64,000 nucleotides of DNA from Vagococcus penaei (GTDB taxonomy: Bacteria; Bacillota; Bacilli; Lactobacillales; Vagococcaceae), in the NCBI RefSeq assembly GCF_001998885.1, contig NZ_CP019609.1, forward strand, positions 1,104,001 to 1,168,000, written 5' to 3'. How positions within the stretch are numbered: the stretch's first letter is position 1; the number at the start of each line of letters is the position of its first letter. A program made the position numbers and the translations under genes. Positions 1-64,000 of the stretch are shown one piece after another. The notes beneath the pieces were generated by a model. That model did not search any database. It saw only the letters and a list, made by a program, of their open reading frames with translations, and had not been told where the DNA came from.

Positions 1-106
1 CTACATATTTATCAATATCTCTTAATAGATGTTCCTTGGGAACTAAATCTTCTAGAGAATAAAAACCAATTTGATTACGTTTGCTCATATCTTGTTTTTT
101 TAGCAT
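1..106 (-). CDS. IS1182-family transposase, N-terminal fragment (runs off window)
   Basis: The ATG at 104-106 follows an AAAAGGAG ribosome-binding site by 8 bases. The roughly 35 visible codons match the N-terminus of the complete transposase at 40446-41915 (MLKKQDMSKRNQIGF...). Only the N-terminus is in view. No inference about activity is possible because the catalytic DDE residues are outside the window. Confidence 0.85.
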   Translation of the reverse strand, partial: MLKKQDMSKRNQIGFYSLEDLVPKEHLLRDIDKYV

Positions 107-144
107 GGAAGCAACTCCTTTTCTCTATTTTACCAAGAAAAAAA

Positions 145-174
145 GACAAAGTATCAAATTTTTGATACTTTGTC
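145..174 (-). terminator. Leader terminator inside IS1182 copy 1
   Basis: A 14-bp perfect stem (GACAAAGTATCAAA and its complement) with a 2-base loop is followed on the minus strand by a run of seven T. It lies between the IS end and the transposase ATG. It should stop transcription entering from outside the element, a known way for ISs to avoid activation by neighbouring promoters. The same structure is at 41954-41983 in copy 2. Confidence 0.75.
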
Positions 175-183
175 TACAGTCTG

Positions 184-222
184 AAAGGACTGATGAATCA
201 AAATTTGATTCATCAGTCCTTT
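184..222. terminator. Bidirectional hairpin between copB and IS1182
   Basis: Perfect 19-bp arms around a single A. It follows the copB stop codon (237) and probably terminates copB, although the U-tract on the minus strand is now only CCTTT because IS1182 begins at 183. The hairpin and about 12 bases beyond it match the left end of the ISL3 elements (from 2389) with a one-base difference, so it may be an ISL3 remnant. Confidence 0.65.
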
Positions 223-236
223 TTAGTTTATTTTAT

Positions 237-2255
237 TTAATCAATTTTAAGTAGCAAGGCATTTATAGCTACAATGACTGTACTAAGTGACATGAATACC
301 GCTCCGACTGCCGGGCTTAAGATAATTCCGACTGGTGCGAGAATTCCGGCAGCAAGTGGAATAGCAATAATATTATAACCGGCTCCCCACCAAAGATTTT
401 GTTTCATTTTTCGTGATGTCCGCTTAGCAAGTGTAAAGAATTTAACAATATCTAACGGATTACTTTTAACCAAGATGACATCCGCTGAATCAATCGCCAC
501 GTCAGTTCCAGCACCGATAGCCATTCCCACATTAGCACGTGCTAAAGCTGGTGCATCATTAATACCATCTCCAACCATCATTACTTGCTGACCTTTATCG
601 CGGTAATCTCGAATCATGGATTCTTTATCTTGGGGTAACAATTCCGCATGGAACGTTGTAATACCTAATTCTTTAGCAACAGCTTGAGCAGTTTGTTGAT
701 TATCTCCCGTTAACATAATCGGTTCAATCCCCAACTCTTTTAGCTGCTGAACTAATTGCTTAGACTCTGGCTTAATTTGATCGCCTTGTGCAATCAATCC
801 AACATTTTTTTGGTTCACTAATAGATAACTTACAGTATTTCCTTGAGACGATAAATCGTCAAATTGCTTCGTATCATAATCAATCTGATGTTCCTTTAAA
901 TAACGCGGGTTGACGATTTGAACTGTTTTTTGTTGAATAGTGCCTTGTGGACCAACCCCTGAAACAGTCGTAACATCATCGATTGATTGTAACTGAATAT
1001 TTTGCTCCTTAGCATAAGCCACAACACTAGCAGCTAATGGATGATTGGAATGTGTTTCAATTGATGCAAAGTATCCAAGTATCTCTTGATCCGTGTAATC
1101 TTGTGTCAGTGATTGGTAATGATTCACTTTAAAGTGACCTTCTGTCAAAGTCCCAGTCTTATCCATCATGACACAATCAATGTGTTGAGCAGTTTCTAAG
1201 GCTTGGCGATTTTTAACGAGTAAACCGTTTTGAGCGCCTAAAGACGTTGAACGTGCTGTAACTAAAGGAATAGCTAACCCTAAAGCATGTGGACACGCAA
1301 TAATTAAGACCGTTACCATTCGTTCTAAAGCAGTTCCAAATGATTTTGTGATGAGAATCCAAACAATAAAAGCAATTACACCCACGCTAACAGCTACATA
1401 GAATAACCATTTAGCAACTTTATCGGATAAACTCTCAACACGTGATTTTTCTTGTTGAGCTTGACTCACTAAATTCATGACTTGTGACAGATAACCTGAC
1501 TCACCTGTCCCGGTGACTTTTATCGTAATTGTCCCATCACCATTTGATGAGCCCCCGATAACCGAATCACCAACTTTTTTTTGGACAGCTTGAGCTTCAC
1601 CAGTTACCATCGACTCATTAACTGATGTTTGACCTTTTATAATCACACCATCTGTTGGGATATTTTCACCTGATTTAACCAATACTTTTTGTCCTTCGCG
1701 AACTTCTTGGAGTGACATGGTCATTGTTTGACCATTATCCATCACAACAGTTGCCTGATTAGGTAATAACTCTGCCATTTTTTGCATCGCATTACCAGCA
1801 TTACTGACAGCGCTCATTTCAATCCAATGACCTAGCAACATAATTAAAATTAACGTATCTAATTCCCAAAAGAAATCCATCGCTTGATTTGATGGGTTGA
1901 TTAAATTTAAAACAAAAGCATACAAACTATAAAAATAAGCAACTGAAATCCCCAAAGAAATCAGAGTCATCATTGCTGGATTTTTTTGTTTTAGTTCACT
2001 TTTAGCACCCATCAAAAAAGGCTTACCACCATAAAAATAAATAATTGTTGCAAAAATTAAGACTATCCAGTTAGATCCAGGAAAATTTACTTGAAAAGGT
2101 AAGGCCATTCCCATCATTGGTGATAAAGCAATAATCGGAATGGAAAAAATTACCGACCACCAAAAACGTTTTTTAAAATTCATCATGTGCCCAGAATGTT
2201 GATGTGACTGATTATGGTCATGATGTGTCATGTGCTCCATGTTATGTTCGTCCAT
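237..2255 (-). CDS. copB: CopB-type copper-translocating P1B ATPase
   Basis: A 672-residue heavy-metal P-type ATPase of the inner membrane, expected to export copper or silver. The first 25 residues are His/Met-rich ([15 protein letters not shown]...), the usual CopB N-terminus in place of a CXXC domain. Visible motifs: VTGE near 217, the CPH membrane motif at 321-323 (CPH rather than CPC marks the CopB type), phosphorylated Asp365 in DKTGTLT, the HP motif in SNHPLAA and [11 protein letters not shown] start at the ATG at 2255, preceded by AAAGGGG; a longer frame to 2363 begins with an unlikely sequence and lacks a ribosome-binding site. No copY, copA or copZ is adjacent. IS elements lie on both sides (IS1182 downstream, ISL3 120 bp upstream). 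Confidence 0.9.
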
Positions 2256-2388
2256 ACTACATTCCCCTTTATTTTTTTGACTTCTACAATTACAACATAT
2301 CACAAACAACGATTTAATGCACGATTTAAACGCTATTAGTATTTTAAATAACAAAAAACACACCTTATGAATTTCGGCTCTATAATTT

Positions 2389-2427
2389 AAAGGACTGATG
2401 AATCAAAATTTGATTCATCAGTCCTTT
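2389..2427 (+). terminator. Leader terminator of ISL3 copy A
   Basis: A 19-bp perfect stem with a one-base loop followed by six T, upstream of the transposase and overlapping the left inverted repeat. Read from outside, it would block transcription into the transposase gene. The same structure is at 57868-57906 in copy B. Confidence 0.7.
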
Positions 2428-2448
2428 TTTAGTTTATTTAAATATAAA

Positions 2449-2512
2449 ACATGTCGTCTATCTAGTAAAATTTAAGTACCACCAAAAATCTAAGATAGAA
2501 AGGACGACATGT
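2449..2512 (+). promoter_or_regulatory. Long-range stem covering the transposase start region
   Basis: ACATGTCGTC at 2449-2458 is the exact complement of 2503-2512, and TATCT (2459-2463) pairs with AGATA (2493-2497). The right arm covers the end of the AAAGGA ribosome-binding site and reaches to 2 bases before the GTG start at 2514. A transcript entering from outside would contain both arms and hide the start. A promoter inside the loop would omit the left arm. Confidence 0.5.
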
Positions 2513-2513
2513 C

Positions 2514-3818
2514 GTGAATAATCATATCAAAAAAATGCTACGAATTACAGATGAACATTTATATTTAACAAATACGGAGGAAGCTAAAGTTAAAGGAAAG
2601 AACTCTTTAATTATCTTTGGCATCTATTCTCCCATGCCTTCGGCTTGTAAATCCTGTGGGTCAACTGTTGTTGATAATGAAGGAAAAAGTGTGGTTGTTA
2701 GGAATGGAAAAAAAGAAGTAACTATTCGATTAGATTCTTATCAAAATATGCCTACTGTTTTAAAACTAAAGAAACAACGATTCCATTGTAAAAACTGTTC
2801 TCACAATTGGACCGCACAGTGTTCTATTGTTGAAAAAAATTGTCATATCAGTAAATTTATTACTTTGAAGATTTTAGAATTATTAACTGAGAAAATCTCT
2901 ATGACAGTTATATCTAAACAATGCCAAGTTTCTTTAACTACAGTTTTAAGAGTTCTTAAGTCCGTTGAATCACAGCTCCCACAACAACTTAAACCTCGAT
3001 CTTTTCCAGAAGTTTTAATGGTAGATGAGTTTAGATCTCACGCTAGTTATGAAGATAAAATGAACTTCATATGTGCTGATGGGAAAACAGGTGAATTAGT
3101 GGACGTTTTACCTAGTAGGAAATTAGAGAAAATCATTCCTTACTTTAATCGCTCTTCATTGGAGGAACGGAGAAAAGTTAAATTTTTAGTAACAGATATG
3201 AATGCAGCTTACTTTCAATTGACTAAAACAGTCTTTCCTACTGCTAAGCTAGTCATTGATCGATTTCATATTGTAAAGCATTTGAACACTGCTTTTAATG
3301 ATTTGAGAGTACGAGAAATGAAGACATTAGTTGCCAACAAGAAAAATTCAGAAGCCAATAAATTAAAATCAAACTGGAAATGTCTTCTGAAAAATCAAAC
3401 AACTATTTCCATTTCAGAATTCAAAACCTGGAGAAGCTTTCCTTCTCCAAAGCATCCTCTTTTAACGGAATCTATGATGATTGATCGACTACTTTCATTC
3501 TCTTCTAATCTAAAAGAAGCTTATGATATCTTTCATTTACTAATGTATCACTTTAGAAACAAAGATGACCAGTCATTTTTCGAACTATTGAAAGATTTAC
3601 CCGATAGCTTGGATAGACAATTTAGAAATAAAATAGACAATCTGATTTCCTACGAGGAAGGTATTCGAAATGCCCTAAAATATAATTTTTCCAATGGAAA
3701 AATCGAAGCTAAGAACACTCATATAAAAACTCTTAAAAGAGTTTCCTACGGGTTCAACTCCTTTACGAATATGCGCATAAGAATTTTCTTGATAAACGGC
3801 CTTATTAAAATTAAATAA
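2514..3818 (+). CDS. ISL3-family transposase, copy A
   Basis: A 434-residue transposase for the surrounding IS. The N-terminal zinc-binding region has CKSC (near residue 45) and CKNC (near 93) pairs. A helix-turn-helix segment follows, then the DDE catalytic core with VDEF near 170 and VTDMNAAY near 238, typical of ISL3. The start is GTG at 2514 after AGAAAGGA; an ATG at 2509 is out of frame and meets a stop two codons later. The gene is followed by a 16-bp stem hairpin at 3827-3862. Its protein is identical to that of copy B. Confidence 0.93.
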   Translation: MNNHIKKMLRITDEHLYLTNTEEAKVKGKNSLIIFGIYSPMPSACKSCGSTVVDNEGKSVVVRNGKKEVTIRLDSYQNMPTVLKLKKQRFHCKNCSHNWTAQCSIVEKNCHISKFITLKILELLTEKISMTVISKQCQVSLTTVLRVLKSVESQLPQQLKPRSFPEVLMVDEFRSHASYEDKMNFICADGKTGELVDVLPSRKLEKIIPYFNRSSLEERRKVKFLVTDMNAAYFQLTKTVFPTAKLVIDRFHIVKHLNTAFNDLRVREMKTLVANKKNSEANKLKSNWKCLLKNQTTISISEFKTWRSFPSPKHPLLTESMMIDRLLSFSSNLKEAYDIFHLLMYHFRNKDDQSFFELLKDLPDSLDRQFRNKIDNLISYEEGIRNALKYNFSNGKIEAKNTHIKTLKRVSYGFNSFTNMRIRIFLINGLIKIK

Positions 3819-3945
3819 CTAAAAAAGATGATAAATCTGAGAATAATCTCAAATTTATCATCTCATATATCCGACTCATCAGTCCGATTTGACAAAGAGC
3901 CTGAATTTCTAACTCAAAGTCATAAGATGTGTCGATTTGATTTTT

Positions 3946-5838
3946 TTATTGGTGTGCACTTAGTTCTTCAAGATGACGACTTAATAACGCATAAGCTTTC
4001 ACGCGATTATAAACATCTTCATCCATTTTATACTTCCTTGATAAGAAACGTGGAGGTTTAACAGAACTATCTAAATCACGATAAAAACGACCAAAGCGTT
4101 TCATTTTCGGCTCAGCCCACTTTTTAAAGGCTAATTGATCTGATGTTGTCCATTTCGCCTGCTTCCAACGTTTCGATAGGGCTTCTAACTGGTCTTCACA
4201 TGCTTCATACTCAGCACGAGGAATTTTAATTTTCTTGCTACTATAGGTATCATCAAAGTAGTCATCAATATCCTCTTGAGCTGTTTCTGGATCGTAGTCA
4301 ATCAAGTCATCATCTTCATCTTCATCTTCATCGTAAGAGTAATAACTATCATCATAACTATCATCGTAATAATAATCATCATCATAACTATAGTCCTCTT
4401 CATAATAATCATCACCATAATCATGGTCTTCAGCTGATGGTACCGTTTCTGGCGTGACAGTTCCTTGAGCCATCTCAGGGATTGGTGCCATAACTGGAAT
4501 AGTTGCTGTTCCTTGATTTTCAGAAATTGCAGCATTCGCACTGGCTTCTTCCGCTTCGTTTAGTTTCATCATCAACTCGTCATTCATCTGACGCAAGTTA
4601 GTGAGTTCTTCTTCGTATTGGCGAGCCAAAGCTTGTGATTCTGTTACCTCTTCTTCAAGCTTAACAGTATGACTGGTTTCATCATTTGAATAAGACGGTG
4701 TAGGCATGACTGGACTTGTCTCAAAATTAGGCATACTAGTCAAACTACTTGATTGATAAGCTGGATAATCCATACCCGTCAGTGGTATCGATGAATTTGA
4801 ACTAGATAGTTGAGATACTAGTGTTTGATTTTCTTGACGTAAGCGAGCTAGTTCGTTCTCGTAATCTGTTGTTTGCGACCGAACTTGACGATAGCTCTCT
4901 TCTAATTGTTGATAATGTGCACGCCAACTTTCTTGCGTTTCTTGTTGGGTAGACATCATACGATCAACCAAGCCTTGTTGCATACTTAAACGCTCGTTTA
5001 ATTGATTGATTTCAGTTTCTTTCTCTTGACTATATAAGCGTTTCTTATTATCAACATCTGAACGTAACCGCTGACGTTCAGTTTCTAATAAATCAACGCG
5101 TTCTTCCCACGTTTTATTCAATGCTTCTTTTTCTAAATTTGATTCTCGTAAATCATTTTCAAGCGATAGAATTTGATTACGTAATTGAATTAATTCATTT
5201 TGACGGTCTTGATTTACTTGATAATTTCTTTCAATTTCAGCACGTAATTGTTCTTTTTCTTGAATAACAGTATGGTATTTAACTTCCCATTCTTTAACTA
5301 TAGACTCTTTATCTAAGCTTAATTGTTGGATTTGATTTTTTAAAGATAATACTTCCGCTTGTAGCGACTGTTTTTCTTGGCTTGTACGTAATTCCGTTGC
5401 CTGATAACTGACTAAATCGTTTTTTAGTGCATCATTTTCTTGAATAAGTTGCTTAATTTGATCTTGGTTGTTACTACTTGTCCGCTCAAAATCAGTTTTT
5501 AAATCTTGGACATAGCGATCATGATTGGATACTTTAACTTCTAACTGTTGAATTTCATTTTGCTTTGTTAGCAACTCTTGCTCTTTTGTTTGTAAAGAAA
5601 AAGATAATTGATTAATTTTATCTTGTAGTACTTTCATACTATCATCTCGATTACCAAAACTTGGAGTAGCATTTGTTGTTGCATCTAAACGGTCTTGTTG
5701 TTGAGTCACTTGAGAACGCAATTGATTCAATTCACGTTGGTAAGTTAATTCATCTGCCTTACTTTGCTGTAGTTTAAAGTACAAATCACTATTTTCTAAT
5801 TGTAGCTGATTAAGTCGTTCTTGCCAGGTTGATTCCAT
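3946..5838 (-). CDS. Long coiled-coil protein with a Tyr/Asp/Glu-rich segment, unrecognised
   Basis: About 630 residues. Residues 1 to about 350 are almost continuous Gln/Glu/Leu/Arg-rich heptad sequence predicted to form a coiled coil. A Ser/Thr/Pro-rich linker and a second short coil follow. Then comes a very acidic, tyrosine-rich stretch of about 70 residues (DDYYEEDYSYDDDYYY and similar) and a basic C-terminal segment of about 110 residues (RWKQAKWTTSDQ, FGRFYRDLDSS) that looks folded. There is no signal peptide or membrane span, so it is probably cytoplasmic. I prefer the ATG at 5838, 10 bases after AAAGGAG; an in-frame TTG three codons earlier is too close to that site. I do not recognise a family. 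DivIVA/GpsB-like or SMC-like scaffolding is only a guess from the shape. Its terminator is broken by ISL3 copy A. Confidence 0.75.
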   Translation of the reverse strand: MESTWQERLNQLQLENSDLYFKLQQSKADELTYQRELNQLRSQVTQQQDRLDATTNATPSFGNRDDSMKVLQDKINQLSFSLQTKEQELLTKQNEIQQLEVKVSNHDRYVQDLKTDFERTSSNNQDQIKQLIQENDALKNDLVSYQATELRTSQEKQSLQAEVLSLKNQIQQLSLDKESIVKEWEVKYHTVIQEKEQLRAEIERNYQVNQDRQNELIQLRNQILSLENDLRESNLEKEALNKTWEERVDLLETERQRLRSDVDNKKRLYSQEKETEINQLNERLSMQQGLVDRMMSTQQETQESWRAHYQQLEESYRQVRSQTTDYENELARLRQENQTLVSQLSSSNSSIPLTGMDYPAYQSSSLTSMPNFETSPVMPTPSYSNDETSHTVKLEEEVTESQALARQYEEELTNLRQMNDELMMKLNEAEEASANAAISENQGTATIPVMAPIPEMAQGTVTPETVPSAEDHDYGDDYYEEDYSYDDDYYYDDSYDDSYYSYDEDEDEDDDLIDYDPETAQEDIDDYFDDTYSSKKIKIPRAEYEACEDQLEALSKRWKQAKWTTSDQLAFKKWAEPKMKRFGRFYRDLDSSVKPPRFLSRKYKMDEDVYNRVKAYALLSRHLEELSAHQ

Positions 5839-6209
5839 ATCCTCCAAACTCCTTTACTTCACCATTCATTTTGCTATTGCATACTATAAATTAAGCAAGC
5901 CGGTGTATCTGATAGCACAACAACTTAATATTGTCACCAAAATGACATCAATACCAGATGACAACCTTTAACACTTAATTTTTCCATATCCAGATTAACT
6001 AACAAAAATGAACTTTTCTTTTATTTTCGTCAGATATTTATATAGCTAAGTTAATAGTACCTTGTTCATTTATTGATGTAAAGTTTTTTAATGAAAAATA
6101 ATCCCGAATCGCAGATTTAATTAATCTTTTATTTCTCATTTGTGCAATAAATTGTATTAATTAATTTTAAACAGCTATTTTTATCATTTCAAGTCTAAGT
6201 CGTTAGTAA
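5839..6209 (-). promoter_or_regulatory. Intergenic region with a promoter for the coiled-coil gene
   Basis: 371 bases without a gene. On the minus strand TTTACA (6077-6082), a 17-base spacer and TACTAT (6054-6059) form a plausible sigma-A promoter. It would give a leader of about 200 bases before the ATG at 5838. I see no convincing terminator after cydC here and no riboswitch that I recognise. Confidence 0.45.
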
Positions 6210-7973
6210 TTATTCATACGTATCAAGAGCAATTAATTGTTGATAATATGGACTGGTCTGTTTTAACTCTTTTGGTGAACCATCCATTTGAATCTGACCA
6301 TCTTGTAAAAAGATGACACGATTTGCATGATGAATTCCTACCAAGTGATGTGTAATCCAGATAACGGTTTTCCCTTTCAATGTCTCAAAAACCGTCGTTA
6401 GTAATTGTTTCTCAGTTCGAGGGTCTAATCCGATAGTCGGCTCATCGATGATAATAATTGGAACGTCCTGTAATAAGATACGTGCTAACGCAATTCTTTG
6501 TTGTTCGCCACCAGAAAATCGTTTTCCACCTTCTTCAACAACAGTCTCCATTCCTTGAGGTAACTGATCAATCACGGGTTTTAAGCCTGCACGATATGCT
6601 GCTTCTAAAACTTCCTCATCTGTGGCTTTAATATTGCCAAGTCGAATATTGTTCGCCATTGTCGTATTAAATAAATGCGGACTTTGATTTAACACACCAA
6701 TGTAATCCGATTGATGACCAATAAATTCAGCAATCGGATAACCACCAATTGTCAGTTGACCAGCGGTAGCGGTTAAATCACCACGAATTAATTTAGAAAG
6801 TGTCGTTTTTCCCGTTCCGCTACGCCCTAAAACCGCAATAACCTCACCTTCTGGAATAGTTAATGAAAAGTTATCAAGTAATAAACGTTTAGCATTAGGA
6901 TAATGAAAAGACACATCTGTCAATTGAATCGACGTCTCAGTTAAGCAGATTTCTTTAGATACTGTTTCCTTATCAAAGACTACCCCATCTTCAGCATGAG
7001 GTAACTCATCCAACCGACGAACTGTATCCTCATATAGTGGTAATTCACGAATTGAATCACTCACTGGGGCAAAAGCATCAATTAGAGGAAAGAACGCTAG
7101 GACAAAAGCTGCAATCCAGTTTAACGCCTCTGTCGATCCAATCTGACCAAAATAATTTCCAGCCCATATAAATAGAGCGATGACGATAATACCAAATAAA
7201 ATCTGCTTAGCTAATCCTTCGTAGCGAGTGTACTGATTCATCTTCGCATCTTGTTCACGCACACCTTTTTCAGCGTGATTGTAACGGTTTAAAAATTCTT
7301 GGTAGCGACCGCTATATTGCCAGTCACCAACACCTAAAACCGCATCTGTTAATTCATTGTAAAGCACATGGCGTTTTTCTTTTTGTTTATAAATCCGAGC
7401 ATTATTGACCAATATTGATAATAGTGGCATCACAATTAAAAATGATCCCATTAGTAAAAACATTAATAAAGCAAAAGGAATGGAGAAAACACCCAATGCA
7501 ATAATAATAAAAATATAGAGTAAAACGGAAATAAACGCTGGGAAAATTGTTCGTAAGTAAAGATTTTGAATATGATCGATGTCTTCCGCTAACATTCCCA
7601 GTAGACTACCACTTTGATAGGTTTGTTTAGCTGTCGCCGCACGTGTTTCCAGTGAGCGGTATAATTTCAACCGAATATCCGAAGTCATTTTTAACACCCA
7701 ATTATGACTACCTAAGCGTTCCACATAACGGAAAGTTGGTCTAGCGATCCCAAAAGCACGAGTCATTACAATTGGCACGTAAACCATCAAAATATTTTCT
7801 GGATGTGTCGCTGACTTACTAATCAAGTAACCCGATGTAAACATCAAAGCGCCCGCTGAAAAAAATGTTAGTACACCAAGAAATAAAACAAGTGCGAGTA
7901 ATTTTTTATATTTCTTAAAGTAGGGTCTAACCCAAGTATCTTGTTTTGAAAGTAATAAATACGACTTTTTCAT
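6210..7973 (-). CDS. cydC: Cysteine/glutathione ABC exporter subunit CydC
   Basis: A 587-residue fused membrane/ATPase half-transporter. With its partner it exports cysteine or glutathione and is needed to assemble cytochrome bd. The N-terminal 310 residues have about six membrane segments. The ATPase domain shows Walker A GRSGTGKT, signature FSGGEQQRIALAR, Walker B IIIIDEPT and the switch His in WITHH. The ATG at 7973 follows AAAGGAG and is one base from the cydD stop, so the two are co-translated. It is the last gene of cydABDC. Names cydC and cydD are used inconsistently in Gram-positives; I follow the E. coli subunit types. Confidence 0.88.
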   Translation of the reverse strand: MKKSYLLLSKQDTWVRPYFKKYKKLLALVLFLGVLTFFSAGALMFTSGYLISKSATHPENILMVYVPIVMTRAFGIARPTFRYVERLGSHNWVLKMTSDIRLKLYRSLETRAATAKQTYQSGSLLGMLAEDIDHIQNLYLRTIFPAFISVLLYIFIIIALGVFSIPFALLMFLLMGSFLIVMPLLSILVNNARIYKQKEKRHVLYNELTDAVLGVGDWQYSGRYQEFLNRYNHAEKGVREQDAKMNQYTRYEGLAKQILFGIIVIALFIWAGNYFGQIGSTEALNWIAAFVLAFFPLIDAFAPVSDSIRELPLYEDTVRRLDELPHAEDGVVFDKETVSKEICLTETSIQLTDVSFHYPNAKRLLLDNFSLTIPEGEVIAVLGRSGTGKTTLSKLIRGDLTATAGQLTIGGYPIAEFIGHQSDYIGVLNQSPHLFNTTMANNIRLGNIKATDEEVLEAAYRAGLKPVIDQLPQGMETVVEEGGKRFSGGEQQRIALARILLQDVPIIIIDEPTIGLDPRTEKQLLTTVFETLKGKTVIWITHHLVGIHHANRVIFLQDGQIQMDGSPKELKQTSPYYQQLIALDTYE

Positions 7974-7974
7974 A

Positions 7975-9702
7975 TTACTCTCCTTTCAATTCATTAACAA
8001 ATGCACTATATGCGCCTTGTTTAGCACGTAGGTCACTATACGTTCCTTGTTCCACAATCCGACCTTGTTCCATGACAATGATATAATCCATCTCTCGCAT
8101 CCAATGCAACCGGTGTGTAGCGAAAAAGACTAAACGATTATCAAAGAGTGGCAGCATCATTTGTTTCAAATCTTCTTCTGTTTCAACATCTAGATGGGCA
8201 GTTGGCTCATCAAACAATAAAATACTGCGTTCATCATCTAAGAACGCACGGGCAATCGCTACCCGCTGAAATTGGCCACCACTTAACGTATGACCACCTT
8301 CACCAATAATTGTCTCTAAGCCATTTGGCAATTCAGCTAATAAATCGCTCAATCCAGCCTGTTCCACCGCAGATAATACAGCTTCTTTGCTCGCATCAGG
8401 TTGATAAAACGCAATATTTTCACGTAAACTTGCATGGAAAATATATGGATCTTGTGGAACATAAACTAATTTATCTTGCCAGTTACGGACATGCAGATTA
8501 GAAACTGCTTCACCATTAACTTTGATACTATCATCAGTTGCTTCTAAAAAACCACCGAGTAACTTAATCAAAGTCGATTTTCCTGAACCTGATAGTCCGA
8601 CTACCCCAATCCGTCCAGTACCAGACCATTTAAAATCAATCTGTTCTAGCGTGTTCCATTCACTCGCATCATCGTATTTAACATTCACGTTATCCAAGAC
8701 TAAGTGGTCGGTCGAACGCCATTGATCAGCAACCGGCAAAGCCTTAACTGATGCTAATTCTTTTTTATCTAAAATGGAGAAAATTGATTTTAATGTATTA
8801 CCTCCATCAAGCGTGGCATGATAATCATTTGAAAAGTCACGCAAAGGTAAAAAGAAATCCGGCGCCAAAATTAAGACCGTCATGGCAGGCCATAAAGCGA
8901 GTTGGTCATTCATTAGTTTAAAACCTAAGAAGACTGCGACAATTGCCACAGATAATGTCGTGAAAAAATCTAACGCAAAAGTTGATAAAATCGCTACCTT
9001 TAAGGTACTCATGGTTGCTTTACGGTAGTCTTCACTAATTTCATAGACATTTTTTTCATAGCGTTTACCTAAGCCTAAGAAATTCAAGGTTTCTAACCCA
9101 CGTAAAGAATCAAGAAAATGATTACTTAACAGTTGGTAGCCTTCATACTGGCGATCGGCTTTCGCACGAGCAGCATACCCTAAAATAATCATGAAAATGA
9201 TAATAATCGGGAAAACTAATAGTAAAATAATGCCCGAACGAATATCTAAATAAAAGACAAATAGTAAAATCACCCAGGGAATAATCATCATGTTGGTCAA
9301 TTTAGGCAAAATCAATGTAAAGTAATTTTCAATTTGAGAAATCCCTTCAATTGCCATTGTCACCATGTTACCAGTACCTTCTTTTTGAACAAAATTAGGT
9401 CCTAAACGAAAGACTTTGTCGAGTAATTCTTGACGCAATTTTTTAGATTGCTCATAAGCATACGTATCTAATACTTTATCTCGAATAAATAGTAAAACCT
9501 GTCTCAAGAAAAAACAGGTAAAAAAAATAGCTAGTGGTTTGACTTGTGACGTCACTGACGCCCCATCCCACAAAGCACTAATTCCTGAGGCTAAAAAATA
9601 AGCCTGTCCAATAATTAATAAAGCTTGCAAGAATGCGATTCCTGCAAGCCCAATTAAGATTGGCCTAATTTTATCAATTCGAAATAATTTCTTATCAATC
9701 AA
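7975..9702 (-). CDS. cydD: Cysteine/glutathione ABC exporter subunit CydD
   Basis: A 575-residue partner of CydC, with the same architecture: six membrane segments in the first 310 residues, then an ATPase with Walker A GLSGSGKST, signature LSGGQFQRVAIAR and Walker B ILLFDEPT. The heterodimer moves reduced thiols out of the cytoplasm and supports heme insertion into the bd oxidase. The gene starts 13 bases after cydB, which argues for one transcript. The assignment of C versus D rests on order and similarity, not on a decisive motif. Confidence 0.87.
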   Translation of the reverse strand: MIDKKLFRIDKIRPILIGLAGIAFLQALLIIGQAYFLASGISALWDGASVTSQVKPLAIFFTCFFLRQVLLFIRDKVLDTYAYEQSKKLRQELLDKVFRLGPNFVQKEGTGNMVTMAIEGISQIENYFTLILPKLTNMMIIPWVILLFVFYLDIRSGIILLLVFPIIIIFMIILGYAARAKADRQYEGYQLLSNHFLDSLRGLETLNFLGLGKRYEKNVYEISEDYRKATMSTLKVAILSTFALDFFTTLSVAIVAVFLGFKLMNDQLALWPAMTVLILAPDFFLPLRDFSNDYHATLDGGNTLKSIFSILDKKELASVKALPVADQWRSTDHLVLDNVNVKYDDASEWNTLEQIDFKWSGTGRIGVVGLSGSGKSTLIKLLGGFLEATDDSIKVNGEAVSNLHVRNWQDKLVYVPQDPYIFHASLRENIAFYQPDASKEAVLSAVEQAGLSDLLAELPNGLETIIGEGGHTLSGGQFQRVAIARAFLDDERSILLFDEPTAHLDVETEEDLKQMMLPLFDNRLVFFATHRLHWMREMDYIIVMEQGRIVEQGTYSDLRAKQGAYSAFVNELKGE

Positions 9703-9715
9703 TTAGGTCATCTCC

Positions 9716-10720
9716 TTATCTGTTAATATGAATACGTTTTGAGAAGACGTAGTAACTCCAACTTTGATAGGCTAAAACAAATGGTAAAATACAAACTGTT
9801 ACAATCGTCATTGTTTTAAGCGTATAGGCTGAGTTAGCTGAATTTTCAATTAGCATGTGTAATGATGGATCATTTGCAATCATCACACGTGGGAATAATC
9901 CGTTAAAGATAAAGACCACAATCCCTACCAACATCAAACCGGTTGCTAAAAATGACATTAACTCTTTGTTTACGTGTGAACCATAAGCTGAGATAATTGC
10001 CAAAATCACAATTACGGCCAATAAGCCAAAAGATGTCACTGGTTTTTCAGTAAAGAAGTCTGTCTTCAAATAAGCTAGAACTGCGAAGACAACTAACCCA
10101 ACAAATAATACTGGATATAATTTACGCGTGTAATCATGAGCACGTTCACGAATTTTACCTGCTGTTTTCAGACGGATATAATTCAACCCATGTAAGAAAC
10201 AAATCAATGTAACTGCCACGCCACCGACAATTGAGAACAAGTTGACATAATCGCCAAAACCAGCTTCCATAATATTTTTATCGGCTGCAATTGGCATACC
10301 TTGAATCACATCAATAAACATCATCCCAAACAAGAATGGCGGCATGATACTACCGATAAACATTGTCCATTCCCAAATATTACGTTCTCTTGCTGAATGT
10401 GAATGTGCACGGAATTCAAATGATACCCCACGTAAAATCAAACCAACAAGAATCAATAATAGAATAATGTAGAAACCACTAAATAGTGTCGCATACCACT
10501 CCGGGAAAGAAGCAAACATCGCCCCACCAGCAGTAATTAACCAAACCTCATTACCATCCCATACTGGTCCAATAGTTTCGATGACTTGGTCACGTTCACG
10601 TTTGTTACGCGCTAGTAACTTGACTGCCATCCCGACACCAAAGTCAAATCCTTCTAAGAAGAAGAAACCGCTAAATAATACACCAATTAAAATAAACCAA
10701 ATCAATTCTAATGTTGTCAT
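9716..10720 (-). CDS. cydB: Cytochrome bd ubiquinol/menaquinol oxidase subunit II
   Basis: 334 residues with about eight hydrophobic segments. It starts with the family's typical N-terminal membrane helix and GFDFGVGM (residues 25-32), followed by IGPVWDGNEVW (51-61), a conserved CydB stretch. It partners CydA in the membrane oxidase that reduces oxygen to water with menaquinol, which the men operon in this window would supply. It starts 2 bases after cydA, so translation is probably coupled. Length is normal for the family. Confidence 0.95.
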   Translation of the reverse strand: MTTLELIWFILIGVLFSGFFFLEGFDFGVGMAVKLLARNKRERDQVIETIGPVWDGNEVWLITAGGAMFASFPEWYATLFSGFYIILLLILVGLILRGVSFEFRAHSHSARERNIWEWTMFIGSIMPPFLFGMMFIDVIQGMPIAADKNIMEAGFGDYVNLFSIVGGVAVTLICFLHGLNYIRLKTAGKIRERAHDYTRKLYPVLFVGLVVFAVLAYLKTDFFTEKPVTSFGLLAVIVILAIISAYGSHVNKELMSFLATGLMLVGIVVFIFNGLFPRVMIANDPSLHMLIENSANSAYTLKTMTIVTVCILPFVLAYQSWSYYVFSKRIHINR

Positions 10721-10722
10721 AA

Positions 10723-12138
10723 TTAGAAGACCTCCTTAGCAAATGGGTCAATGCCATCTTTTTTCGCTTCTGACTCATCAACATAATAAGGTCCTTTAGC
10801 AATTTCACGTTTTGCCATAGCTACCATGACGAAACCTAACACTAAGAATAATGAGAAGTAAATGATATTACTGAATAACAAGTTACCCCAAGTAACACTT
10901 GGTGACACACTATCCGCAATCGTAAATAATCCATAAACAGTCCATGGCGCACGGCCTAATTCCGTAATCAACCAACCAAATGTGTTGGAAATGAATGGGA
11001 ATGTAATCCCTACCGTTAACAATAATAAGAACCATTTCATTTTTAGAATACGATTATTTTTAAGTAAGTAAAGACCGATTACAGCCATTAGCGCTAACAA
11101 TGTTCCGAAACCAGCCATAAAACGGAAGCCCCAGAATAACGTCTTGACAGGTACAAAGTAATCCATGTCCTCACCAAATTGGGCATCATGTTGCTCATGA
11201 AGTTGTTTATTTGCTTCATCCATCCCAATATATTGTTGCTCCCCACCTAATAGAGTTAATAGGTACGGCACTTCAATTGACCAATCCGTTTTTTTCTCTT
11301 TCGTATCAATTCCAGAAATTAATGACCATGGTGCTGGAGCAGTGGTATCTTCATAAATACCTTCCATCGCAGCAAATTTCATTGGTTGATCTTTTGCTAC
11401 ATAAATCATTTGTTGGTGACCTGCACCAATAGTTAAAATTGATCCAACTAATCCCATTACTAAACCAAACTTCAATGAACGTCTAAAGAATGGTAACTCT
11501 TCTTTGTTCTTTTTCTTCATCATCATCCATGCAGAAGATCCTGCGATGACAAAACCACCAGTTACGATTGTTCCAAAAATAACGTGTGGAAATTGTAACC
11601 ACAATTGTGGGTTTTTAAGCAATCCGACAAAACTAGTTAACTCCGCACGATTCGTTGCTTCATTAATATGATAAGCCACTGGGTTTTGCATAAATGAGTT
11701 AGCAGCTAAAATCCATAGTGCTGATAACATTGAACCAATTGCCACTAGCCAAATACATAATAAGTGCAATTTTTTGTTGAATTTATCCCAACCGAACATC
11801 CAAAGCCCAATAAATGTTGACTCTAGGAAAAAGGCTAGGAGTGCTTCAACAGCTAAAGGTGCACCAAAAATGTCACCCATAAAACGTGAATACTCAGACC
11901 AGTTCATCCCAAATTGGAATTCTTGAATGATTCCGGTAACAACCCCAACTGCAAACCCTAGTAAAAAGAGCTTACTCCAAAATTTTGTCATATCTTTATA
12001 CATTTCATCTTTTTTAACAACGTATAATGTTTGCATAATTGCGATGGCAAAGCCTAAACCAATAGACAATGGAACGAAAAAAAAGTGAAATACCGTGGTC
12101 ATTCCGAACTGGAAGCGAGCCAATGATAATACATCCAT
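10723..12138 (-). CDS. cydA: Cytochrome bd oxidase subunit I
   Basis: 471 residues, the heme b558/b595/d-carrying subunit. RFQFGMTTVFHFFFVP at residues 8-23 holds the conserved N-terminal His ligand region, and GRAPWTVYGLF near 390 is the quinone-site consensus. The Q-loop is of the short type common in Firmicutes. The ATG at 12138 is preceded by AAGGAGGAT. It is the first gene of cydABDC, with its own promoter at 12171-12199. These bacteria generally do not make heme, so the enzyme is likely active only when heme is available; that is family knowledge, not visible here. Confidence 0.95.
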   Translation of the reverse strand: MDVLSLARFQFGMTTVFHFFFVPLSIGLGFAIAIMQTLYVVKKDEMYKDMTKFWSKLFLLGFAVGVVTGIIQEFQFGMNWSEYSRFMGDIFGAPLAVEALLAFFLESTFIGLWMFGWDKFNKKLHLLCIWLVAIGSMLSALWILAANSFMQNPVAYHINEATNRAELTSFVGLLKNPQLWLQFPHVIFGTIVTGGFVIAGSSAWMMMKKKNKEELPFFRRSLKFGLVMGLVGSILTIGAGHQQMIYVAKDQPMKFAAMEGIYEDTTAPAPWSLISGIDTKEKKTDWSIEVPYLLTLLGGEQQYIGMDEANKQLHEQHDAQFGEDMDYFVPVKTLFWGFRFMAGFGTLLALMAVIGLYLLKNNRILKMKWFLLLLTVGITFPFISNTFGWLITELGRAPWTVYGLFTIADSVSPSVTWGNLLFSNIIYFSLFLVLGFVMVAMAKREIAKGPYYVDESEAKKDGIDPFAKEVF

Positions 12139-12170
12139 GTAAAATCCTCCTTATTATTTTTTACACTCTA

Positions 12171-12199
12171 ATTATACCTTATAACACTTTGACTTTCAA
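12171..12199 (-). promoter_or_regulatory. Promoter of cydABDC
   Basis: On the minus strand TTGAAA (12194-12199), a 17-base spacer and a consensus TATAAT (12171-12176) lie 33 bases upstream of cydA. I see no clear Rex or FNR-type palindrome over it. No strong terminator separates it from gor, so some readthrough from gor is possible. Confidence 0.7.
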
Positions 12200-12248
12200 A
12201 AACTATTAAGTAATTATTAGATGACAATCTTTCTAATCTAGAACTTAA

Positions 12249-13595
12249 TTAACGCATAGTCACAAATTCTTCGGCACTAGTTGGATGGATGGCTACGGTA
12301 TTATCAAAATCCGCTTTTGTCGCACCCATTTTAATCGCCACACTAAATCCTTGAAGCATTTCATCCATACCTAACCCAATTCCATGAAGACCAACGATTT
12401 TTTCATTTTCACCAACACAAACAAGTTTCATATGTGTTTTTTCTTTTTTCTCAGTTATAGCATACATCATAGGTGTAAAAGTTGATGTATAGACTTTTAC
12501 AGAATCACCATAAATGTCACGTGCTTCCATTTCTGTCAAACCAATAGTGCCAATAGTTGGATGTGAAAAGACAACAGTTGGTACATTCGTATAATCTAAT
12601 TTCAACCCCGTTTGACCATTAAATAAACGTTCTGATAAACGACGTCCAGCAGCAATCGCCACAGGTGTCAAATTAATTTTATCAATAACATCACCTAGAG
12701 CATAAATCCCAGGTTGCGTTGTGTTTTGATAATCGTCCACTTTGATAGCCCCAGATTCCGTCAACTCGACATCCGTTACTTGGATATTTAAACCTTCAAG
12801 ACGTGGTTGACGACCGACTGCCCAAATCAATTCTTCTGCTTCAAGTGTCTGACCATTCTCAAATGTTACTTGATAGCCTGATTCAGTTTGCTTAACTTCG
12901 GTTGGAACAGAATTAGCATGCATTTGGATTCCTTGATTTTGGTAACTTTCAACTAACGCTTCTGACACCATTGTATCAAAATGACGTAACACCGTATGAC
13001 GACGATAGGCTAAATGCGTACTTTCTACACCAAGTCCGTGTAACACACCAGCGATTTCAACCGCAATGTAACCTGCACCAATCACAAGTACCGATTTTGG
13101 TAACGCCGTTAATTCAAAAAAGCCATTTGAATCAATGCCTAATTCGCTACCTGGAATATTAGGGCGTACAATTTCGCCACCTGTGGCAATCAAGATATGT
13201 GGTGCGGTATAACGCTCACCTAGTACTTCAATAACCTGTTTATCGACAAACTTAGCATATCCATGGATAAACGTCACATCATTTGACGCTAAACCTTGCA
13301 TATATAAACCATGTAATCGGTCAATATAAGCATCTCGCCTTGCGACAAATTCATCAAAATTTTCTGACATAATTTCAACATCATAACCATACTCTTTAGC
13401 TGCATGTTGCATATTTTGACGTAAATCTGATGCCGTCCACATCACTTTTTTAGGCACACAACCGATATTGACACATGTGCCACCAATATCTTGGCCCTCA
13501 ATAAGTAAAACTTTCGCTCCATGCATTCCAGCGCGGTTAGCAGAAGCAATCCCTCCACTACCGCCACCAATTACAATATAATCAAATTGTTCCAT
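12249..13595 (-). CDS. gor: Glutathione-disulfide reductase
   Basis: 448 residues; a cytoplasmic FAD enzyme that reduces oxidised glutathione with NADPH. N-terminal FAD motif [12 protein letters not shown] at 8-19, redox disulfide [13 protein letters not shown] with Cys41 and Cys46, the second nucleotide motif [13 protein letters not shown], an arginine pair in AYRRHTVLR as expected for NADPH, and the catalytic His near 437 in HPTSAEEF. It starts 15 bases after the U32 gene, with GGAGGT in between. It sits between the tRNA-hydroxylation genes and cyd, linking thiol redox to the CydDC exporter. Confidence 0.9.
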
Positions 13596-13610
13596 CTATC
13601 CTATGACCTC

Positions 13611-14843
13611 CTACTTTTTCTTGCGCAGCATGTCACCAGGTCGAACGGGTTGATCAACTGGCATTTTGACAATCATCATAGCATTTGGTGCTTTATCAAT
13701 TGCCTCACCCTCTTCATTCCACATCTGAGTAATTGTCTGATGGAAATGATTAAACCCTGGACCATAAAACTCGACTGCATCATTTAACCTAAAATGATTC
13801 CGTTGTTGTACCGTTGCAATTTTTGTTGTTTCGTCATACGCTAAAACTTCACCAATAAATTTGTGGACAGGAATTTTTCGACGTTTACCAAATAACTGCT
13901 CGTCTTCTGACGGTGTGCCATAGTAAAAACCAGTGGCTAATTCGCGTTGTGCGACTTTCCATAATTCGTCAATCCATTCTTGTTTACACTCATAATTTTC
14001 TGGATCTGCCATGTAGCTATCAACAGCTGCTTTATACACATTAGATACTGTCGACACGTAGTGAATCGATTTCATGCGTCCCTCGATTTTTAGACTATCA
14101 ACCCCATTTTGAATTAAATCAGGAATATGTTCAATCATTGACATATCAACCGCACTCATTGAAAAAGGCTCCACAACTTCGCCACTTTCCGTTAAACTTT
14201 GACGTTCATTCACAAAAGGCATATCAAATAAGTCATACTTCCAACGACATGACTGTGAACAACCGCCACGATTTGCGTCACGATGCGACATATGATTGGA
14301 TAAGGTGCAACGTCCCGAATAGGAAATACACATTGCGCCATGAATAAATGCCTCAATTTCAACATCTGTATGCTCACGAATTTTAGCAACTTCATCCATT
14401 GAAACTTCACGCGCTAAAACGACACGTTCTAGTCCCTCATTTTTCCAAAATTCAAGCGTTTCGTAATTTGTTGCTGAAGACTGTGTTGATAAATGAACAG
14501 GTAAACCTGGTGCTTCAGTAATACAAATTTCGATTAATGCCGGATCAGACACAATGACGGCATTAATACCGACATCACGAAGTTCCCGAAAAAATTCTCC
14601 TGCTCCTTCTGCATCAAATTCATGTGTCACCATATTCGCAGCCACATAGACTTTAGCATTGTGCTCTTTAGCAAATTGAACTCCTTCAGCCATTTCTTCA
14701 TATGTGAAGTTCCCTGCGCGACTTCTTAAACCAAACGCATTACCACCAATATAGACGGCATCTGCTCCATAACGAATAGCGACTTTTAATTTTTCTAAAG
14801 TACCCGCCGGTGCTAAAACTTCTGGTCGTTTTAATGTTGTCAT
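13611..14843 (-). CDS. U32-family protein, tRNA 5-hydroxyuridine synthesis (TrhP/YrrO-like)
   Basis: 410 residues, annotated in older databases as a U32 peptidase. Homologues (YrrO/TrhP2 in Bacillus, TrhP/YegQ in E. coli) are needed for prephenate-dependent hydroxylation of wobble uridine 34. The N-terminus has APAGTLEKLKVAIRYGADAV. The U32 signature EAFIHGAMC at 164-172 is followed by Cys179, Cys195 and Cys199, giving a four-Cys set that fits an iron-sulfur site. A C-terminal beta domain begins near 330. It lies 12 bases after its smaller partner, and the pair is transcribed together. Confidence 0.88.
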   Translation of the reverse strand: MTTLKRPEVLAPAGTLEKLKVAIRYGADAVYIGGNAFGLRSRAGNFTYEEMAEGVQFAKEHNAKVYVAANMVTHEFDAEGAGEFFRELRDVGINAVIVSDPALIEICITEAPGLPVHLSTQSSATNYETLEFWKNEGLERVVLAREVSMDEVAKIREHTDVEIEAFIHGAMCISYSGRCTLSNHMSHRDANRGGCSQSCRWKYDLFDMPFVNERQSLTESGEVVEPFSMSAVDMSMIEHIPDLIQNGVDSLKIEGRMKSIHYVSTVSNVYKAAVDSYMADPENYECKQEWIDELWKVAQRELATGFYYGTPSEDEQLFGKRRKIPVHKFIGEVLAYDETTKIATVQQRNHFRLNDAVEFYGPGFNHFHQTITQMWNEEGEAIDKAPNAMMIVKMPVDQPVRPGDMLRKKK

Positions 14844-14855
14844 TTTCCATTACTC

Positions 14856-15776
14856 CTATCTAATATCATCTGGGTCTAAATAATAAAAACCTTCGTCTAA
14901 ACCACGATTATTAGGATGAGCAGCCACTACTAACCCATTTAACCGCGTTGCCTCTTGTTCTGTCCACTGATTTGCCTCGATTAAATGTTTTGCTTCAATA
15001 AAATAATCAACAATCGTGACAAATTGATTACCTGGTGTATAAATTCCATCTAATTTCCATGAAGTTAGTTGTGCCTCAGCCAATTCTCCAACTTCTTTCA
15101 TTAAATTGACATCATTAGTATTAAAAATGTGTGTACCATGTTGATCCTCATAAATGGAATAGTGTGTCGTTTCTTCTTTGGGTTCGGCAATAAACAAGCC
15201 ACGCTCTTTACTAGTGTCTTCATTTGATTGAATAAAATGAAAATAATTTTCTAACAAGGGGCGTTTCGATTGATGAATACAGGTTGCACCATAAACTAGG
15301 ATTTCTCCAGGAACCATTAATTCTTGGCGTAATTGTTTTAATTCCGTAAAAGGAATTTCTCGAGCTAAAACAGCCCCTTGTGCACCTTTTTTCGCCCAAA
15401 AATTAATTTGTCGTGAACTAGTCACCATTGTCGCTGCATCATAAATAAAGGGTAAATCATATCCATCACGTGCTAAAACATAAATAACACCCGGATCACC
15501 TACTACAATATCATCGACACCAATCTCTTGTAAAAAGGTAAGATAATCCCCAATTTTTTCCATGCGTTCTGGATGCATAATCGCATTAACCGCGACACGG
15601 ATTTTTTTACCTTTTTCATGTGCCAATATCGTCAATTCTTGTAATTCAGAACGTGAAAAATGTTTTGGCAAGCGTAAGCCAAACTCTGCATCACCTGTAT
15701 ATAAATAATCAATATCACGGTCAACCAAAACTTTTGCTTGTGAAATTGATTCCACAGTTACACTGATTTCTATCAT
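14856..15776 (-). CDS. U32-family protein, smaller partner (TrhP1/YrrN-like)
   Basis: 306 residues. It resembles the first half of its neighbour (LVDRDIDYLYTGDAEFGLRL matches the N-terminal barrel strand), but has no cysteine cluster after EILVYGATC and no C-terminal beta domain. In Bacillus the two genes yrrN and yrrO are adjacent in this order and act in the same tRNA modification. The ATG at 15776 follows AGGAGGTAGTACG. It is the first gene of the run leading to gor. Confidence 0.82.
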   Translation of the reverse strand: MIEISVTVESISQAKVLVDRDIDYLYTGDAEFGLRLPKHFSRSELQELTILAHEKGKKIRVAVNAIMHPERMEKIGDYLTFLQEIGVDDIVVGDPGVIYVLARDGYDLPFIYDAATMVTSSRQINFWAKKGAQGAVLAREIPFTELKQLRQELMVPGEILVYGATCIHQSKRPLLENYFHFIQSNEDTSKERGLFIAEPKEETTHYSIYEDQHGTHIFNTNDVNLMKEVGELAEAQLTSWKLDGIYTPGNQFVTIVDYFIEAKHLIEANQWTEQEATRLNGLVVAAHPNNRGLDEGFYYLDPDDIR

Positions 15777-15887
15777 CGTACTACCTCCTAATTATCTACA
15801 CTATCCTAACACATACCTAATTAATTTGAAAGAATATCACAAAGAACTTACACTTATTTGTTGTTTTTATCACAGACGGAACATTGA

Positions 15888-15924
15888 AAAAGATGATACA
15901 GCATCTTTACTTGTATCACCTTTT
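15888..15924 (-). terminator. Terminator after the small membrane protein gene
   Basis: AAAAGATGATAC and GTATCACCTTTT pair with one mismatch around a 13-base loop. On the minus strand the stem runs into TTTTTC. It ends the gene at 15949-16125 and insulates the trhP genes. Confidence 0.6.
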
Positions 15925-15948
15925 ATTGGTTTAACTATTTTTTTGGCG

Positions 15949-16125
15949 TTATTCCATATTTCGAGCCTTACGATGGGCGAACACTGCATTCGTGATAAAA
16001 TTTAAGAAAAATAGCACACTGATAATTTTGGCTACGGTCCCATCTTGTAGAATAAAAACGATTGCTACGATAAAACTCATAATGGCAAAATAAAATTGAT
16101 ACGTCTTAAATAGATTGGCAATCAT
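15949..16125 (-). CDS. Small membrane protein, unknown function
   Basis: 58 residues (MIANLFKTYQFYFAIMSF...) with two hydrophobic segments at about 10-25 and 31-47, separated by QDGTVAK, and a basic tail. I start at the ATG at 16125 because AAAGGAGG lies 7 bases upstream; the frame extends 22 codons further without a site. It has its own extended -10 promoter and terminator, so it is monocistronic. I do not recognise a family. Confidence 0.65.
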   Translation of the reverse strand: MIANLFKTYQFYFAIMSFIVAIVFILQDGTVAKIISVLFFLNFITNAVFAHRKARNME

Positions 16126-16149
16126 TCCTAGCCCTCCTTTGCTTAGTCT

Positions 16150-16158
16150 ATTATAGCA
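16150..16158 (-). promoter_or_regulatory. Extended -10 promoter of the small membrane protein
   Basis: TGCTATAAT on the minus strand, a consensus extended -10 element, 25 bases upstream of the chosen ATG. No good -35 is seen, which extended -10 promoters do not need. Confidence 0.55.
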
Positions 16159-16241
16159 GATTTTATGAACAAACGAGACGTAAATAGTCAACTGACCAAC
16201 AAATTAAATTTATCTATTCTCTCCTAAAAATTAATTAAAAA

Positions 16242-16269
16242 ACCTTCTAACATTTTTTTGCTAGAAGGT
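16242..16269 (-). terminator. Terminator of the PH-domain operon
   Basis: ACCTTCTAGC and GTTAGAAGGT (minus strand) pair around an A-rich 8-base loop, followed by TTTTTTAATT. The stem overlaps the stop codon at 16261 of the last gene of the GNAT-YdbS-YdbT operon. Confidence 0.75.
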
Positions 16270-17769
16270 CGTATCCGCTTTTTGACGATAAAAAGCTTTT
16301 AATTTAACTAAATCAGGTATCGGTAAATACTTTAGTACAATATCTTCCGAGCCAGATCCACACTTTAACCAAAACGTTAACTGACCAACACCTTTAGGAA
16401 AGAGCCACTTGGATGTTGCTAGTTCAATCGATTGAATTCGCCGACGCTCAAAAAACGTCAGCTCACAAGTTACACCTTTATAGCACTGCGTACATAGTCT
16501 AGTCCGATTTTGAATAGCATAGCTTTGATTTTTTGCTTTTAACCAAGCCAATATAAACGTGATAATTGCTGCCATTAAACCTCCAACTAGCACCCAACGA
16601 TTAAAATAGGTACCTATTCCTGTCACAATAATGCTCGCTAACAACCACCAACGCCAAAAATACCAGACACGATGTTTTGGTAGATAGTGTAAATCAGGTG
16701 TTTCAATCTGCCATTCCGGCAATAAATAAGCTAGTTCTGTGTACACTTTTTTATGGGCAATAATTGGTAATAAATATAATTTATGATCATCTTGGGTATC
16801 ATCCTGACCGCTAGCTAGAAGTAATTCAACTGAAACAAGTCCAAACAAACGGCGCAGTACTTGTTGACGTAAACGAACTCCTTGAATTTTGTGCAAAGGA
16901 ATTTTTTGTGTACCACGCTCAAATAAGCCACTTTCAATAATTAACGCGTCTTTGTCACGTTGCACAATAAAACGATAGTACACGATAAATTGTCTGATAA
17001 CCGATATTGCTGCTAAAACAATAACTAGCACAAAAATCAGCCCAATGAAAAATACCCAACCAACTTTGACTAAATCACTCGAGATATCCGTTACCTTTTC
17101 TAGCCAATTATGAGGTAGAAAGTCATCAATAAAAAAGAATATCGCAAAAGCCACAGTAAAAATACCTAAGTCGGTTACACCAAAAACAAGTATGTCGCGG
17201 TTAGATACTTGATAATGCGGCTCAGATTTGGTAACAGTTGCTAACTCATTTTCTACTAGTTGAGTGACTAATACATCATCCACATCGTCACGACACTCTG
17301 AACGGTCTTCTTCACTCGTTGCAACAGCAACAGTTTCATTACGTCGATGTCGCTCAATAATGTCAAGCAATTCTTGACTAACAGCAGGCATACTGGCTTC
17401 TGGCTCAGCACCACCGCCACCTGTTTCGATTAATAATTCAACAATGCCAAAAGGTTGTAAAAAGAACCACTGCTTTTGCTTCATCGTCTGAATACGCTCG
17501 TAAGGAATCACGATTTCTTTTTTAAAAAAGATGCCACGATATAAAACCATCTCATACGACCGAATAACGTAAGTCTCTGTTACGTATTTCCAAATAGCTG
17601 ATAAGACTATCAACCCAATAATCGCACTAATTGCCAATGTTTTTTTCAAAGAAGTATCAAAAAAATAAGACGAAACAGCAATCATAATGATTAATACAAA
17701 TGAATTTTTTAAACCTTTAAACAAATGCAATGCTAGCGCTAGCGGATGATATCTCCGTCGCTCAGACAT
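16261..17769 (-). CDS. Bacterial PH-domain membrane protein (YdbT-like)
   Basis: 502 residues with three predicted pairs of membrane segments, each followed by a bacterial PH (DUF304/bPH2) domain; YERIQTMKQKQWFF, IPLHKIQGVRLRQQ and RRRIQSIELATSKW mark them. This repeated layout matches YdbT of Bacillus, a membrane protein encoded with YdbS and linked to resistance to some bacteriocins in that genus. It overlaps the YdbS-like gene by 8 bases, so the two are co-translated and may form a complex. Function here is inferred only from the family. Confidence 0.78.
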   Translation of the reverse strand: MSERRRYHPLALALHLFKGLKNSFVLIIMIAVSSYFFDTSLKKTLAISAIIGLIVLSAIWKYVTETYVIRSYEMVLYRGIFFKKEIVIPYERIQTMKQKQWFFLQPFGIVELLIETGGGGAEPEASMPAVSQELLDIIERHRRNETVAVATSEEDRSECRDDVDDVLVTQLVENELATVTKSEPHYQVSNRDILVFGVTDLGIFTVAFAIFFFIDDFLPHNWLEKVTDISSDLVKVGWVFFIGLIFVLVIVLAAISVIRQFIVYYRFIVQRDKDALIIESGLFERGTQKIPLHKIQGVRLRQQVLRRLFGLVSVELLLASGQDDTQDDHKLYLLPIIAHKKVYTELAYLLPEWQIETPDLHYLPKHRVWYFWRWWLLASIIVTGIGTYFNRWVLVGGLMAAIITFILAWLKAKNQSYAIQNRTRLCTQCYKGVTCELTFFERRRIQSIELATSKWLFPKGVGQLTFWLKCGSGSEDIVLKYLPIPDLVKLKAFYRQKADTTF

Positions 17770-18256
17770 CTTCTTTCGCCACCTTTACTAGCTCAATAAT
17801 ATGCTCACGCATAGTAGTTGCTGATTCAACTGTTAAGCCTGAAATTTTATGACGAGTCGCTGCTGTCTGAATCACAAGCTCCATTAAGCCCTCGTGACGT
17901 AACAGCGGTCCCTGTGTCGTTTCAATATGTTGGATTCGATTAATTGGCACATAAGTTATGTGGCGGAAAAAATAACCATCTTGGAAGGCTAGATCATCCG
18001 AGCTAACCTCGTAGCGATGAAACGCGTAACGATATGGCACCAACAATGCACTACCAATTCCTAAAAGAATAATCACGATAAAATAGCCGAGCGCAAGCCA
18101 AAACCATAATGGACTCCACCAGTTAAAAAGATGTAAGCCGATAACTAATGTAACACCGACAACTAGCATAATGACCGTCCCAATGAGATTACTTAAATGC
18201 CAGACCTTTTTAATTGTTATGGGTAATTTATTCACTAATAGCGGATAATCTTTCAC
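17762..18256 (-). CDS. Bacterial PH-domain membrane protein (YdbS-like)
   Basis: 164 residues: two membrane segments at about 20-70, then a single bacterial PH domain with VPINRIQHIETTQGPLLR. The start is GTG at 18256, supported by GGAGGAG 7 bases upstream; it begins directly after the stop codon of the acetyltransferase gene. It precedes and overlaps the YdbT-like gene as in other Firmicutes. Confidence 0.78.
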   Translation of the reverse strand: MKDYPLLVNKLPITIKKVWHLSNLIGTVIMLVVGVTLVIGLHLFNWWSPLWFWLALGYFIVIILLGIGSALLVPYRYAFHRYEVSSDDLAFQDGYFFRHITYVPINRIQHIETTQGPLLRHEGLMELVIQTAATRHKISGLTVESATTMREHIIELVKVAKEDV

Positions 18257-18805
18257 TTAACGACTCCTCCGTTCATGCCATTCTTGGCGTGTTAATTTTG
18301 TAAAGTGCTCTTTCCTTGTAACACCTAAAAAGGGTACGTCAGATTCATTAAGAGTATAGGCATATTGAAACCCGCATTTCTTTTGTACGTGAGATGATTG
18401 TTGGTTGCCTTCATAAGAACCACACCATAAAGTTTCTAACTGTAAATTGGAAAAACTATGGTCTATTAGAGCATCAACTGCTTCTGGCATATACCCCTTA
18501 CCCCAAAAAGGAACTGCTAACCAATAGCCAATCTCTGCTTCATTAACCGCACCTTCTCGAGATTTAAGTCCGATACTTCCAATGATATGATTTGGCTCAT
18601 CAATTAGACAAATTGCATACGATTCTTTAACCTGTAAAACATTGAGAATAACTTCTTGACTCATTTCAATGCTAGTATGTACTGGCCAACCAGCACGTGG
18701 ACCAATCCGCTCATCAGATGCATAACGATACAAGTCTTTTGCATCTGATAGTCGCCAAGGTCTTAAAGATAAGCGTTTGGTAAGTAAAATTTTGCTTTCT
18801 ATCAT
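18257..18805 (-). CDS. GNAT-family N-acetyltransferase (RimJ/RimL-like)
   Basis: 182 residues. RLSLRPWRLSDAKDLYRYAS at the N-terminus is the common opening of the RimJ/RimL-type acetyltransferases. The acetyl-CoA-binding beta4-alpha3 region reads EIGYWLAVPFWGKGYMPEA (residues about 92-110). The substrate cannot be told from sequence; relatives acetylate ribosomal protein N-termini or small molecules. It is the first gene of an operon with the two PH-domain proteins, with zero spacing to the second gene. Confidence 0.85.
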   Translation of the reverse strand: MIESKILLTKRLSLRPWRLSDAKDLYRYASDERIGPRAGWPVHTSIEMSQEVILNVLQVKESYAICLIDEPNHIIGSIGLKSREGAVNEAEIGYWLAVPFWGKGYMPEAVDALIDHSFSNLQLETLWCGSYEGNQQSSHVQKKCGFQYAYTLNESDVPFLGVTRKEHFTKLTRQEWHERRSR

Positions 18806-18850
18806 TAACTTCCACTCTCCTCTTAATTTTATTTAGCTAACGCCAGACCA

Positions 18851-19180
18851 TTATCGACCAAATGACGCATAAACAATAACAAACAATACTATTAAAACAA
18901 GTAAACATAGGTTGAAAAGCAACATTAAATTAGATTTCAGCCGTCTCGTTTCTGGTCGTAAATACTTTTGTTGTCGCTTTGTTGCTGGCTTTCTTGTCGT
19001 AAAATTATAACCACACCCTTCGCAAAATGGATCCTGAGTAGCCGTTTGTTTTTTACAATAAGGGCAACGATAAAAAGTTGCGCTCTCTTCTTGACTAGCT
19101 ATTGACACTAATACATTACCACAATTAATACAAAAAGTAGTTGTTCGACCATTTTTATTGCCACATTGTCGACAATACAT
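18851..19180 (-). CDS. Zinc-ribbon protein with a C-terminal membrane anchor
   Basis: About 109 residues. It has two zinc-ribbon knuckle pairs, CRQC...CINC at 3-21 and CPYC...CEGC near 39-57, then a basic linker and one hydrophobic segment near 84-104. The topology suggests a cytosolic zinc-binding domain tethered to the membrane. I chose the ATG at 19180 over a TTG one codon earlier; both follow GAGGTGAGG closely. Function is unknown. Confidence 0.72.
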   Translation of the reverse strand: MYCRQCGNKNGRTTTFCINCGNVLVSIASQEESATFYRCPYCKKQTATQDPFCEGCGYNFTTRKPATKRQQKYLRPETRRLKSNLMLLFNLCLLVLIVLFVIVYASFGR

Positions 19181-19197
19181 CAATCCTCACCTCTTCC

Positions 19198-19515
19198 TTA
19201 CAATCCTCGAAACCAAAAAGGCGTTAATAAGGCTGATATACCAACCGCACGATACGTTTTACAGTGGTGCATCATCTGATAATACAAAGTAATTAAGGAT
19301 TCTGGCACTTTCCCATCTTCCCACAATTCATATTCCAGTTGCCGACATAGTTGACTAGCTAACGCTTGAGGATGGCTAGCCGTCTGTAGCTGCTGACGTG
19401 CTTGAGTTAAATAGCCTAAAATTTTTTGATAAGATTGCATTTCTGGATCTTCACAAACAATGTTGAGTTGTTTAAGCATCTGAATCGTTAATTGGGGCTT
19501 TTTTTGGGCAAACAA
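19198..19515 (-). CDS. Probable bacteriocin immunity protein (enterocin A immunity-like)
   Basis: 105 residues, soluble and predicted all-helical, consistent with the four-helix EntA immunity family of about 100 residues. The C-terminal pattern LYYQMMHHCKTYRAVGI and the short aromatic tail resemble the family, where the C-terminal part determines which pediocin-like bacteriocin is recognised. The start is TTG at 19515, 7 bases after GGAAGGTG; the next Met is at residue 13. No bacteriocin precursor is nearby, so it would be an orphan immunity gene. Assignment is by pattern and could be wrong. Confidence 0.45.
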   Translation of the reverse strand: MFAQKKPQLTIQMLKQLNIVCEDPEMQSYQKILGYLTQARQQLQTASHPQALASQLCRQLEYELWEDGKVPESLITLYYQMMHHCKTYRAVGISALLTPFWFRGL

Positions 19516-19647
19516 TTTTATTCACCTTCCGTTTTTAAGTCTATTAAACAATTCTAACAGATTACTTATTACATAAATTGTACTGTTTTCACTTTTTAAA
19601 CAGAATAAATTCACATTTTTTTCACATTTTAATGCTATTATTTAAAT

Positions 19648-19754
19648 ATACCAACAAACAACCCTAACAAACTTTTTCATTTTATTTACTCCTCCAAAGT
19701 AAATAAAGCAACTCCTTTTTGCTCCTGACCACTAGAATGGTCAGGAGTTTTTTT
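19648..19754 (+). ncRNA. Candidate small RNA with a UCCUCC loop
   Basis: The 421-base gap 19516-19936 has no gene but shows a compact plus-strand unit. An extended -10 TGCTATTAT (19633-19641) precedes a perfect 9-bp hairpin TTTATTTAC/GTAAATAAA (19681-19707) whose loop is TCCTCCAAA. A strong intrinsic terminator (19722-19754) follows. The transcript would be about 107 bases. UCCUCC is complementary to Shine-Dalgarno sequences, as in several Firmicutes regulatory RNAs. No open frame with a ribosome-binding site is seen in it. Confidence 0.45.
19722..19754 (+). terminator. Plus-strand terminator of the candidate small RNA
   Basis: A 10-bp perfect stem CTCCTGACCA/TGGTCAGGAG with a 6-base loop followed by seven T. 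No annotated plus-strand gene lies upstream within the window, so it must end an unannotated transcript. Confidence 0.85.
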
Positions 19755-19902
19755 CTATTACCGTTTATTTTACCTATTCCCGTAACTAAAAACAATCGAT
19801 TCTCCAATTATTCTGCTAATTTAAAGTACAATATTAAAAAAAGACTCTTTATTAAGCCCTGAAGCTAACTACTGTTTTGAGATAGTTAATAAAAATAAAA
19901 AG

Positions 19903-19928
19903 CCTTTGCTCGTTAAAATTGGCAAAGG
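19903..19928 (-). terminator. Terminator of the men operon
   Basis: CCTTTGC and GCAAAGG pair on the minus strand, followed by CTTTTTATTTTT, directly after menC. Confidence 0.7.
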
Positions 19929-19936
19929 AAAAAAAT

Positions 19937-20998
19937 TTATTTAAGTGTGACACCTATTCCATTAGTAATTGGTACCTCCATGAACCCATCCGTCAGAGTG
20001 AATTCCTCATTAATAATATCTTGCTTAAAATAATGTGCACTCGTTGCTAGATCACCTGGAAATGGTAACCCTGATTGTGATGAAAATTGAAGATTAAACG
20101 CACGACCAATACCCGTTTCATACATACCACCTATCCAAACTAACATATCATGATTATGACAAAATTTGATAATCTTCAAAGCCTCAGTAATACCTCCCAC
20201 ACGTGGTAATTTCAAATTAATACTTTGACAACTTCCTAGTTCGTAAGCTAACTGACAATCTGCTACTTGACGGATATTTTCATCCAAACAAATCCGTGTA
20301 TTGATTTGCCGTTGTAGTACGGCATGGTCGAGAAAGTCATACGTACCGAATGGCTGCTCAATCATAACTACCCCTAAGTCTGCTAATGTCTGTAGTTGTG
20401 TGAGATGTTCTAAGCGATAACTTGAGTTAGCATCCACCATTAAAGGTAAATCAGGAAAAGCGTCACGAATAGCTTTAACTGGTACGATATCCCACTGTGG
20501 ATTAACTTTTAATTTGATACGTTGGTAACCTTGATACTGATAGTCAGCCACACGCGCCAAAAGATTTGGCAACTCTCTTTCCATACCTAGACTAATGCCA
20601 ACAGGGATTTGCTCTTTAGTACCACCTATTAAGTCCATTAGACGCTTTTCATGGCGTTTCGCATAAAGATCCCATACTGCCATCTCTAAGCTTGCTTTAG
20701 CCATATAATGCCCTTTAACCGGAGCGAATAGGTCACTTACCTGCTCTGGATGGTCAAGGATCACTCCTTGTAATAGTGGTTGCAAAAATTGTTGGCTGAT
20801 TATTCGCTCTGTTGCTAAAGTTTCTTCAATATAGGTCGGTTCATCAAGCGCTGTTAATTCCCCGTACCCTTGATTTCCTAATTCGTCTGTAATAATGATA
20901 ATGTCCGCATATTTATGGGTTAAACAACCATAACTCGTTTGAATAGGTGTTACAAATGGTAATGCAACTGATTTGATCGTTATTTGTTCAATTTTCAT
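19937..20998 (-). CDS. menC: o-Succinylbenzoate synthase
   Basis: 353 residues of the enolase superfamily; dehydrates SHCHC to o-succinylbenzoate in menaquinone synthesis. Visible active-site elements: KLKVNP (catalytic Lys region, near 162), metal ligands in VDANSSYRLE, IEQPF and CLDENIR, and the second Lys in INLKLPRVGG. It is the last gene of menBEFDHC, one base after the menH stop, and is followed by the operon terminator. Confidence 0.92.
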   Translation of the reverse strand: MKIEQITIKSVALPFVTPIQTSYGCLTHKYADIIIITDELGNQGYGELTALDEPTYIEETLATERIISQQFLQPLLQGVILDHPEQVSDLFAPVKGHYMAKASLEMAVWDLYAKRHEKRLMDLIGGTKEQIPVGISLGMERELPNLLARVADYQYQGYQRIKLKVNPQWDIVPVKAIRDAFPDLPLMVDANSSYRLEHLTQLQTLADLGVVMIEQPFGTYDFLDHAVLQRQINTRICLDENIRQVADCQLAYELGSCQSINLKLPRVGGITEALKIIKFCHNHDMLVWIGGMYETGIGRAFNLQFSSQSGLPFPGDLATSAHYFKQDIINEEFTLTDGFMEVPITNGIGVTLK

Positions 20999-20999
20999 G

Positions 21000-21830
21000 C
21001 TAAACTATTCCCTCCATTAACTGAGTCACCAGATACGCAATTTGGTCAGGTCGTTCTAAATGAACGCAATGACCGGCATCTGGAACACAGATGATTTGAC
21101 TAGTTGGTAGTTGGTGATGGATGGCATCAGCAATTCTACAAAATTTCGTGTCTCGTTCGCCAACAATAATCGCAACTGGCACTATTTTTAGGCTGGCTAA
21201 TCGGGGCCAATAGTTAGGCATACTACCAGTCCCCATAAAACGTAAACTATTAGCTAGACCTTGAGCTGACTGACTTAAACGCTCTAAACGTACACGGTCA
21301 CGAACCCTTTTAGGCAAGTTTTTTTGCGTATCAAATAGCGGTAAATTTCCCCAAAAATCCACAAAAGCAGGAACCCCTTCTGTCAAAATCCGTTCAGCTA
21401 AACGTTCGTCACTTTGACGTCTTGTTTGTCGTTCAGTTGATGTCTTCAATCCTGGTGTGCCACTTTCGATGATTAGCCGACTGACACGTTCTGGGTAGCT
21501 AATGGTAAAACCTATCGCCACACGCGCTCCCATCGAATAACCTAAAATAGCGACCTGTGCTAAACCTAACTGATCAAGTAATTGAGCGATAACTTTTAAA
21601 ACCATTTGATAAGTATATGGAGCTGCCATAGCCGGTGAATCACTCTTACCATGACCAATTAAATCAAATGCTAGAAGATTATAACCTGCCATCTCGGCAG
21701 ATTGAGTCAAAAAAGCAAACGTTTGATGCGTACTAGTAAAACCATGTAAACAGACTAACGTTGGTTGCTGATGCTTGTAAGATGTCAACCACTTAGCATG
21801 ATAGCTAACGTCATCAACGACTAACTGCAT
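21000..21830 (-). CDS. menH: SHCHC synthase, alpha/beta hydrolase
   Basis: 276 residues. It removes pyruvate from SEPHCHC to give SHCHC. Oxyanion motif HGFTST near 29-34, nucleophile elbow GYSMGAR near 97-103, and the His in AGHCVHLERP near the C-terminus complete the expected triad. The ATG at 21830 lies 10 bases inside menD, which indicates translational coupling. Position between menD and menC supports MenH over other hydrolases. Confidence 0.9.
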   Translation of the reverse strand: MQLVVDDVSYHAKWLTSYKHQQPTLVCLHGFTSTHQTFAFLTQSAEMAGYNLLAFDLIGHGKSDSPAMAAPYTYQMVLKVIAQLLDQLGLAQVAILGYSMGARVAIGFTISYPERVSRLIIESGTPGLKTSTERQTRRQSDERLAERILTEGVPAFVDFWGNLPLFDTQKNLPKRVRDRVRLERLSQSAQGLANSLRFMGTGSMPNYWPRLASLKIVPVAIIVGERDTKFCRIADAIHHQLPTSQIICVPDAGHCVHLERPDQIAYLVTQLMEGIV

Positions 21831-23542
21831 GTGACTGCCTCTTTAATTGCTTCTTTCACATGATTAAAAGCTAAAACATTATGTGGTCGACTAGTTTTGA
21901 CTTCGATAACTCGAAATCCTGGAGTTGCATTGGCTAGTGTCAACATGTCACGCAACTCTGTCACTGTCGTTGCTTCTTGATAATCAGCCCCATATAATTG
22001 AGCCATTGTCCGGCCATCCAAATCAATGGGTGTCCCAAATAATGGTTCAAATTCTTCTTCTGTCAATGATTGTTGGGATAGATAAGAAAAAATACCACCG
22101 CCATTATTATTAACTAAGACAATCGTTAAAGGAATTGAATAATGTTTCGCCCACATTAATCCATTCATATCATGGTACATTGCCAAGTCACCAATTAATA
22201 ACAAATTACTATGATTAGGATTCATGAGTGCCATTCCCATAGCAGTCGATACGACACCATCAATGCCATTGACCCCTCGATTACCAAAAATTTTATAGGC
22301 TTGTTCTCTTGGAGACGTAAAACGGTCAAGATGACGAATCGCCATACTATTTGAGACAAAAAGCTGACCAAAATCGGCCATAGTCTCATGAATCGTCAGG
22401 GCAACGGCAGGTTCTGTTAAATCTGTTGCAATAGCATGCTCAGCAATAACCGTTTTTGTTACCTTTTGCCAATTCTTCCATTCTGCTAACCAGTTAGTGT
22501 CTGTTGGAACAAGTGTTGTTGCCAAAAGTTTTTGGACAAACCACTGTTCAGATGCTTGAATAATTACCTGACTCCGTTTTAATTGGTCTTCCCAGCCACC
22601 TAGTTCATCGACTAAATACATTGGTGTATCAACTAAAGTCAGTTGATCCAACCATAACATGACTTCTTTTGAGATTGGTAACTTACCAAAACGTAAAACA
22701 ACCTCTGGCTTACTCTGTGTGACATATGGAATAAACAAATCGCTATGACTCATGATACAGTCACTAACATGACCACAACTCACTAAATTAGTTAGTGGAT
22801 CTCCAATGATGGGCCACTGCAACGCATCAGCTAATGCGACTAGTTCCGCTGCTGCGCTCAGTGTCTTCTCACCCCCGACAACAATGACACCTTTTTTACT
22901 TTGCAACTGGTCGCAAATATCGGAAATCGTCGCATCACTCAAAATTGCTTCACCACCAATAACTGCTAAGTTAGGCATAGGGACCGGTTGACGCTCTAAA
23001 TCAGGTAACAATGGTTCACGTAAAGGGAAATTAATTTGCACAGGCCCCTTAGGTAATTGCATCGCAACATCTGTCAAACGCGCAACTTGCCAAAAAGCAT
23101 AGTCCAACATAACTTCCGTATTATCTGGCAAACTCATATCAATAAATGCCTTTGTGTGCTCACCAAATAAATCAGTTTGATTCATCGTTTGCGGTGCCCC
23201 GACATGCCGTAACTCATGTGGACGATCAGTAGTTAAAACAATTAATGGAACATGACTAGCCATAGCTTCACAAATAGCTGGATAGTAATTAGCTGCGGCT
23301 GTCCCCGATGTACAAAGTAAGGCAACTGGCTGTTGACTTGATTTACTTAAGCCTAATGCTAAAAAGGCTGATGAGCGTTCATCCACACCAATAAAAGTCT
23401 CAATGTCTTCGGATTGGTGTAGCAATAATGCTAATGGGGTTGACCGAGAACCTGGACTAATTACCACTTGATTCACGCCACGATTTAATAACCCATTGAT
23501 GGCTGACCGTAAAAAATCGGTCAATTGTTCTTGATAACTCAT
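21821..23542 (-). CDS. menD: SEPHCHC synthase (MenD)
   Basis: 573 residues of the thiamine-diphosphate enzyme family; joins 2-oxoglutarate to isochorismate. The N-terminal VISPGSRSTPLALL is the isochorismate-binding signature. The cofactor region near 437-470 has GDLAMYHDMNGLMWAKH followed by VNNNGGGIF. Length is typical. The start overlaps the menF stop by four bases (ATGA). Confidence 0.94.
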   Translation of the reverse strand: MSYQEQLTDFLRSAINGLLNRGVNQVVISPGSRSTPLALLLHQSEDIETFIGVDERSSAFLALGLSKSSQQPVALLCTSGTAAANYYPAICEAMASHVPLIVLTTDRPHELRHVGAPQTMNQTDLFGEHTKAFIDMSLPDNTEVMLDYAFWQVARLTDVAMQLPKGPVQINFPLREPLLPDLERQPVPMPNLAVIGGEAILSDATISDICDQLQSKKGVIVVGGEKTLSAAAELVALADALQWPIIGDPLTNLVSCGHVSDCIMSHSDLFIPYVTQSKPEVVLRFGKLPISKEVMLWLDQLTLVDTPMYLVDELGGWEDQLKRSQVIIQASEQWFVQKLLATTLVPTDTNWLAEWKNWQKVTKTVIAEHAIATDLTEPAVALTIHETMADFGQLFVSNSMAIRHLDRFTSPREQAYKIFGNRGVNGIDGVVSTAMGMALMNPNHSNLLLIGDLAMYHDMNGLMWAKHYSIPLTIVLVNNNGGGIFSYLSQQSLTEEEFEPLFGTPIDLDGRTMAQLYGADYQEATTVTELRDMLTLANATPGFRVIEVKTSRPHNVLAFNHVKEAIKEAVTCS

Positions 23543-24918
23543 TGTTCCATTCCTCCTATTCCTCGGCGCATTGGTTGAAACTTCACGCGTGTCTCTTGAC
23601 GTTCTAGTTCTGGTTCTGATTCTGCGACAATACCACAGCCAGCATAGAGGACACTTTTTTCCCCATCAATTAGTGCTGAGCGAATACCGACGACAAATTC
23701 GCCAATATCTTGTCCTAGACCATACCAACCGATTGGTGCCCCATACAACCCCCGCTGAAACGGTTCATATTGAGCTAAGAAAGCCAGAGCCTTATCTTTC
23801 GGCTCGCCACCCAATGCTGGAGTTGGATGCAAAGCGATAATCCCATCAAGTAAAGAGGTATCAGTCGCTCGACTCGCTTCAATGGGCAAGAATAAGTGCT
23901 GAATATCTCGATTTTTCAAAAGACTTGGCTTAGCTAATTGGATTGGCGTCCCTGACAAGTTTTCTAAATCTGCGACAATTCGATCAACAACAATTCGGTG
24001 TTCTCCGCGATTTTTCATATCATTTAACAACTGTTGACCTAAACGACTATCTTCTTCTTGTGTCACTCCCCGAGGCGTTGAACCAGCAACACTTGCAGTC
24101 ATAAAGGTCTCATCTGTCGCTTTTAATAAACGTTCCGGAGTCGCACCAACAAATCCTTTAGTTCCATAAGTTAAAGCAAAGACATAAATATTCGGCTGTT
24201 GCTCTCTCAGTTGCGTTACCACTGTTGGTATTGATAGTATCTCGGCTGTTTCCAGTTCTAGCGTCCTAGCTACAACGACTTTGTCTAACCCCTCATGACT
24301 CTTAATCGTTGAAACACCACGCTCAACTAACTCTAACCAATCTGTGACGCCAACTTCACGCTCATTAATCACAGTCACTGTTTGATTAACAAAATGTTGT
24401 GCGGTTTGCTCTAGCTTGTGTAACAAGGCTAATCGTTCTTGAGCTACTTGGTCTAAAGATAGTTTATCTTCTTGAGAAAAATTAATCACGTTGATTAGCT
24501 TATCAGCTAATTGCATCACTTGAATGCTCGGAACAAAGAAATAACCGCGACTAAGTTCACCCCAAATCTCATCTTCTTCAGCATATGGCATAAATGATAA
24601 TGCACCAACTAGTTGTGGCATAGCGACCGGCTGATGCTCAATAGGAATCGTCACTACACGCTGTTTTTGGCCCCATAAACGGATTGCATCAGCCTGTGCG
24701 TCACCTCCCGTCAAAGTCTTAACTGACCCAAATCCTGCGTAAGCTGACTGGCGGTCTGGTGTTTCAAAATACCAACGCTCAGGTATGTTATGCGTGTCAC
24801 TACCTTGAAAATATGCCAATGGAGTAAGACTTTGTTTAGACTCTGAAACAACTAAGCTAACATAATCTTGACCATCCTCTAACAAAGCCTTCACTTTATC
24901 TAATTCTGTGACTTCCAT
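23539..24918 (-). CDS. menF: Isochorismate synthase
   Basis: 459 residues from the ATG at 24918. It converts chorismate to isochorismate, the first committed step. The C-terminal chorismate-binding domain shows GATPERLL, AGSTPRGVTQEED, HRIVVDRI, HPTPALGG and PIGWYG. A frame extends 33 codons upstream, but those codons overlap menE and look unlike the family; the ATG at 24918 already overlaps the end of menE by 19 bases. The ribosome-binding site is a weak AAAGAGAGAG. The order menE-menF-menD supports coupling. Confidence 0.92.
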   Translation of the reverse strand: MEVTELDKVKALLEDGQDYVSLVVSESKQSLTPLAYFQGSDTHNIPERWYFETPDRQSAYAGFGSVKTLTGGDAQADAIRLWGQKQRVVTIPIEHQPVAMPQLVGALSFMPYAEEDEIWGELSRGYFFVPSIQVMQLADKLINVINFSQEDKLSLDQVAQERLALLHKLEQTAQHFVNQTVTVINEREVGVTDWLELVERGVSTIKSHEGLDKVVVARTLELETAEILSIPTVVTQLREQQPNIYVFALTYGTKGFVGATPERLLKATDETFMTASVAGSTPRGVTQEEDSRLGQQLLNDMKNRGEHRIVVDRIVADLENLSGTPIQLAKPSLLKNRDIQHLFLPIEASRATDTSLLDGIIALHPTPALGGEPKDKALAFLAQYEPFQRGLYGAPIGWYGLGQDIGEFVVGIRSALIDGEKSVLYAGCGIVAESEPELERQETRVKFQPMRRGIGGMEQ

Positions 24919-26363
24919 AAATATTCGTCTCTCTCTTTCGTTAATAACCGATGCTTTGCTAACTTGCCACTTGCTGTTCGGGGTAAGTTGTGACACCGAT
25001 AAATTGCCACGGGCCATTTGTATTTGGCGAGGCGTGAACTTAAATAATCTTCCATCTCAGCTTTAGTCAAATGCCCAACAATATAAGCAACCGGTACAGC
25101 TCCCCATTTAGGATGTGACTCACCAACAACTGCAACCTCTTGTACACTAGATATCTGTTGCAAAACTTGCTCGACTTCTGTTGGGTAAACATTTTCCCCT
25201 CCAGAAATAATTAGCTCACTTAAACGACTCACCAAATATAAATAACCATCTTCCGTTAAATACCCCATATCCCCTGTGCGAAACCAACCATCAGTCGTCC
25301 ATTTAGTATCATGCCATGTTGTATCATGCAAATAATTCGTGACGATATTAGGACCTTTTAACCAAATTTCACCGGTAACTAAGGCTGGAACTTCTTGATT
25401 TAATGCATCAACTATTTTGATTACCATATTAGCTAACGGTTTTCCCACAGACCCTAAATGCGTTAGGGCATCTGCAAAAGAAAGGGCTACGACTTGCGAA
25501 CACGTTTCTGTCATTCCGTAAGACTGAATAACCGGTAATTCTAGCTTTTGACATGTCTCAAGCGTCGCCACACTGACAGGGCCACCACCTAATAAGAAGA
25601 ACCGAAAACAATCATGATAGCCCGTAGGTGGATAAGCCTTTAACAAGTCATTAAGCATTAGAGTCACAACCGACATCACACTACCCTTACCGGCTACTAA
25701 ATCACGAGTCACTTCAGTCGCAGAGAATTTACGGTATAAACGAATACTGCACCCTAATATCAGTTGACGACAAATCAATGACAGGCCACTAATATGAAAT
25801 AATGGCACTGCACATAACCAACAGTCATCTGCTGTAATAGAAACATTCTGCGCGGTCCCCTTAGCACTCGCTAAATGTTGAGCAAAGCGTTGGACAACAC
25901 CTTTTGGACGTCCGGTTGTTCCTGATGTGTACATAATTGTCGCAACATCATCCAGACCCATATCTTGCCACGGACTATCTGAAAAATGTTTCTGTGGTAA
26001 ACTCATTGGAATCACCATTAAACCGGTTAATTGAGTGAGCTTTTTTTGACTAAATTCATCCACAATGACAAAAGAGACTTGAGCATCATCTAACTGATAC
26101 TCAAGCTCCTCTGGTTGTAGATGGGTATTCAAGCAGACAACTTCTTTGCCTAATGACCATAGTGCCACAATTGTAAAGTAATGGGCACTTGAATTATGGC
26201 TTAAGACAGCCACACGCTTGGTAGTTTCTGGTACGATTGTTGAAAAATAGCCCATCCACTGTTGTACGTTGCGACCAATAGCCGCAAACGTCCACACCGT
26301 ATCGTCAACATATAAGGCCGGATGATTGGGACGTTCGTTGATTTGTTTCACTAACCAATTCAT
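24900..26363 (-). CDS. menE: o-Succinylbenzoate-CoA ligase
   Basis: 487 residues, an acyl-adenylate-forming enzyme that activates o-succinylbenzoate to its CoA ester. AMP-binding motif YTSGTTGRPKGVVQ near 145-158, GWFRTGDMGYL near 364-374, hinge SRLSELIISGGENVYP and the C-terminal catalytic Lys in RTASGKLAKHRL. It lies 21 bases after menB. Length and motifs are normal. Confidence 0.93.
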   Translation of the reverse strand: MNWLVKQINERPNHPALYVDDTVWTFAAIGRNVQQWMGYFSTIVPETTKRVAVLSHNSSAHYFTIVALWSLGKEVVCLNTHLQPEELEYQLDDAQVSFVIVDEFSQKKLTQLTGLMVIPMSLPQKHFSDSPWQDMGLDDVATIMYTSGTTGRPKGVVQRFAQHLASAKGTAQNVSITADDCWLCAVPLFHISGLSLICRQLILGCSIRLYRKFSATEVTRDLVAGKGSVMSVVTLMLNDLLKAYPPTGYHDCFRFFLLGGGPVSVATLETCQKLELPVIQSYGMTETCSQVVALSFADALTHLGSVGKPLANMVIKIVDALNQEVPALVTGEIWLKGPNIVTNYLHDTTWHDTKWTTDGWFRTGDMGYLTEDGYLYLVSRLSELIISGGENVYPTEVEQVLQQISSVQEVAVVGESHPKWGAVPVAYIVGHLTKAEMEDYLSSRLAKYKWPVAIYRCHNLPRTASGKLAKHRLLTKERDEYLWKSQN

Positions 26364-26384
26364 CTTTTCTGACCTCCAGATTGT

Positions 26385-27200
26385 TTAAGGGAATTTAGGA
26401 AATTGATCAAAATCCGGTTCGCGTTTTTCTTTAAATGAATCGCGCCCTTCTTGAGCTTCTTCCATTGTGTAATACAATAATGTTGCATCACCAGCAAGTT
26501 GTTGGATACCAGCTAAACCATCTGTATCAGCATTCATTGAGGCTTTAATCATACGTAAAGCTAATGGACTGTGTTGTAACATTTGATGTGCCCATGCCAT
26601 CGTTTCTTCTTCGACATCTGCTAATGGGACCACCGTGTTAATCCAACCCATGTCTAATGCTTCTTGAGCTGTATACTGACGGCACATAAACCAGACTTCT
26701 TTCGCTTTTTTATGACCCACCACACGTGCTAAATAACCAGAACCATAACCACCATCAAAGCTACCAACTTTAGGTCCTGTTTGACCGAAAATTGCATTAT
26801 CGGCTGCAATTGTAATATCACATACTAACTGCAAGACATTACCACCACCAATTGAGTACCCTTTAACCATTGCGATAACAGGTTTTGGCATCACACGAAT
26901 TAAGCGTTGTAAATCTAGAACATTTAAACGAGGAATATTGTCAGAACCAACATAACCACCGTTTCCACGAACTTTTTGGTCACCACCAGAACAGAATGCT
27001 AAATCACCAGCACCGGTTAAAATAATCACGCCAACATCTTCACGGTCACGACAAATATTAAACGCATCAATCATCTCAAAAACGGTCTTAGGGGTAAACG
27101 CGTTCCGAACATGAGGACGATTAATCGTAATTTTTGCAACTTTACCTTCTTGTTCAAATAATATTTCTTCATATGTTTTGACTGTTTGCCATTCTCTCAC
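26385..27200 (-). CDS. menB: 1,4-Dihydroxy-2-naphthoyl-CoA synthase
   Basis: 271 residues of the crotonase fold; cyclises o-succinylbenzoyl-CoA. Conserved runs include [54 protein letters not shown] and the C-terminal [17 protein letters not shown] start at GTG 27200 ([13 protein letters not shown]) with AAGGAGG 9 bases upstream, which gives the family's usual length; an upstream extension of 46 codons has no such site and starts in the divergent promoter region. It is the first gene of the men operon. Confidence 0.94.
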
Positions 27201-27234
27201 TGTAAGAGACCTCCTTATACTTTCTAACTGTTTC

Positions 27235-27240
27235 ATTATA
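27235..27240 (-). promoter_or_regulatory. Probable -10 of the men operon promoter
   Basis: TATAAT on the minus strand, 35 bases upstream of the menB start. The best -35 candidate TTTACA is 22 bases away, too far for a standard promoter, so an activator or a different -35 may be involved. Confidence 0.4.
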
Positions 27241-27273
27241 CACAAAGTTAGACCATTTAGGGTGTAAATTGTT

Positions 27274-27288
27274 TGTGAGTCTCTCACA
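27274..27288. promoter_or_regulatory. Palindromic operator candidate between menB and menI
   Basis: TGTGAGTCTCTCACA is a perfect 6-3-6 palindrome between the divergent men promoters. It resembles CRP/FNR or Rex sites (TGTGA...TCACA) but with 5 rather than 6 central bases. It is positioned to affect both directions. The regulator is unknown. Confidence 0.45.
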
Positions 27289-27290
27289 CA

Positions 27291-27299
27291 TGCTATAAT
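27291..27299 (+). promoter_or_regulatory. Extended -10 promoter of the menI-like gene
   Basis: TGCTATAAT, 32 bases upstream of the ATG at 27332. The palindrome at 27274-27288 ends two bases before it, so a bound protein would cover the -35 region. Confidence 0.6.
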
Positions 27300-27331
27300 C
27301 AAGCCAACGAAAACATAAAGGAGCGTGCTAT

Positions 27332-27706
27332 ATGTCATTACTCGAACATCTTGCCATCACTACTAAATCTGTCACACCCGAACAAGTTATTTTAACAATG
27401 CCTGTTACCAAACAACACCAACAACCCTTTGGCGTCCTTCACGGCGGCCTAAACGCTGTCCTAATTGAAACAGCTTGTAGCTTGGGAGCCAATCAACAAC
27501 TAACTGAGCCAAATACCCATGCTGTTGGCGTTGATTTACAAGTCAATCATCTTAAAGCAGTTACATCCGGCATCGTCACTTGTATTGCCAAACCGAATCA
27601 TATCGGTCGGACTTTGCAGGTCTGGGAAGCTAGCATTTATAATGACCGTCATGAATTGACTAGTATTGGTCGTTGCACACTAACTCGTATCTCAACTAAA
27701 AAATAA
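27332..27706 (+). CDS. menI: Hotdog-fold thioesterase, probable DHNA-CoA hydrolase (MenI)
   Basis: 124 residues of the PaaI/YdiI hotdog family. The active-site segment [18 protein letters not shown] holds the HGG motif and the catalytic Glu; [10 protein letters not shown] and [10 protein letters not shown] are the later conserved strands. DHNA-CoA must be hydrolysed in menaquinone synthesis, and this gene is divergent from menB, so MenI is the natural reading. The ATG at 27332 follows AAAGGAG. A different acyl-CoA substrate cannot be excluded. Confidence 0.72.
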
Positions 27707-27714
27707 TAATAAAT

Positions 27715-27748
27715 AGGGACGTTACTCTAGCTACCGAGTGACGTCCCT
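27715..27748 (+). terminator. Terminator of the menI-like gene
   Basis: AGGGACGTTACTC pairs with GAGTGACGTCCCT (one G-U pair) around an 8-base loop; the following GTTGTTTG is a weak U-tract. Confidence 0.6.
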
Positions 27749-27764
27749 GTTGTTTGATAATTAT

Positions 27765-28290
27765 TTATTTGGCATCCGTTAGATTGAACGTAATCACTGA
27801 TTGATATTTTTCTCCAGCAAGCCCTTGATTAGAGTTCACCTTCAACTGAATGTCATTTTGTTGATTGAGATTAAATGAATAATCTCCTCGATTGGCATTT
27901 TGTTGGTGACTGCGTAAATGGCGTTGCTGAAACAAAAATCTCCCATGGTATTGCAACAGTCGGACGACAGTCTCTTACCGTCGTATTCAAGTCTGTCGGA
28001 GTTTTTGAATAGGCCTCATCATTCCGCTTCACTTGAAAATTAACCTCGCTCTCCAAGTCAACATATCGGCAATTAAAAGTTCACTTGGTCTTGTCGCAGA
28101 GACGTGGCATTACTACATGAACAGGCTCTCCATTCTAATACACGATATTTTCAAAGACCAGTTCCTATTTTGGTCTGGATGGATCATATAGAACTGTATC
28201 TGACTGTTGTTTATTAGAAAAATCCCCGTTGCTCAACAGAAACAGATACTTTAAAAATGGGAATAACAGAGACAGTAGCATTTAAGTTAA
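27765..28290 (-). pseudogene. Decayed WxL-domain surface protein gene
   Basis: Minus-strand frames contain pieces of one protein broken by stops and shifts: DTVLYDPSRPK, then EVNFQVKRNDEAYSKTPTDL, then AIPWEIFVSATPFTQ, then in another frame GDYSFNLNQQNDIQLKV and YQSVITFNLTDAK ending at 27765. The WEI motif followed by a beta-rich end and a second Y...ITFNL motif match the two halves of a C-terminal WxL domain, which binds peptidoglycan. No intact frame longer than about 63 codons remains. Confidence 0.6.
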
Positions 28291-28628
28291 ATTATGCTTA
28301 ATTTCAGCTGATGTTTTTTTCAAATTTAACTTAGTTTCACTGGTTTCTTCCATCAATGAAAAAGTATTTTATTGATGAACGGTTCTAGAAAGTGAATCCA
28401 GCCATTTTTCTTTACGTTCCGAAATATAAGGTAATTCAATAGTGTTTGTTGACAATATTTCTCCCTTTATTATTTAAAAATAACTCAAGAAAATACCCAT
28501 TAGTATTTTTCACGCATACATAACTCCTTCTCCAATTACTTAATACTATCTTTATAGCATTTCTGCTCTAAGAAAGCGCAAACTAACTAAAACGTTATTT
28601 AATTGTAGCAAACAATCATTTTTTTTGC
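28291..28628. other. Non-coding remnant region
   Basis: A minus-strand frame of 28 codons (STNTIELPYISERKEKW...) at about 28372-28458 has a TTG start after AAAGGGAG but no recognised family. An extended -10 like TGCTATAAA occurs near 28553-28561 on the minus strand. This may be the old promoter and start of the decayed surface protein gene. I see no clear terminator for the cstR operon here. Confidence 0.3.
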
Positions 28629-28895
28629 CTATTTTTTAATAATCATATTGATGGCTTGCTGAACTCTCTCAAGTTGGGCTTGCTCATCTTCTAAAGGATG
28701 CTCAAAGCACTGTGTCAGATTTTCTGCAACAACCATGCCCATAATTCGGTCAATACTCGACCGAACGGCACTTAACTGTGTCACAACATCCATACAGCCC
28801 TTTTCTTCTTCAATCATTTTTTGAATGCCTCGAACTTGACCTTCTGCACGTTTTAAACGATTAATTAATTGCTTATTGCATGGTTTTTGCTCCAT
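28629..28895 (-). CDS. cstR: CstR-type persulfide-sensing repressor (CsoR family)
   Basis: 88 residues, the all-helical CsoR/RcnR fold. Cys34 (in KGCMDVVTQLSAVRSS) and Cys63 (in ENLTQCFEHP) are the conserved pair. The position four residues before Cys63, which is His in copper-sensing CsoR, is Asn59 here. That substitution and the company of three rhodanese domains point to CstR, which senses reactive sulfur species by forming a polysulfide link between the two Cys. It is the last gene of the operon, so it would autoregulate through the operator at 31186-31205. Confidence 0.82.
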   Translation of the reverse strand: MEQKPCNKQLINRLKRAEGQVRGIQKMIEEEKGCMDVVTQLSAVRSSIDRIMGMVVAENLTQCFEHPLEDEQAQLERVQQAINMIIKK

Positions 28896-28896
28896 C

Positions 28897-29190
28897 TTAA
28901 CAGATTGCTCCTTTCCAACTCATCATTCCACCAGCGACGTTAATTGCTTTGTAACCTTGCATTGCTAGTAATTCGCCAGCCATTGCTGAGCGTCCCCCTG
29001 ATTGACACACTAAATAATACGTTTCCTCTTTTGACAACTCACCCATCCGTTGCGTTAGCACACTAAGAGGTAAGTTAGGTACCTCTGGAATATGACCCAT
29101 TTGATACTCATCGACTTCACGAACGTCAAGTGCTTGAACTTTTCCTTCAGTCATTAATTGTTGAAACTCTTCATTACTGATTGCTGCCAT
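28897..29190 (-). CDS. Single-domain rhodanese
   Basis: 97 residues. The persulfide-carrying Cys62 sits in LVCQSGGRSAM, and LDVREVDEYQMGHIPE is the standard rhodanese opening. It would transfer sulfane sulfur between thiols in the cytoplasm. The gene overlaps the reductase by 17 bases upstream and stops one base before cstR starts, so the operon is tightly coupled. Confidence 0.88.
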   Translation of the reverse strand: MAAISNEEFQQLMTEGKVQALDVREVDEYQMGHIPEVPNLPLSVLTQRMGELSKEETYYLVCQSGGRSAMAGELLAMQGYKAINVAGGMMSWKGAIC

Positions 29191-30844
29191 CTCTTACGAT
29201 CTCCTCTGCTTTAACAACATGATATAAAGCAAATCCCCCATCTAAGTTTGTTACATTATATCCTAATTGTTTTAATAATCTTTCCCCAATATAGCTACGT
29301 TGTCCACTATGACAACTAATAATATAGGCTTGATTTTTATCTAATTCCGACGCACGTTGCCGTAAATCATTCAATGGAATATGGATTGCGTCCTTAAAGC
29401 GCCCTTGTTTTAATTCATCATCTGTTCGTACATCTAATAATACCGCTCCTTCGGCTAACTTTCCAGATAATTCATGCCATTGAATAGAATCACTGACACC
29501 TTCTATTAAGTTAATCGCAGCATAACCGCTCATATTCACTGGATCTTTAGCTGAACCGAATGGTGGGGCATACGTAAATTCTAGTTCTGGTAAGTCGAAC
29601 ATCGTTAGGTCACCTTTAGTCGCTGTCGCAATAATATCGATGCGCTTGTCGACGCCCTTTTCGCCCACACTTTGCGCACCATAGATCTTACCTGTTGTCG
29701 GATTGAAAATAACTTTTAAAACTAATTGTGTCGCACCTGGATAGTAGCCAGCATGACTCTTGCCAAAAATGTGAATCACTTCAACATCTAGACCAGATTG
29801 ACGAGCCACACGTTCACTTAATCCGGTTGAAGCAGCACTTAAGTCAAAGACTCGAACAATTGCTGTCCCGATACTCCCTTTATTTAATCGTTGTTGTCCG
29901 GCAATAATATCTGCTACTTGGCGACCTTGACGATTTGCTGGTGAAGCCAAGGCAATCATCGCTTCAGTATCGGTAATTTGTTGGTTAACGATAATCGCAT
30001 CCCCTACAGCATAAATATCAGGGACGCTTGTTTGGTAGTACTCATCGACTAAAATACCACCACGCATACCTAATTCAACACCAGCTGCCTGAGCTAGACT
30101 ACTCTCTGGTTGTACCCCAACTGATAAAATCGTTAAATCAGTTGCAATCGTTGACCCGTCTTCTAAGACAATTGTCTTACCAGCATCTCTAAATTCAGCT
30201 GCCGATTGACCTGTAATTACTTTTACATGATTGCGTTCTAACTCTTGTTGAACAAAAATTGCCATATCTTCATCAAGTGGTGGCAAGACATGTGGCGCTT
30301 TCTCAATAATCGTTACTGTCATACCAAGTTTTTGTAAATTCTCTGCCATTTCTAATCCAATAAAGCCTGCTCCAATGACAACTGCTTGTTTGGGTTTATT
30401 TGCTTCAAGTGATGTCATAATTTGATCCAAATCTGGTACATTACGTAAACTAAAAACATCTTTCGCTTCATTCAATCCTTTAATCGGTGGAATAAACGGT
30501 TTAGCTCCTGGTGATAAAATTAATTTGTCATACGTTTCATCAAATTCGGTTGCTCCATGTTTAATGGTTACTGTTTTCTTTTCCGGATTGATTGCAATGA
30601 CTTCATGATTTGGTCGAACATCTAAATTAAAACGACTCTTTAATGATTCTGGTGTCTGAACTAATAAATCACTACGCTCACTAATTTCTCCCGATACGTA
30701 GTAGGGTAAGCCACAGTTGGCAAATGATACATAAGGCCCTTTTTCAATAATAATCACTTCAGCCGTTTCATCTAAACGTCGTAATCGCGTAGCTGCTGAC
30801 ATACCACCAGCTACTCCACCTATAATTAATACTTTTTGTCCCAT
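29174..30844 (-). CDS. CoA-disulfide/CoA-persulfide reductase with C-terminal rhodanese domain
   Basis: 556 residues. The N-terminal flavin reductase has IIGGVAGGMSAATRLRR, the single active Cys44 in SFANCGLPYYVSG and the second nucleotide fold VIGAGFIGLEMAENL. The C-terminal 100 residues are a rhodanese domain with Cys511 in SCHSGQRS. This CDR-Rhd fusion reduces CoA persulfide or polysulfide with NAD(P)H (CoAPR in enterococci). In the operon it would remove persulfides passed on by the flanking rhodaneses. Confidence 0.88.
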   Translation of the reverse strand: MGQKVLIIGGVAGGMSAATRLRRLDETAEVIIIEKGPYVSFANCGLPYYVSGEISERSDLLVQTPESLKSRFNLDVRPNHEVIAINPEKKTVTIKHGATEFDETYDKLILSPGAKPFIPPIKGLNEAKDVFSLRNVPDLDQIMTSLEANKPKQAVVIGAGFIGLEMAENLQKLGMTVTIIEKAPHVLPPLDEDMAIFVQQELERNHVKVITGQSAAEFRDAGKTIVLEDGSTIATDLTILSVGVQPESSLAQAAGVELGMRGGILVDEYYQTSVPDIYAVGDAIIVNQQITDTEAMIALASPANRQGRQVADIIAGQQRLNKGSIGTAIVRVFDLSAASTGLSERVARQSGLDVEVIHIFGKSHAGYYPGATQLVLKVIFNPTTGKIYGAQSVGEKGVDKRIDIIATATKGDLTMFDLPELEFTYAPPFGSAKDPVNMSGYAAINLIEGVSDSIQWHELSGKLAEGAVLLDVRTDDELKQGRFKDAIHIPLNDLRQRASELDKNQAYIISCHSGQRSYIGERLLKQLGYNVTNLDGGFALYHVVKAEEIVRDGSNQ

Positions 30845-30847
30845 TGA

Positions 30848-31162
30848 TTATCTTCCTCTCTTTGTTGTACCAGCCCAATGGCTCATTCCGCCACGAACAT
30901 TGATGACATCGAATCCTTTATTTTTTAATACCTTACTCGCTTTTTTACTTCGCATACCTGACTGACATATCACATAAACTGGACCACTACTCTTAGGCTC
31001 ATAAGACCCAATGCGATTTAATGGCACATTTTTCGCTTGAGGGATATGTCCATTTTGAAACTCTGCTGCAGTACGAACGTCCAATAATAGTGTTTGTTTC
31101 GTTAATTTATTGGCAAGTTCATTTGTTGTAATACTAGGAATCCTTTGAAATAAGCCAAACAT
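30848..31162 (-). CDS. Single-domain rhodanese, first gene of the cst-like operon
   Basis: 104 residues with LLLDVRTAAEFQNGHIPQA and the active Cys66 in VICQSGMRSKKA. It begins 23 bases downstream of the operator. It differs from the second rhodanese (CQSGMRS versus CQSGGRS), which suggests separate roles rather than a recent duplication. The next gene starts 3 bases after its stop. Confidence 0.87.
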   Translation of the reverse strand: MFGLFQRIPSITTNELANKLTKQTLLLDVRTAAEFQNGHIPQAKNVPLNRIGSYEPKSSGPVYVICQSGMRSKKASKVLKNKGFDVINVRGGMSHWAGTTKRGR

Positions 31163-31185
31163 AGTTGTTCTCCTTTAATTATTTA

Positions 31186-31205
31186 ATATACCTATAGGGG
31201 TATAT
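31186..31205 (-). promoter_or_regulatory. CsoR/CstR-type operator
   Basis: ATATACCTATAGGGGTATAT: an ATACC/GGTAT inverted repeat around a G-tract, the hallmark of CsoR-family operators. It overlaps the -10 of the operon promoter, so repressor binding would block polymerase. Confidence 0.78.
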
Positions 31206-31230
31206 TAACCTATTATTAGTCAATGGTCAA
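31202..31230 (-). promoter_or_regulatory. Promoter of the cst-like operon
   Basis: TTGACC (31225-31230), a 17-base spacer and TAATAT (31202-31207) on the minus strand, with AAAGGAGA and an ATG at 31162 downstream. Confidence 0.72.
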
Positions 31231-31254
31231 AACAGTTGCTTACAAAAAACAAAA

Positions 31255-31292
31255 AAAGTTTTCTCTAGATACTACTCTCTAGAGAAAACTTT
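31255..31292 (-). terminator. Terminator of the pfoR-like gene
   Basis: A 15-bp perfect stem (AAAGTTTTCTCTAGA) with an 8-base loop, followed on the minus strand by a T-rich tract. It separates pfoR from the cst-like operon. Confidence 0.85.
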
Positions 31293-31303
31293 TAACTAAC
31301 GCG

Positions 31304-32389
31304 CTATCCTTGATAAGCAAAGACTTTCTTTTCATCATACCATTTTAATACATGTCCAAAGACAAAACGTGTTACTAATGCTGTCGCAATTGGAATCACA
31401 AACCAGACGATGAAAGCTGTAATAAGACTAATACTTGCGTCTCCTACATCCATTGAACGTAGTGGGCCTACTAGACCAACAAGACCAAAGCCAGCTGAAC
31501 TTGGTGTACCGGAAACTTGAAGTAATGCGACAGGAATCGATGAGACGATTGCAGTCACTAAAGCTGGTAAAAGAATAATCGGATACTTAAATAGATTAGG
31601 CATCATCATTTTCATTGCACCTAAGGCAATGGCAATCGTCACACCAGATTTATTAGTTTTCCAAGAATGGACCACTAATACAACCGTTGTTGCTGCAACA
31701 CCCATTGCGGCAGCACCTGCTGATACACCATTTAATTGAATCGCTAACCCAATTGCCACTGTTGAGATTGGTGAGATAATCAAAATTGCAAAGAAACAGG
31801 CAATTAACGCACTCATTAAAATTGGTTGTAATGATGTAAATGAATTAATCATTGCCCCAATCGCTGTGGTGATTCCCGATACATAAGGTAAGGTCAACAT
31901 ACCTATGGCACCACTACCACCACCGATTATAATTGGTGCTAAGACAATTTTCACTGAACCTAATCGCTCGCCAATCCAATAAGTTAATAGCACTGCTAGA
32001 CTAGCAGTAATCATCGTATTAATTAAATCACCAGTACCTGCTGAAATATACATTCCTTGAACATCGGTCACAGGATTAACTGCTAGTGAATTAAAGCGTG
32101 TCACCCCTGATCCAACATAAGCTGCTCCAGCGACAATCGCCATATCTAAAGGTGCAAATTTAAATTGTAAAGCAATCAGTGCACCAATTAATAATGGTGT
32201 CGCAACTTGGAAAATAACGACACTTTGTGTGATAAATGCTGCGACGGGGTGATCCCCAAATAAATTTAAAATCGCTGCCAAAACTGCATTAGGAATCAAT
32301 CCAACAATAATACCTGTAGCCGTACCTGCTAGGACACGATTAAAAAAACTTTTGCTGTTACCTTTTCGTACATCTTGTAATTCCCCCAA
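31304..32389 (-). CDS. PfoR-like membrane protein (PTS EIIC_2 family)
   Basis: About 361 residues with roughly ten hydrophobic segments and Gly-rich motifs such as IIIGGGSGAIGM and SGTPSSAGFG. The layout matches the PTS_EIIC_2/PfoR family, membrane proteins related to sugar permeases and named after a regulator of perfringolysin; the substrate is unknown. The start is uncertain. The frame begins at TTG 32389 without a good ribosome-binding site, and GGGGGA just inside would serve an out-of-frame ATG. The true start may be further in. Confidence 0.68.
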   Translation of the reverse strand: MGELQDVRKGNSKSFFNRVLAGTATGIIVGLIPNAVLAAILNLFGDHPVAAFITQSVVIFQVATPLLIGALIALQFKFAPLDMAIVAGAAYVGSGVTRFNSLAVNPVTDVQGMYISAGTGDLINTMITASLAVLLTYWIGERLGSVKIVLAPIIIGGGSGAIGMLTLPYVSGITTAIGAMINSFTSLQPILMSALIACFFAILIISPISTVAIGLAIQLNGVSAGAAAMGVAATTVVLVVHSWKTNKSGVTIAIALGAMKMMMPNLFKYPIILLPALVTAIVSSIPVALLQVSGTPSSAGFGLVGLVGPLRSMDVGDASISLITAFIVWFVIPIATALVTRFVFGHVLKWYDEKKVFAYQG

Positions 32390-32627
32390 AATAAATTTAT
32401 TTAAAAAAGTTAGTCTAAGCTTAAATCCACTACATCATATATTTTCCCCACTAACAAATTAATCTAAAATGAAAAAATTTCTTTTTTTATGAATTATTTT
32501 TAATGAAAAAAATGCTATTTTATAAGGATTATGACACTGTTAACGAAAAAAATAAATGACTAGTATTGTTAAGCTTAAAAAAACTTATTTAGTACTTATG
32601 ATATTGTCATAGTTTAACATAAAAAAA

Positions 32628-32646
32628 ATGCCAGTTAAACTGACAT
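32628..32646 (-). terminator. Terminator of the DUF998-like gene
   Basis: ATGTCAG and CTGGCAT (minus strand) pair with one G-U around a 5-base loop, followed by eight T, just after the stop at 32652. Confidence 0.75.
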
Positions 32647-32651
32647 TGTAG

Positions 32652-33317
32652 CTAAAATAATGATTTATTCATTAACCATTTAGGTTGATAATATTGTCCA
32701 ACAGCTACTAAAAAGAATGGTAGATACAAGAAAATCAAGTTAAGACGTTGCCATAAACCACGTGTCTCACTCATAGAAGCATCGGAAATGTTTAACGGGA
32801 AATTGGGTAACATATAAATGAACATACTCCCAATTGATAACATCAGTACTAAGACCAAGACAAATAAAATTTCTTTTTTACGTTCTAGATAATAAAGACA
32901 GACTAAAAAGATTGTCCCGACTAAAAACGCACCAAAACCAATTCCAGATGCATAATTATGAATTATATCAATCGTGGTCGGTTCTGCGTGACCTGTTTTA
33001 CTAAAAATACCAGTCATTACACAATCACCTACAGCATAAAGAAAAATCATGAAACACATTCCCCGTGTTAACCATAGTGATGTCCCTTTAAAGCGTTGAT
33101 AAAAAGCTGGGATTGCAAAAATAAATAGCAGACCATCAATAATTTGCCACCAATCAAATACCAGTTTGACGGGACTTTTGTCCTCACCAAAACTGCTAAT
33201 CAACATTGTCGTATGGTTGTAATCCTGATAAAATAACCCAAAAACCAATGGACCAACAATTTCACTGATTACCGCAGTAATCATTAAATAAAAACCATAT
33301 TTACGGAAAAATTGCAC
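32652..33317 (-). CDS. Membrane protein, DUF998-like
   Basis: 221 residues with six hydrophobic segments. The spacing, with an extracytoplasmic-looking loop (MLISSFGEDKSPVKLVFDWW) after the first helix and a GDC motif in helix three, fits DUF998 proteins. No enzymatic motif is visible. It has its own terminator and stands alone between pfoR and the nitroreductase. Function is unknown. Confidence 0.6.
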   Translation of the reverse strand: MQFFRKYGFYLMITAVISEIVGPLVFGLFYQDYNHTTMLISSFGEDKSPVKLVFDWWQIIDGLLFIFAIPAFYQRFKGTSLWLTRGMCFMIFLYAVGDCVMTGIFSKTGHAEPTTIDIIHNYASGIGFGAFLVGTIFLVCLYYLERKKEILFVLVLVLMLSIGSMFIYMLPNFPLNISDASMSETRGLWQRLNLIFLYLPFFLVAVGQYYQPKWLMNKSLF

Positions 33318-33399
33318 ATAAACACCTCGTCTCCATAAAAATACCTAGTTTAATCATAAACTTTTTAGAATACATTATCAACAAAACCTCACACAAAAA

Positions 33400-33434
33400 A
33401 ACTTGTAGCTATCATAATCAGATAGCCACAAGTT
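33400..33434 (-). terminator. Terminator of the marR-nitroreductase operon
   Basis: AACTTGTGGCTATC and GATAGCTACAAGTT pair (minus strand) around a 7-base loop, followed by seven T. Confidence 0.85.
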
Positions 33435-33451
33435 AACATTTTATATATCAT

Positions 33452-34087
33452 TTAAGCAAAAGATGTAATACGATCACCAGGTAAACGTACGGAAGCATAT
33501 CCTGGCTCTGTCGCTTTACCAATAGATACAATCATTACTGGCACATAACGTTCTTTATCTAAACCAAAAGCTTCCGCCAGTAAATCATCCTCAAACCCAC
33601 CAATTGGATTTGTTTCATATCCGTGAGCACGAGCAACCAACATGAATTGCATTGCCATTAGACTAGCATCAATTTTAACAACGTCATTCATTTTTTCTTT
33701 TGAAAAACTTTCATAATGTGGAATAATTGCTGCTAATTGTTGGTCACGAACATCAGCAGGCATTTTCCCAGCACTCACTGCTTGATTGTAAATTTCTTCT
33801 CCTAAATCGTGGCAACGTAAATCACCAAAAATCAAGACCATTGCTGAAGACTCAGCATTTTGTTTTGTATTAAAACGAATTAATGGCTTTAATTTTTCTT
33901 TTCCTTCATCACTTTCAACAATCACAAAGCGCCAAGGCTGTAAGTTAACTGAAGATGGTGCTGTAGCTGCCTCGTCAATCATTTCTAACATTTCTTCATG
34001 GCTGATTTTATACTCAGAATCGTAGCCTCGAACTGATTTACGTCCAAAAACGATATCTGAAAAGTTATTTGTTTTAAATTCTGTCAT
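33452..34087 (-). CDS. Nitroreductase-family flavoprotein
   Basis: 211 residues. RKSVRGYDSEYKIS with the FMN-binding Arg/Ser, then APSSVNLQPWRFVIV, the classic nitroreductase signature, and GGFEDDLLAEAFGL near 178. It should be an FMN-dependent NAD(P)H oxidoreductase acting on nitroaromatics or quinones. I start at the ATG at 34087, 8 bases after GGGAG; an ATG eight codons earlier overlaps marR and lacks a site. It is co-transcribed with and probably controlled by the MarR protein upstream. Confidence 0.88.
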   Translation of the reverse strand: MTEFKTNNFSDIVFGRKSVRGYDSEYKISHEEMLEMIDEAATAPSSVNLQPWRFVIVESDEGKEKLKPLIRFNTKQNAESSAMVLIFGDLRCHDLGEEIYNQAVSAGKMPADVRDQQLAAIIPHYESFSKEKMNDVVKIDASLMAMQFMLVARAHGYETNPIGGFEDDLLAEAFGLDKERYVPVMIVSIGKATEPGYASVRLPGDRITSFA

Positions 34088-34100
34088 AGTAATAGCTCCC

Positions 34101-34532
34101 TTATTTTTCATTTATTGAGTGTAAGGCTTCTGTCAATGTCTTTAATAAATCAGACAAAGTGGTTAAGTCCGTCGCTGTCATATACGAATCCAGTAAAGCC
34201 TCAAATCGTTGATGTTTCCCCAAACATGCAACAAGTTCTGTCTGTGCTTTTTCTGTTAATTCGACAAAAACTTCACGATTATTATCAGGATTACGATATC
34301 TGGTCACGTAGCCTTCTGTTTCTAAAATTTTCAGATGACGGGTAATGGCCCCTTGATCAATTTTCATTGCCGCCTGGATATCTGCATGAAGACACGGTCC
34401 TTCTTTTTGTAAGACTAAAAGTAATTTATAGCGACTAAGACTCAAACCAACTTTTTCTTCAAATACTTTATTAATCTGTTGTTCAAGTAATTTCACCTGA
34501 TAGAACAAGTGACTAACTTCATTAAACGACAT
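34101..34532 (-). CDS. MarR-family transcriptional regulator
   Basis: 143 residues from the ATG at 34532, which has GGGGGA 7 bases upstream; the longer frame to 34586 would run through its own operator. The winged helix has LSLSRYKLLLVLQKEG, MKIDQGAITRHLKILETEGYVTR and the wing RNPDNNREVFVELT. Such proteins respond to phenolic or oxidising compounds. It is the first gene of an operon with the nitroreductase, and two palindromes lie over its transcription start. Confidence 0.88.
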   Translation of the reverse strand: MSFNEVSHLFYQVKLLEQQINKVFEEKVGLSLSRYKLLLVLQKEGPCLHADIQAAMKIDQGAITRHLKILETEGYVTRYRNPDNNREVFVELTEKAQTELVACLGKHQRFEALLDSYMTATDLTTLSDLLKTLTEALHSINEK

Positions 34533-34558
34533 AGCTAAATCCCCCTTCCCCACCAACT

Positions 34559-34587
34559 GTTGACTTGTCAACTGTTGACCAATCAAC
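34559..34587 (-). promoter_or_regulatory. Tandem palindromic operators of the MarR regulator
   Basis: GTTGACTTGTCAAC (34559-34572) and GTTGACCAATCAAC (34574-34587), two adjacent palindromes 15 bp apart, lie immediately downstream of the -10. Binding there would block the start site. Confidence 0.65.
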
Positions 34588-34614
34588 TATAAAACAATTT
34601 GACTTTTTTTGCAA
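34586..34614 (-). promoter_or_regulatory. Promoter of marR-nitroreductase
   Basis: TTGCAA (34609-34614), 17-base spacer, TATAGT (34586-34591) on the minus strand. Confidence 0.65.
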
Positions 34615-34630
34615 CTAGTTTGACTCAAAA

Positions 34631-34680
34631 AAAATCAAACAAACTAGTATTTAATGATTTCATCTAGTTTGTTTGATTTT
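34631..34680. terminator. Bidirectional terminator between marR and the 130-residue gene
   Basis: Perfect 17-bp arms with a 16-base loop, flanked by A and T tracts on both sides. The right arm overlaps the stop codon (34664) of the minus-strand gene upstream of marR. Confidence 0.85.
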
Positions 34681-35056
34681 TTTTGTGTCGATGTGTACGA
34701 AAAAAAACACTAAGTGTCATCATGAATAATAAGAGACTGCTAGCTAGTAATTGCTTCATCACTACTAAAACTACTACAACGACGACAATTAACTGTGCTA
34801 CATTTAGCTTTTTAAGACGTAAACCCATCCAAGCTGTTTTTAAAGGGGCTACGCCACCAATTAAAATCGCTAGCACGTAACAAGCAATCGAAAAACCACC
34901 ATAAATATCATCATTACTAAATAAATAACCAGCCACAATCAAGCAAAATGAACTAATAATAACCGCCCAATCATTTGGTAACCCACTAGGCATGACTGAC
35001 TCATTGTCCGTAAATTCATTTACCTTAGATTGCTGTTTTTTATTTTTTTTACTCAT
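34664..35056 (-). CDS. Membrane protein of unknown function
   Basis: 130 residues: a Lys/Gln-rich soluble start of about 28 residues, then about four hydrophobic segments, one with an unusual run of valines (LIVVVVVVLVV, near 89-99), and a basic tail. The ATG at 35056 follows GAAAGGAGAC. No family recognised. It stands alone between two terminators. Confidence 0.6.
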   Translation of the reverse strand: MSKKNKKQQSKVNEFTDNESVMPSGLPNDWAVIISSFCLIVAGYLFSNDDIYGGFSIACYVLAILIGGVAPLKTAWMGLRLKKLNVAQLIVVVVVVLVVMKQLLASSLLLFMMTLSVFFRTHRHKKNQTN

Positions 35057-35194
35057 ATTTGTCTCCTTTCAATCAAAGTTTTAACTATTACCCGTAAATC
35101 TACCGAAATAGAATACATGGTTGGATAGTATCATATTAACAAGCGTAAAAACAACAAATTTTAAATAATTTTTAATTTTCAGATCATAAATCAA

Positions 35195-35227
35195 AGAGCA
35201 GATAGCTTTTCATAGACTACCTGCTCT
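35195..35227 (-). terminator. Terminator of the MFS-DUF4811 operon
   Basis: AGAGCAGGTAG pairs with CTATCTGCTCT (minus strand) around an 11-base loop, then TTTGATTT. Confidence 0.65.
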
Positions 35228-35238
35228 AACTTAACCAG

Positions 35239-35937
35239 TTACTCTTTCAAAAGTCGTTGTATTGCTTCTGATTGAAACCTTTTTGCGGCGTCTTGACTAA
35301 CTTTTTCACGCTCGGTTTCACTTAAATTAGGATTTTTTTGCATTGCTGAAGTCAGTTCTTCAGCGACATATTTTTTAGCTTCTTGCTCTAACAGATTTTT
35401 TTGACTAGTCAACTTAGTCTCAAGTGTCTTCGCTTCATCAACTGTTAAAACTAGCCAATCATTTGGCACATGAAACTCATTTGTCACCTCAACTAACTCA
35501 TGAGCATTTCCTGCAATTCCAAACATCCATTCAGCAAATTTATGTTGATATTCCCAATGAACTTCGTGTTGTACTAACTCAGCTTTTTGACTATTTGTCA
35601 CCAACTGATTGGTCGTATGGTCAGTTCCAGTCGCTGTTGGTTTCTTTTGAGAGGTTGACGTTTGATACAAATAGATTTTTTCCGTCCCATTACCTAATGG
35701 TTTATAGAATAAAATATCCGGAGTATCTTGCCCACTTGTTGAAACGAGTGGTAGCGTTTTGGTTGTTGTGACTTTTGTCATACCAAAGTGAGTCGTGACA
35801 TTTAAGACAATCAAAACTAGTGACAAGGAAAAAATCGCTCCAAAAACAAGTGATAGTACTGTTTGCCACCTTGTCTTAGCAAAGACATTTGTGACCATAA
35901 ATAAAGCGACACTCACAATTATGAGTACTAAAATCAT
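35239..35937 (-). CDS. DUF4811-like membrane protein, partner of the MFS exporter
   Basis: 232 residues: two hydrophobic segments in the first 50, then an extracytoplasmic or cytosolic domain (FYKPLGNGTEKIYLYQT...) and a long charged helical C-terminus. In lactic acid bacteria a DUF4811 protein is commonly encoded directly after a DHA2-type drug exporter, as here. The ATG overlaps the MFS stop as ATGA. Its role in export is not established to my knowledge. Confidence 0.7.
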   Translation of the reverse strand: MILVLIIVSVALFMVTNVFAKTRWQTVLSLVFGAIFSLSLVLIVLNVTTHFGMTKVTTTKTLPLVSTSGQDTPDILFYKPLGNGTEKIYLYQTSTSQKKPTATGTDHTTNQLVTNSQKAELVQHEVHWEYQHKFAEWMFGIAGNAHELVEVTNEFHVPNDWLVLTVDEAKTLETKLTSQKNLLEQEAKKYVAEELTSAMQKNPNLSETEREKVSQDAAKRFQSEAIQRLLKE

Positions 35938-37417
35938 CCTTTAGTCACCTCCTCTGAAACCTCATGGTGAATAACAGGGCTTTTTTTCAGAAAGAGCGCA
36001 ATTACTAAACCAATCACACCAAACATAATAGCGACAAAAAAGGCTGCGTGGTAACCAGACAAGGTTGCTGTCAACGCATGATCTTTGTAGGCTAAAGGTG
36101 TCGCTTTTAATTCTGATTTAGCTGGCAAATTATTTGTGGTGACATTTGTCAAGACGCTAATTAAAACCGCCGTTCCAATTGAACTAGCAATTTGACGGAA
36201 TGTGTTATTAACCGCCGTCCCGTGTGTAATTAATTTTGTTGGTAAAGCATTCATCCCTGATGTTGTTACTGGCATCATTACCATTGAAATCCCAAACATC
36301 CGGATGGCATATAATGTGACAATATAAGCAACAGGAGTAGTTGCCGTTAAAAAGGCAAAAGGAGCCGTCGCTGCTGTCAGAATAAACATTCCAGTAATTG
36401 CTAGTCGTCTGGCACCATGCTTATCAAAAATAATACCAGTAATAGGCATCATCGCTCCCATTACTAATGCACCAGGTAATAACATGAGACCAGAATGAAA
36501 AGCTGATTCTCCGCGAATATTTTGGATATAAAGAGGGATAACCATTTCCGCACCAATCATTGCCATATTAGTCACACCAGCTAAAATAGCAGCAATGGTA
36601 AATACAGAAGACTTAAAGACACGTAGTTCTAAAAATGGGTTCTCTAAATGTAACTGTCGTCTAGCAAAAACCGCAATAACAATGACACCAATGACAAGTG
36701 TCGATATCACCGTGGCACTACCCCAGCCATCATTTCCTACACTAGAGAAGCCGTAAAGTAAGCTACCAAAACCAATTGTTGATAAGATCACTGATGGCAT
36801 ATCAATTTTAGGATTTGATAAAGGAATGACACTTTTCATCCAGAAAAAGGCTAGAAAAACTACAACTAACACAATCGGAATAATCATCCCAAATAAATCA
36901 CGCCAATGATAATGGTCAATAATCCAACCTGATAACGTTGGTCCAAGTGCGGGCGCCAAACCAATGACAATTCCAGTCATTCCCATAGCCGCTCCCCGCT
37001 TCTCTGGTGGAAAAATTGTCAGCATAATTGTTTGTAGCAAAGGCATCGATACACCCACACCAATCGCTTGAATTAATCGTCCAATCAATAATAAATTAAA
37101 ATTAGGTGCCAAATAACATTGGATAGTACCTAATAAAAAAGTAATCATGGCAAATAAATATAATTTTTTGACGAAAATTTATTCATCATCCAAGCAGTAA
37201 TTGGAATCATAATACCATTAACTAACATAAATCCAGTCGTCAACCATTGGACAGTCGAAGCTGAAATATCAAAGTCTTTCATCAACGTTGGAAAAGCTGT
37301 TGCTAAAAGTGTTTGATTTAAAATTGTACAAAAAGAACCGATTAACAGTACCGCAATCAGTAAATTACGATGATACGGTTTTCCATAAATATCGACTGTT
37401 TGTTTTGTCTCACTCAC
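35934..37417 (-). pseudogene. DHA2-family MFS drug exporter, frameshifted
   Basis: Two adjacent frames make one 14-helix exporter. The first (37145-37417 from a GTG start with AAGGAGT 10 bases upstream) holds helices 1-2 and ends ...SSKNYIYLP. The second (35934-37148) resumes with YLFAMITFLLGT and has the antiporter motif GRLIQAIGVGVSMPL and motif C GIVIGLAPALGPTLSGWI. The break is in a run of six A (37164-37169 on plus as T6). One more A restores SSKKLYLFAMITF and an uninterrupted protein of about 494 residues. It could be a true mutation, a slippage switch or a sequencing error. Confidence 0.85.
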
Positions 37418-37447
37418 GCTATAATACACTCCTTATTTAAAAAATCG

Positions 37448-37488
37448 AAAACATAGTCCATTGTATGTTTTTATATTAAACATGTCAA
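37448..37488 (-). promoter_or_regulatory. Promoter and operator candidate of the MFS operon
   Basis: On the minus strand TTGACA (37483-37488), 17 bases, TACAAT (37460-37465). An inverted repeat AAAACATA...TATGTTTT (37448-37471) overlaps the -10, the size and position of a TetR- or MarR-type operator. No regulator gene is adjacent. The rest of the gap 37472-37709 shows only the next gene's terminator. Confidence 0.6.
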
Positions 37489-37653
37489 ACTAATTAACAT
37501 TAAAGTTTATAAGGTTTTTTTATTCATAATAAAATAACATAGAAACACACTATTCTAACTACTGTATTTTTTATAAAATAGTTATTTCCTAATATTTTTA
37601 GATTGACTAGCTAGCATTGCTTAATAAAATGACAAAACAACCCATAAGCAAAA

Positions 37654-37688
37654 TTAACCCTGATAGTCTAATAAACTATTAGGGTTAA
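37654..37688 (-). terminator. Terminator of the hydroxyacyl-CoA dehydrogenase gene
   Basis: TTAACCCTAATAGT pairs with ACTATCAGGGTTAA (minus strand) with one mismatch around a 7-base loop, followed by TTTTG. Confidence 0.75.
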
Positions 37689-37709
37689 TTAATTATTCAC
37701 TTAGATAAT

Positions 37710-38597
37710 TTATTTCAAAAAATCTTTTTCCATATATGCTGGATTTGGATAGTTGTAAAAGCCTTCTCCAGTTTGAATACCTAACTTACCTTGATCAATA
37801 TAATGTTCTTTCAAGTAGTTAGCTAGTTTTTTAGAAGTAGCTGTGTTTTCACTTAATGCAATATTATATGCTGTTTTCAAGCCCACCATATCTAAAATAG
37901 CAAATGGGCCTCTTGGGGATTTAGTTGCAATCATCCAAGTCCGGTCAATCGTTTCTGGTTGTGCAACGCCGTCTAACATTAAATCTTCTGCGGCACGTAA
38001 TAAAGGAACTAACAATGAATTTAAAATATAACCAGGATGTTCTTTTTTAAGCGGTAGTGCAATCATACCAATTTCTTTCGCAAAAGCCACAACGCTCTCA
38101 AAAACGTCAGGACTAGTTTGGCTAGACCCTTGAATTTCCGCTGTATTATTTAACCAGATTTGATTGGCAAAATGTAAAGCAATAAATTTATCTGGACGGC
38201 CAGTCGCTGCAGCAAAATCACTTGGTAAAAAGGTTGATGTGTTGGTCGCAAATACGGTATGACTTGGAGCAACTTGAGCGAGTTTTTGATAAAGTGCTTC
38301 TTTCATCTCTTTCACTTCAGGGATTGCTTCAATCACAAGGTCTGCTCCTTTAACAGCTTCTGCTAAATTTGAGTTATAAGAAATTCGTGCGAGGGTTGCC
38401 TCCATCTCAGCATCAGTTACATGTAAATCATGTTCATAACTTGCTGTTAGACCGCTCATTTTTTGTTTGGCACGTGCTAATGCGTCATCACTAATATCAT
38501 TGACCACAACATTAATACCAGAATAGGCAACTTGAAACGCAATTTGACTACCTAGAACCCCACTACCTATGACTGTTACATTATTAAATGTCATCAT
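37710..38597 (-). CDS. 3-Hydroxyacyl-CoA (3-hydroxybutyryl-CoA) dehydrogenase
   Basis: 295 residues. NAD-binding VIGSGVLGSQIAFQVAYSG near residue 9, then EAIPEVKEMKEALYQKL and ATNTSTFLPSDFA in the nucleotide domain, and a C-terminal helical domain with GPFAILDMVGLKT. It reduces acetoacetyl-type CoA esters or oxidises the hydroxy form. I start at the ATG at 38597, 8 bases after AAAGAGG, and not at the in-frame codon ten residues earlier. No thiolase or crotonase is beside it, so the pathway is unclear. Confidence 0.85.
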   Translation of the reverse strand: MMTFNNVTVIGSGVLGSQIAFQVAYSGINVVVNDISDDALARAKQKMSGLTASYEHDLHVTDAEMEATLARISYNSNLAEAVKGADLVIEAIPEVKEMKEALYQKLAQVAPSHTVFATNTSTFLPSDFAAATGRPDKFIALHFANQIWLNNTAEIQGSSQTSPDVFESVVAFAKEIGMIALPLKKEHPGYILNSLLVPLLRAAEDLMLDGVAQPETIDRTWMIATKSPRGPFAILDMVGLKTAYNIALSENTATSKKLANYLKEHYIDQGKLGIQTGEGFYNYPNPAYMEKDFLK

Positions 38598-38767
38598 ATT
38601 AAAAGCCTCTTTTCTGTTTTTTAACATCTAGAATAAAACACTTTAAAAACTTTTAAACCTAATATTGTTAACAAATAATCTCTACATGTGTTATTGTAAC
38701 GCGCTAACTTATTTTAATCAATCTTTAAATGAACAAAAAATAACCTTTCTTATTTTTTTCATAAAAA

Positions 38768-38799
38768 AAACACAAGTCGTGATAATTCGACTTGTGTTT
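38768..38799 (-). terminator. Terminator of the WxL-interacting protein gene
   Basis: AAACACAAGTCG pairs with CGACTTGTGTTT around an 8-base loop; eight T follow on the minus strand. Confidence 0.85.
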
Positions 38800-38804
38800 A
38801 AGCA

Positions 38805-39974
38805 TTATTTACGTTTTTTCTTAGACGATGAGCCACTGCTCTTACGTGACTTACCACTTGATTTACTGCTTGACTTACCACTGCCTTTTTTACTTGATGA
38901 AGATTTACGTGATTTCGTATTTTTCTTATTTTTAGCATTGCGAATAACAATAATAATAATCACAATAACCAGTAAAATTAATACGCCAATTAAAATGTAG
39001 ACCCAAATTGGTAAACCTTCTGGTTCAGCTAAGTCAACAGCATCTTTATTTAATTTATCACTCTCATCACGAGAAATAGTAAAATCTTTCGTAAACGGCC
39101 ATGTTTTGCTACCCGATGTTGCCGTTAATTTCAACGTATAATCACCTGGTTCTAGTCGTTGATTATTCCACATAATCGGATAATCGAAGTTAGAGTTAGG
39201 CGCCATTTCTAGTCCTTCTTTAACTTCTTTTTTGATGACTTCAGTTGAGCCTTTTTTAGTGACTTCAGCATCAACCTTCATTTTACCAAACATTTCTGGC
39301 TCAACGTTTTGGAGGTTAGCCGTCACAGCTGTACGATATCCTACCAACGCTGGTTTGACATCATTCATTTTTAGCTCTGGCGCAACTTTTTCATCACTCT
39401 CACGAAGCATGACAGCTTTGACAACTTGGAATTTATTGACAATCTTAACCCCTTCAGTTTTTTCATTTTTCTGATCAACATCTGGTAAATCTGCCACAAA
39501 TCCGCCTAAAATTAACCCTTTAAATGCTTCACTTGGGGTTTTTACTTTAAACGTCACTTCTTTTGATTTACCCCCATCGATTTCAACCGTTTGCTCGCCA
39601 CCATCAACCAGTGACGTGAATGGGAATTTTAATGTTGAATCTGGCTTATAATCTTTTCCCGGAATCGAATAATCAATGACCCCATTTTGGTTGGTTTGTG
39701 CATTCGTTGGTGTTACACGAATTTTCTTCTTGTCATTTCCAGTATTTGAGACATTGATTTTTAAATCTAATGTTTCATTGGGTTTTACCTTTAAATCAAA
39801 GTAAGACGTTTTCTTATCTTTTTGACTATCCGGTGGGACGATATTCATCTTAAAACTTAAAGCCTCATCTTTTTGCTCTGCTGCAAAATTAGCAGTAGGT
39901 ACAGCGACTAATGTCGCAAAAAATAAAAAAAAATTAATGTTATTTTGCGTTTTTTTTTGGACTATTTGTTCCAT
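38805..39974 (-). CDS. WxL-interacting surface protein (DUF916/DUF3324)
   Basis: 389 residues. A signal peptide (FFLFFATLVAVPTANFAA, cut near 32) is followed by a DUF916-like beta domain (YFDLKVKPNETLDLKINVSNTGNDKKKI), a DUF3324-like domain ending in PFTKDFTISRDE, one membrane helix near 325-347 and a 40-residue Lys/Ser-rich cytoplasmic tail. Such proteins anchor WxL proteins at the cell surface and are normally encoded beside them. Here it is alone; the only WxL relic in the window is the pseudogene near 28 kb. The ATG at 39974 follows AGGAGTG. Confidence 0.82.
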   Translation of the reverse strand: MEQIVQKKTQNNINFFLFFATLVAVPTANFAAEQKDEALSFKMNIVPPDSQKDKKTSYFDLKVKPNETLDLKINVSNTGNDKKKIRVTPTNAQTNQNGVIDYSIPGKDYKPDSTLKFPFTSLVDGGEQTVEIDGGKSKEVTFKVKTPSEAFKGLILGGFVADLPDVDQKNEKTEGVKIVNKFQVVKAVMLRESDEKVAPELKMNDVKPALVGYRTAVTANLQNVEPEMFGKMKVDAEVTKKGSTEVIKKEVKEGLEMAPNSNFDYPIMWNNQRLEPGDYTLKLTATSGSKTWPFTKDFTISRDESDKLNKDAVDLAEPEGLPIWVYILIGVLILLVIVIIIIVIRNAKNKKNTKSRKSSSSKKGSGKSSSKSSGKSRKSSGSSSKKKRK

Positions 39975-40264
39975 GTTTACACTCCTAATCGAATTATGAC
40001 ATCTTTGTATTCATTATATCGGATTTTTGACCATTTTTAAACTAAATAACGATATTATTGAAAATATCACAATTTTGCGTCAGCATTTCCTAAAAAACCG
40101 TCATCACAGCATTCTTAGAGGCCGGTTTCTTTAATAATTTCAGTTGTCAAATTAAACTAGACAAAATATCATTATCACGATAATTCAAAAATACTTCTGA
40201 TGATGTTTATCAATTATAGTTTTATTTGGCAATATTTCAATGAATAAATAGTAATGATAATTTG
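39975..40264 (-). promoter_or_regulatory. Leader region of the WxL-interacting protein gene
   Basis: 290 bases with no gene. On the minus strand TTTAAA (40036-40041), 17 bases, TATAAT (40013-40018) make a good promoter. A weak stem AAACCG/CGGTTT with a long loop at about 40092-40133 could be an upstream terminator. No riboswitch recognised. Confidence 0.5.
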
Positions 40265-40437
40265 GGTTCTGTTCAAAGTTGAAAAATAAGAAGTTCTAGT
40301 CCTCTTTTGTTTGATTTTTATGCAGAACCCATTAATAATTGATTTCATAAACGACTGAAAAGCCAAAGAGATTTCCGTCTCTTTGGCTTATTTTGTATAA
40401 AGCCATGCACTATTTCAATCCCTTTAATCGTGGCTGA

Positions 40438-40457
40438 AGCAGTCCTTAAGGACTGCT
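40438..40457. repeat. 20-bp target-site duplication of IS1182 copy 2, left copy
   Basis: AGCAGTCCTTAAGGACTGCT, a perfect 20-bp palindrome, repeated exactly at 41993-42012 on the other side of the IS. In the parent IS6 gene it encoded the codons for QSLRTA. Its TTA also gives the IS1182 transposase its stop codon. Confidence 0.85.
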
Positions 40458-41915
40458 CAGATTGAAGACAAACCAGTTGCTCATAAAGGGTAATTGGTTT
40501 GTTTTTTTGTATCTTATCATTATTTTTGATAAAATTCCCAAAATAGATAAAAAAATAGAGCCCTTCAGGTCTCTTAATTTAAGCATTTTTGCTAATTTTT
40601 TAATGTTAAGGCATGCGAAAGTGAGCCCAATTTTCATGTGCATTTTTTCTTTCCCAATTAAATTAGTGTAACGTAAGCCATGAAATTCTTTTGCCGTTCC
40701 AAATAATCGCTCAATTGTTTGTTTTCGATTATTATATATAGCTTTCATTCCAAGGGAATGACGTATGTCTTCACAACGTTCCATATCATTTTCCCATAAA
40801 TGTCGTTGAATTAATTTCCTCTTTTCTTTTGACTCAGTACAATAGGCAATCAAAGGGCATTGACTACAATCAGACGTATTACTTTTGTATTCACGATATC
40901 CGTCTCTGTTAGTTGTTGTATAGCTTAAAATTTTCACATTAGGGCAGATATATTGATCGTAGTATTCATCGTAAACATAATCATGTTTTTTATAAAATCC
41001 TTTTTTGGTCATAGGTCTTTTATATGGAAAAATAGGTGTTAAATTATTTTGAAATAATAAATGGGCTATACCAGGTGTTTTGTATCCAGCGTCCATTACT
41101 AATTTATCTAAGGTAAAGTGACTTTGTAATTTATTATAGATATCGATGAATGTCCGACTATCATGTTGATTACCAGGATGAGTTGTATATCCTAAAACCC
41201 AACCATTCTTGTCACATGCTACTTGTGCAGCATAAGCAAAAACCTGTTTATGCTCTCCTTTATGGAACCAACCACTCTCATCATCTGTTTTACTAATTTT
41301 TTTATGTTTTACCTGATTTTCACTTTCCTCTCTTCTTTTTAAGGGCTTTTTTAATCTTTTTTCTCTATCTATTTCAACTTCTTTTTGTAGTGATTCCACA
41401 TAAAAAAGAGTTTCTTCAGTAACTTCGTTACTTTCATATTTTTTATTATTTGCATGTGCTTTTATATGAGTACCATCAATAAATACTTCAGAAGTATCCA
41501 CTAATTCAGCTTCAATACACTGTTCTAATATGCCGTAAAATATTTGTTCAAAGATATCTGTACCACGAAATCTTCTAGAATAATTTTTGCCAAAGGTTGA
41601 GAAGTGAGGAACAGCATCTTCGATATCCAAACCTAAAAACCAGCGATAAGCCATGTTAACCTCAACATCTTTAATAGTTTGTCTCATACTTTTTATACCA
41701 TAAAGATACTGAATCAACGGAAGTTTAATTAATAGAACCGGATCTATACTAGGGCGGCCATTTGATTCATCGTATTTATCTTCAACTAACTTATAAATAA
41801 AATTAAAATCTACATATTTATCAATATCTCTTAATAGATGTTCCTTGGGAACTAAATCTTCTAGAGAATAAAAACCAATTTGATTACGTTTGCTCATATC
41901 TTGTTTTTTTAGCAT
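40446..41915 (-). CDS. IS1182-family transposase, copy 2
   Basis: 489 residues, DDE transposase of the IS1182 family. Catalytic regions: VFIDGTHIKAHA near 147, VMDAGYKTPGIA near 272 and the Glu in RKQTIERLFGTAKE near 415; a Cys motif CSQCPLIAYC lies at about 352. The ATG at 41915 follows AAAAGGAG. The IS ends at 40458, but the frame continues through the boundary: the last codons (SSP) and the TAA at 40446 belong to the flanking palindrome. The element therefore has no stop of its own in this frame. Confidence 0.92.
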   Translation of the reverse strand: MLKKQDMSKRNQIGFYSLEDLVPKEHLLRDIDKYVDFNFIYKLVEDKYDESNGRPSIDPVLLIKLPLIQYLYGIKSMRQTIKDVEVNMAYRWFLGLDIEDAVPHFSTFGKNYSRRFRGTDIFEQIFYGILEQCIEAELVDTSEVFIDGTHIKAHANNKKYESNEVTEETLFYVESLQKEVEIDREKRLKKPLKRREESENQVKHKKISKTDDESGWFHKGEHKQVFAYAAQVACDKNGWVLGYTTHPGNQHDSRTFIDIYNKLQSHFTLDKLVMDAGYKTPGIAHLLFQNNLTPIFPYKRPMTKKGFYKKHDYVYDEYYDQYICPNVKILSYTTTNRDGYREYKSNTSDCSQCPLIAYCTESKEKRKLIQRHLWENDMERCEDIRHSLGMKAIYNNRKQTIERLFGTAKEFHGLRYTNLIGKEKMHMKIGLTFACLNIKKLAKMLKLRDLKGSIFLSILGILSKIMIRYKKTNQLPFMSNWFVFNLSSP

Positions 41916-41992
41916 GGAAGCAACTCCTTTTCTCTATTTTACCAAGAAAAAAAGACAAAGTATCAAATTTTTGATACTTTGTCTACAGTCTG
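40458..41992 (-). mobile_element. IS1182-family insertion sequence, copy 2 (complete)
   Basis: A 1535-bp element with 15-bp imperfect inverted repeats (CAGATTGAAGACAAA and CAGACTGTAGACAAA). It sits inside the IS6 transposase gene between two copies of a 20-bp palindrome. It carries one intact transposase and the leader terminator at 41954-41983. It matches copy 1 at the left window edge over the 183 bases visible. Confidence 0.93.
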
Positions 41993-42012
41993 AGCAGTCC
42001 TTAAGGACTGCT
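41993..42012. repeat. 20-bp target-site duplication of IS1182 copy 2, right copy
   Basis: Exact second copy of the palindrome at 40438-40457. Removing the IS and one copy rejoins the IS6 frame (KKRHKL*QSLRTASATIKG), which proves this is a target duplication and not part of the IS. Confidence 0.85.
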
Positions 42013-42366
42013 ATAATTTATGTCTTTTTTTGATTGATCGATGATTCTGTTCAATAATATTATTCAAGTATTTACTTGTTCTATGAATTGTTGAGATAAA
42101 AAAACTTTCTGATTTAAGTCGCTTAAAAGAACAAGACAGTGAAGGAAATTTATCCATCACAAGAACTCTAGGTTCTCCAAATTGTTTAATTAATCGTTTA
42201 AAGAACGCATAAAAGCTTGATTATTAAGATTTTATCGTAACTATATATCTAATGTTAATCCTGCAGAGTCGATGGCACGATACAAATAATTGAATAGGTT
42301 ACACTTAGTTGAACAAAAAAGATAAGGTGTCTATACTTAATAAAAAACAGATTAGGAGCTTATCTC

Positions 42367-42657
42367 ATGACAACTAACAGAAAACCGAGACGGACCTTTA
42401 AAGAATCATTTAAGAAACAAATGGTGGAACTCCATAAATCAGGAAAACCTAGAAAAGATATTTTAAGAGAATATGATCTAACGCCATCAACTTTTGACAA
42501 ATGGGTCAAACAGTACAATCAGTCAGGATCATTCAAAGAGAAAGATAATTTGACGCCAGAAGAAAAAGAGTTGCGTGAATTACGTAAACTAAATAAAGAA
42601 TTGATGATGGAGAATGATATTTTAAAGCAAGCAGCGCTGATATTCGGACGAAAGTAG
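42367..42657 (+). CDS. IS3-family transposase OrfA
   Basis: 96 residues: a helix-turn-helix DNA-binding domain (RRTFKESFKKQMVELHKSG...REYDLTPSTFDKWVKQY) followed by a leucine-zipper-like helix (LRELRKLNKELMMENDILKQAA), the standard OrfA. Ribosomes that shift -1 at 42621-42627 make the OrfAB transposase; those that do not stop at 42657 and make this regulator. Confidence 0.93.
   Translation: MTTNRKPRRTFKESFKKQMVELHKSGKPRKDILREYDLTPSTFDKWVKQYNQSGSFKEKDNLTPEEKELRELRKLNKELMMENDILKQAALIFGRK
42621..42627 (+). promoter_or_regulatory. -1 ribosomal slippery site of the IS3 element
   Basis: T TTA AAG, aligned to the orfA frame, is a classic X XXY YYZ heptamer. A -1 shift there leads into an open frame (FKASSADIRTKVEVVRKNKKK) that continues without a stop into orfB. 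Confidence 0.72.
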
Positions 42658-42698
42658 AAGTTGTTAGAAAAAATAAAAAGAAGTACAGTGTATCAGCG

Positions 42699-43496
42699 AT
42701 GTGTCGAAAATTAGAAATTTCTCGTGGGGCTTATTACTATGAAGTTAAAAGAAAAAAATCAGAAGCTATTGTTGAAAAAGCAGTCATTGAGTCCTTCACA
42801 AATAGCCGTAACTCCTACGGAGCAAGAAGAATTAAAGATGATTTAAACGATCAAGAATTAATTGTTTCAAGAAGAAGGATACGACGAATCATGAATAAGT
42901 TCAATTTCATTTCAAGCTACACAACACTGAAATTTAAGCCACAGGCAACGAGTAAAAATGAACAGAAAATCGCTAATGTTTTATCACGTCAATTTGATAG
43001 AATGCAACCTATGGAAGCTTTAGTGACAGATTTAACCTATGTTAAAGTAGGTCAAAAGTGGCATTATGTCTGCTTTATTCTTGATTTATTCAATCGAGAA
43101 ATAGTTGGCTATTCTAGTGGTCCTAACAAATCTGTGGACCTTGTGTTACAGGCAATCGGAACGATTGAACAGCCATTAGATGATGTTGAAATTTTTCATA
43201 CAGACCGAGGAAAAGAATTTGATAATCAAAGTATTGATGAATTATTAGCTGCGTTTCAGATACAGCGTTCTTTATCACGCCCTGGTTGTCCCTATGATAA
43301 CGCCGTGGCAGAAGCAACTTATCGAGCATTTAAGATTGAGTTTATTTATCAACAATCTTTTGAATCATTGTTCGAACTGCAATATGAGTTAATGGATTAT
43401 GTCAATTGGTGGAACAAGTTTAGAAAACATGGCAAGCTTGGGTATCAATCTCCGATTAATTACCGTTTAGATTGGGAGTTGAAACAGGCTATTTAG
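42699..43496 (+). CDS. IS3-family transposase OrfB (catalytic part of OrfAB)
   Basis: 265 residues from the first ATG in frame, but probably made as part of OrfAB by the upstream frameshift. It has an HTH_21-type region (YGARRIKDDLND) and an rve integrase core: first Asp in VTDLTYVKVGQKWHY, second in FHTDRGKEFDN, Glu in NAVAEATYRAFKIE. All three DDE residues are present, so the element may be active. Confidence 0.93.
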   Translation: MCRKLEISRGAYYYEVKRKKSEAIVEKAVIESFTNSRNSYGARRIKDDLNDQELIVSRRRIRRIMNKFNFISSYTTLKFKPQATSKNEQKIANVLSRQFDRMQPMEALVTDLTYVKVGQKWHYVCFILDLFNREIVGYSSGPNKSVDLVLQAIGTIEQPLDDVEIFHTDRGKEFDNQSIDELLAAFQIQRSLSRPGCPYDNAVAEATYRAFKIEFIYQQSFESLFELQYELMDYVNWWNKFRKHGKLGYQSPINYRLDWELKQAI

Positions 43497-44000
43497 CGGG
43501 ACATAATATAACTATCAAAAGAAAATAAAGACCTTATAATTTTTGTACAGAAAAGTGTTGCCAATTCAAATGCCACCAACCTTTTACTTTAATATAAGTT
43601 TCATCCATTCACCAAGAATCACTCACAGATTTATTGCGTTTCTTCCATAGACAGTAGATAATCTGTCTATACCATTATATCCACCGATAGATGGTTGTAT
43701 GATAAACGTTAATTCCGCGATCACTCATAATTTCAAAAACTTCTCGATATCTCAAATAATAGCCAACGGCTATGGTAATAATATCTTTTTGAAGTTTCTT
43801 CACTTTAAAGTGAGCCATCTGAAACCTCTAAGCTTCTTTTTCTACTTACTTTTACATTAAATTAGAATAATTGAAAAACTTTGCAACAGAACCGTTTTAG
43901 GTGATAATTCTTATACATAAATAGCACTACTTTTTAATTTAGTTTCAACACTTGAATTCTAAAGGATAGTGCGATTTTTTACCTAAAAAAGACAAACAAG

Positions 44001-44031
44001 ATCCAATTAGCATGTAACTAGCTAATTGGAT
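44001..44031 (-). terminator. Terminator of helD
   Basis: ATCCAATTAGC/GCTAATTGGAT, a perfect 11-bp stem with a 9-base loop, just downstream of the helD stop on the minus strand. The U-tract CTTGTTTG is weak. Confidence 0.65.
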
Positions 44032-44039
44032 TCTATTTT

Positions 44040-46199
44040 TTACATATTTATTAACGGACTTAACTGATTTTCGTAACTAATAAATAGACGTTTCATCGCT
44101 CGTGATGCTATTGTGTACAATAATTTTTGGTCACGTTGGTTCATATAATGTCCCTTAGATACATGGTAAATAAAGACATTATCAAACTCTAACCCTTTAC
44201 ATAACGTAATCGGGTAGATTTTTACTCGTGACAAGACATCAGGTACCAACCATTCTTTCACGCGTCTCGCTTCAGAAGCATCTTTTGTAATAATCGTCAA
44301 CGGTTCATCTTGTAGTGTTACCAGTACATCTTGAACCAAACGACAAAAATCTTCCGATGTTTGATATGCAAGATAACTTGGTTTTTCCCCTTCTTCACGA
44401 ATTGGTACAATCGACATACTGTGATCAATCGTTGATAAGTGACCAAAAAATGCCGTAATAGCACCTGTTGACCGATAGCTACTTAACAAATTATAAGGAT
44501 GACAAGAGCGCTGGCGTTGCGCGAAGTCTGCTTCAATCGCAGCAAAAGGAATCGACGCATTGAAAATCGACTGATTCTCATCACCTACCATAGTAAACTT
44601 GGCATTAGGAAATAAATCTAGCAATAAACTCATTTGAGCTGGTGTATAATCTTGCACCTCATCAATAAAAATAAACCGCATAGCTGAAACATCTAATCGC
44701 TCGACTAAATGATGTTGCAACGTTAAAAAGACCACTGCTTCGTCAACGTTATAGGCCTCATCACTGCTCCACTCGTAGGCTGAGCCGGTATAAGTCGTAT
44801 AGATTTTTTGGAACAAATAATCAAGGTCTAGCCAATCATTCTGTTCAATACCTTTTGTAATGGCTCGATATTGGCGTTTTAGTAATTTTTTAGCATAAGG
44901 GTATACATTTTTTTCAGCTTTCTCAGTTAAGAGACTACCAAAAATCTTTTCCTGTAACTCCTCAGATAGCGATAACACTTGGTCTTGTACTTTATTAGAG
45001 CGGGCTTGTTTCGTTAGACGCTCTTCCCATGAGCGACGTAATAATTGTTTGGTCGCTTGTAGGCGATCAATCAAGCTTGATTCTTTGGGTGTTGATTGGA
45101 ATAATTCCCAAATGTGTTGCTTGGAAATAATCTCTTGATTCTTACGCATTAAACCCTGAAACATCTGCTCATCTTGACTAAATAAATGTCCCGATTTTGT
45201 CACAAATGTAACAAAATCTTTCTCACGCAAGACCTGTGTTTCCGGAGTAATAGACTGAGCACTCACCCGTTCAAAATGCATCGCTTCATCAACTAATTGT
45301 AGATTAAAATGTTGCTTCACAAATTGTAACAACGTCAAATTTAACGGATTTTTCTCACCTAAAGAAGGTAAGACATTTGCAATGTAATCAATAAATTTAT
45401 TATTTGGGGACAAAATCATCAGATTATCTGATGTTAAATACTCACGGTATTGGAAGAGTAAGTAGGCAATCCGCTGCATAATCGTTGACGTCTTACCACT
45501 ACCAGCTACCCCATTGACTAAAATATTTGGATGTGTCGTATCTCGAATGATGACATTCTGCTCTTTTTGAATAGTGGAAGTAATATCACGCATGTGGCGT
45601 GTTGCATTACTACCCAGTGCATCTAATAGAACATCATCTTGAATGGAAATAGCAGTATCAAAATAATTTAATAAATGGTTGGCCTCTACAATAAATTGTC
45701 GACGTTGTGTAATCGCCACATCAATCCGATTTTTATTCACCGTATAAAAGGAAGATCCCATCTCATTATTATAGAATAATTCTGCAATGGGTGATCGCCA
45801 GTCATAAACTAGATAATCCCCGGCATCGTTCGCAAATCCATTAATACCAATATAAAAAGGTTCTTCTGGTTCATCATCTAAAAAATCAACCGTAATTTTC
45901 CCGAAATAAGGGGCGGCTAATAAGCGGTCCACCTTAGTTAAAAATTCTTCGGCCGATTTTAACTTAATATTTAATTGATCAATTTCGCGGTTCTTCATCT
46001 CTAGTGCCGCAAACGTATCGAGATTATCTGTGATGTTAGAAAAATTAATCCGCACATCACCCATCATTTTCTGTAAATCACTGATTCCTTCTGTCCGAAC
46101 AGTCGCTAATAATTGTTCGAGTTGCTCTTTACGTGCTAGAAGTTGATTGTAGACATCTTCTAAATAATTTACTTCTAATTGATACTCTGGTTGACTCAT
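44040..46199 (-). CDS. helD: HelD, RNA polymerase-recycling ATPase (UvrD/Rep-like)
   Basis: 719 residues. A long N-terminal coiled arm (about 1-90), Walker A GVAGSGKTSTIMQRIAYLL near 238, ILSPNNKFIDYIANVLPSLG, then DEVQDYTPAQMSLLLDLF and VGDENQSIF, and ITLCKGLEFDNVFIYH near the end are the superfamily 1 motifs in the HelD arrangement. HelD frees stalled RNA polymerase from DNA. The ATG at 46199 has AAGGAGG 7 bases upstream; the longer frame begins without one. It stands alone between terminators. Confidence 0.88.
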   Translation of the reverse strand: MSQPEYQLEVNYLEDVYNQLLARKEQLEQLLATVRTEGISDLQKMMGDVRINFSNITDNLDTFAALEMKNREIDQLNIKLKSAEEFLTKVDRLLAAPYFGKITVDFLDDEPEEPFYIGINGFANDAGDYLVYDWRSPIAELFYNNEMGSSFYTVNKNRIDVAITQRRQFIVEANHLLNYFDTAISIQDDVLLDALGSNATRHMRDITSTIQKEQNVIIRDTTHPNILVNGVAGSGKTSTIMQRIAYLLFQYREYLTSDNLMILSPNNKFIDYIANVLPSLGEKNPLNLTLLQFVKQHFNLQLVDEAMHFERVSAQSITPETQVLREKDFVTFVTKSGHLFSQDEQMFQGLMRKNQEIISKQHIWELFQSTPKESSLIDRLQATKQLLRRSWEERLTKQARSNKVQDQVLSLSEELQEKIFGSLLTEKAEKNVYPYAKKLLKRQYRAITKGIEQNDWLDLDYLFQKIYTTYTGSAYEWSSDEAYNVDEAVVFLTLQHHLVERLDVSAMRFIFIDEVQDYTPAQMSLLLDLFPNAKFTMVGDENQSIFNASIPFAAIEADFAQRQRSCHPYNLLSSYRSTGAITAFFGHLSTIDHSMSIVPIREEGEKPSYLAYQTSEDFCRLVQDVLVTLQDEPLTIITKDASEARRVKEWLVPDVLSRVKIYPITLCKGLEFDNVFIYHVSKGHYMNQRDQKLLYTIASRAMKRLFISYENQLSPLINM

Positions 46200-46268
46200 T
46201 CCATGTCCTCCTTGATTGTTACGTGACTTAACAGAATACCATTTTTTACGACCTTCCGTCAATCAAAA

Positions 46269-46286
46269 GGCGCCAATATCCTGGCG
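46269..46286 (-). terminator. Weak terminator of yccF
   Basis: CGCCA/TGGCG stem with a 6-base loop directly after the yccF stop on the minus strand, followed by CCTTTTGATT. Confidence 0.45.
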
Positions 46287-46676
46287 TTAATCAATCGTCA
46301 TGTAAGTTGTATCAGATGACACAACCCGAGCACCAAATGGCATTAAGGCTAACTTGGCTAACTTAAATGATTGTAGCCCAAATGGAATACCAATGATGGT
46401 GACACATAAAATCATGCCACTCATCAAGTGCCCTAATGCGAGTGGCAACCCACTAACGATTAACCAAATAATATTCACAAGCAGTGATACGCCACTTTGA
46501 CGGTAAACAACACGCTTGCCAAATGGCCATAAACTTAAGCCGGCTAATTTGAAACATTGGCGGCCAATCGGTATGCCAATAATCGTTATACTCCATAAAA
46601 TACCAGCAAGAAACCAACCGACTGCACCTATTAGCCCACCAAAAATAAACCAAATAATGTTACCAATTAACCCCAT
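46287..46676 (-). CDS. yccF: YccF-domain membrane protein
   Basis: About 129 residues made of two similar halves, each an inner-membrane helix pair followed by ITIIGIPIGRQCFKLAGLSLWPFGKRVV and VTIIGIPFGLQSFKLAKLALMPFGARVV type segments. This duplicated motif defines the YccF/DUF307 family, whose function is not known. I prefer the ATG at 46676 (MGLIGNIIWF); a GTG four codons earlier is the alternative and neither has an ideal ribosome-binding site. Confidence 0.82.
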   Translation of the reverse strand: MGLIGNIIWFIFGGLIGAVGWFLAGILWSITIIGIPIGRQCFKLAGLSLWPFGKRVVYRQSGVSLLVNIIWLIVSGLPLALGHLMSGMILCVTIIGIPFGLQSFKLAKLALMPFGARVVSSDTTYMTID

Positions 46677-46783
46677 AATTCCCCACACTTCTTTCTATAT
46701 AAATCTGTTACTTTACTATAGCAAACTCATCAATACTTAACGAGGGACTTTAGTTGGAATTTAACCGCTCATCACACATAAAA

Positions 46784-46809
46784 ACGGCTAACTCGTATGA
46801 ATTAGCCGT
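46784..46809 (-). terminator. Terminator of the pilus operon
   Basis: ACGGCTAA/TTAGCCGT stem with a T-tract (TTTTTATG) on the minus strand, after the sortase reading frames. The hairpin is almost identical to the one at 57817-57842. Confidence 0.72.
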
Positions 46810-46838
46810 ATCTATCCTCTTGATTAAACATGTGCTAC

Positions 46839-47186
46839 TTAATCTTTTGCAACCAATACTATTTTTTTCGCTTTTTGTTTCACAACGACTTGAGTCGATA
46901 GTGACCGTTTTACCACCAAGCGTTTTTTATCTGAGCGCTTGACAGTAAAAAACACTAAAATGTCATTGGGAGCTCCCTTCATCGCGACACGATAACTACC
47001 CCCAGGCAGTGCTGAAAAATGTACGCGCCCTTTTTTATGACTAATGGCTAGCAACTCTTGACCATTGCGTTTCAATAATTTTTTCCCACGCTTTGGGTAG
47101 ATGATAAAGGTGACACCTTCGATCCCATGATTTCTCTTATCTACATAATAAAAAACCAAATCATACTTTTTTTCGCTAAACGCCAA
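46839..47186 (-). pseudogene. Out-of-frame C-terminal tail of the first sortase (SpaA-like domain)
   Basis: This frame (up to 115 codons) overlaps the sortase end by 46 bases and has only a TTG start with no ribosome-binding site. From its eighth residue it reads YDLVFYYVDKRNHGIEGVTF...KKGRVHFSALPGGSYRV..., a pattern like SpaA/prealbumin domains (D...GxxF, then xxGxxxFxxLPxGxYxx). Adding one A to the A7 tract at 47167-47173 fuses it to the sortase and gives exactly 384 residues, the length of the neighbouring sortase that has a similar tail. I therefore treat it as the displaced tail of that gene. Confidence 0.7.
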
Positions 47187-47992
47187 GCAAATAGTGTTTT
47201 AATCAGTAGAAAACTTAATAGTGCAAGGACACAAGCGATAATTAATAGTAGGCCTACCTCTTTCGTTTTTAAGTTTTTTTCACTTGTGTCTTTTGCTTTA
47301 GCTAATTCCTTCGTCACTGGCACGCGCTTTCCGGTGACAATTAACCGATGGGTATTAATCATATATGGTGTGCACGTTAGTAGAGACACAAGGTCTTGTC
47401 CTGTTTGTAGCTTAATAACCTCAATCTCTTCTGGCAACACAACAGCAACATCATTCACTTGATAGGCTAGCGTGTCACCTAAAACGTCAATTAAAAAATA
47501 ATCACCTGTCTTTAATTTATCTAGCTCTCGAAATAAAACACGTTCCGCCAAGCCACGATGAGCAGAAATAACAGAGTGCGTACTGTCCCCTCCAACAGGT
47601 AAAGACGTGCCTGGCAACACCCCGGCTCCCTCTTCCAATATATCATTGTTAATCGTATCGTAAATTGGAACGGTCACATCAAGGGTAGGAATCGTAATTG
47701 CACCAATCAAATGACTAGCCAATTTCTTTCCACCATCTGTTCGATTGACCTGACTATCATTAAAGGGATCATGATCAACAACGAGTCCATCGACTTTTAT
47801 TTGATTATTTTTTTCAACTAATTTTTTTCGGCGTTCGGCCAATTTAGTTTCTTGTTGCTCATTGTAGGTTGCCATACGTTTCTGATCAATTAAGTAATTA
47901 ATCCCGTTCACATAAAAGGGATACGTAAATAATAAAATACCCGCTAAGAACAGACTGATAATAATAAATTTATTACGAAATTTTTTGCTCAT
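47141..47992 (-). CDS. Class C pilus sortase (frameshifted near its 3' end)
   Basis: 283 residues in the present frame. N-terminal membrane anchor at about 8-27, a class C lid with Asp75-Pro76-Phe77 (DHDPFND), catalytic His145 in SAHRGL, Cys207 in LLTCTPYMINTHRLIV and Arg216, then a second membrane segment at about 246-266. It would join pilin subunits through lysine isopeptide bonds on the outer face. After RLAKK the frame shifts at an A7 tract and ends seven codons later (MIWFFIM). The catalytic part is complete, so activity may survive. It starts 1 base after the other sortase gene. Confidence 0.9.
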   Translation of the reverse strand: MSKKFRNKFIIISLFLAGILLFTYPFYVNGINYLIDQKRMATYNEQQETKLAERRKKLVEKNNQIKVDGLVVDHDPFNDSQVNRTDGGKKLASHLIGAITIPTLDVTVPIYDTINNDILEEGAGVLPGTSLPVGGDSTHSVISAHRGLAERVLFRELDKLKTGDYFLIDVLGDTLAYQVNDVAVVLPEEIEVIKLQTGQDLVSLLTCTPYMINTHRLIVTGKRVPVTKELAKAKDTSEKNLKTKEVGLLLIIACVLALLSFLLIKTLFAWRLAKKSMIWFFIM

Positions 47993-47993
47993 C

Positions 47994-49148
47994 TTAGTCT
48001 GTCCCTCGATTCTTAATTCGATAACTCTTTACTTTTTTCCGTCCTTTAATCTTAAAGTACTTACTACGGTAACGCGTCACATAAAGCATTATATCTCCTG
48101 GAAGTAACTTCTTATTTAATGGTATTAACAGATATTTTTTCCCTGGCAAACGACTAATTTGAATGCGACCTTTACTATCTGACACTAAAATAACCGGTTG
48201 ATTGTTTTTAAGACAAGGTTTTCTACGAATGTATTCAACTAACTGAAACGATTCATAAGCAAGGGGGTGTTTAGGATCAAATAACCTAAAATCAACTTTA
48301 TAGTTTTGATGGCTCGTACGATAAAGTCTTACTTGACGCCAAATAACACTCACGAAAAATAAAACAAGTAAGGCAATCAGTAATAAATACCCAACTAATT
48401 GGCGCGAATTTTTCTGAATTATTTCTTTTTGTGCCTTTTCTAGCTTTTGTTTAGGTAACGCAACACGATGTCCTCGCACTAACAAACGATGAGTATTTAC
48501 CATATACGGTGTGCATGTGACTAACGTCAGTAAATCTTCTCCAGGTACCATAACTATATCATCTAAATTAGTCGGTAAGACCGTCTTAATTTGGTCTACT
48601 TGATACGCACTTTTTTTCCCAAGCACACTTAAATAAATAACATCTCCAGCAACTAATTTATCTAAATTAGTAAAGAGTAATTTTTCCGATAATCCTGTAT
48701 GTCCTGTAATGACTGAGTGCGTACTGTCTCCACCTATAGGTAAGGAGGTGCCTGGCAAGACTGTCGCTCCTTCTTGCAGAAAGTCAGCCGTTGTTTTGTC
48801 AAACACCGGCAGTTGCACATCAATTTTAGGTATTTGAATAACACCTATCAGATGCTCTTTCACGACCTCGTCAGATAATCGTTGGTTCTTGCCCACATCA
48901 TTGAACACATCTTCGGATAACCCAGCACTAATACCATCTGCTGTCAATTTCTCTTGTTTCTTTTTCAACTGCTCACGCTGTTTTTCGAGTTCTTGTTCAC
49001 TTTTTTGTTGATACTTTTGAACCCGTTGGTAATCAAACTGATTATTAATGACATTTGATACGAAAGGATATAAGAACAATAAAGCCCCCATAACAAACAT
49101 ACTAACCATGATGATTTTTAGTCCCATTGATAAGTATGTCTCTTTCAT
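47994..49148 (-). CDS. Class C pilus sortase with a C-terminal cytoplasmic extension
   Basis: 384 residues. Membrane anchor at about 9-32, catalytic His150 (TGHTGL), Cys212 (LVTCTPYMVNTHRLLV) and Arg221, second membrane segment at about 252-270. The lid region reads EDVFND where most class C enzymes have DPF or DPW. Beyond residue 285 a 100-residue basic tail contains ILVSDSKGRIQISRLPGKKYLL, like the end of a SpaA domain; by topology it faces the cytoplasm. The ATG at 49148 follows GGGGTG. It lies downstream of the major pilin behind a possible attenuating terminator. Confidence 0.9.
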   Translation of the reverse strand: MKETYLSMGLKIIMVSMFVMGALLFLYPFVSNVINNQFDYQRVQKYQQKSEQELEKQREQLKKKQEKLTADGISAGLSEDVFNDVGKNQRLSDEVVKEHLIGVIQIPKIDVQLPVFDKTTADFLQEGATVLPGTSLPIGGDSTHSVITGHTGLSEKLLFTNLDKLVAGDVIYLSVLGKKSAYQVDQIKTVLPTNLDDIVMVPGEDLLTLVTCTPYMVNTHRLLVRGHRVALPKQKLEKAQKEIIQKNSRQLVGYLLLIALLVLFFVSVIWRQVRLYRTSHQNYKVDFRLFDPKHPLAYESFQLVEYIRRKPCLKNNQPVILVSDSKGRIQISRLPGKKYLLIPLNKKLLPGDIMLYVTRYRSKYFKIKGRKKVKSYRIKNRGTD

Positions 49149-49178
49149 GACTTCACCCCTTTGATCACTAGATAAAAA

Positions 49179-49205
49179 AGTTGAGACATCTATTATGTCT
49201 CAACT
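49179..49205 (-). terminator. Terminator between the major pilin and the sortases
   Basis: AGTTGAGACAT/ATGTCTCAACT, a perfect 11-bp stem with a 5-base loop and TTTTTTA on the minus strand. It lies inside the operon, so it probably lets only part of the transcripts reach the sortase genes. Confidence 0.78.
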
Positions 49206-49214
49206 TCCCTTAAA

Positions 49215-50834
49215 TTAAACTTCTGCTTCAGCTCTAGAACGACGGTACCAAACAATAGCTCCTGCCATTAAAACAGTCCCTGCTGCTAAGAACATGTAGA
49301 TTCCGTTACCACCTGTTGATGGTAATAATCCTTTTTTGATATTCTCAATTGATAATGTTTGTGTCGCATAATCATCTTTGATAACATCAAATTTAACTGG
49401 TTTCGTTAATAACGCATAGCCTTCAGGTGCTTCAAACTCGACTAAAGCATATGATATTCCACCTGTTAATTTAGCTGAATATTCTAACCCTTTTATTTCA
49501 AACAAGCCTTCTGCATTTGATTCAAACGCTGTTGCTGTTGCTTCATCATTTGCCCAAGTGTATTTTCCATCTTTCAATGTTGCATAAGCAATCACTTTAT
49601 TATCGGCATCCACACGAGCTAATTTAAATTTTGCTCCAGCTAATGTTTGTCCACTTTTTAGATCAACTTTTTTAAATTTCTTTGCACCAGTAAATACTTC
49701 TGGTCCTGTAACTGGTTTATCTGGTGTTCCAGGATCTGTTGGATCTGTTGGTTTATCTGGGATTTCTGGATTCGTTGGATCAGTTGGTTTGTCGGGATAA
49801 TCTGTTGGTGGTGTCACTGGCCATTTTGGTTTATCTTCTGGACGTGTCACTGTTCCTAACTCAACATAAGCCGAGTTATTAATACCTAAATCAATTTGAG
49901 CATCTGATGATAAGATTACATCATAAGTAATTGATACACGCTTACCTGCTAACGCTAGAACTGCTGGCGATTCAACATTAAAGTCAATGATATAGCCACG
50001 TTTTGACGCATCTGTATAAATAATATAATCTGTACCTTTTGTTAAACTAGCTACTTTAACCGTATCTTTAATAACTGACATTCCAGCATCTGGCGTATCT
50101 GTAAGACGGTAGTAATGTTTATCTTTGATATTCCATGGTAAGCCTGCTGTAATCCCATATGAGAATGGTTTACCAATTTCAACGTTAAAGAAATCTTGCC
50201 CGTTAATAGTTGTCTTTAACGCTGCTTTTGTTTCATCTGTTAAATCCTTGTCAATTAATTTTTGTTTTTCATTTTTAGGGTACAAGTGAATCATTGTATT
50301 CACTGTCTCCGTATTACCTTTATAGACTGGTAATGTTAACACAATTGGTGCGGCTTTTTCGGAAACGTTTGATGGTGAATTTGTTTCAACGAATAAATAC
50401 GATGCGTACCCACCATCTTTTTTCATTGGTAAGTCAGTAAAGGTGGCAACACCCTCACCAGCTGTTACGACTTTATCCCCAACTTTTGTTGCATAGCTAG
50501 GTGCATAACTAGCCGCTTTTGCATCAGCAACAATTTTTGCTGTTGCTTGCTTGTCATCATTAGTTGCTAATAATTTTGTGTATTCAGACGACACATCATA
50601 CACTTCAAATGTCACACCATTTAGCGGTTTTCCACCAAAATCGGCCATCTCTTCTCCCGTATTTTGTTTTGGATACGGTGTTTTCAGAGACTCACCATTT
50701 TCAAATACCCGTTTGTGTAAATTAACGGTAACCGTTTCTTCTGCTGCTTGAGCTGTTACTCCTGCTGTTAGTGTAACCAACATCGGAAACAGTAAAACTA
50801 ATACTGAAATAATTTTTCCAAGTGTCTTATTCAT
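49215..50834 (-). CDS. Major pilin (SpaA/EbpC-type, LPXTG)
   Basis: 539 residues. Signal peptide cut after AQA near residue 30; pilin motif YPKN at 185-188 whose Lys187 would be the polymerisation lysine; fimbrial isopeptide domain; a Pro-rich spacer of PTDP/PDKP repeats near 340-375; a CnaB/SpaA domain with the E-box YALVEFEAPEGYAL; sorting signal LPSTG, hydrophobic helix and RRSRAE tail. It forms the pilus shaft through the class C sortases downstream. Its ATG overlaps the minor pilin stop by 8 bases. Third gene of the operon, as ebpC is in ebpABC. Confidence 0.92.
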   Translation of the reverse strand: MNKTLGKIISVLVLLFPMLVTLTAGVTAQAAEETVTVNLHKRVFENGESLKTPYPKQNTGEEMADFGGKPLNGVTFEVYDVSSEYTKLLATNDDKQATAKIVADAKAASYAPSYATKVGDKVVTAGEGVATFTDLPMKKDGGYASYLFVETNSPSNVSEKAAPIVLTLPVYKGNTETVNTMIHLYPKNEKQKLIDKDLTDETKAALKTTINGQDFFNVEIGKPFSYGITAGLPWNIKDKHYYRLTDTPDAGMSVIKDTVKVASLTKGTDYIIYTDASKRGYIIDFNVESPAVLALAGKRVSITYDVILSSDAQIDLGINNSAYVELGTVTRPEDKPKWPVTPPTDYPDKPTDPTNPEIPDKPTDPTDPGTPDKPVTGPEVFTGAKKFKKVDLKSGQTLAGAKFKLARVDADNKVIAYATLKDGKYTWANDEATATAFESNAEGLFEIKGLEYSAKLTGGISYALVEFEAPEGYALLTKPVKFDVIKDDYATQTLSIENIKKGLLPSTGGNGIYMFLAAGTVLMAGAIVWYRRSRAEAEV

Positions 50835-51897
50835 TCTTCTCTCTCCTTTTGCTTAATAAAATCAATGCACCTGACATTAACAGACACGCTCCTAATGCCG
50901 CTACAATTGTTTTTTGTTCATTAGTTTGTGGTAATTTGCCAGTCGAACTTGTTAATCGTGGCTGATTTTTACCGGGAACTGCCTCTTTAGTTGGTGGCGT
51001 TCCATCTAACGACTGATTGACAATACTTGGTTCTAATTGCTCAACCACCTGTTTTGATAAGTGATTAGCTTGAAACTTAGTTAGCCGTTGTTGATTAACA
51101 TAAATTACCTGATTTTGTTGTGCATCTTCACCATCACGCGTTAAGTTAATCGCTATTTTTTTGGCCTGCTCCGTTATTTCGTAGCCATCGGGTGCTTTGA
51201 CTTCTTCCATATAATAATGGCCAGTTTCAAACGTTCTCGTAGGTACTCGAACTAAACCGGTAGTATCAGATACAAACAGCGTTGCTTGGTCTTTCTTATC
51301 TCCCCATTTCATTGGGCTAGACGACACCAGGTAATCTTTAGCCCCTTGTTCTGTTAGACGATAAATGACAAATTCTGCCCCCTCTAAAGGTATCTTAGTT
51401 TCTGACACTTTAAAAAAGTAAATATCCCCATCAATCGGTACTAACTTGCCTTGAATCGTTGGTGATTCTGAGGCTAAATTAACTGGTGTTAGTAAGATTG
51501 GGTATAGACGATTTTCCTCCCCCGAAGTCGAGACACTATCTACCTCTTGCATAATTAAATAGTAGGCTAGACTATCTGTTTGCTGATATGTTAATGGTAG
51601 AGTCAATGGAATGACCTGTTTAGAATTCAAGGTTTGTTCCATTAATTTAGTTAATTTATGCTCTTTAATAAAGTTAGTCGCTTCAGTGACATCGGCTGTA
51701 ATCTTTTTTTGTTCAGCCTCTTGATACTCTTCTTTAGTTAATGAATAAACCGACAAAACTGGATTTGTTATCAATTGTTCAGAAATTGGATAAAATAAAT
51801 CCAGCGTAACCATCTGTTGTGTTGTCGCATGCGCCACTCGAGGGGTGATGATTAAAAAAAGTAAGAGACAAACAATGCGCTTAATAACTGTCCTCAT
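50827..51897 (-). CDS. Minor (base) pilin with LPXTN sorting signal
   Basis: 356 residues from the ATG at 51897, which overlaps the adhesin stop as ATGA. Signal peptide VCLLLFLIITPRVAHA; SpaA-type domain with PLEGAEFVIYRLTEQG and the E-box YYMEEVKAPDGYEI; sorting signal LPQTNEQ, hydrophobic helix and KRREKNE tail. The fifth residue of the signal is Asn rather than Gly, seen in some pilus base subunits that are passed to the housekeeping sortase. Position between tip and shaft genes fits EbpB. Confidence 0.87.
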   Translation of the reverse strand: MRTVIKRIVCLLLFLIITPRVAHATTQQMVTLDLFYPISEQLITNPVLSVYSLTKEEYQEAEQKKITADVTEATNFIKEHKLTKLMEQTLNSKQVIPLTLPLTYQQTDSLAYYLIMQEVDSVSTSGEENRLYPILLTPVNLASESPTIQGKLVPIDGDIYFFKVSETKIPLEGAEFVIYRLTEQGAKDYLVSSSPMKWGDKKDQATLFVSDTTGLVRVPTRTFETGHYYMEEVKAPDGYEITEQAKKIAINLTRDGEDAQQNQVIYVNQQRLTKFQANHLSKQVVEQLEPSIVNQSLDGTPPTKEAVPGKNQPRLTSSTGKLPQTNEQKTIVAALGACLLMSGALILLSKRREKNE

Positions 51898-54800
51898 TTT
51901 TTTCTCAACCCCTTTCGTTGCCAAACCAGATAACTACAGCCAGATAGACCAGATAAACCGACTAACGTGATCGCTGTCCATTTGTTTCCTGGGTTGCCAA
52001 AACCACCAGTAGCCGGTAAAATACCTCTACGAACAATTGGTTTCGGAGGGATAACCCTAGGTGTATTCGATACGACATTACTTTGATTGAACGTTAATGT
52101 GGCTTGGTTTGGAATACCACCATTTTTTATATAGTTCTCAATAGCAGTTGGCGCAGTATCGGCTTTAATTTTAGTTGGTATGATAATGGTATAGGTTTCC
52201 CCAGCTAAATACGCGTAACTACCATTGATTTTATTTAGACTAAATTGAACTGTATTATTACTTTTATTGACTAGCAAGCTTCCTTGATTTTTAATATCTT
52301 TCCATTGGCTATCATAGACTTTTATGTCTTTTTCTTGAATATCCAATATAGGCTCTAACTTGTCAGTTATTGTTACTGACTCCCAAGAACTAGCATCTTG
52401 ACTAAATGTTGGCTTAATTTCCCAATTAAAAATATCCTCTTTATTCGTCAGTGTAATCTTCTCTTGGCTATTGACCTTTTTAGAAATAACAGGTTTATCT
52501 TTTGGTTCCATGACCACACCTACTCGAAGGGGCTCAACAACTTGTAAGTCATTCAACGCTAAAGCGAACGAATTCCATGCGGCACGCTCATTTTCATTGA
52601 TAGCAGTGTTTAATAACTTAGGATTCGTGATATCTTTCGCTTCTGGTGCTTTCATTCTGAATGATAACGTGATATTTTCTCCAGGATTCAACGTAACATC
52701 CTTATTTAAGGCGACTTTGAAACTGCGTATTGTTGACCAATTTCCTATTTGTGAAGCAGTTAGCCAATTTGGCTCTGCCGAATTTGTTGGATTCGTCATC
52801 TTCACCACATTATCCGGATACTTAACATTCGCCATCAAATCATCACGTTTAGGATTCGCTGTTGAACTGTACAGAACAGTTACTTTACCGTTCCAGTCAT
52901 TCGGTATTGCTATTGGACCTGTCAGAGTTGGTGTGAATTGACTATTTCTTGGTAGATTATCTGTAATACCTAAATCACCGACTGACGGCAATACATCTAG
53001 CATTGTCAATTTACGAATTTTATCTTGTCCAGAATTAGTTAATCTGAGTTGATAATCGATTATTCCCCCTGGAATAGTATGTCCCATTAAAGAATAATTG
53101 TTATCCCTCTCTCCTTTGACTAATTTCTCTGTCTTAACACTATTTTTTCTTAGTATTTGATATTGATTGTCTGTGTGTACACGATAATGGTATTGTCCAA
53201 GATTTGGATTCATAAATTCATAATTATACTCTACTTTATTTTTTATAATTGGAGAGTCATTATTACTACCAACCTTTAGCGTCGTACTCTTTTCTGCATA
53301 ACTATAAACTCCAATGTCCAATACATCCAACGCATCTTTTGTAATGTTGACATCTACTTCTGCTGTCAAATTCTCATCACGATTTAGTGAAGTAATGTTA
53401 TTATCCCACGATAATTCGACTAAGTGTCGTTTAGAATTTTGAAAGTTATCTAACGTTTTCCGATACGTACCATTCGCAAACCTTCCTGAATTTTGTGTCA
53501 ACACAACTCCTTCAGGTAACAGAACATATGATTTGAATGGACCATTTAGATACATTAACGAGCCAGCATCATTTTTAAAAGATACTTCTACCTTATTTGG
53601 CCCTTCTTTGACAATATTTCCGTCACTTGTAACAAATGCAACATCTGTTTGGGCTAAAGGATACGATGTTGAGGGTGGAGGAACTACTTTCGCTTGTCTA
53701 GGTCCTAAATATTTATTTTCATCTGTCACATTATAAAAATAGTAATTACTTTTAGCATCAATCACTTTTTGAGAAACTTTATTTATAACATCCCCTGTAG
53801 AATTAGGCTTGATGCTAAATTCTACAAACAATCGACCAACAGTAGTTTCCGGAGGTGGATTAATCATTTTGAATTCAATTTGAGACACATCATCCGTTGG
53901 TAATAACCCTAATAACTCTCTAGTATAAACAAGTTTGCCATCAATAATTTGGTTGCTCAAATTAGACCAATTAACTTGTCTACCTACAAGTTGGCCATTA
54001 ACAACTAAAGTAAGAGTTGATTGTGGTAACTCGTTTAAAGCAGCAATTCGATTATTATAAGCACCCATTTGAGGTAAAGTAATTTTCAAATTTTGTAATG
54101 TCAACTTATTATCAATTATATATGTCGTACTAAATTCCTTATTATTTCCAGTGGCTAAACTTTTCTGCAAGTTAGTAGCTGTCGCTTGATCTAAGAGTGG
54201 TCTACCATTTTGCGTAATACCAGCAAATCCATTGATCATGCCATAATGCATCGTCCAACTAAAACCTAGTCTTGCTGATTCATAAACAGTTGGCATCTTC
54301 ATATTATACGTATATGTATCACTTATAGTCCCTTCTCCATCTGTCGGGCCAAAGTGAGCTGGTGAAAATAAACTACCTGGAGTCGTAGGAACACTATCTT
54401 TCCCTGTAGCAGTTGTAACATCGGCACTTGCTGAACTATTAACTGTCACCCCATCTAACCCCACAGCTGAAATGGTTGCCTGATTAATTATCTTAGTATA
54501 ATTAGGGATATTAGCGGAAAATCTAGTACGAACTTGAAATTCCCGTTGAAACAGATAATCTGACATGGCTGTTTGACTTTCAATACTAGGTGCTACAATA
54601 TTCCAAGTTACTGTTTTATTACTACTGTTGTACTGATAACCCGTTGTAGTCGTAAAATCCATAAACTCTAAATATTCAGGAATCTTTTCTGTGATACTAA
54701 TAATTGTCCCAGGTTTAATAAATAGCTGACCTTGCTTTTTTTCGGGAATAGTCGCCGTTATTTTCCAAATTCCATAATCACCTGATATTGGCGGTTTTGT

Positions 54801-55850
54801 ATTATCTTTTCCGAGTGTCTGATCATAAGTTTTATCAATGGATACTTCAAATGATGAATTCACTGTCATTTCTGCCGTATCTGTCACTCTTGAAAAATCA
54901 TTTGCCTCAATAGAAGCATTTGCCTGTAATTTCGTTCCATTAAGCAATGAACCGTTTACTGTGTCCAACTCAACAAACGTTCGATAGGTTTGACCTGTTT
55001 TCATGAGCGGTATATTGTACACTAAACGATGGTTTCCTGAATCATAGTACGGGGTCACATCCGCTATTTGTAGTTCTTGTAAGTTTTGATTCATCTTTGT
55101 ATCTTTTGGTAAATTCACGATAAGCTGAGCATTATTATAATTCTTAAGTGCTCCAGTAACTTTTAATTCTAGCTTAAACACCGCTTTTGCCCCAGCATCA
55201 ATTTTAGGCGTTGCTGGATTTAACGACAAAGCAACATTATAAAGGGTTGAAGCGGATGCCTGTACCCAAGATTTTTTTGCTGTTTTAGGAACAATATTTA
55301 TAGGGGATTTCTTTAAAAAAGACATTGACTGATCATTTTGTTTTTTATTATCTTTTGATTTGGTCCTTTCTTCGAGTAGATTTTTTTCAACTTTAGTATC
55401 AGGTATGATACCAAGAGTGACCTCATTTAAGCTATTATCCTCATTATCTAAATCGATAGCCGTTAAATAACTAGCGTCTTTTATAGGAGGTAAAACAATT
55501 TTTTGATCAGTTGCTTTATCAGGCTTTCTATCCCATTCAATAATTATCTCATTCTCATTTACAACAATTAATTGACTCTTTACTTCTTCATCAAATTGAG
55601 AAAAATCTACTTCCATACTCTCAGGAAAAATAATTTTTGATTTTATACCTCCCTCTGATTTCATGTGGTAAGTCACTTCTGATTCTTCACCTAATTGGAT
55701 ATTTTCAATCGGTTTATCATCACTTGTTTTACTGAAAAAGCTCTCTTTCTCATTTTTTTCAGGAGATATCACCGAAACTGAAATAGCCGGTATGATAACT
55801 TGTATAACTAACAACAAAAATATAACTATGCCTATTTTTTTGTTTTTCAC
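51894..55850 (-). CDS. Pilus-associated large adhesin (tip protein candidate, LPXTG)
   Basis: About 1318 residues. Signal segment KKIGIVIFLLLVIQVIIPAISVSV, several repeated beta domains with Asn/Asp-rich loops (for example LSLNPATPKIDAGAKAVFKLEL and ITNSGQDKIRKLTMLDVLP, like isopeptide/DUF11-type domains), then the sorting signal LPATG, a hydrophobic helix and WQRKGLRKK. It is the first gene of the pilus operon and probably the tip, as in ebpA, but I see no VWA/MIDAS motif typical of EbpA. Start: GTG 55850, because TAAGGAGGTGA, a full Shine-Dalgarno, lies just upstream; two in-frame ATGs before it are alternatives. Confidence 0.83.
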   Translation of the reverse strand: MKNKKIGIVIFLLLVIQVIIPAISVSVISPEKNEKESFFSKTSDDKPIENIQLGEESEVTYHMKSEGGIKSKIIFPESMEVDFSQFDEEVKSQLIVVNENEIIIEWDRKPDKATDQKIVLPPIKDASYLTAIDLDNEDNSLNEVTLGIIPDTKVEKNLLEERTKSKDNKKQNDQSMSFLKKSPINIVPKTAKKSWVQASASTLYNVALSLNPATPKIDAGAKAVFKLELKVTGALKNYNNAQLIVNLPKDTKMNQNLQELQIADVTPYYDSGNHRLVYNIPLMKTGQTYRTFVELDTVNGSLLNGTKLQANASIEANDFSRVTDTAEMTVNSSFEVSIDKTYDQTLGKDNTKPPISGDYGIWKITATIPEKKQGQLFIKPGTIISITEKIPEYLEFMDFTTTTGYQYNSSNKTVTWNIVAPSIESQTAMSDYLFQREFQVRTRFSANIPNYTKIINQATISAVGLDGVTVNSSASADVTTATGKDSVPTTPGSLFSPAHFGPTDGEGTISDTYTYNMKMPTVYESARLGFSWTMHYGMINGFAGITQNGRPLLDQATATNLQKSLATGNNKEFSTTYIIDNKLTLQNLKITLPQMGAYNNRIAALNELPQSTLTLVVNGQLVGRQVNWSNLSNQIIDGKLVYTRELLGLLPTDDVSQIEFKMINPPPETTVGRLFVEFSIKPNSTGDVINKVSQKVIDAKSNYYFYNVTDENKYLGPRQAKVVPPPSTSYPLAQTDVAFVTSDGNIVKEGPNKVEVSFKNDAGSLMYLNGPFKSYVLLPEGVVLTQNSGRFANGTYRKTLDNFQNSKRHLVELSWDNNITSLNRDENLTAEVDVNITKDALDVLDIGVYSYAEKSTTLKVGSNNDSPIIKNKVEYNYEFMNPNLGQYHYRVHTDNQYQILRKNSVKTEKLVKGERDNNYSLMGHTIPGGIIDYQLRLTNSGQDKIRKLTMLDVLPSVGDLGITDNLPRNSQFTPTLTGPIAIPNDWNGKVTVLYSSTANPKRDDLMANVKYPDNVVKMTNPTNSAEPNWLTASQIGNWSTIRSFKVALNKDVTLNPGENITLSFRMKAPEAKDITNPKLLNTAINENERAAWNSFALALNDLQVVEPLRVGVVMEPKDKPVISKKVNSQEKITLTNKEDIFNWEIKPTFSQDASSWESVTITDKLEPILDIQEKDIKVYDSQWKDIKNQGSLLVNKSNNTVQFSLNKINGSYAYLAGETYTIIIPTKIKADTAPTAIENYIKNGGIPNQATLTFNQSNVVSNTPRVIPPKPIVRRGILPATGGFGNPGNKWTAITLVGLSGLSGCSYLVWQRKGLRKK

Positions 55851-56327
55851 GAACTCCATCACCTCCTTATGGGTCATTATTCCATTATGTATTCTTCAAT
55901 AATTATCATCCCCTTTATAAATAAGGTATTTATCTCATACACAAAATATAACATGTACTAAATAATAATAATTATCATAATTTTCCTTATTTCTGAAAAA
56001 AAAATAAGATATTTTTAATAATGTACGTTTTTAAATGATCATTTTATTAAAAAAAATCTAAAAAACAAAAAAATAACCAAATAAAGAAACTTTTTATGAA
56101 AATACCTCCTTTATTCAGTTGTTTACCTATATGACTAAAAAGCTTTATATATAAGCTTTTTATATTTTAATTACACACTGTTTTATATATTTGTATTTTT
56201 ACAGAACGATAAAAACATGCTATTATCCTATTTATAAGTTGTGCACAATAGGTTGATTACTTTTAGAAAAAATTCACACTTTGTTTGTGAAAAAAATTCA
56301 TGAAATAAAATAAGGGAGCAAATTAAG
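55851..56327. promoter_or_regulatory. Divergent control region of the pilus operon and its regulator
   Basis: 477 very AT-rich bases with no gene. For the plus strand, TTTACA (56198-56203), 17 bases and TATTAT (56221-56226) with an extended TGC give a good promoter for the regulator. A palindrome AAAAAGCTT/AAGCTTTTT (56137-56161) and an inverted repeat TTCACA/TGTGAA (56273-56291) are possible binding sites; the latter lies in the regulator's leader. I cannot choose one promoter for the pilus side among many A/T-rich options. Confidence 0.55.
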
Positions 56328-57776
56328 ATGAAAAGAATTTTAGACAAGTATCATTATCGACAACTTTTTATTTTAGACAGATTACACGAAAGTGATAGCT
56401 GGGTTACCTCAAAAGAATTATCGCAAGAACTTAATGTATCCAAACGTACCATCACAGAAGATTTTGTTAAAATCAACCAACTTTGGGGGCATAAGCTTTC
56501 GCTCGAATGTTCTAAATACTTGGGTTATAAGTTAGACAACTTGCCTAGAAGCACAGAATTTATTATCAAATCTGATATTTTACTTGATACTGTTCCAATT
56601 CAATTTATCGAACTACTATTTTTCAAGCCAAATAAAAATATAACATTCTATGCTGATAAATTGCATATTAGTGCATCTACGCTGTATCGTTATCTAACTT
56701 TAATTAATGACAGTATGAAGGACTATAATTTAGAAATTCGGAATCATCTGACAACTTACTACTTATTTTCTTATAATGAATTATCACTGAGAGCATTTAT
56801 GACAAACTTCTTTGAACATGTCTACGGCTTTGACTCAAGTAGATTTATAGACAATTCTGAGTCTTTATTTATTAAAAAACGGATTGATTATCTTTTGCAA
56901 AAAAATAAGCTTACTGTCGCTAAAAACCATTTTACCCACTATCACGTTTTTTATTTTGTTTCTTTAATTAGACAATCACAGAATTTTACTATATTGCCAA
57001 TTGAGCATTATAAAGGAAAAGAACTAACACTAAAGAAAACTGATTTAGAGTTTATTGAACATCATTTTCCAAAATTAGATTTCGATACTATTTTAGAAAT
57101 TGAAAAATCGATTTTAATTCATCATGTAAAAACATCCACAATTATTGCTAAAACTGAGGTACTGTATGTAATTAAAGGGATTGTTACCAGCACTTTTAGT
57201 CAATTAATTCAAAAAGAACGTAAAGAAAATGAGCTTAGTCTACTTGTAACCTATTTACAAAATGTTTATTTGATGGGTACTTTATATCCCGATTCAAAAT
57301 GTCTGTTTTACACTCCTTATCATTCTTTTTCATTACAGATAAAAAAACGCTATCCTACACTGTATTACCAGGCACAAGCCAGTCTATTAGAACTGTCAAA
57401 AGAAACTGACTACCCGTTTACCAATCATTTTGACGAATTATTATTTATTATTATCTTAAAACTACCTTCTGTTTTAAACGTACCTCATGTTTTTGATGAT
57501 AAACCAACGAATAATGTGTTAATTGTTAGTTCATATTCCGAAAAACATGCCTATTTTCTAAAAAAAATCATCTCTGAACAACTTAGTAGTGAAGCAAATC
57601 GTCATACTTACTTTGAATGTAAAACTACATATAATATGGAAGAAATAAATTTACTCAATTACTCTCTAGTCATCAGTTGTTCCAGTAAAATCGAACTTAC
57701 TGAAAAGACCATTTTGATCAATGATTTTCCTTCACCTTACGATATCGAAAGAATAGAATTGAGTTTAACAAACTAA
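56328..57776 (+). CDS. Mga/EbpR-like transcriptional regulator of the pilus
   Basis: 482 residues. The N-terminal helix-turn-helix (WVTSKELSQELNVSKRTITEDFVKINQLWG, residues about 25-54) is followed by a second HTH-like segment near 100-125 (ADKLHISASTLYRYLTLIND) and a long helical region as in Mga, AtxA and EbpR. It is encoded divergently from the pilus operon, the same arrangement as ebpR and ebpABC, and probably activates it. The ATG follows AAGGGAG. A terminator at 57817 follows. Confidence 0.82.
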   Translation: MKRILDKYHYRQLFILDRLHESDSWVTSKELSQELNVSKRTITEDFVKINQLWGHKLSLECSKYLGYKLDNLPRSTEFIIKSDILLDTVPIQFIELLFFKPNKNITFYADKLHISASTLYRYLTLINDSMKDYNLEIRNHLTTYYLFSYNELSLRAFMTNFFEHVYGFDSSRFIDNSESLFIKKRIDYLLQKNKLTVAKNHFTHYHVFYFVSLIRQSQNFTILPIEHYKGKELTLKKTDLEFIEHHFPKLDFDTILEIEKSILIHHVKTSTIIAKTEVLYVIKGIVTSTFSQLIQKERKENELSLLVTYLQNVYLMGTLYPDSKCLFYTPYHSFSLQIKKRYPTLYYQAQASLLELSKETDYPFTNHFDELLFIIILKLPSVLNVPHVFDDKPTNNVLIVSSYSEKHAYFLKKIISEQLSSEANRHTYFECKTTYNMEEINLLNYSLVISCSSKIELTEKTILINDFPSPYDIERIELSLTN

Positions 57777-57816
57777 TCATAACGACACTTTAAAGTAATT
57801 AATTAAACACAAAAAA

Positions 57817-57842
57817 ACGGCTAACTCTTGCGAATTAGCCGT
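57817..57842 (-). terminator. Terminator shared by the regulator and, originally, the giant adhesin
   Basis: ACGGCTAACTC/GAATTAGCCGT hairpin. The stronger U-tract (seven T) is on the minus strand, so it served the adhesin gene that ends at 59400. ISL3 copy B now separates the two by 1.5 kb. Confidence 0.72.
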
Positions 57843-57854
57843 TTGATAAAAATC

Positions 57855-59380
57855 GGCTCTATAATTTAAAGGACTGATGAATCAAAATTTGATTCATCAG
57901 TCCTTTTTTAGTTTATTTAAATATAAAACATGTCGTCTATCTAGTAAAATTTAAGTACCACCAAAAATCTAAGATAGAAAGGACGACATGTCGTGAATAA
58001 TCATATCAAAAAAATGCTACGAATTACAGATGAACATTTATATTTAACAAATACGGAGGAAGCTAAAGTTAAAGGAAAGAACTCTTTAATTATCTTTGGC
58101 ATCTATTCTCCCATGCCTTCGGCTTGTAAATCCTGTGGGTCAACTGTTGTTGATAATGAAGGAAAAAGTGTGGTTGTTAGGAATGGAAAAAAAGAAGTAA
58201 CTATTCGATTAGATTCTTATCAAAATATGCCTACTGTTTTAAAACTAAAGAAACAACGATTCCATTGTAAAAACTGTTCTCACAATTGGACCGCACAGTG
58301 TTCTATTGTTGAAAAAAATTGTCATATCAGTAAATTTATTACTTTGAAGATTTTAGAATTATTAACTGAGAAAATCTCTATGACAGTTATATCTAAACAA
58401 TGCCAAGTTTCTTTAACTACAGTTTTAAGAGTTCTTAAGTCCGTTGAATCACAGCTCCCACAACAACTTAAACCTCGATCTTTTCCAGAAGTTTTAATGG
58501 TAGATGAGTTTAGATCTCACGCTAGTTATGAAGATAAAATGAACTTCATATGTGCTGATGGGAAAACAGGTGAATTAGTGGACGTTTTACCTAGTAGGAA
58601 ATTAGAGAAAATCATTCCTTACTTTAATCGCTCTTCATTGGAGGAACGGAGAAAAGTTAAATTTTTAGTAACAGATATGAATGCAGCTTACTTTCAATTG
58701 ACTAAAACAGTCTTTCCTACTGCTAAGCTAGTCATTGATCGATTTCATATTGTAAAGCATTTGAACACTGCTTTTAATGATTTGAGAGTACGAGAAATGA
58801 AGACATTAGTTGCCAACAAGAAAAATTCAGAAGCCAATAAATTAAAATCAAACTGGAAATGTCTTCTGAAAAATCAAACAACTATTTCCATTTCAGAATT
58901 CAAAACCTGGAGAAGCTTTCCTTCTCCAAAGCATCCTCTTTTAACGGAATCTATGATGATTGATCGACTACTTTCATTCTCTTCTAATCTAAAAGAAGCT
59001 TATGATATCTTTCATTTACTAATGTATCACTTTAGAAACAAAGATGACCAGTCATTTTTCGAACTATTGAAAGATTTACCCGATAGCTTGGATAGACAAT
59101 TTAGAAATAAAATAGACAATCTGATTTCCTACGAGGAAGGTATTCGAAATGCCCTAAAATATAATTTTTCCAATGGAAAAATCGAAGCTAAGAACACTCA
59201 TATAAAAACTCTTAAAAGAGTTTCCTACGGGTTCAACTCCTTTACGAATATGCGCATAAGAATTTTCTTGATAAACGGCCTTATTAAAATTAAATAACTA
59301 AAAAAGATGATAAATCTGAGAATAATCTCAAATTTATCATCTCATATATCCGACTCATCAGTCCGATTTGACAAAGAGCC
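57855..59380 (+). mobile_element. ISL3-family insertion sequence, copy B (complete)
   Basis: 1526 bp, matching copy A at 2376-3901. Flanked by the 8-bp repeat TAAAAATC at 57847-57854 and 59381-59388, a clean target duplication. It carries the same leader hairpin (57868-57906), start-covering stem and 3' hairpin (59306-59341) as copy A. Confidence 0.95.
57993..59297 (+). CDS. ISL3-family transposase, copy B
   Basis: 434 residues, identical to the transposase of copy A (GTG start, CKSC and CKNC zinc pairs, VDEF and VTDMNAAY catalytic regions). Two identical copies in 64 kb, both with intact target duplications, point to recent activity. It is transcribed towards the 3' end of the giant adhesin gene, in the opposite direction. 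Confidence 0.93.
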   Translation: MNNHIKKMLRITDEHLYLTNTEEAKVKGKNSLIIFGIYSPMPSACKSCGSTVVDNEGKSVVVRNGKKEVTIRLDSYQNMPTVLKLKKQRFHCKNCSHNWTAQCSIVEKNCHISKFITLKILELLTEKISMTVISKQCQVSLTTVLRVLKSVESQLPQQLKPRSFPEVLMVDEFRSHASYEDKMNFICADGKTGELVDVLPSRKLEKIIPYFNRSSLEERRKVKFLVTDMNAAYFQLTKTVFPTAKLVIDRFHIVKHLNTAFNDLRVREMKTLVANKKNSEANKLKSNWKCLLKNQTTISISEFKTWRSFPSPKHPLLTESMMIDRLLSFSSNLKEAYDIFHLLMYHFRNKDDQSFFELLKDLPDSLDRQFRNKIDNLISYEEGIRNALKYNFSNGKIEAKNTHIKTLKRVSYGFNSFTNMRIRIFLINGLIKIK

Positions 59381-59399
59381 TAAAAATCGTTATTACTGA

Positions 59400-62300
59400 T
59401 TAATTAACGTGTCTTTTTCTATAGACCACGTAGGCAATAGCAACTAATAATATACCCAAACCAATTACTAACACAGACGATGCTTGTTCACCTGTTTTAG
59501 GTAATTGTTTCCCTTTAGGCTTATCATTCGTGTCTTTCATTGATGAACTGGTTAGCGACTGAGATGAGCTTGACGGTGCTTTATCTGTTGATCCAGGTGT
59601 CACAATCAATGACTCAGTATCAGTTGTTGTACTACTTGTCGACTCACTTGTACTGGTTGTGTCGGTTGTCGTACTGCTTGTACTGTCCGTTGTTTCTGGA
59701 CTGACAGTGATTGACTCAGTATCAGTCGTTGTACTACTTGTTGACTCACTTGTACTGGTTGTATCGGTCGTCGTACTACTTGTTGACTCACTTGTACTGG
59801 TTGTGTCTGTTGTTGTACTACTTGTCGACTCGCTTGTACTGGTTGTGTCTGTTGTTGTACTACTTGTCGACTCACTTGTACTGGTTGTATCCGTCGTTGT
59901 ACTGTTTGTTGACTCACTTGTACTGGTTGTATCCGTTGTACTTGGTGTCGTTGGTTTTAGGTGATTTATTACATCACCTGCATAGACACTAGCTACCTGA
60001 CCAGCTTGCTCTGCTTCAATTGTGAAGTACTTGTACTCCGGATTTAACTGGTAGCCATTTGGAGCTTTTGTTTCCACAAACGCATACTTCCCAGGAGCTA
60101 ATCCCTCAATACTCGCGACACCTGCACGGTCGGTCACTAAACGTTTATCCGTGATTTCTTTGACTGTGTTATTAGCCACCGATACAACCGCAAATTCTGC
60201 CCCTTTTAATGGACGATTTGCTGCATCTGTTTTCATCACCCAGGCAGAGCCTTGGTAATTCATCATTGATAACTCTTGAGTAAGTTTATCTTTTGTTACA
60301 TTGACTGTCAATGGAGATGTATTACGAATATAGCCTGTTGGGGCACTCACTTCTTCTAATTGATATGTCCCAATAATGAGCTGATCAAACTGAATGCGAC
60401 CTGATTTGTCAGTCGTTTGATGGTCACCCACTTGCTTGCCATCTTTAGTTAATTTAAATGTAGCATTCGCTAATGGTTTGCCTGCTGCATCAGTTTTCAC
60501 TAATGCTACAGACCCTAAAATTAATGTGTTGGTAATATTGAAACCATCAACTTGTGCGTTATAGCCTGTCACGTCTTCTTCTGTGACAGTATACGTAATT
60601 TCTTTGCCTTTTTCATATTTAGGTTGAGCACCAAAATCATACGCCCAATTCGTTTTATCGGTGACTTTCATTGACAAGTAGTCAATCCCATTTTTTTGCA
60701 TCGTCACAATAATAAACTCTGGACGGATACCATGTTGATTGTCCTCGTCTTGCCAAGTTTTCGCGCCTTTGATGGTCACTTCTTCTGGTTTATGCGTGTT
60801 TACCAACTGAATGTTTGATGCATCTAAGCGATTCACTACTGGTGCATCATAATGCGCTACCTGTTCTTCCCTCACACTATACTTGATTGGTTTACCTGGT
60901 TTGGTATGCAAGTCTAAATCGGTCCACGTGTGTGTCCATTTGTTGGCTTCACTTAACACCACTTGTTTATCGGTTGGTTGATTACCTTTTACTAAGGTTA
61001 CCGTGATGTTTTCTGGACGTTTGCCATCTTGATTTGCTGCATCGTCCCAAACTTTTGTTACTGTTACTGATGTTTTATCTGGGGCATCTACATTGGTAAT
61101 TGTAAAGGACTGATTATCAATGCCGCCTGTCGCAATCGTATAACCTGCGACAGCTTCTTCAGCAATCGTGTAGCTAATGTCCTCACCAGCTTGGTTTTTC
61201 ATCGGGACATTTTTAAATGTGCCGGTCCACTTCTCTACATCATCACTACCCGTTAACGTAATGGAATCAATCGCTTTGCCATCTGCTAGCAAGTGGAAAA
61301 TGACCTCTTTTGGTCGCGTGCCATCTTGATTCATGTGATCGTCCCAAACTTTTGTCACCGGAATTTCTTTAGTTTTCAACGTATTAGTAATCGTTGTCCC
61401 AGTTACTTTAGATTCATAACCTGCTGGAACGTTGATTTCTTTCACACTATAACTAATTTTTTCCTTATTATAATACACAGGTAAGTTAGAGAACTCATGT
61501 GACCACCTATTAGCTTCTGATAGTGTAATTTTTTCCGTTTTAATCTCTTCTTTACTAACTGTAGCAATTAATTCTGCTTGAATCGTCGTTGGACGAGTTG
61601 GGAATTTTTCTTGTTGATCTTCCCATTTTTTAGTCACAGTTAGACTAGTAGTTTCTGGCACATAGGTATTCGTTACTGTCATACCATCAACACTTGACGT
61701 ATAGCCTGTTGGAACGGCTACTTCTTCTAATGTGTAGGTAATGGCTTTGCCGTTCTTATTTTTGGGTAATTTTTTACTTGTTGCTTCCCAACTTGGCCCT
61801 GTCACTGTTAATGTATCCACGACCTCACTGCCGTCTTTTACATTAATTGTAACCTCATTTGGACGTTTACCGTCTTGGTCATTCTTATCTTCCCATTTCT
61901 TTACTGCTTTAACTGTCGTTGTTTCTGGTGTATAGGTATTCGTCACTGTCATACCATCAACACTTGACGTATAGCCTGTTGGAACGGCTACTTCTTCTAA
62001 TGTGTAGGTAATGGCTTTGCCGTTCTTATTTTTAGGTAATTTTTTACTTGTTGCTTCCCAACTTGGCCCTGTCACTGTTAATGTATCCACGACCTCACTG
62101 CCGTCTTTTACATTAATTGTAACCTCATTTGGACGTTTGCCATCTTGGTCATTCTTATCTTCCCATTTCTTTACTGCTTTAACTGTCGTTGTTTCTGGTG
62201 TATAGGTATTCGTCACTGTCATACCATCAACACTTGACGTATAGCCTGTTGGAACATTCACTTCTTCTAGTGTATAAGTAATGGCTTGACCGTTCTTATT

Positions 62301-64000
62301 TTTGGGTAATTCTTTACTTGTTGCTTCCCATTGTGGCGCTAGTACAGTTAATGTATCCACGACCTCACTGCCGTCTTTTACATTAATTGTAACCTCATTT
62401 GGACGTTTACCGTCTTGGTCATTCTTATCTTCCCATTTCTTTACTGCTTTAACTGTCGTTGTTTCTGGTGTATAGGTATTCGTCACTGTCATACCATCAA
62501 CACTTGACGTATAGCCTGTTGGAACATTCACTTCTTCTAGCGTATACATAATAGGTTGAGCATTATTATCATATTTAGGTAACGCTTTACTTGTCGCTTT
62601 CCATTGCGGCGCTAGCACTGTTAGTGTATCTACAACTGTTTGACCATCTTTTACATTAATTGTGACAGTATTTGGACGTTTGCCATCTCGGTTATTATTG
62701 CCTTCCCATTTCTTTGTTGCTGTCAAATTAGTTGTTTCTGGCACATAAGTGTTAGTGACAGTATTACCTTCTACGGTAGCTGTATAATTTGGTACTAAAT
62801 CTTCATTGATTCTGTAATTAATTTCTTTACCATTTTCATCTAAAATTGGTAAGTCTTTAAATTCAACAGTCCATGTATTTCCTTGCCCCGAAAATGTTTT
62901 TCTATCAATTTCACGTTCATTAGCAAGCAAGTTAAAGGTGATTTCTTGCGGACGTTTTTGATGAATATTATTCAAATCGGCCCAAATTTTTGTAGCAGTA
63001 ATTGACGTTGTTTTAGGTGTCTCTTTTTCATTTTCTACTTTGATTTCTTTTGACGTATTGCTTACACCTGTTGTAATACTTTGAATTTCTGGATTTAGTG
63101 TATATCCAGTCGGTGCTTTCACTTCTTTAATATAATATGTTGTATTTTCTTTTAAACCAGAAAATTTAATTTTGCCTTCACTGTCTGAGACTTTCTTTGA
63201 TGAGTCAAAAAAGTCAGATTTATCTTTACTGATTAAAAACTCTGCACCGCCTAAACCCTGGTCAGTTCCTTTTTCCACTTTGACTAATTCAATATTAGCC
63301 GAACCTTCACCTGATACCCAGCCTCCAGCCCAAGAAAAGTCTGCAGATACATTATTACTATTGGATACAGGTTTATCATCAATTGCTGTTGTTACTTTCA
63401 GTTCGTTATCCAATTTAAATGATGAATCTAACTTATAAATCACTTTTGTCTTATACTTCATAGTCAATCGATTCTCACTAGCAGCTAATTTAGGTACACT
63501 TCCACTAATAGTATCCGTTCCATTAAAATTTAGATTTGCACCTGTTGCGTCATTGAATGCTTTAAAACTTGTGTACGTTTTTCTACCTAAAGTAATAGTT
63601 AACGTTGATTCATCAAATACTTGCTTTTCAGGTGCCTCACTAATGACATCAGTAAACGTTAAGTCGTTAGTTAACGCTGACATAGTATAGTTAATATCGA
63701 CCATCCAATCAACAGCGTCTAATGTGTTTTGTTTACCGTTTTTAAAACTTAAATCAGTATTAGTACCATTAGACTCACCACGACCAGATGTTGTAATCGC
63801 AACAATCGCGCTTTCTTTTCCAGAAGAAATCGTTACTTCTTCTGTAGACGCTTCTTTAGAAGTATTACTTCCAGTAGCACCAATATTAAAACCACCTTTA
63901 ATTGTATTCGGCTCCCAAGTTGCTACAACATCAGTAAAAGTTAACACAGCTCCTGTTTCACTAATGGTTAACTTAGCACCAACAGAACCTTTAATCAAGA
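59400..64000 (-). CDS. Giant multi-domain MSCRAMM-type adhesin (LPXTG), 5' end outside window
   Basis: At least 1532 residues; the frame is open at the right edge, so the signal peptide is missing. In order: a Cna-type collagen-binding-like beta region (VGAKLTISETGAVLTFTDVV... to about 225); one SpaA domain (VEKGTDQGLGGAEFLI...EVKAPTGY); nine CnaB B-type repeats with TKxW, RP and NTY motifs, of which the second to fifth are nearly identical; two SpaA domains (EVSAPTGY, ETKAPNGYQL); a Ser/Thr stalk of 14-residue repeats; LPKTGEQ, a hydrophobic helix and YRKRHVN. Sortase A would anchor it to the wall. Its terminator was displaced by ISL3 copy B. Confidence 0.9.
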   Translation of the reverse strand, partial: LIKGSVGAKLTISETGAVLTFTDVVATWEPNTIKGGFNIGATGSNTSKEASTEEVTISSGKESAIVAITTSGRGESNGTNTDLSFKNGKQNTLDAVDWMVDINYTMSALTNDLTFTDVISEAPEKQVFDESTLTITLGRKTYTSFKAFNDATGANLNFNGTDTISGSVPKLAASENRLTMKYKTKVIYKLDSSFKLDNELKVTTAIDDKPVSNSNNVSADFSWAGGWVSGEGSANIELVKVEKGTDQGLGGAEFLISKDKSDFFDSSKKVSDSEGKIKFSGLKENTTYYIKEVKAPTGYTLNPEIQSITTGVSNTSKEIKVENEKETPKTTSITATKIWADLNNIHQKRPQEITFNLLANEREIDRKTFSGQGNTWTVEFKDLPILDENGKEINYRINEDLVPNYTATVEGNTVTNTYVPETTNLTATKKWEGNNNRDGKRPNTVTINVKDGQTVVDTLTVLAPQWKATSKALPKYDNNAQPIMYTLEEVNVPTGYTSSVDGMTVTNTYTPETTTVKAVKKWEDKNDQDGKRPNEVTINVKDGSEVVDTLTVLAPQWEATSKELPKNKNGQAITYTLEEVNVPTGYTSSVDGMTVTNTYTPETTTVKAVKKWEDKNDQDGKRPNEVTINVKDGSEVVDTLTVTGPSWEATSKKLPKNKNGKAITYTLEEVAVPTGYTSSVDGMTVTNTYTPETTTVKAVKKWEDKNDQDGKRPNEVTINVKDGSEVVDTLTVTGPSWEATSKKLPKNKNGKAITYTLEEVAVPTGYTSSVDGMTVTNTYVPETTSLTVTKKWEDQQEKFPTRPTTIQAELIATVSKEEIKTEKITLSEANRWSHEFSNLPVYYNKEKISYSVKEINVPAGYESKVTGTTITNTLKTKEIPVTKVWDDHMNQDGTRPKEVIFHLLADGKAIDSITLTGSDDVEKWTGTFKNVPMKNQAGEDISYTIAEEAVAGYTIATGGIDNQSFTITNVDAPDKTSVTVTKVWDDAANQDGKRPENITVTLVKGNQPTDKQVVLSEANKWTHTWTDLDLHTKPGKPIKYSVREEQVAHYDAPVVNRLDASNIQLVNTHKPEEVTIKGAKTWQDEDNQHGIRPEFIIVTMQKNGIDYLSMKVTDKTNWAYDFGAQPKYEKGKEITYTVTEEDVTGYNAQVDGFNITNTLILGSVALVKTDAAGKPLANATFKLTKDGKQVGDHQTTDKSGRIQFDQLIIGTYQLEEVSAPTGYIRNTSPLTVNVTKDKLTQELSMMNYQGSAWVMKTDAANRPLKGAEFAVVSVANNTVKEITDKRLVTDRAGVASIEGLAPGKYAFVETKAPNGYQLNPEYKYFTIEAEQAGQVASVYAGDVINHLKPTTPSTTDTTSTSESTNSTTTDTTSTSESTSSTTTDTTSTSESTSSTTTDTTSTSESTSSTTTDTTSTSESTSSTTTDTESITVSPETTDSTSSTTTDTTSTSESTSSTTTDTESLIVTPGSTDKAPSSSSQSLTSSSMKDTNDKPKGKQLPKTGEQASSVLVIGLGILLVAIAYVVYRKRHVN
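59610..59955 (-). repeat. Ser/Thr stalk repeats, 42-bp unit
   Basis: About seven copies of a 42-base unit encoding DTTSTSESTSSTTT, some interrupted by DTESITVSPETT-type variants. It encodes the wall-spanning stalk of the adhesin. Copies differ mainly at third positions, and the number is likely to vary between strains. Confidence 0.8.
61655..62734 (-). repeat. Four tandem CnaB modules, 270-bp period
   Basis: Four adjacent 270-base modules (boundaries near 61655, 61925, 62195, 62465, 62735) each encode a 90-residue CnaB domain starting TTxxVKAVKKWED and ending VTNTY(T/V)PE. The modules at 61655-61924 and 61925-62194 differ by only a few bases over most of their length. Confidence 0.85.

Follow-up and report, generated by a model that had tools for sequence, protein, structure and literature searches.

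A pilus operon with two class C sortases

The window analyzed here is a 64,000-nucleotide stretch of DNA from Vagococcus penaei, part of a 2.37-Mb single-contig genome. On its minus strand lies a pilus operon that encodes a large fimbrial protein, two pilins with SpaA domains, and two class C sortases. Its features, in window positions, are as follows.

51894..55877, minus strand: large fimbrial protein with an isopeptide-forming domain (NCBIfam TIGR04226, 5.5e-15)
50827..51924, minus strand: second pilin, SpaA domain, LPQTN anchor (Pfam SpaA, 5.4e-11; Gram_pos_anchor, 1.4e-5)
49215..50834, minus strand: major pilin of the SpaH/EbpB family, SpaA domain, LPSTG anchor (NCBIfam NF033902, 5.6e-61; Pfam SpaA, 3.2e-16)
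47994-49148, minus strand: sortase 2, whole gene (NCBIfam class_C_sortase, 1.1e-72)
49056..49124, minus strand: sortase 2, first membrane helix, residues about 9-31 (by eye from the sequence)
48462..48839, minus strand: sortase 2, catalytic domain, residues 104-229, TLVTC (Pfam PF04203, 2.2e-24; NCBIfam class_C_sortase, 1.1e-72)
48339..48407, minus strand: sortase 2, second membrane helix, residues about 248-270 (hydropathy maximum of 2.9, 45 residues past the start of TLVTC; calculated on row L051, the same protein)
47997..48326, minus strand: sortase 2, basic tail with predicted CnaB/SpaA fold, residues 275-384, net charge +20 (cytoplasmic by its inferred topology)
47141..47992, minus strand: sortase 1, class C sortase, 283 aa in frame, tail out of frame (NCBIfam class_C_sortase, 2.7e-68)
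46842..47177, minus strand: displaced tail of sortase 1, basic domain with predicted CnaB/SpaA fold, in another frame (profile and model)

The two sortases score 244.3 and 230 bits against NF033745 (curated cutoff, 160). Catalytic motifs read from the sequence are TLVTC...R in sortase 2 and SLLTC...R in sortase 1, with a histidine upstream in both, and two membrane helices flank the catalytic domain in each protein (the second helix of sortase 2 was placed by hydropathy and the rest by eye). Class C sortases have an N-terminal lid with a D-P-aromatic motif; at the lid position, sortase 1 has DPF and sortase 2 has DVF. Among named relatives of sortase 2, one from Vagococcus sp. DIV0080 ranks first, and many from Enterococcus come next. 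The operon context suggests that the two enzymes polymerize pilins, and the SpaH/EbpB-family pilin is their likely substrate. In catalytic domain, number of helices, and gene position downstream of pilins, they resemble other class C sortases (NF033745), such as the Ebp pilus sortase of Enterococcus faecalis (PDB 24rr).

Transposase-like frames, identified by eye, adjoin the operon at 40446-41915 (minus strand) and 42367-43496 (plus strand). The locus is one of three pilus sortase loci within approximately 30 kb of chromosome (G000:C1:1150845-1179728). A further sortase locus of this genome (C1:605799-606458) has TLLTS where the catalytic cysteine is expected, is flanked by broken frames, and looks decayed.

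Sortase 2 extends for approximately 110 residues past its second membrane helix, and the extension is basic. Sortase 1 ends soon past its second helix, and an open frame at 46839-47186 that carries a tail overlaps it at a run of A. The original prediction was that both sortases share a basic C-terminal domain. We aligned 48 in-frame tails (less than 80% identical by an ungapped script measure, drawn from 57) with the displaced tail and scored each of the 49 rows against a profile from which it had been left out. The sortase 2 tail scored 74.2 bits (rank 41 of 49) and the displaced tail 81.0 bits (rank 34 of 49), establishing the shared domain as real, and at this score the displaced tail shows no visible decay. 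One of the 49 tails gave no match to its left-out profile. None of 40 shuffled versions of the displaced tail matched, nor did the five other reading frames of that stretch.

The displacement is not confined to this gene: a second sortase of the genome (C1:1177790-1178886) has a CnaB-like tail (41.1 bits) that is likewise out of frame next to an A run, with the break at a different place in the tail. Programmed slippage at the A run, yielding both tailed and tailless sortase 1, would account for two paralogues with tails out of frame beside such runs and for the score that the displaced tail of sortase 1 retains. However, no outstanding structure lies downstream of the run (z = -0.86), the two paralogues break at different sites, and runs of at least seven A occur in 22 of the 57 in-frame tails. 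Lysine codons are abundant in the tails, and with A runs this frequent such genes may therefore slip easily. Apart from these two, the short frames among the order-wide tail matches (at least 97) amount to one of 196 aa, and relatives hold intact tailed copies. Given that a recent indel or an assembly error accounts for the break equally well, we consider programmed slippage very unlikely.

Predicted fold, charge, and placement of the tail

AlphaFold models of both tails are beta-sandwiches (core pLDDT, 81 to 96), and the best structural matches of both (AF2; VIA matches) are CnaB/SpaA domains of pilins. A profile built from tails only matches the pilin GBS52 (3phs; 4.5e-12), SdrD (2.8e-6), and BcpA (8.7e-6). 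At an E value of ≤0.01, Pfam SpaA matches 27 of 47 tails; the displaced tail lies above the gathering score of 23.1 (25.3) and the sortase 2 tail below it. The fold signature is retained with a mean column identity of 31% over 47 tail rows. Structure prediction and profile comparison thus support a CnaB/SpaA (prealbumin-like) beta-sandwich, as was originally proposed. Neither a different fold nor a disordered, unconserved extension was found, with beta-sandwich models for both tails and tails occurring across the order. The best-matching solved class C chains align with sortase 2 to approximately residue 250 at most, or to residue 277 for 2w1k, and none matches the tail.

Although the predicted fold and the profile are common to the tail and to CnaB/SpaA pilin domains (PF17802; GBS52, 3phs; BcpA, 3kpt; 4oq1; SpyCatcher), the tail differs from these in being basic, in being cytoplasmic by topology, in lacking the isopeptide Lys and Glu, and in belonging to the enzyme rather than the substrate. 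At the columns that we take to hold the bond-forming residues of the intramolecular isopeptide, the two pilins of the window each carry K and E, whereas lysine occurs in 0 and glutamate in 1 of the 49 tails; as judged from the alignment, the tail is without the isopeptide-forming residues of the neighboring pilin domains. All 49 aligned tails carry a net positive charge (+4 to +32; median, +12). Two adjacent positions right behind the membrane helix are Lys or Arg in 43 and 39 of the 49 tails, and these residues are also favored at nine more columns of this alignment. The usual topology of the class, as known for the family, has two helices with the catalytic part outside; together with the positive charge, it supports the predicted cytoplasmic placement of the tail.

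Among 132 sortases, the chain past the second helix is either shorter than 70 residues (81 rows) or at least 90 residues long (51 rows), with none between. The segment takes three forms: short (net charge of -1 to +11), lysine-rich and of low complexity (e.g., L117), or a basic CnaB-like domain. Short-tailed proteins end 7 to 65 residues past the helix, some with tails that are not basic; one more row has no measurable helix. Two sortases outside the CnaB-tailed branch of the tree described below, L117 (1677-2924, plus strand) and L006 (1453-2394, plus strand), have lysine/arginine-rich low-complexity tails.

Distribution and evolutionary history

Within the genus, full-length tailed sortases were found in 6 of 14 genomes, counting that of the window. 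Across the order, the tail profile (E ≤ 1e-6) gave at least 97 matches in at least 46 of 395 genomes, these counts being lower bounds with up to 11 candidates scored per genome. At least 90 of the matches, in at least 42 genomes, lie in frames of 370 to 460 aa, whose identity as sortases was checked at a subset of loci; 4 are in adhesin-sized frames (1002 to 2771 aa), and the remaining 3, which include the two displaced tails of this genome, are in short frames. The extension is thus conserved among class C sortases beyond this genome. Samples of 398 genomes each at class and phylum level, drawn across groups with this order among them, gave no sortase-sized match outside the order at an E value of ≤1e-5. 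Another tailed frame lies within 1.7 kb of 49 of the 90 tailed frames. At two loci (G009 L028, 583-2394, minus strand; G001:C2:3454-4929), single frames of 603 to 610 aa contain two sortase-like matches each.

Sortase 2 also matches 587 plasmid records, 81 of which cover at least 80% of it. Tandem tailed sortases are encoded on pBEE99 (the E. faecalis Bee pilus) and on pSH74 of Lactococcus lactis NCDO712, and tandem class C sortase genes resembling these occur on plasmids of Enterococcus faecium, Enterococcus casseliflavus, Carnobacterium, Vagococcus carniphilus, and other Lactococcus; one E. faecium plasmid record has no annotated sortase at the corresponding place. Bee srt-1 and srt-2, like SrtC1 (413 aa) and SrtC2 (392 aa) of pSH74, carry such a tail in each of the two tandem enzymes and differ from sortase 1 of the window in being full length in frame and plasmid borne. 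According to the portions available of PMC5152845, overexpression of the pSH74 cluster produces pilus-like appendages, and these portions do not mention the tail. In the four full-length sortases of Bee and pSH74, Pfam finds no SpaA domain at an E value of ≤0.01, a possible reason that the tail domain has been overlooked. The original prediction that no class C sortase with such a tail had been described therefore needs amending: carriers are in print, while the literature searched yielded no description of the tail domain. We regard the sortase-CnaB fusion as a new form of a known enzyme family, in which the enzymes are published and the domain is not described in any text that we found.

We built a tree of the 132 catalytic domains by a quick method; it is unrooted, and 51 of its 129 inner branches are open. 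All 50 CnaB-tailed rows fall in one 66-row branch (SH-aLRT, 96); the rest of that branch consists of 15 rows without a tail and one whose tail is displaced. With L117 scored as tailed, tail presence takes a minimum of nine changes on the tree, and starred branches make three of these unavoidable. For the most part, sortases encoded by the first and second genes of tandem pairs cluster apart on the tree, and tails prevail in both groups. The simplest reading of this quick, unrooted tree is one gain of the tail followed by several losses.

The ratio dN/dS was most informative for the pair L086/L087, which has many differences and no saturation and gave 0.17 for the tail and 0.07 for the catalytic part; in the other sets, the differences are few or near saturation. 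Among these, the second sortases of Bee gave 0.20 for the tail and 0.13 for the catalytic part, and the first sortases, with very few differences, gave 1.13 and 0.49. For Lactococcus, the values were 0.27 and 0.23 in second sortases and 0.57 for the tail in first sortases, whose catalytic part has no differences. L079/L080/L096 gave 0.18 and 0.03. Of two sets from L090/L092/L112, one gave 0.20 for the tail with the catalytic part not computable, and the other gave 0.08 for the catalytic part with the tail not computable. Purifying selection on the tail is thus clear in the one informative pair, and its signal is weak or unclear elsewhere. In the closely related genes L079/L080/L096, pS reaches 0.339 in the catalytic part but 0.028 in the tail, and so large a gap in silent differences would fit the exchange of a part by recombination.

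Possible roles of the tail

We tentatively propose that the tail docks the pilus polymerase from the membrane side and so keeps it at secretion sites, a role to which we give somewhat less than an even chance. A branch of Lactobacillales class C sortases would have gained a cytoplasmic domain of approximately 110 residues behind the second helix, one with the fold of the pilins that are polymerized, with positive charge, and with the isopeptide-forming residues absent. Sitting under the membrane, this domain would use its basic face and a beta-sandwich surface to hold the sortase at anionic-lipid/Sec secretion sites where pilins emerge. We favor docking because positive charge is the usual element shared by short, lysine-rich, and CnaB-like tails. 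A positively charged localization segment of sortases, reportedly short, is said to go back to work by Kline in 2009, and the tail could be a folded elaboration of it. According to PMC3516528, a positively charged segment takes part in the focal localization of sortases; the tail is likewise basic beside a membrane helix and differs in being a folded domain.

Several observations count against docking. The 15 tailless members of the CnaB-tailed branch indicate that the tail is dispensable, and a short basic tail would seem enough for localization, leaving the folded domain without explanation; moreover, some short tails are not basic. The folded domain may serve to bind a partner protein, to engage lipids in a defined geometry, or to pair the tandem sortases. 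The weak or unclear purifying selection outside the best pair and the one tail missed by its left-out profile also weigh against docking. The E. faecalis pilus sortase whose localization has been studied is presumably of the short-tailed kind. Excerpts of that study (PMC10107303) describe pili that appear away from septal sortase foci and suggest that the place of polymerized pili is independent of sortase localization.

The original prediction offered recognition of pilin precursors beside tethering at the secretion site. The predicted fold common to tail and pilins would suit a domain that, ahead of export or while it proceeds, binds the precursors or their ends on the cytoplasmic side. Against this, pilins are thought to be unfolded until export by Sec. 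Charge would also work against such binding because the sorting signals of LPXTG proteins in general, as described in excerpts of PMC10107303 and PMC12445088, themselves end in positively charged tails, and we hold substrate recognition to be improbable. Tethering is the better fit, because the tails are positive and because relatives have, in place of the domain, either a shorter and usually basic tail or a low-complexity one rich in lysine.

Two further explanations are unlikely in our view, to about the same degree. The beta-sandwiches of tandem sortases could mediate binding between the two tails, or of each tail to itself, to form a two-enzyme polymerase, as the frequent proximity of a second tailed frame and the mostly separate, mostly tailed first- and second-gene types would allow. 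Yet 41 of the 90 tailed frames have no second tail within 1.7 kb at the threshold used (with part of the candidates scored, partners may be missed), and basic charge on both tails disfavors direct contact. Alternatively, the tail could be a mere passenger with no particular role, a CnaB cassette that was acquired on one occasion, inherited with the enzyme, and frequently lost. Its repeated gain or loss on the tree and the two out-of-frame tails in this genome favor such a passenger, but the retained fold signature, the dN/dS of the best pair, a similar length, and positive charge throughout argue against it.

Returning to docking, a bolder extension, for which the chances are slim, is that the pilin-like domain serves as an inner-side scaffold coupling tandem sortases to Sec, so that a single complex would hand pilins from the translocon to the polymerase. 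If true, this scaffold would be a cytoplasmic half of the pilus assembly machine, for which we found no description. How pilus sortases stay where pilins exit is an open question, and the folded tail gives a removable handle on it. The tail is common to the enterococcal Bee pilus, Lactococcus plasmid pili, and many Vagococcus and Enterococcus loci. In all of these, a fold best known from the cell surface would, by topology, be used inside the cell, by an enzyme whose substrates carry that same fold.
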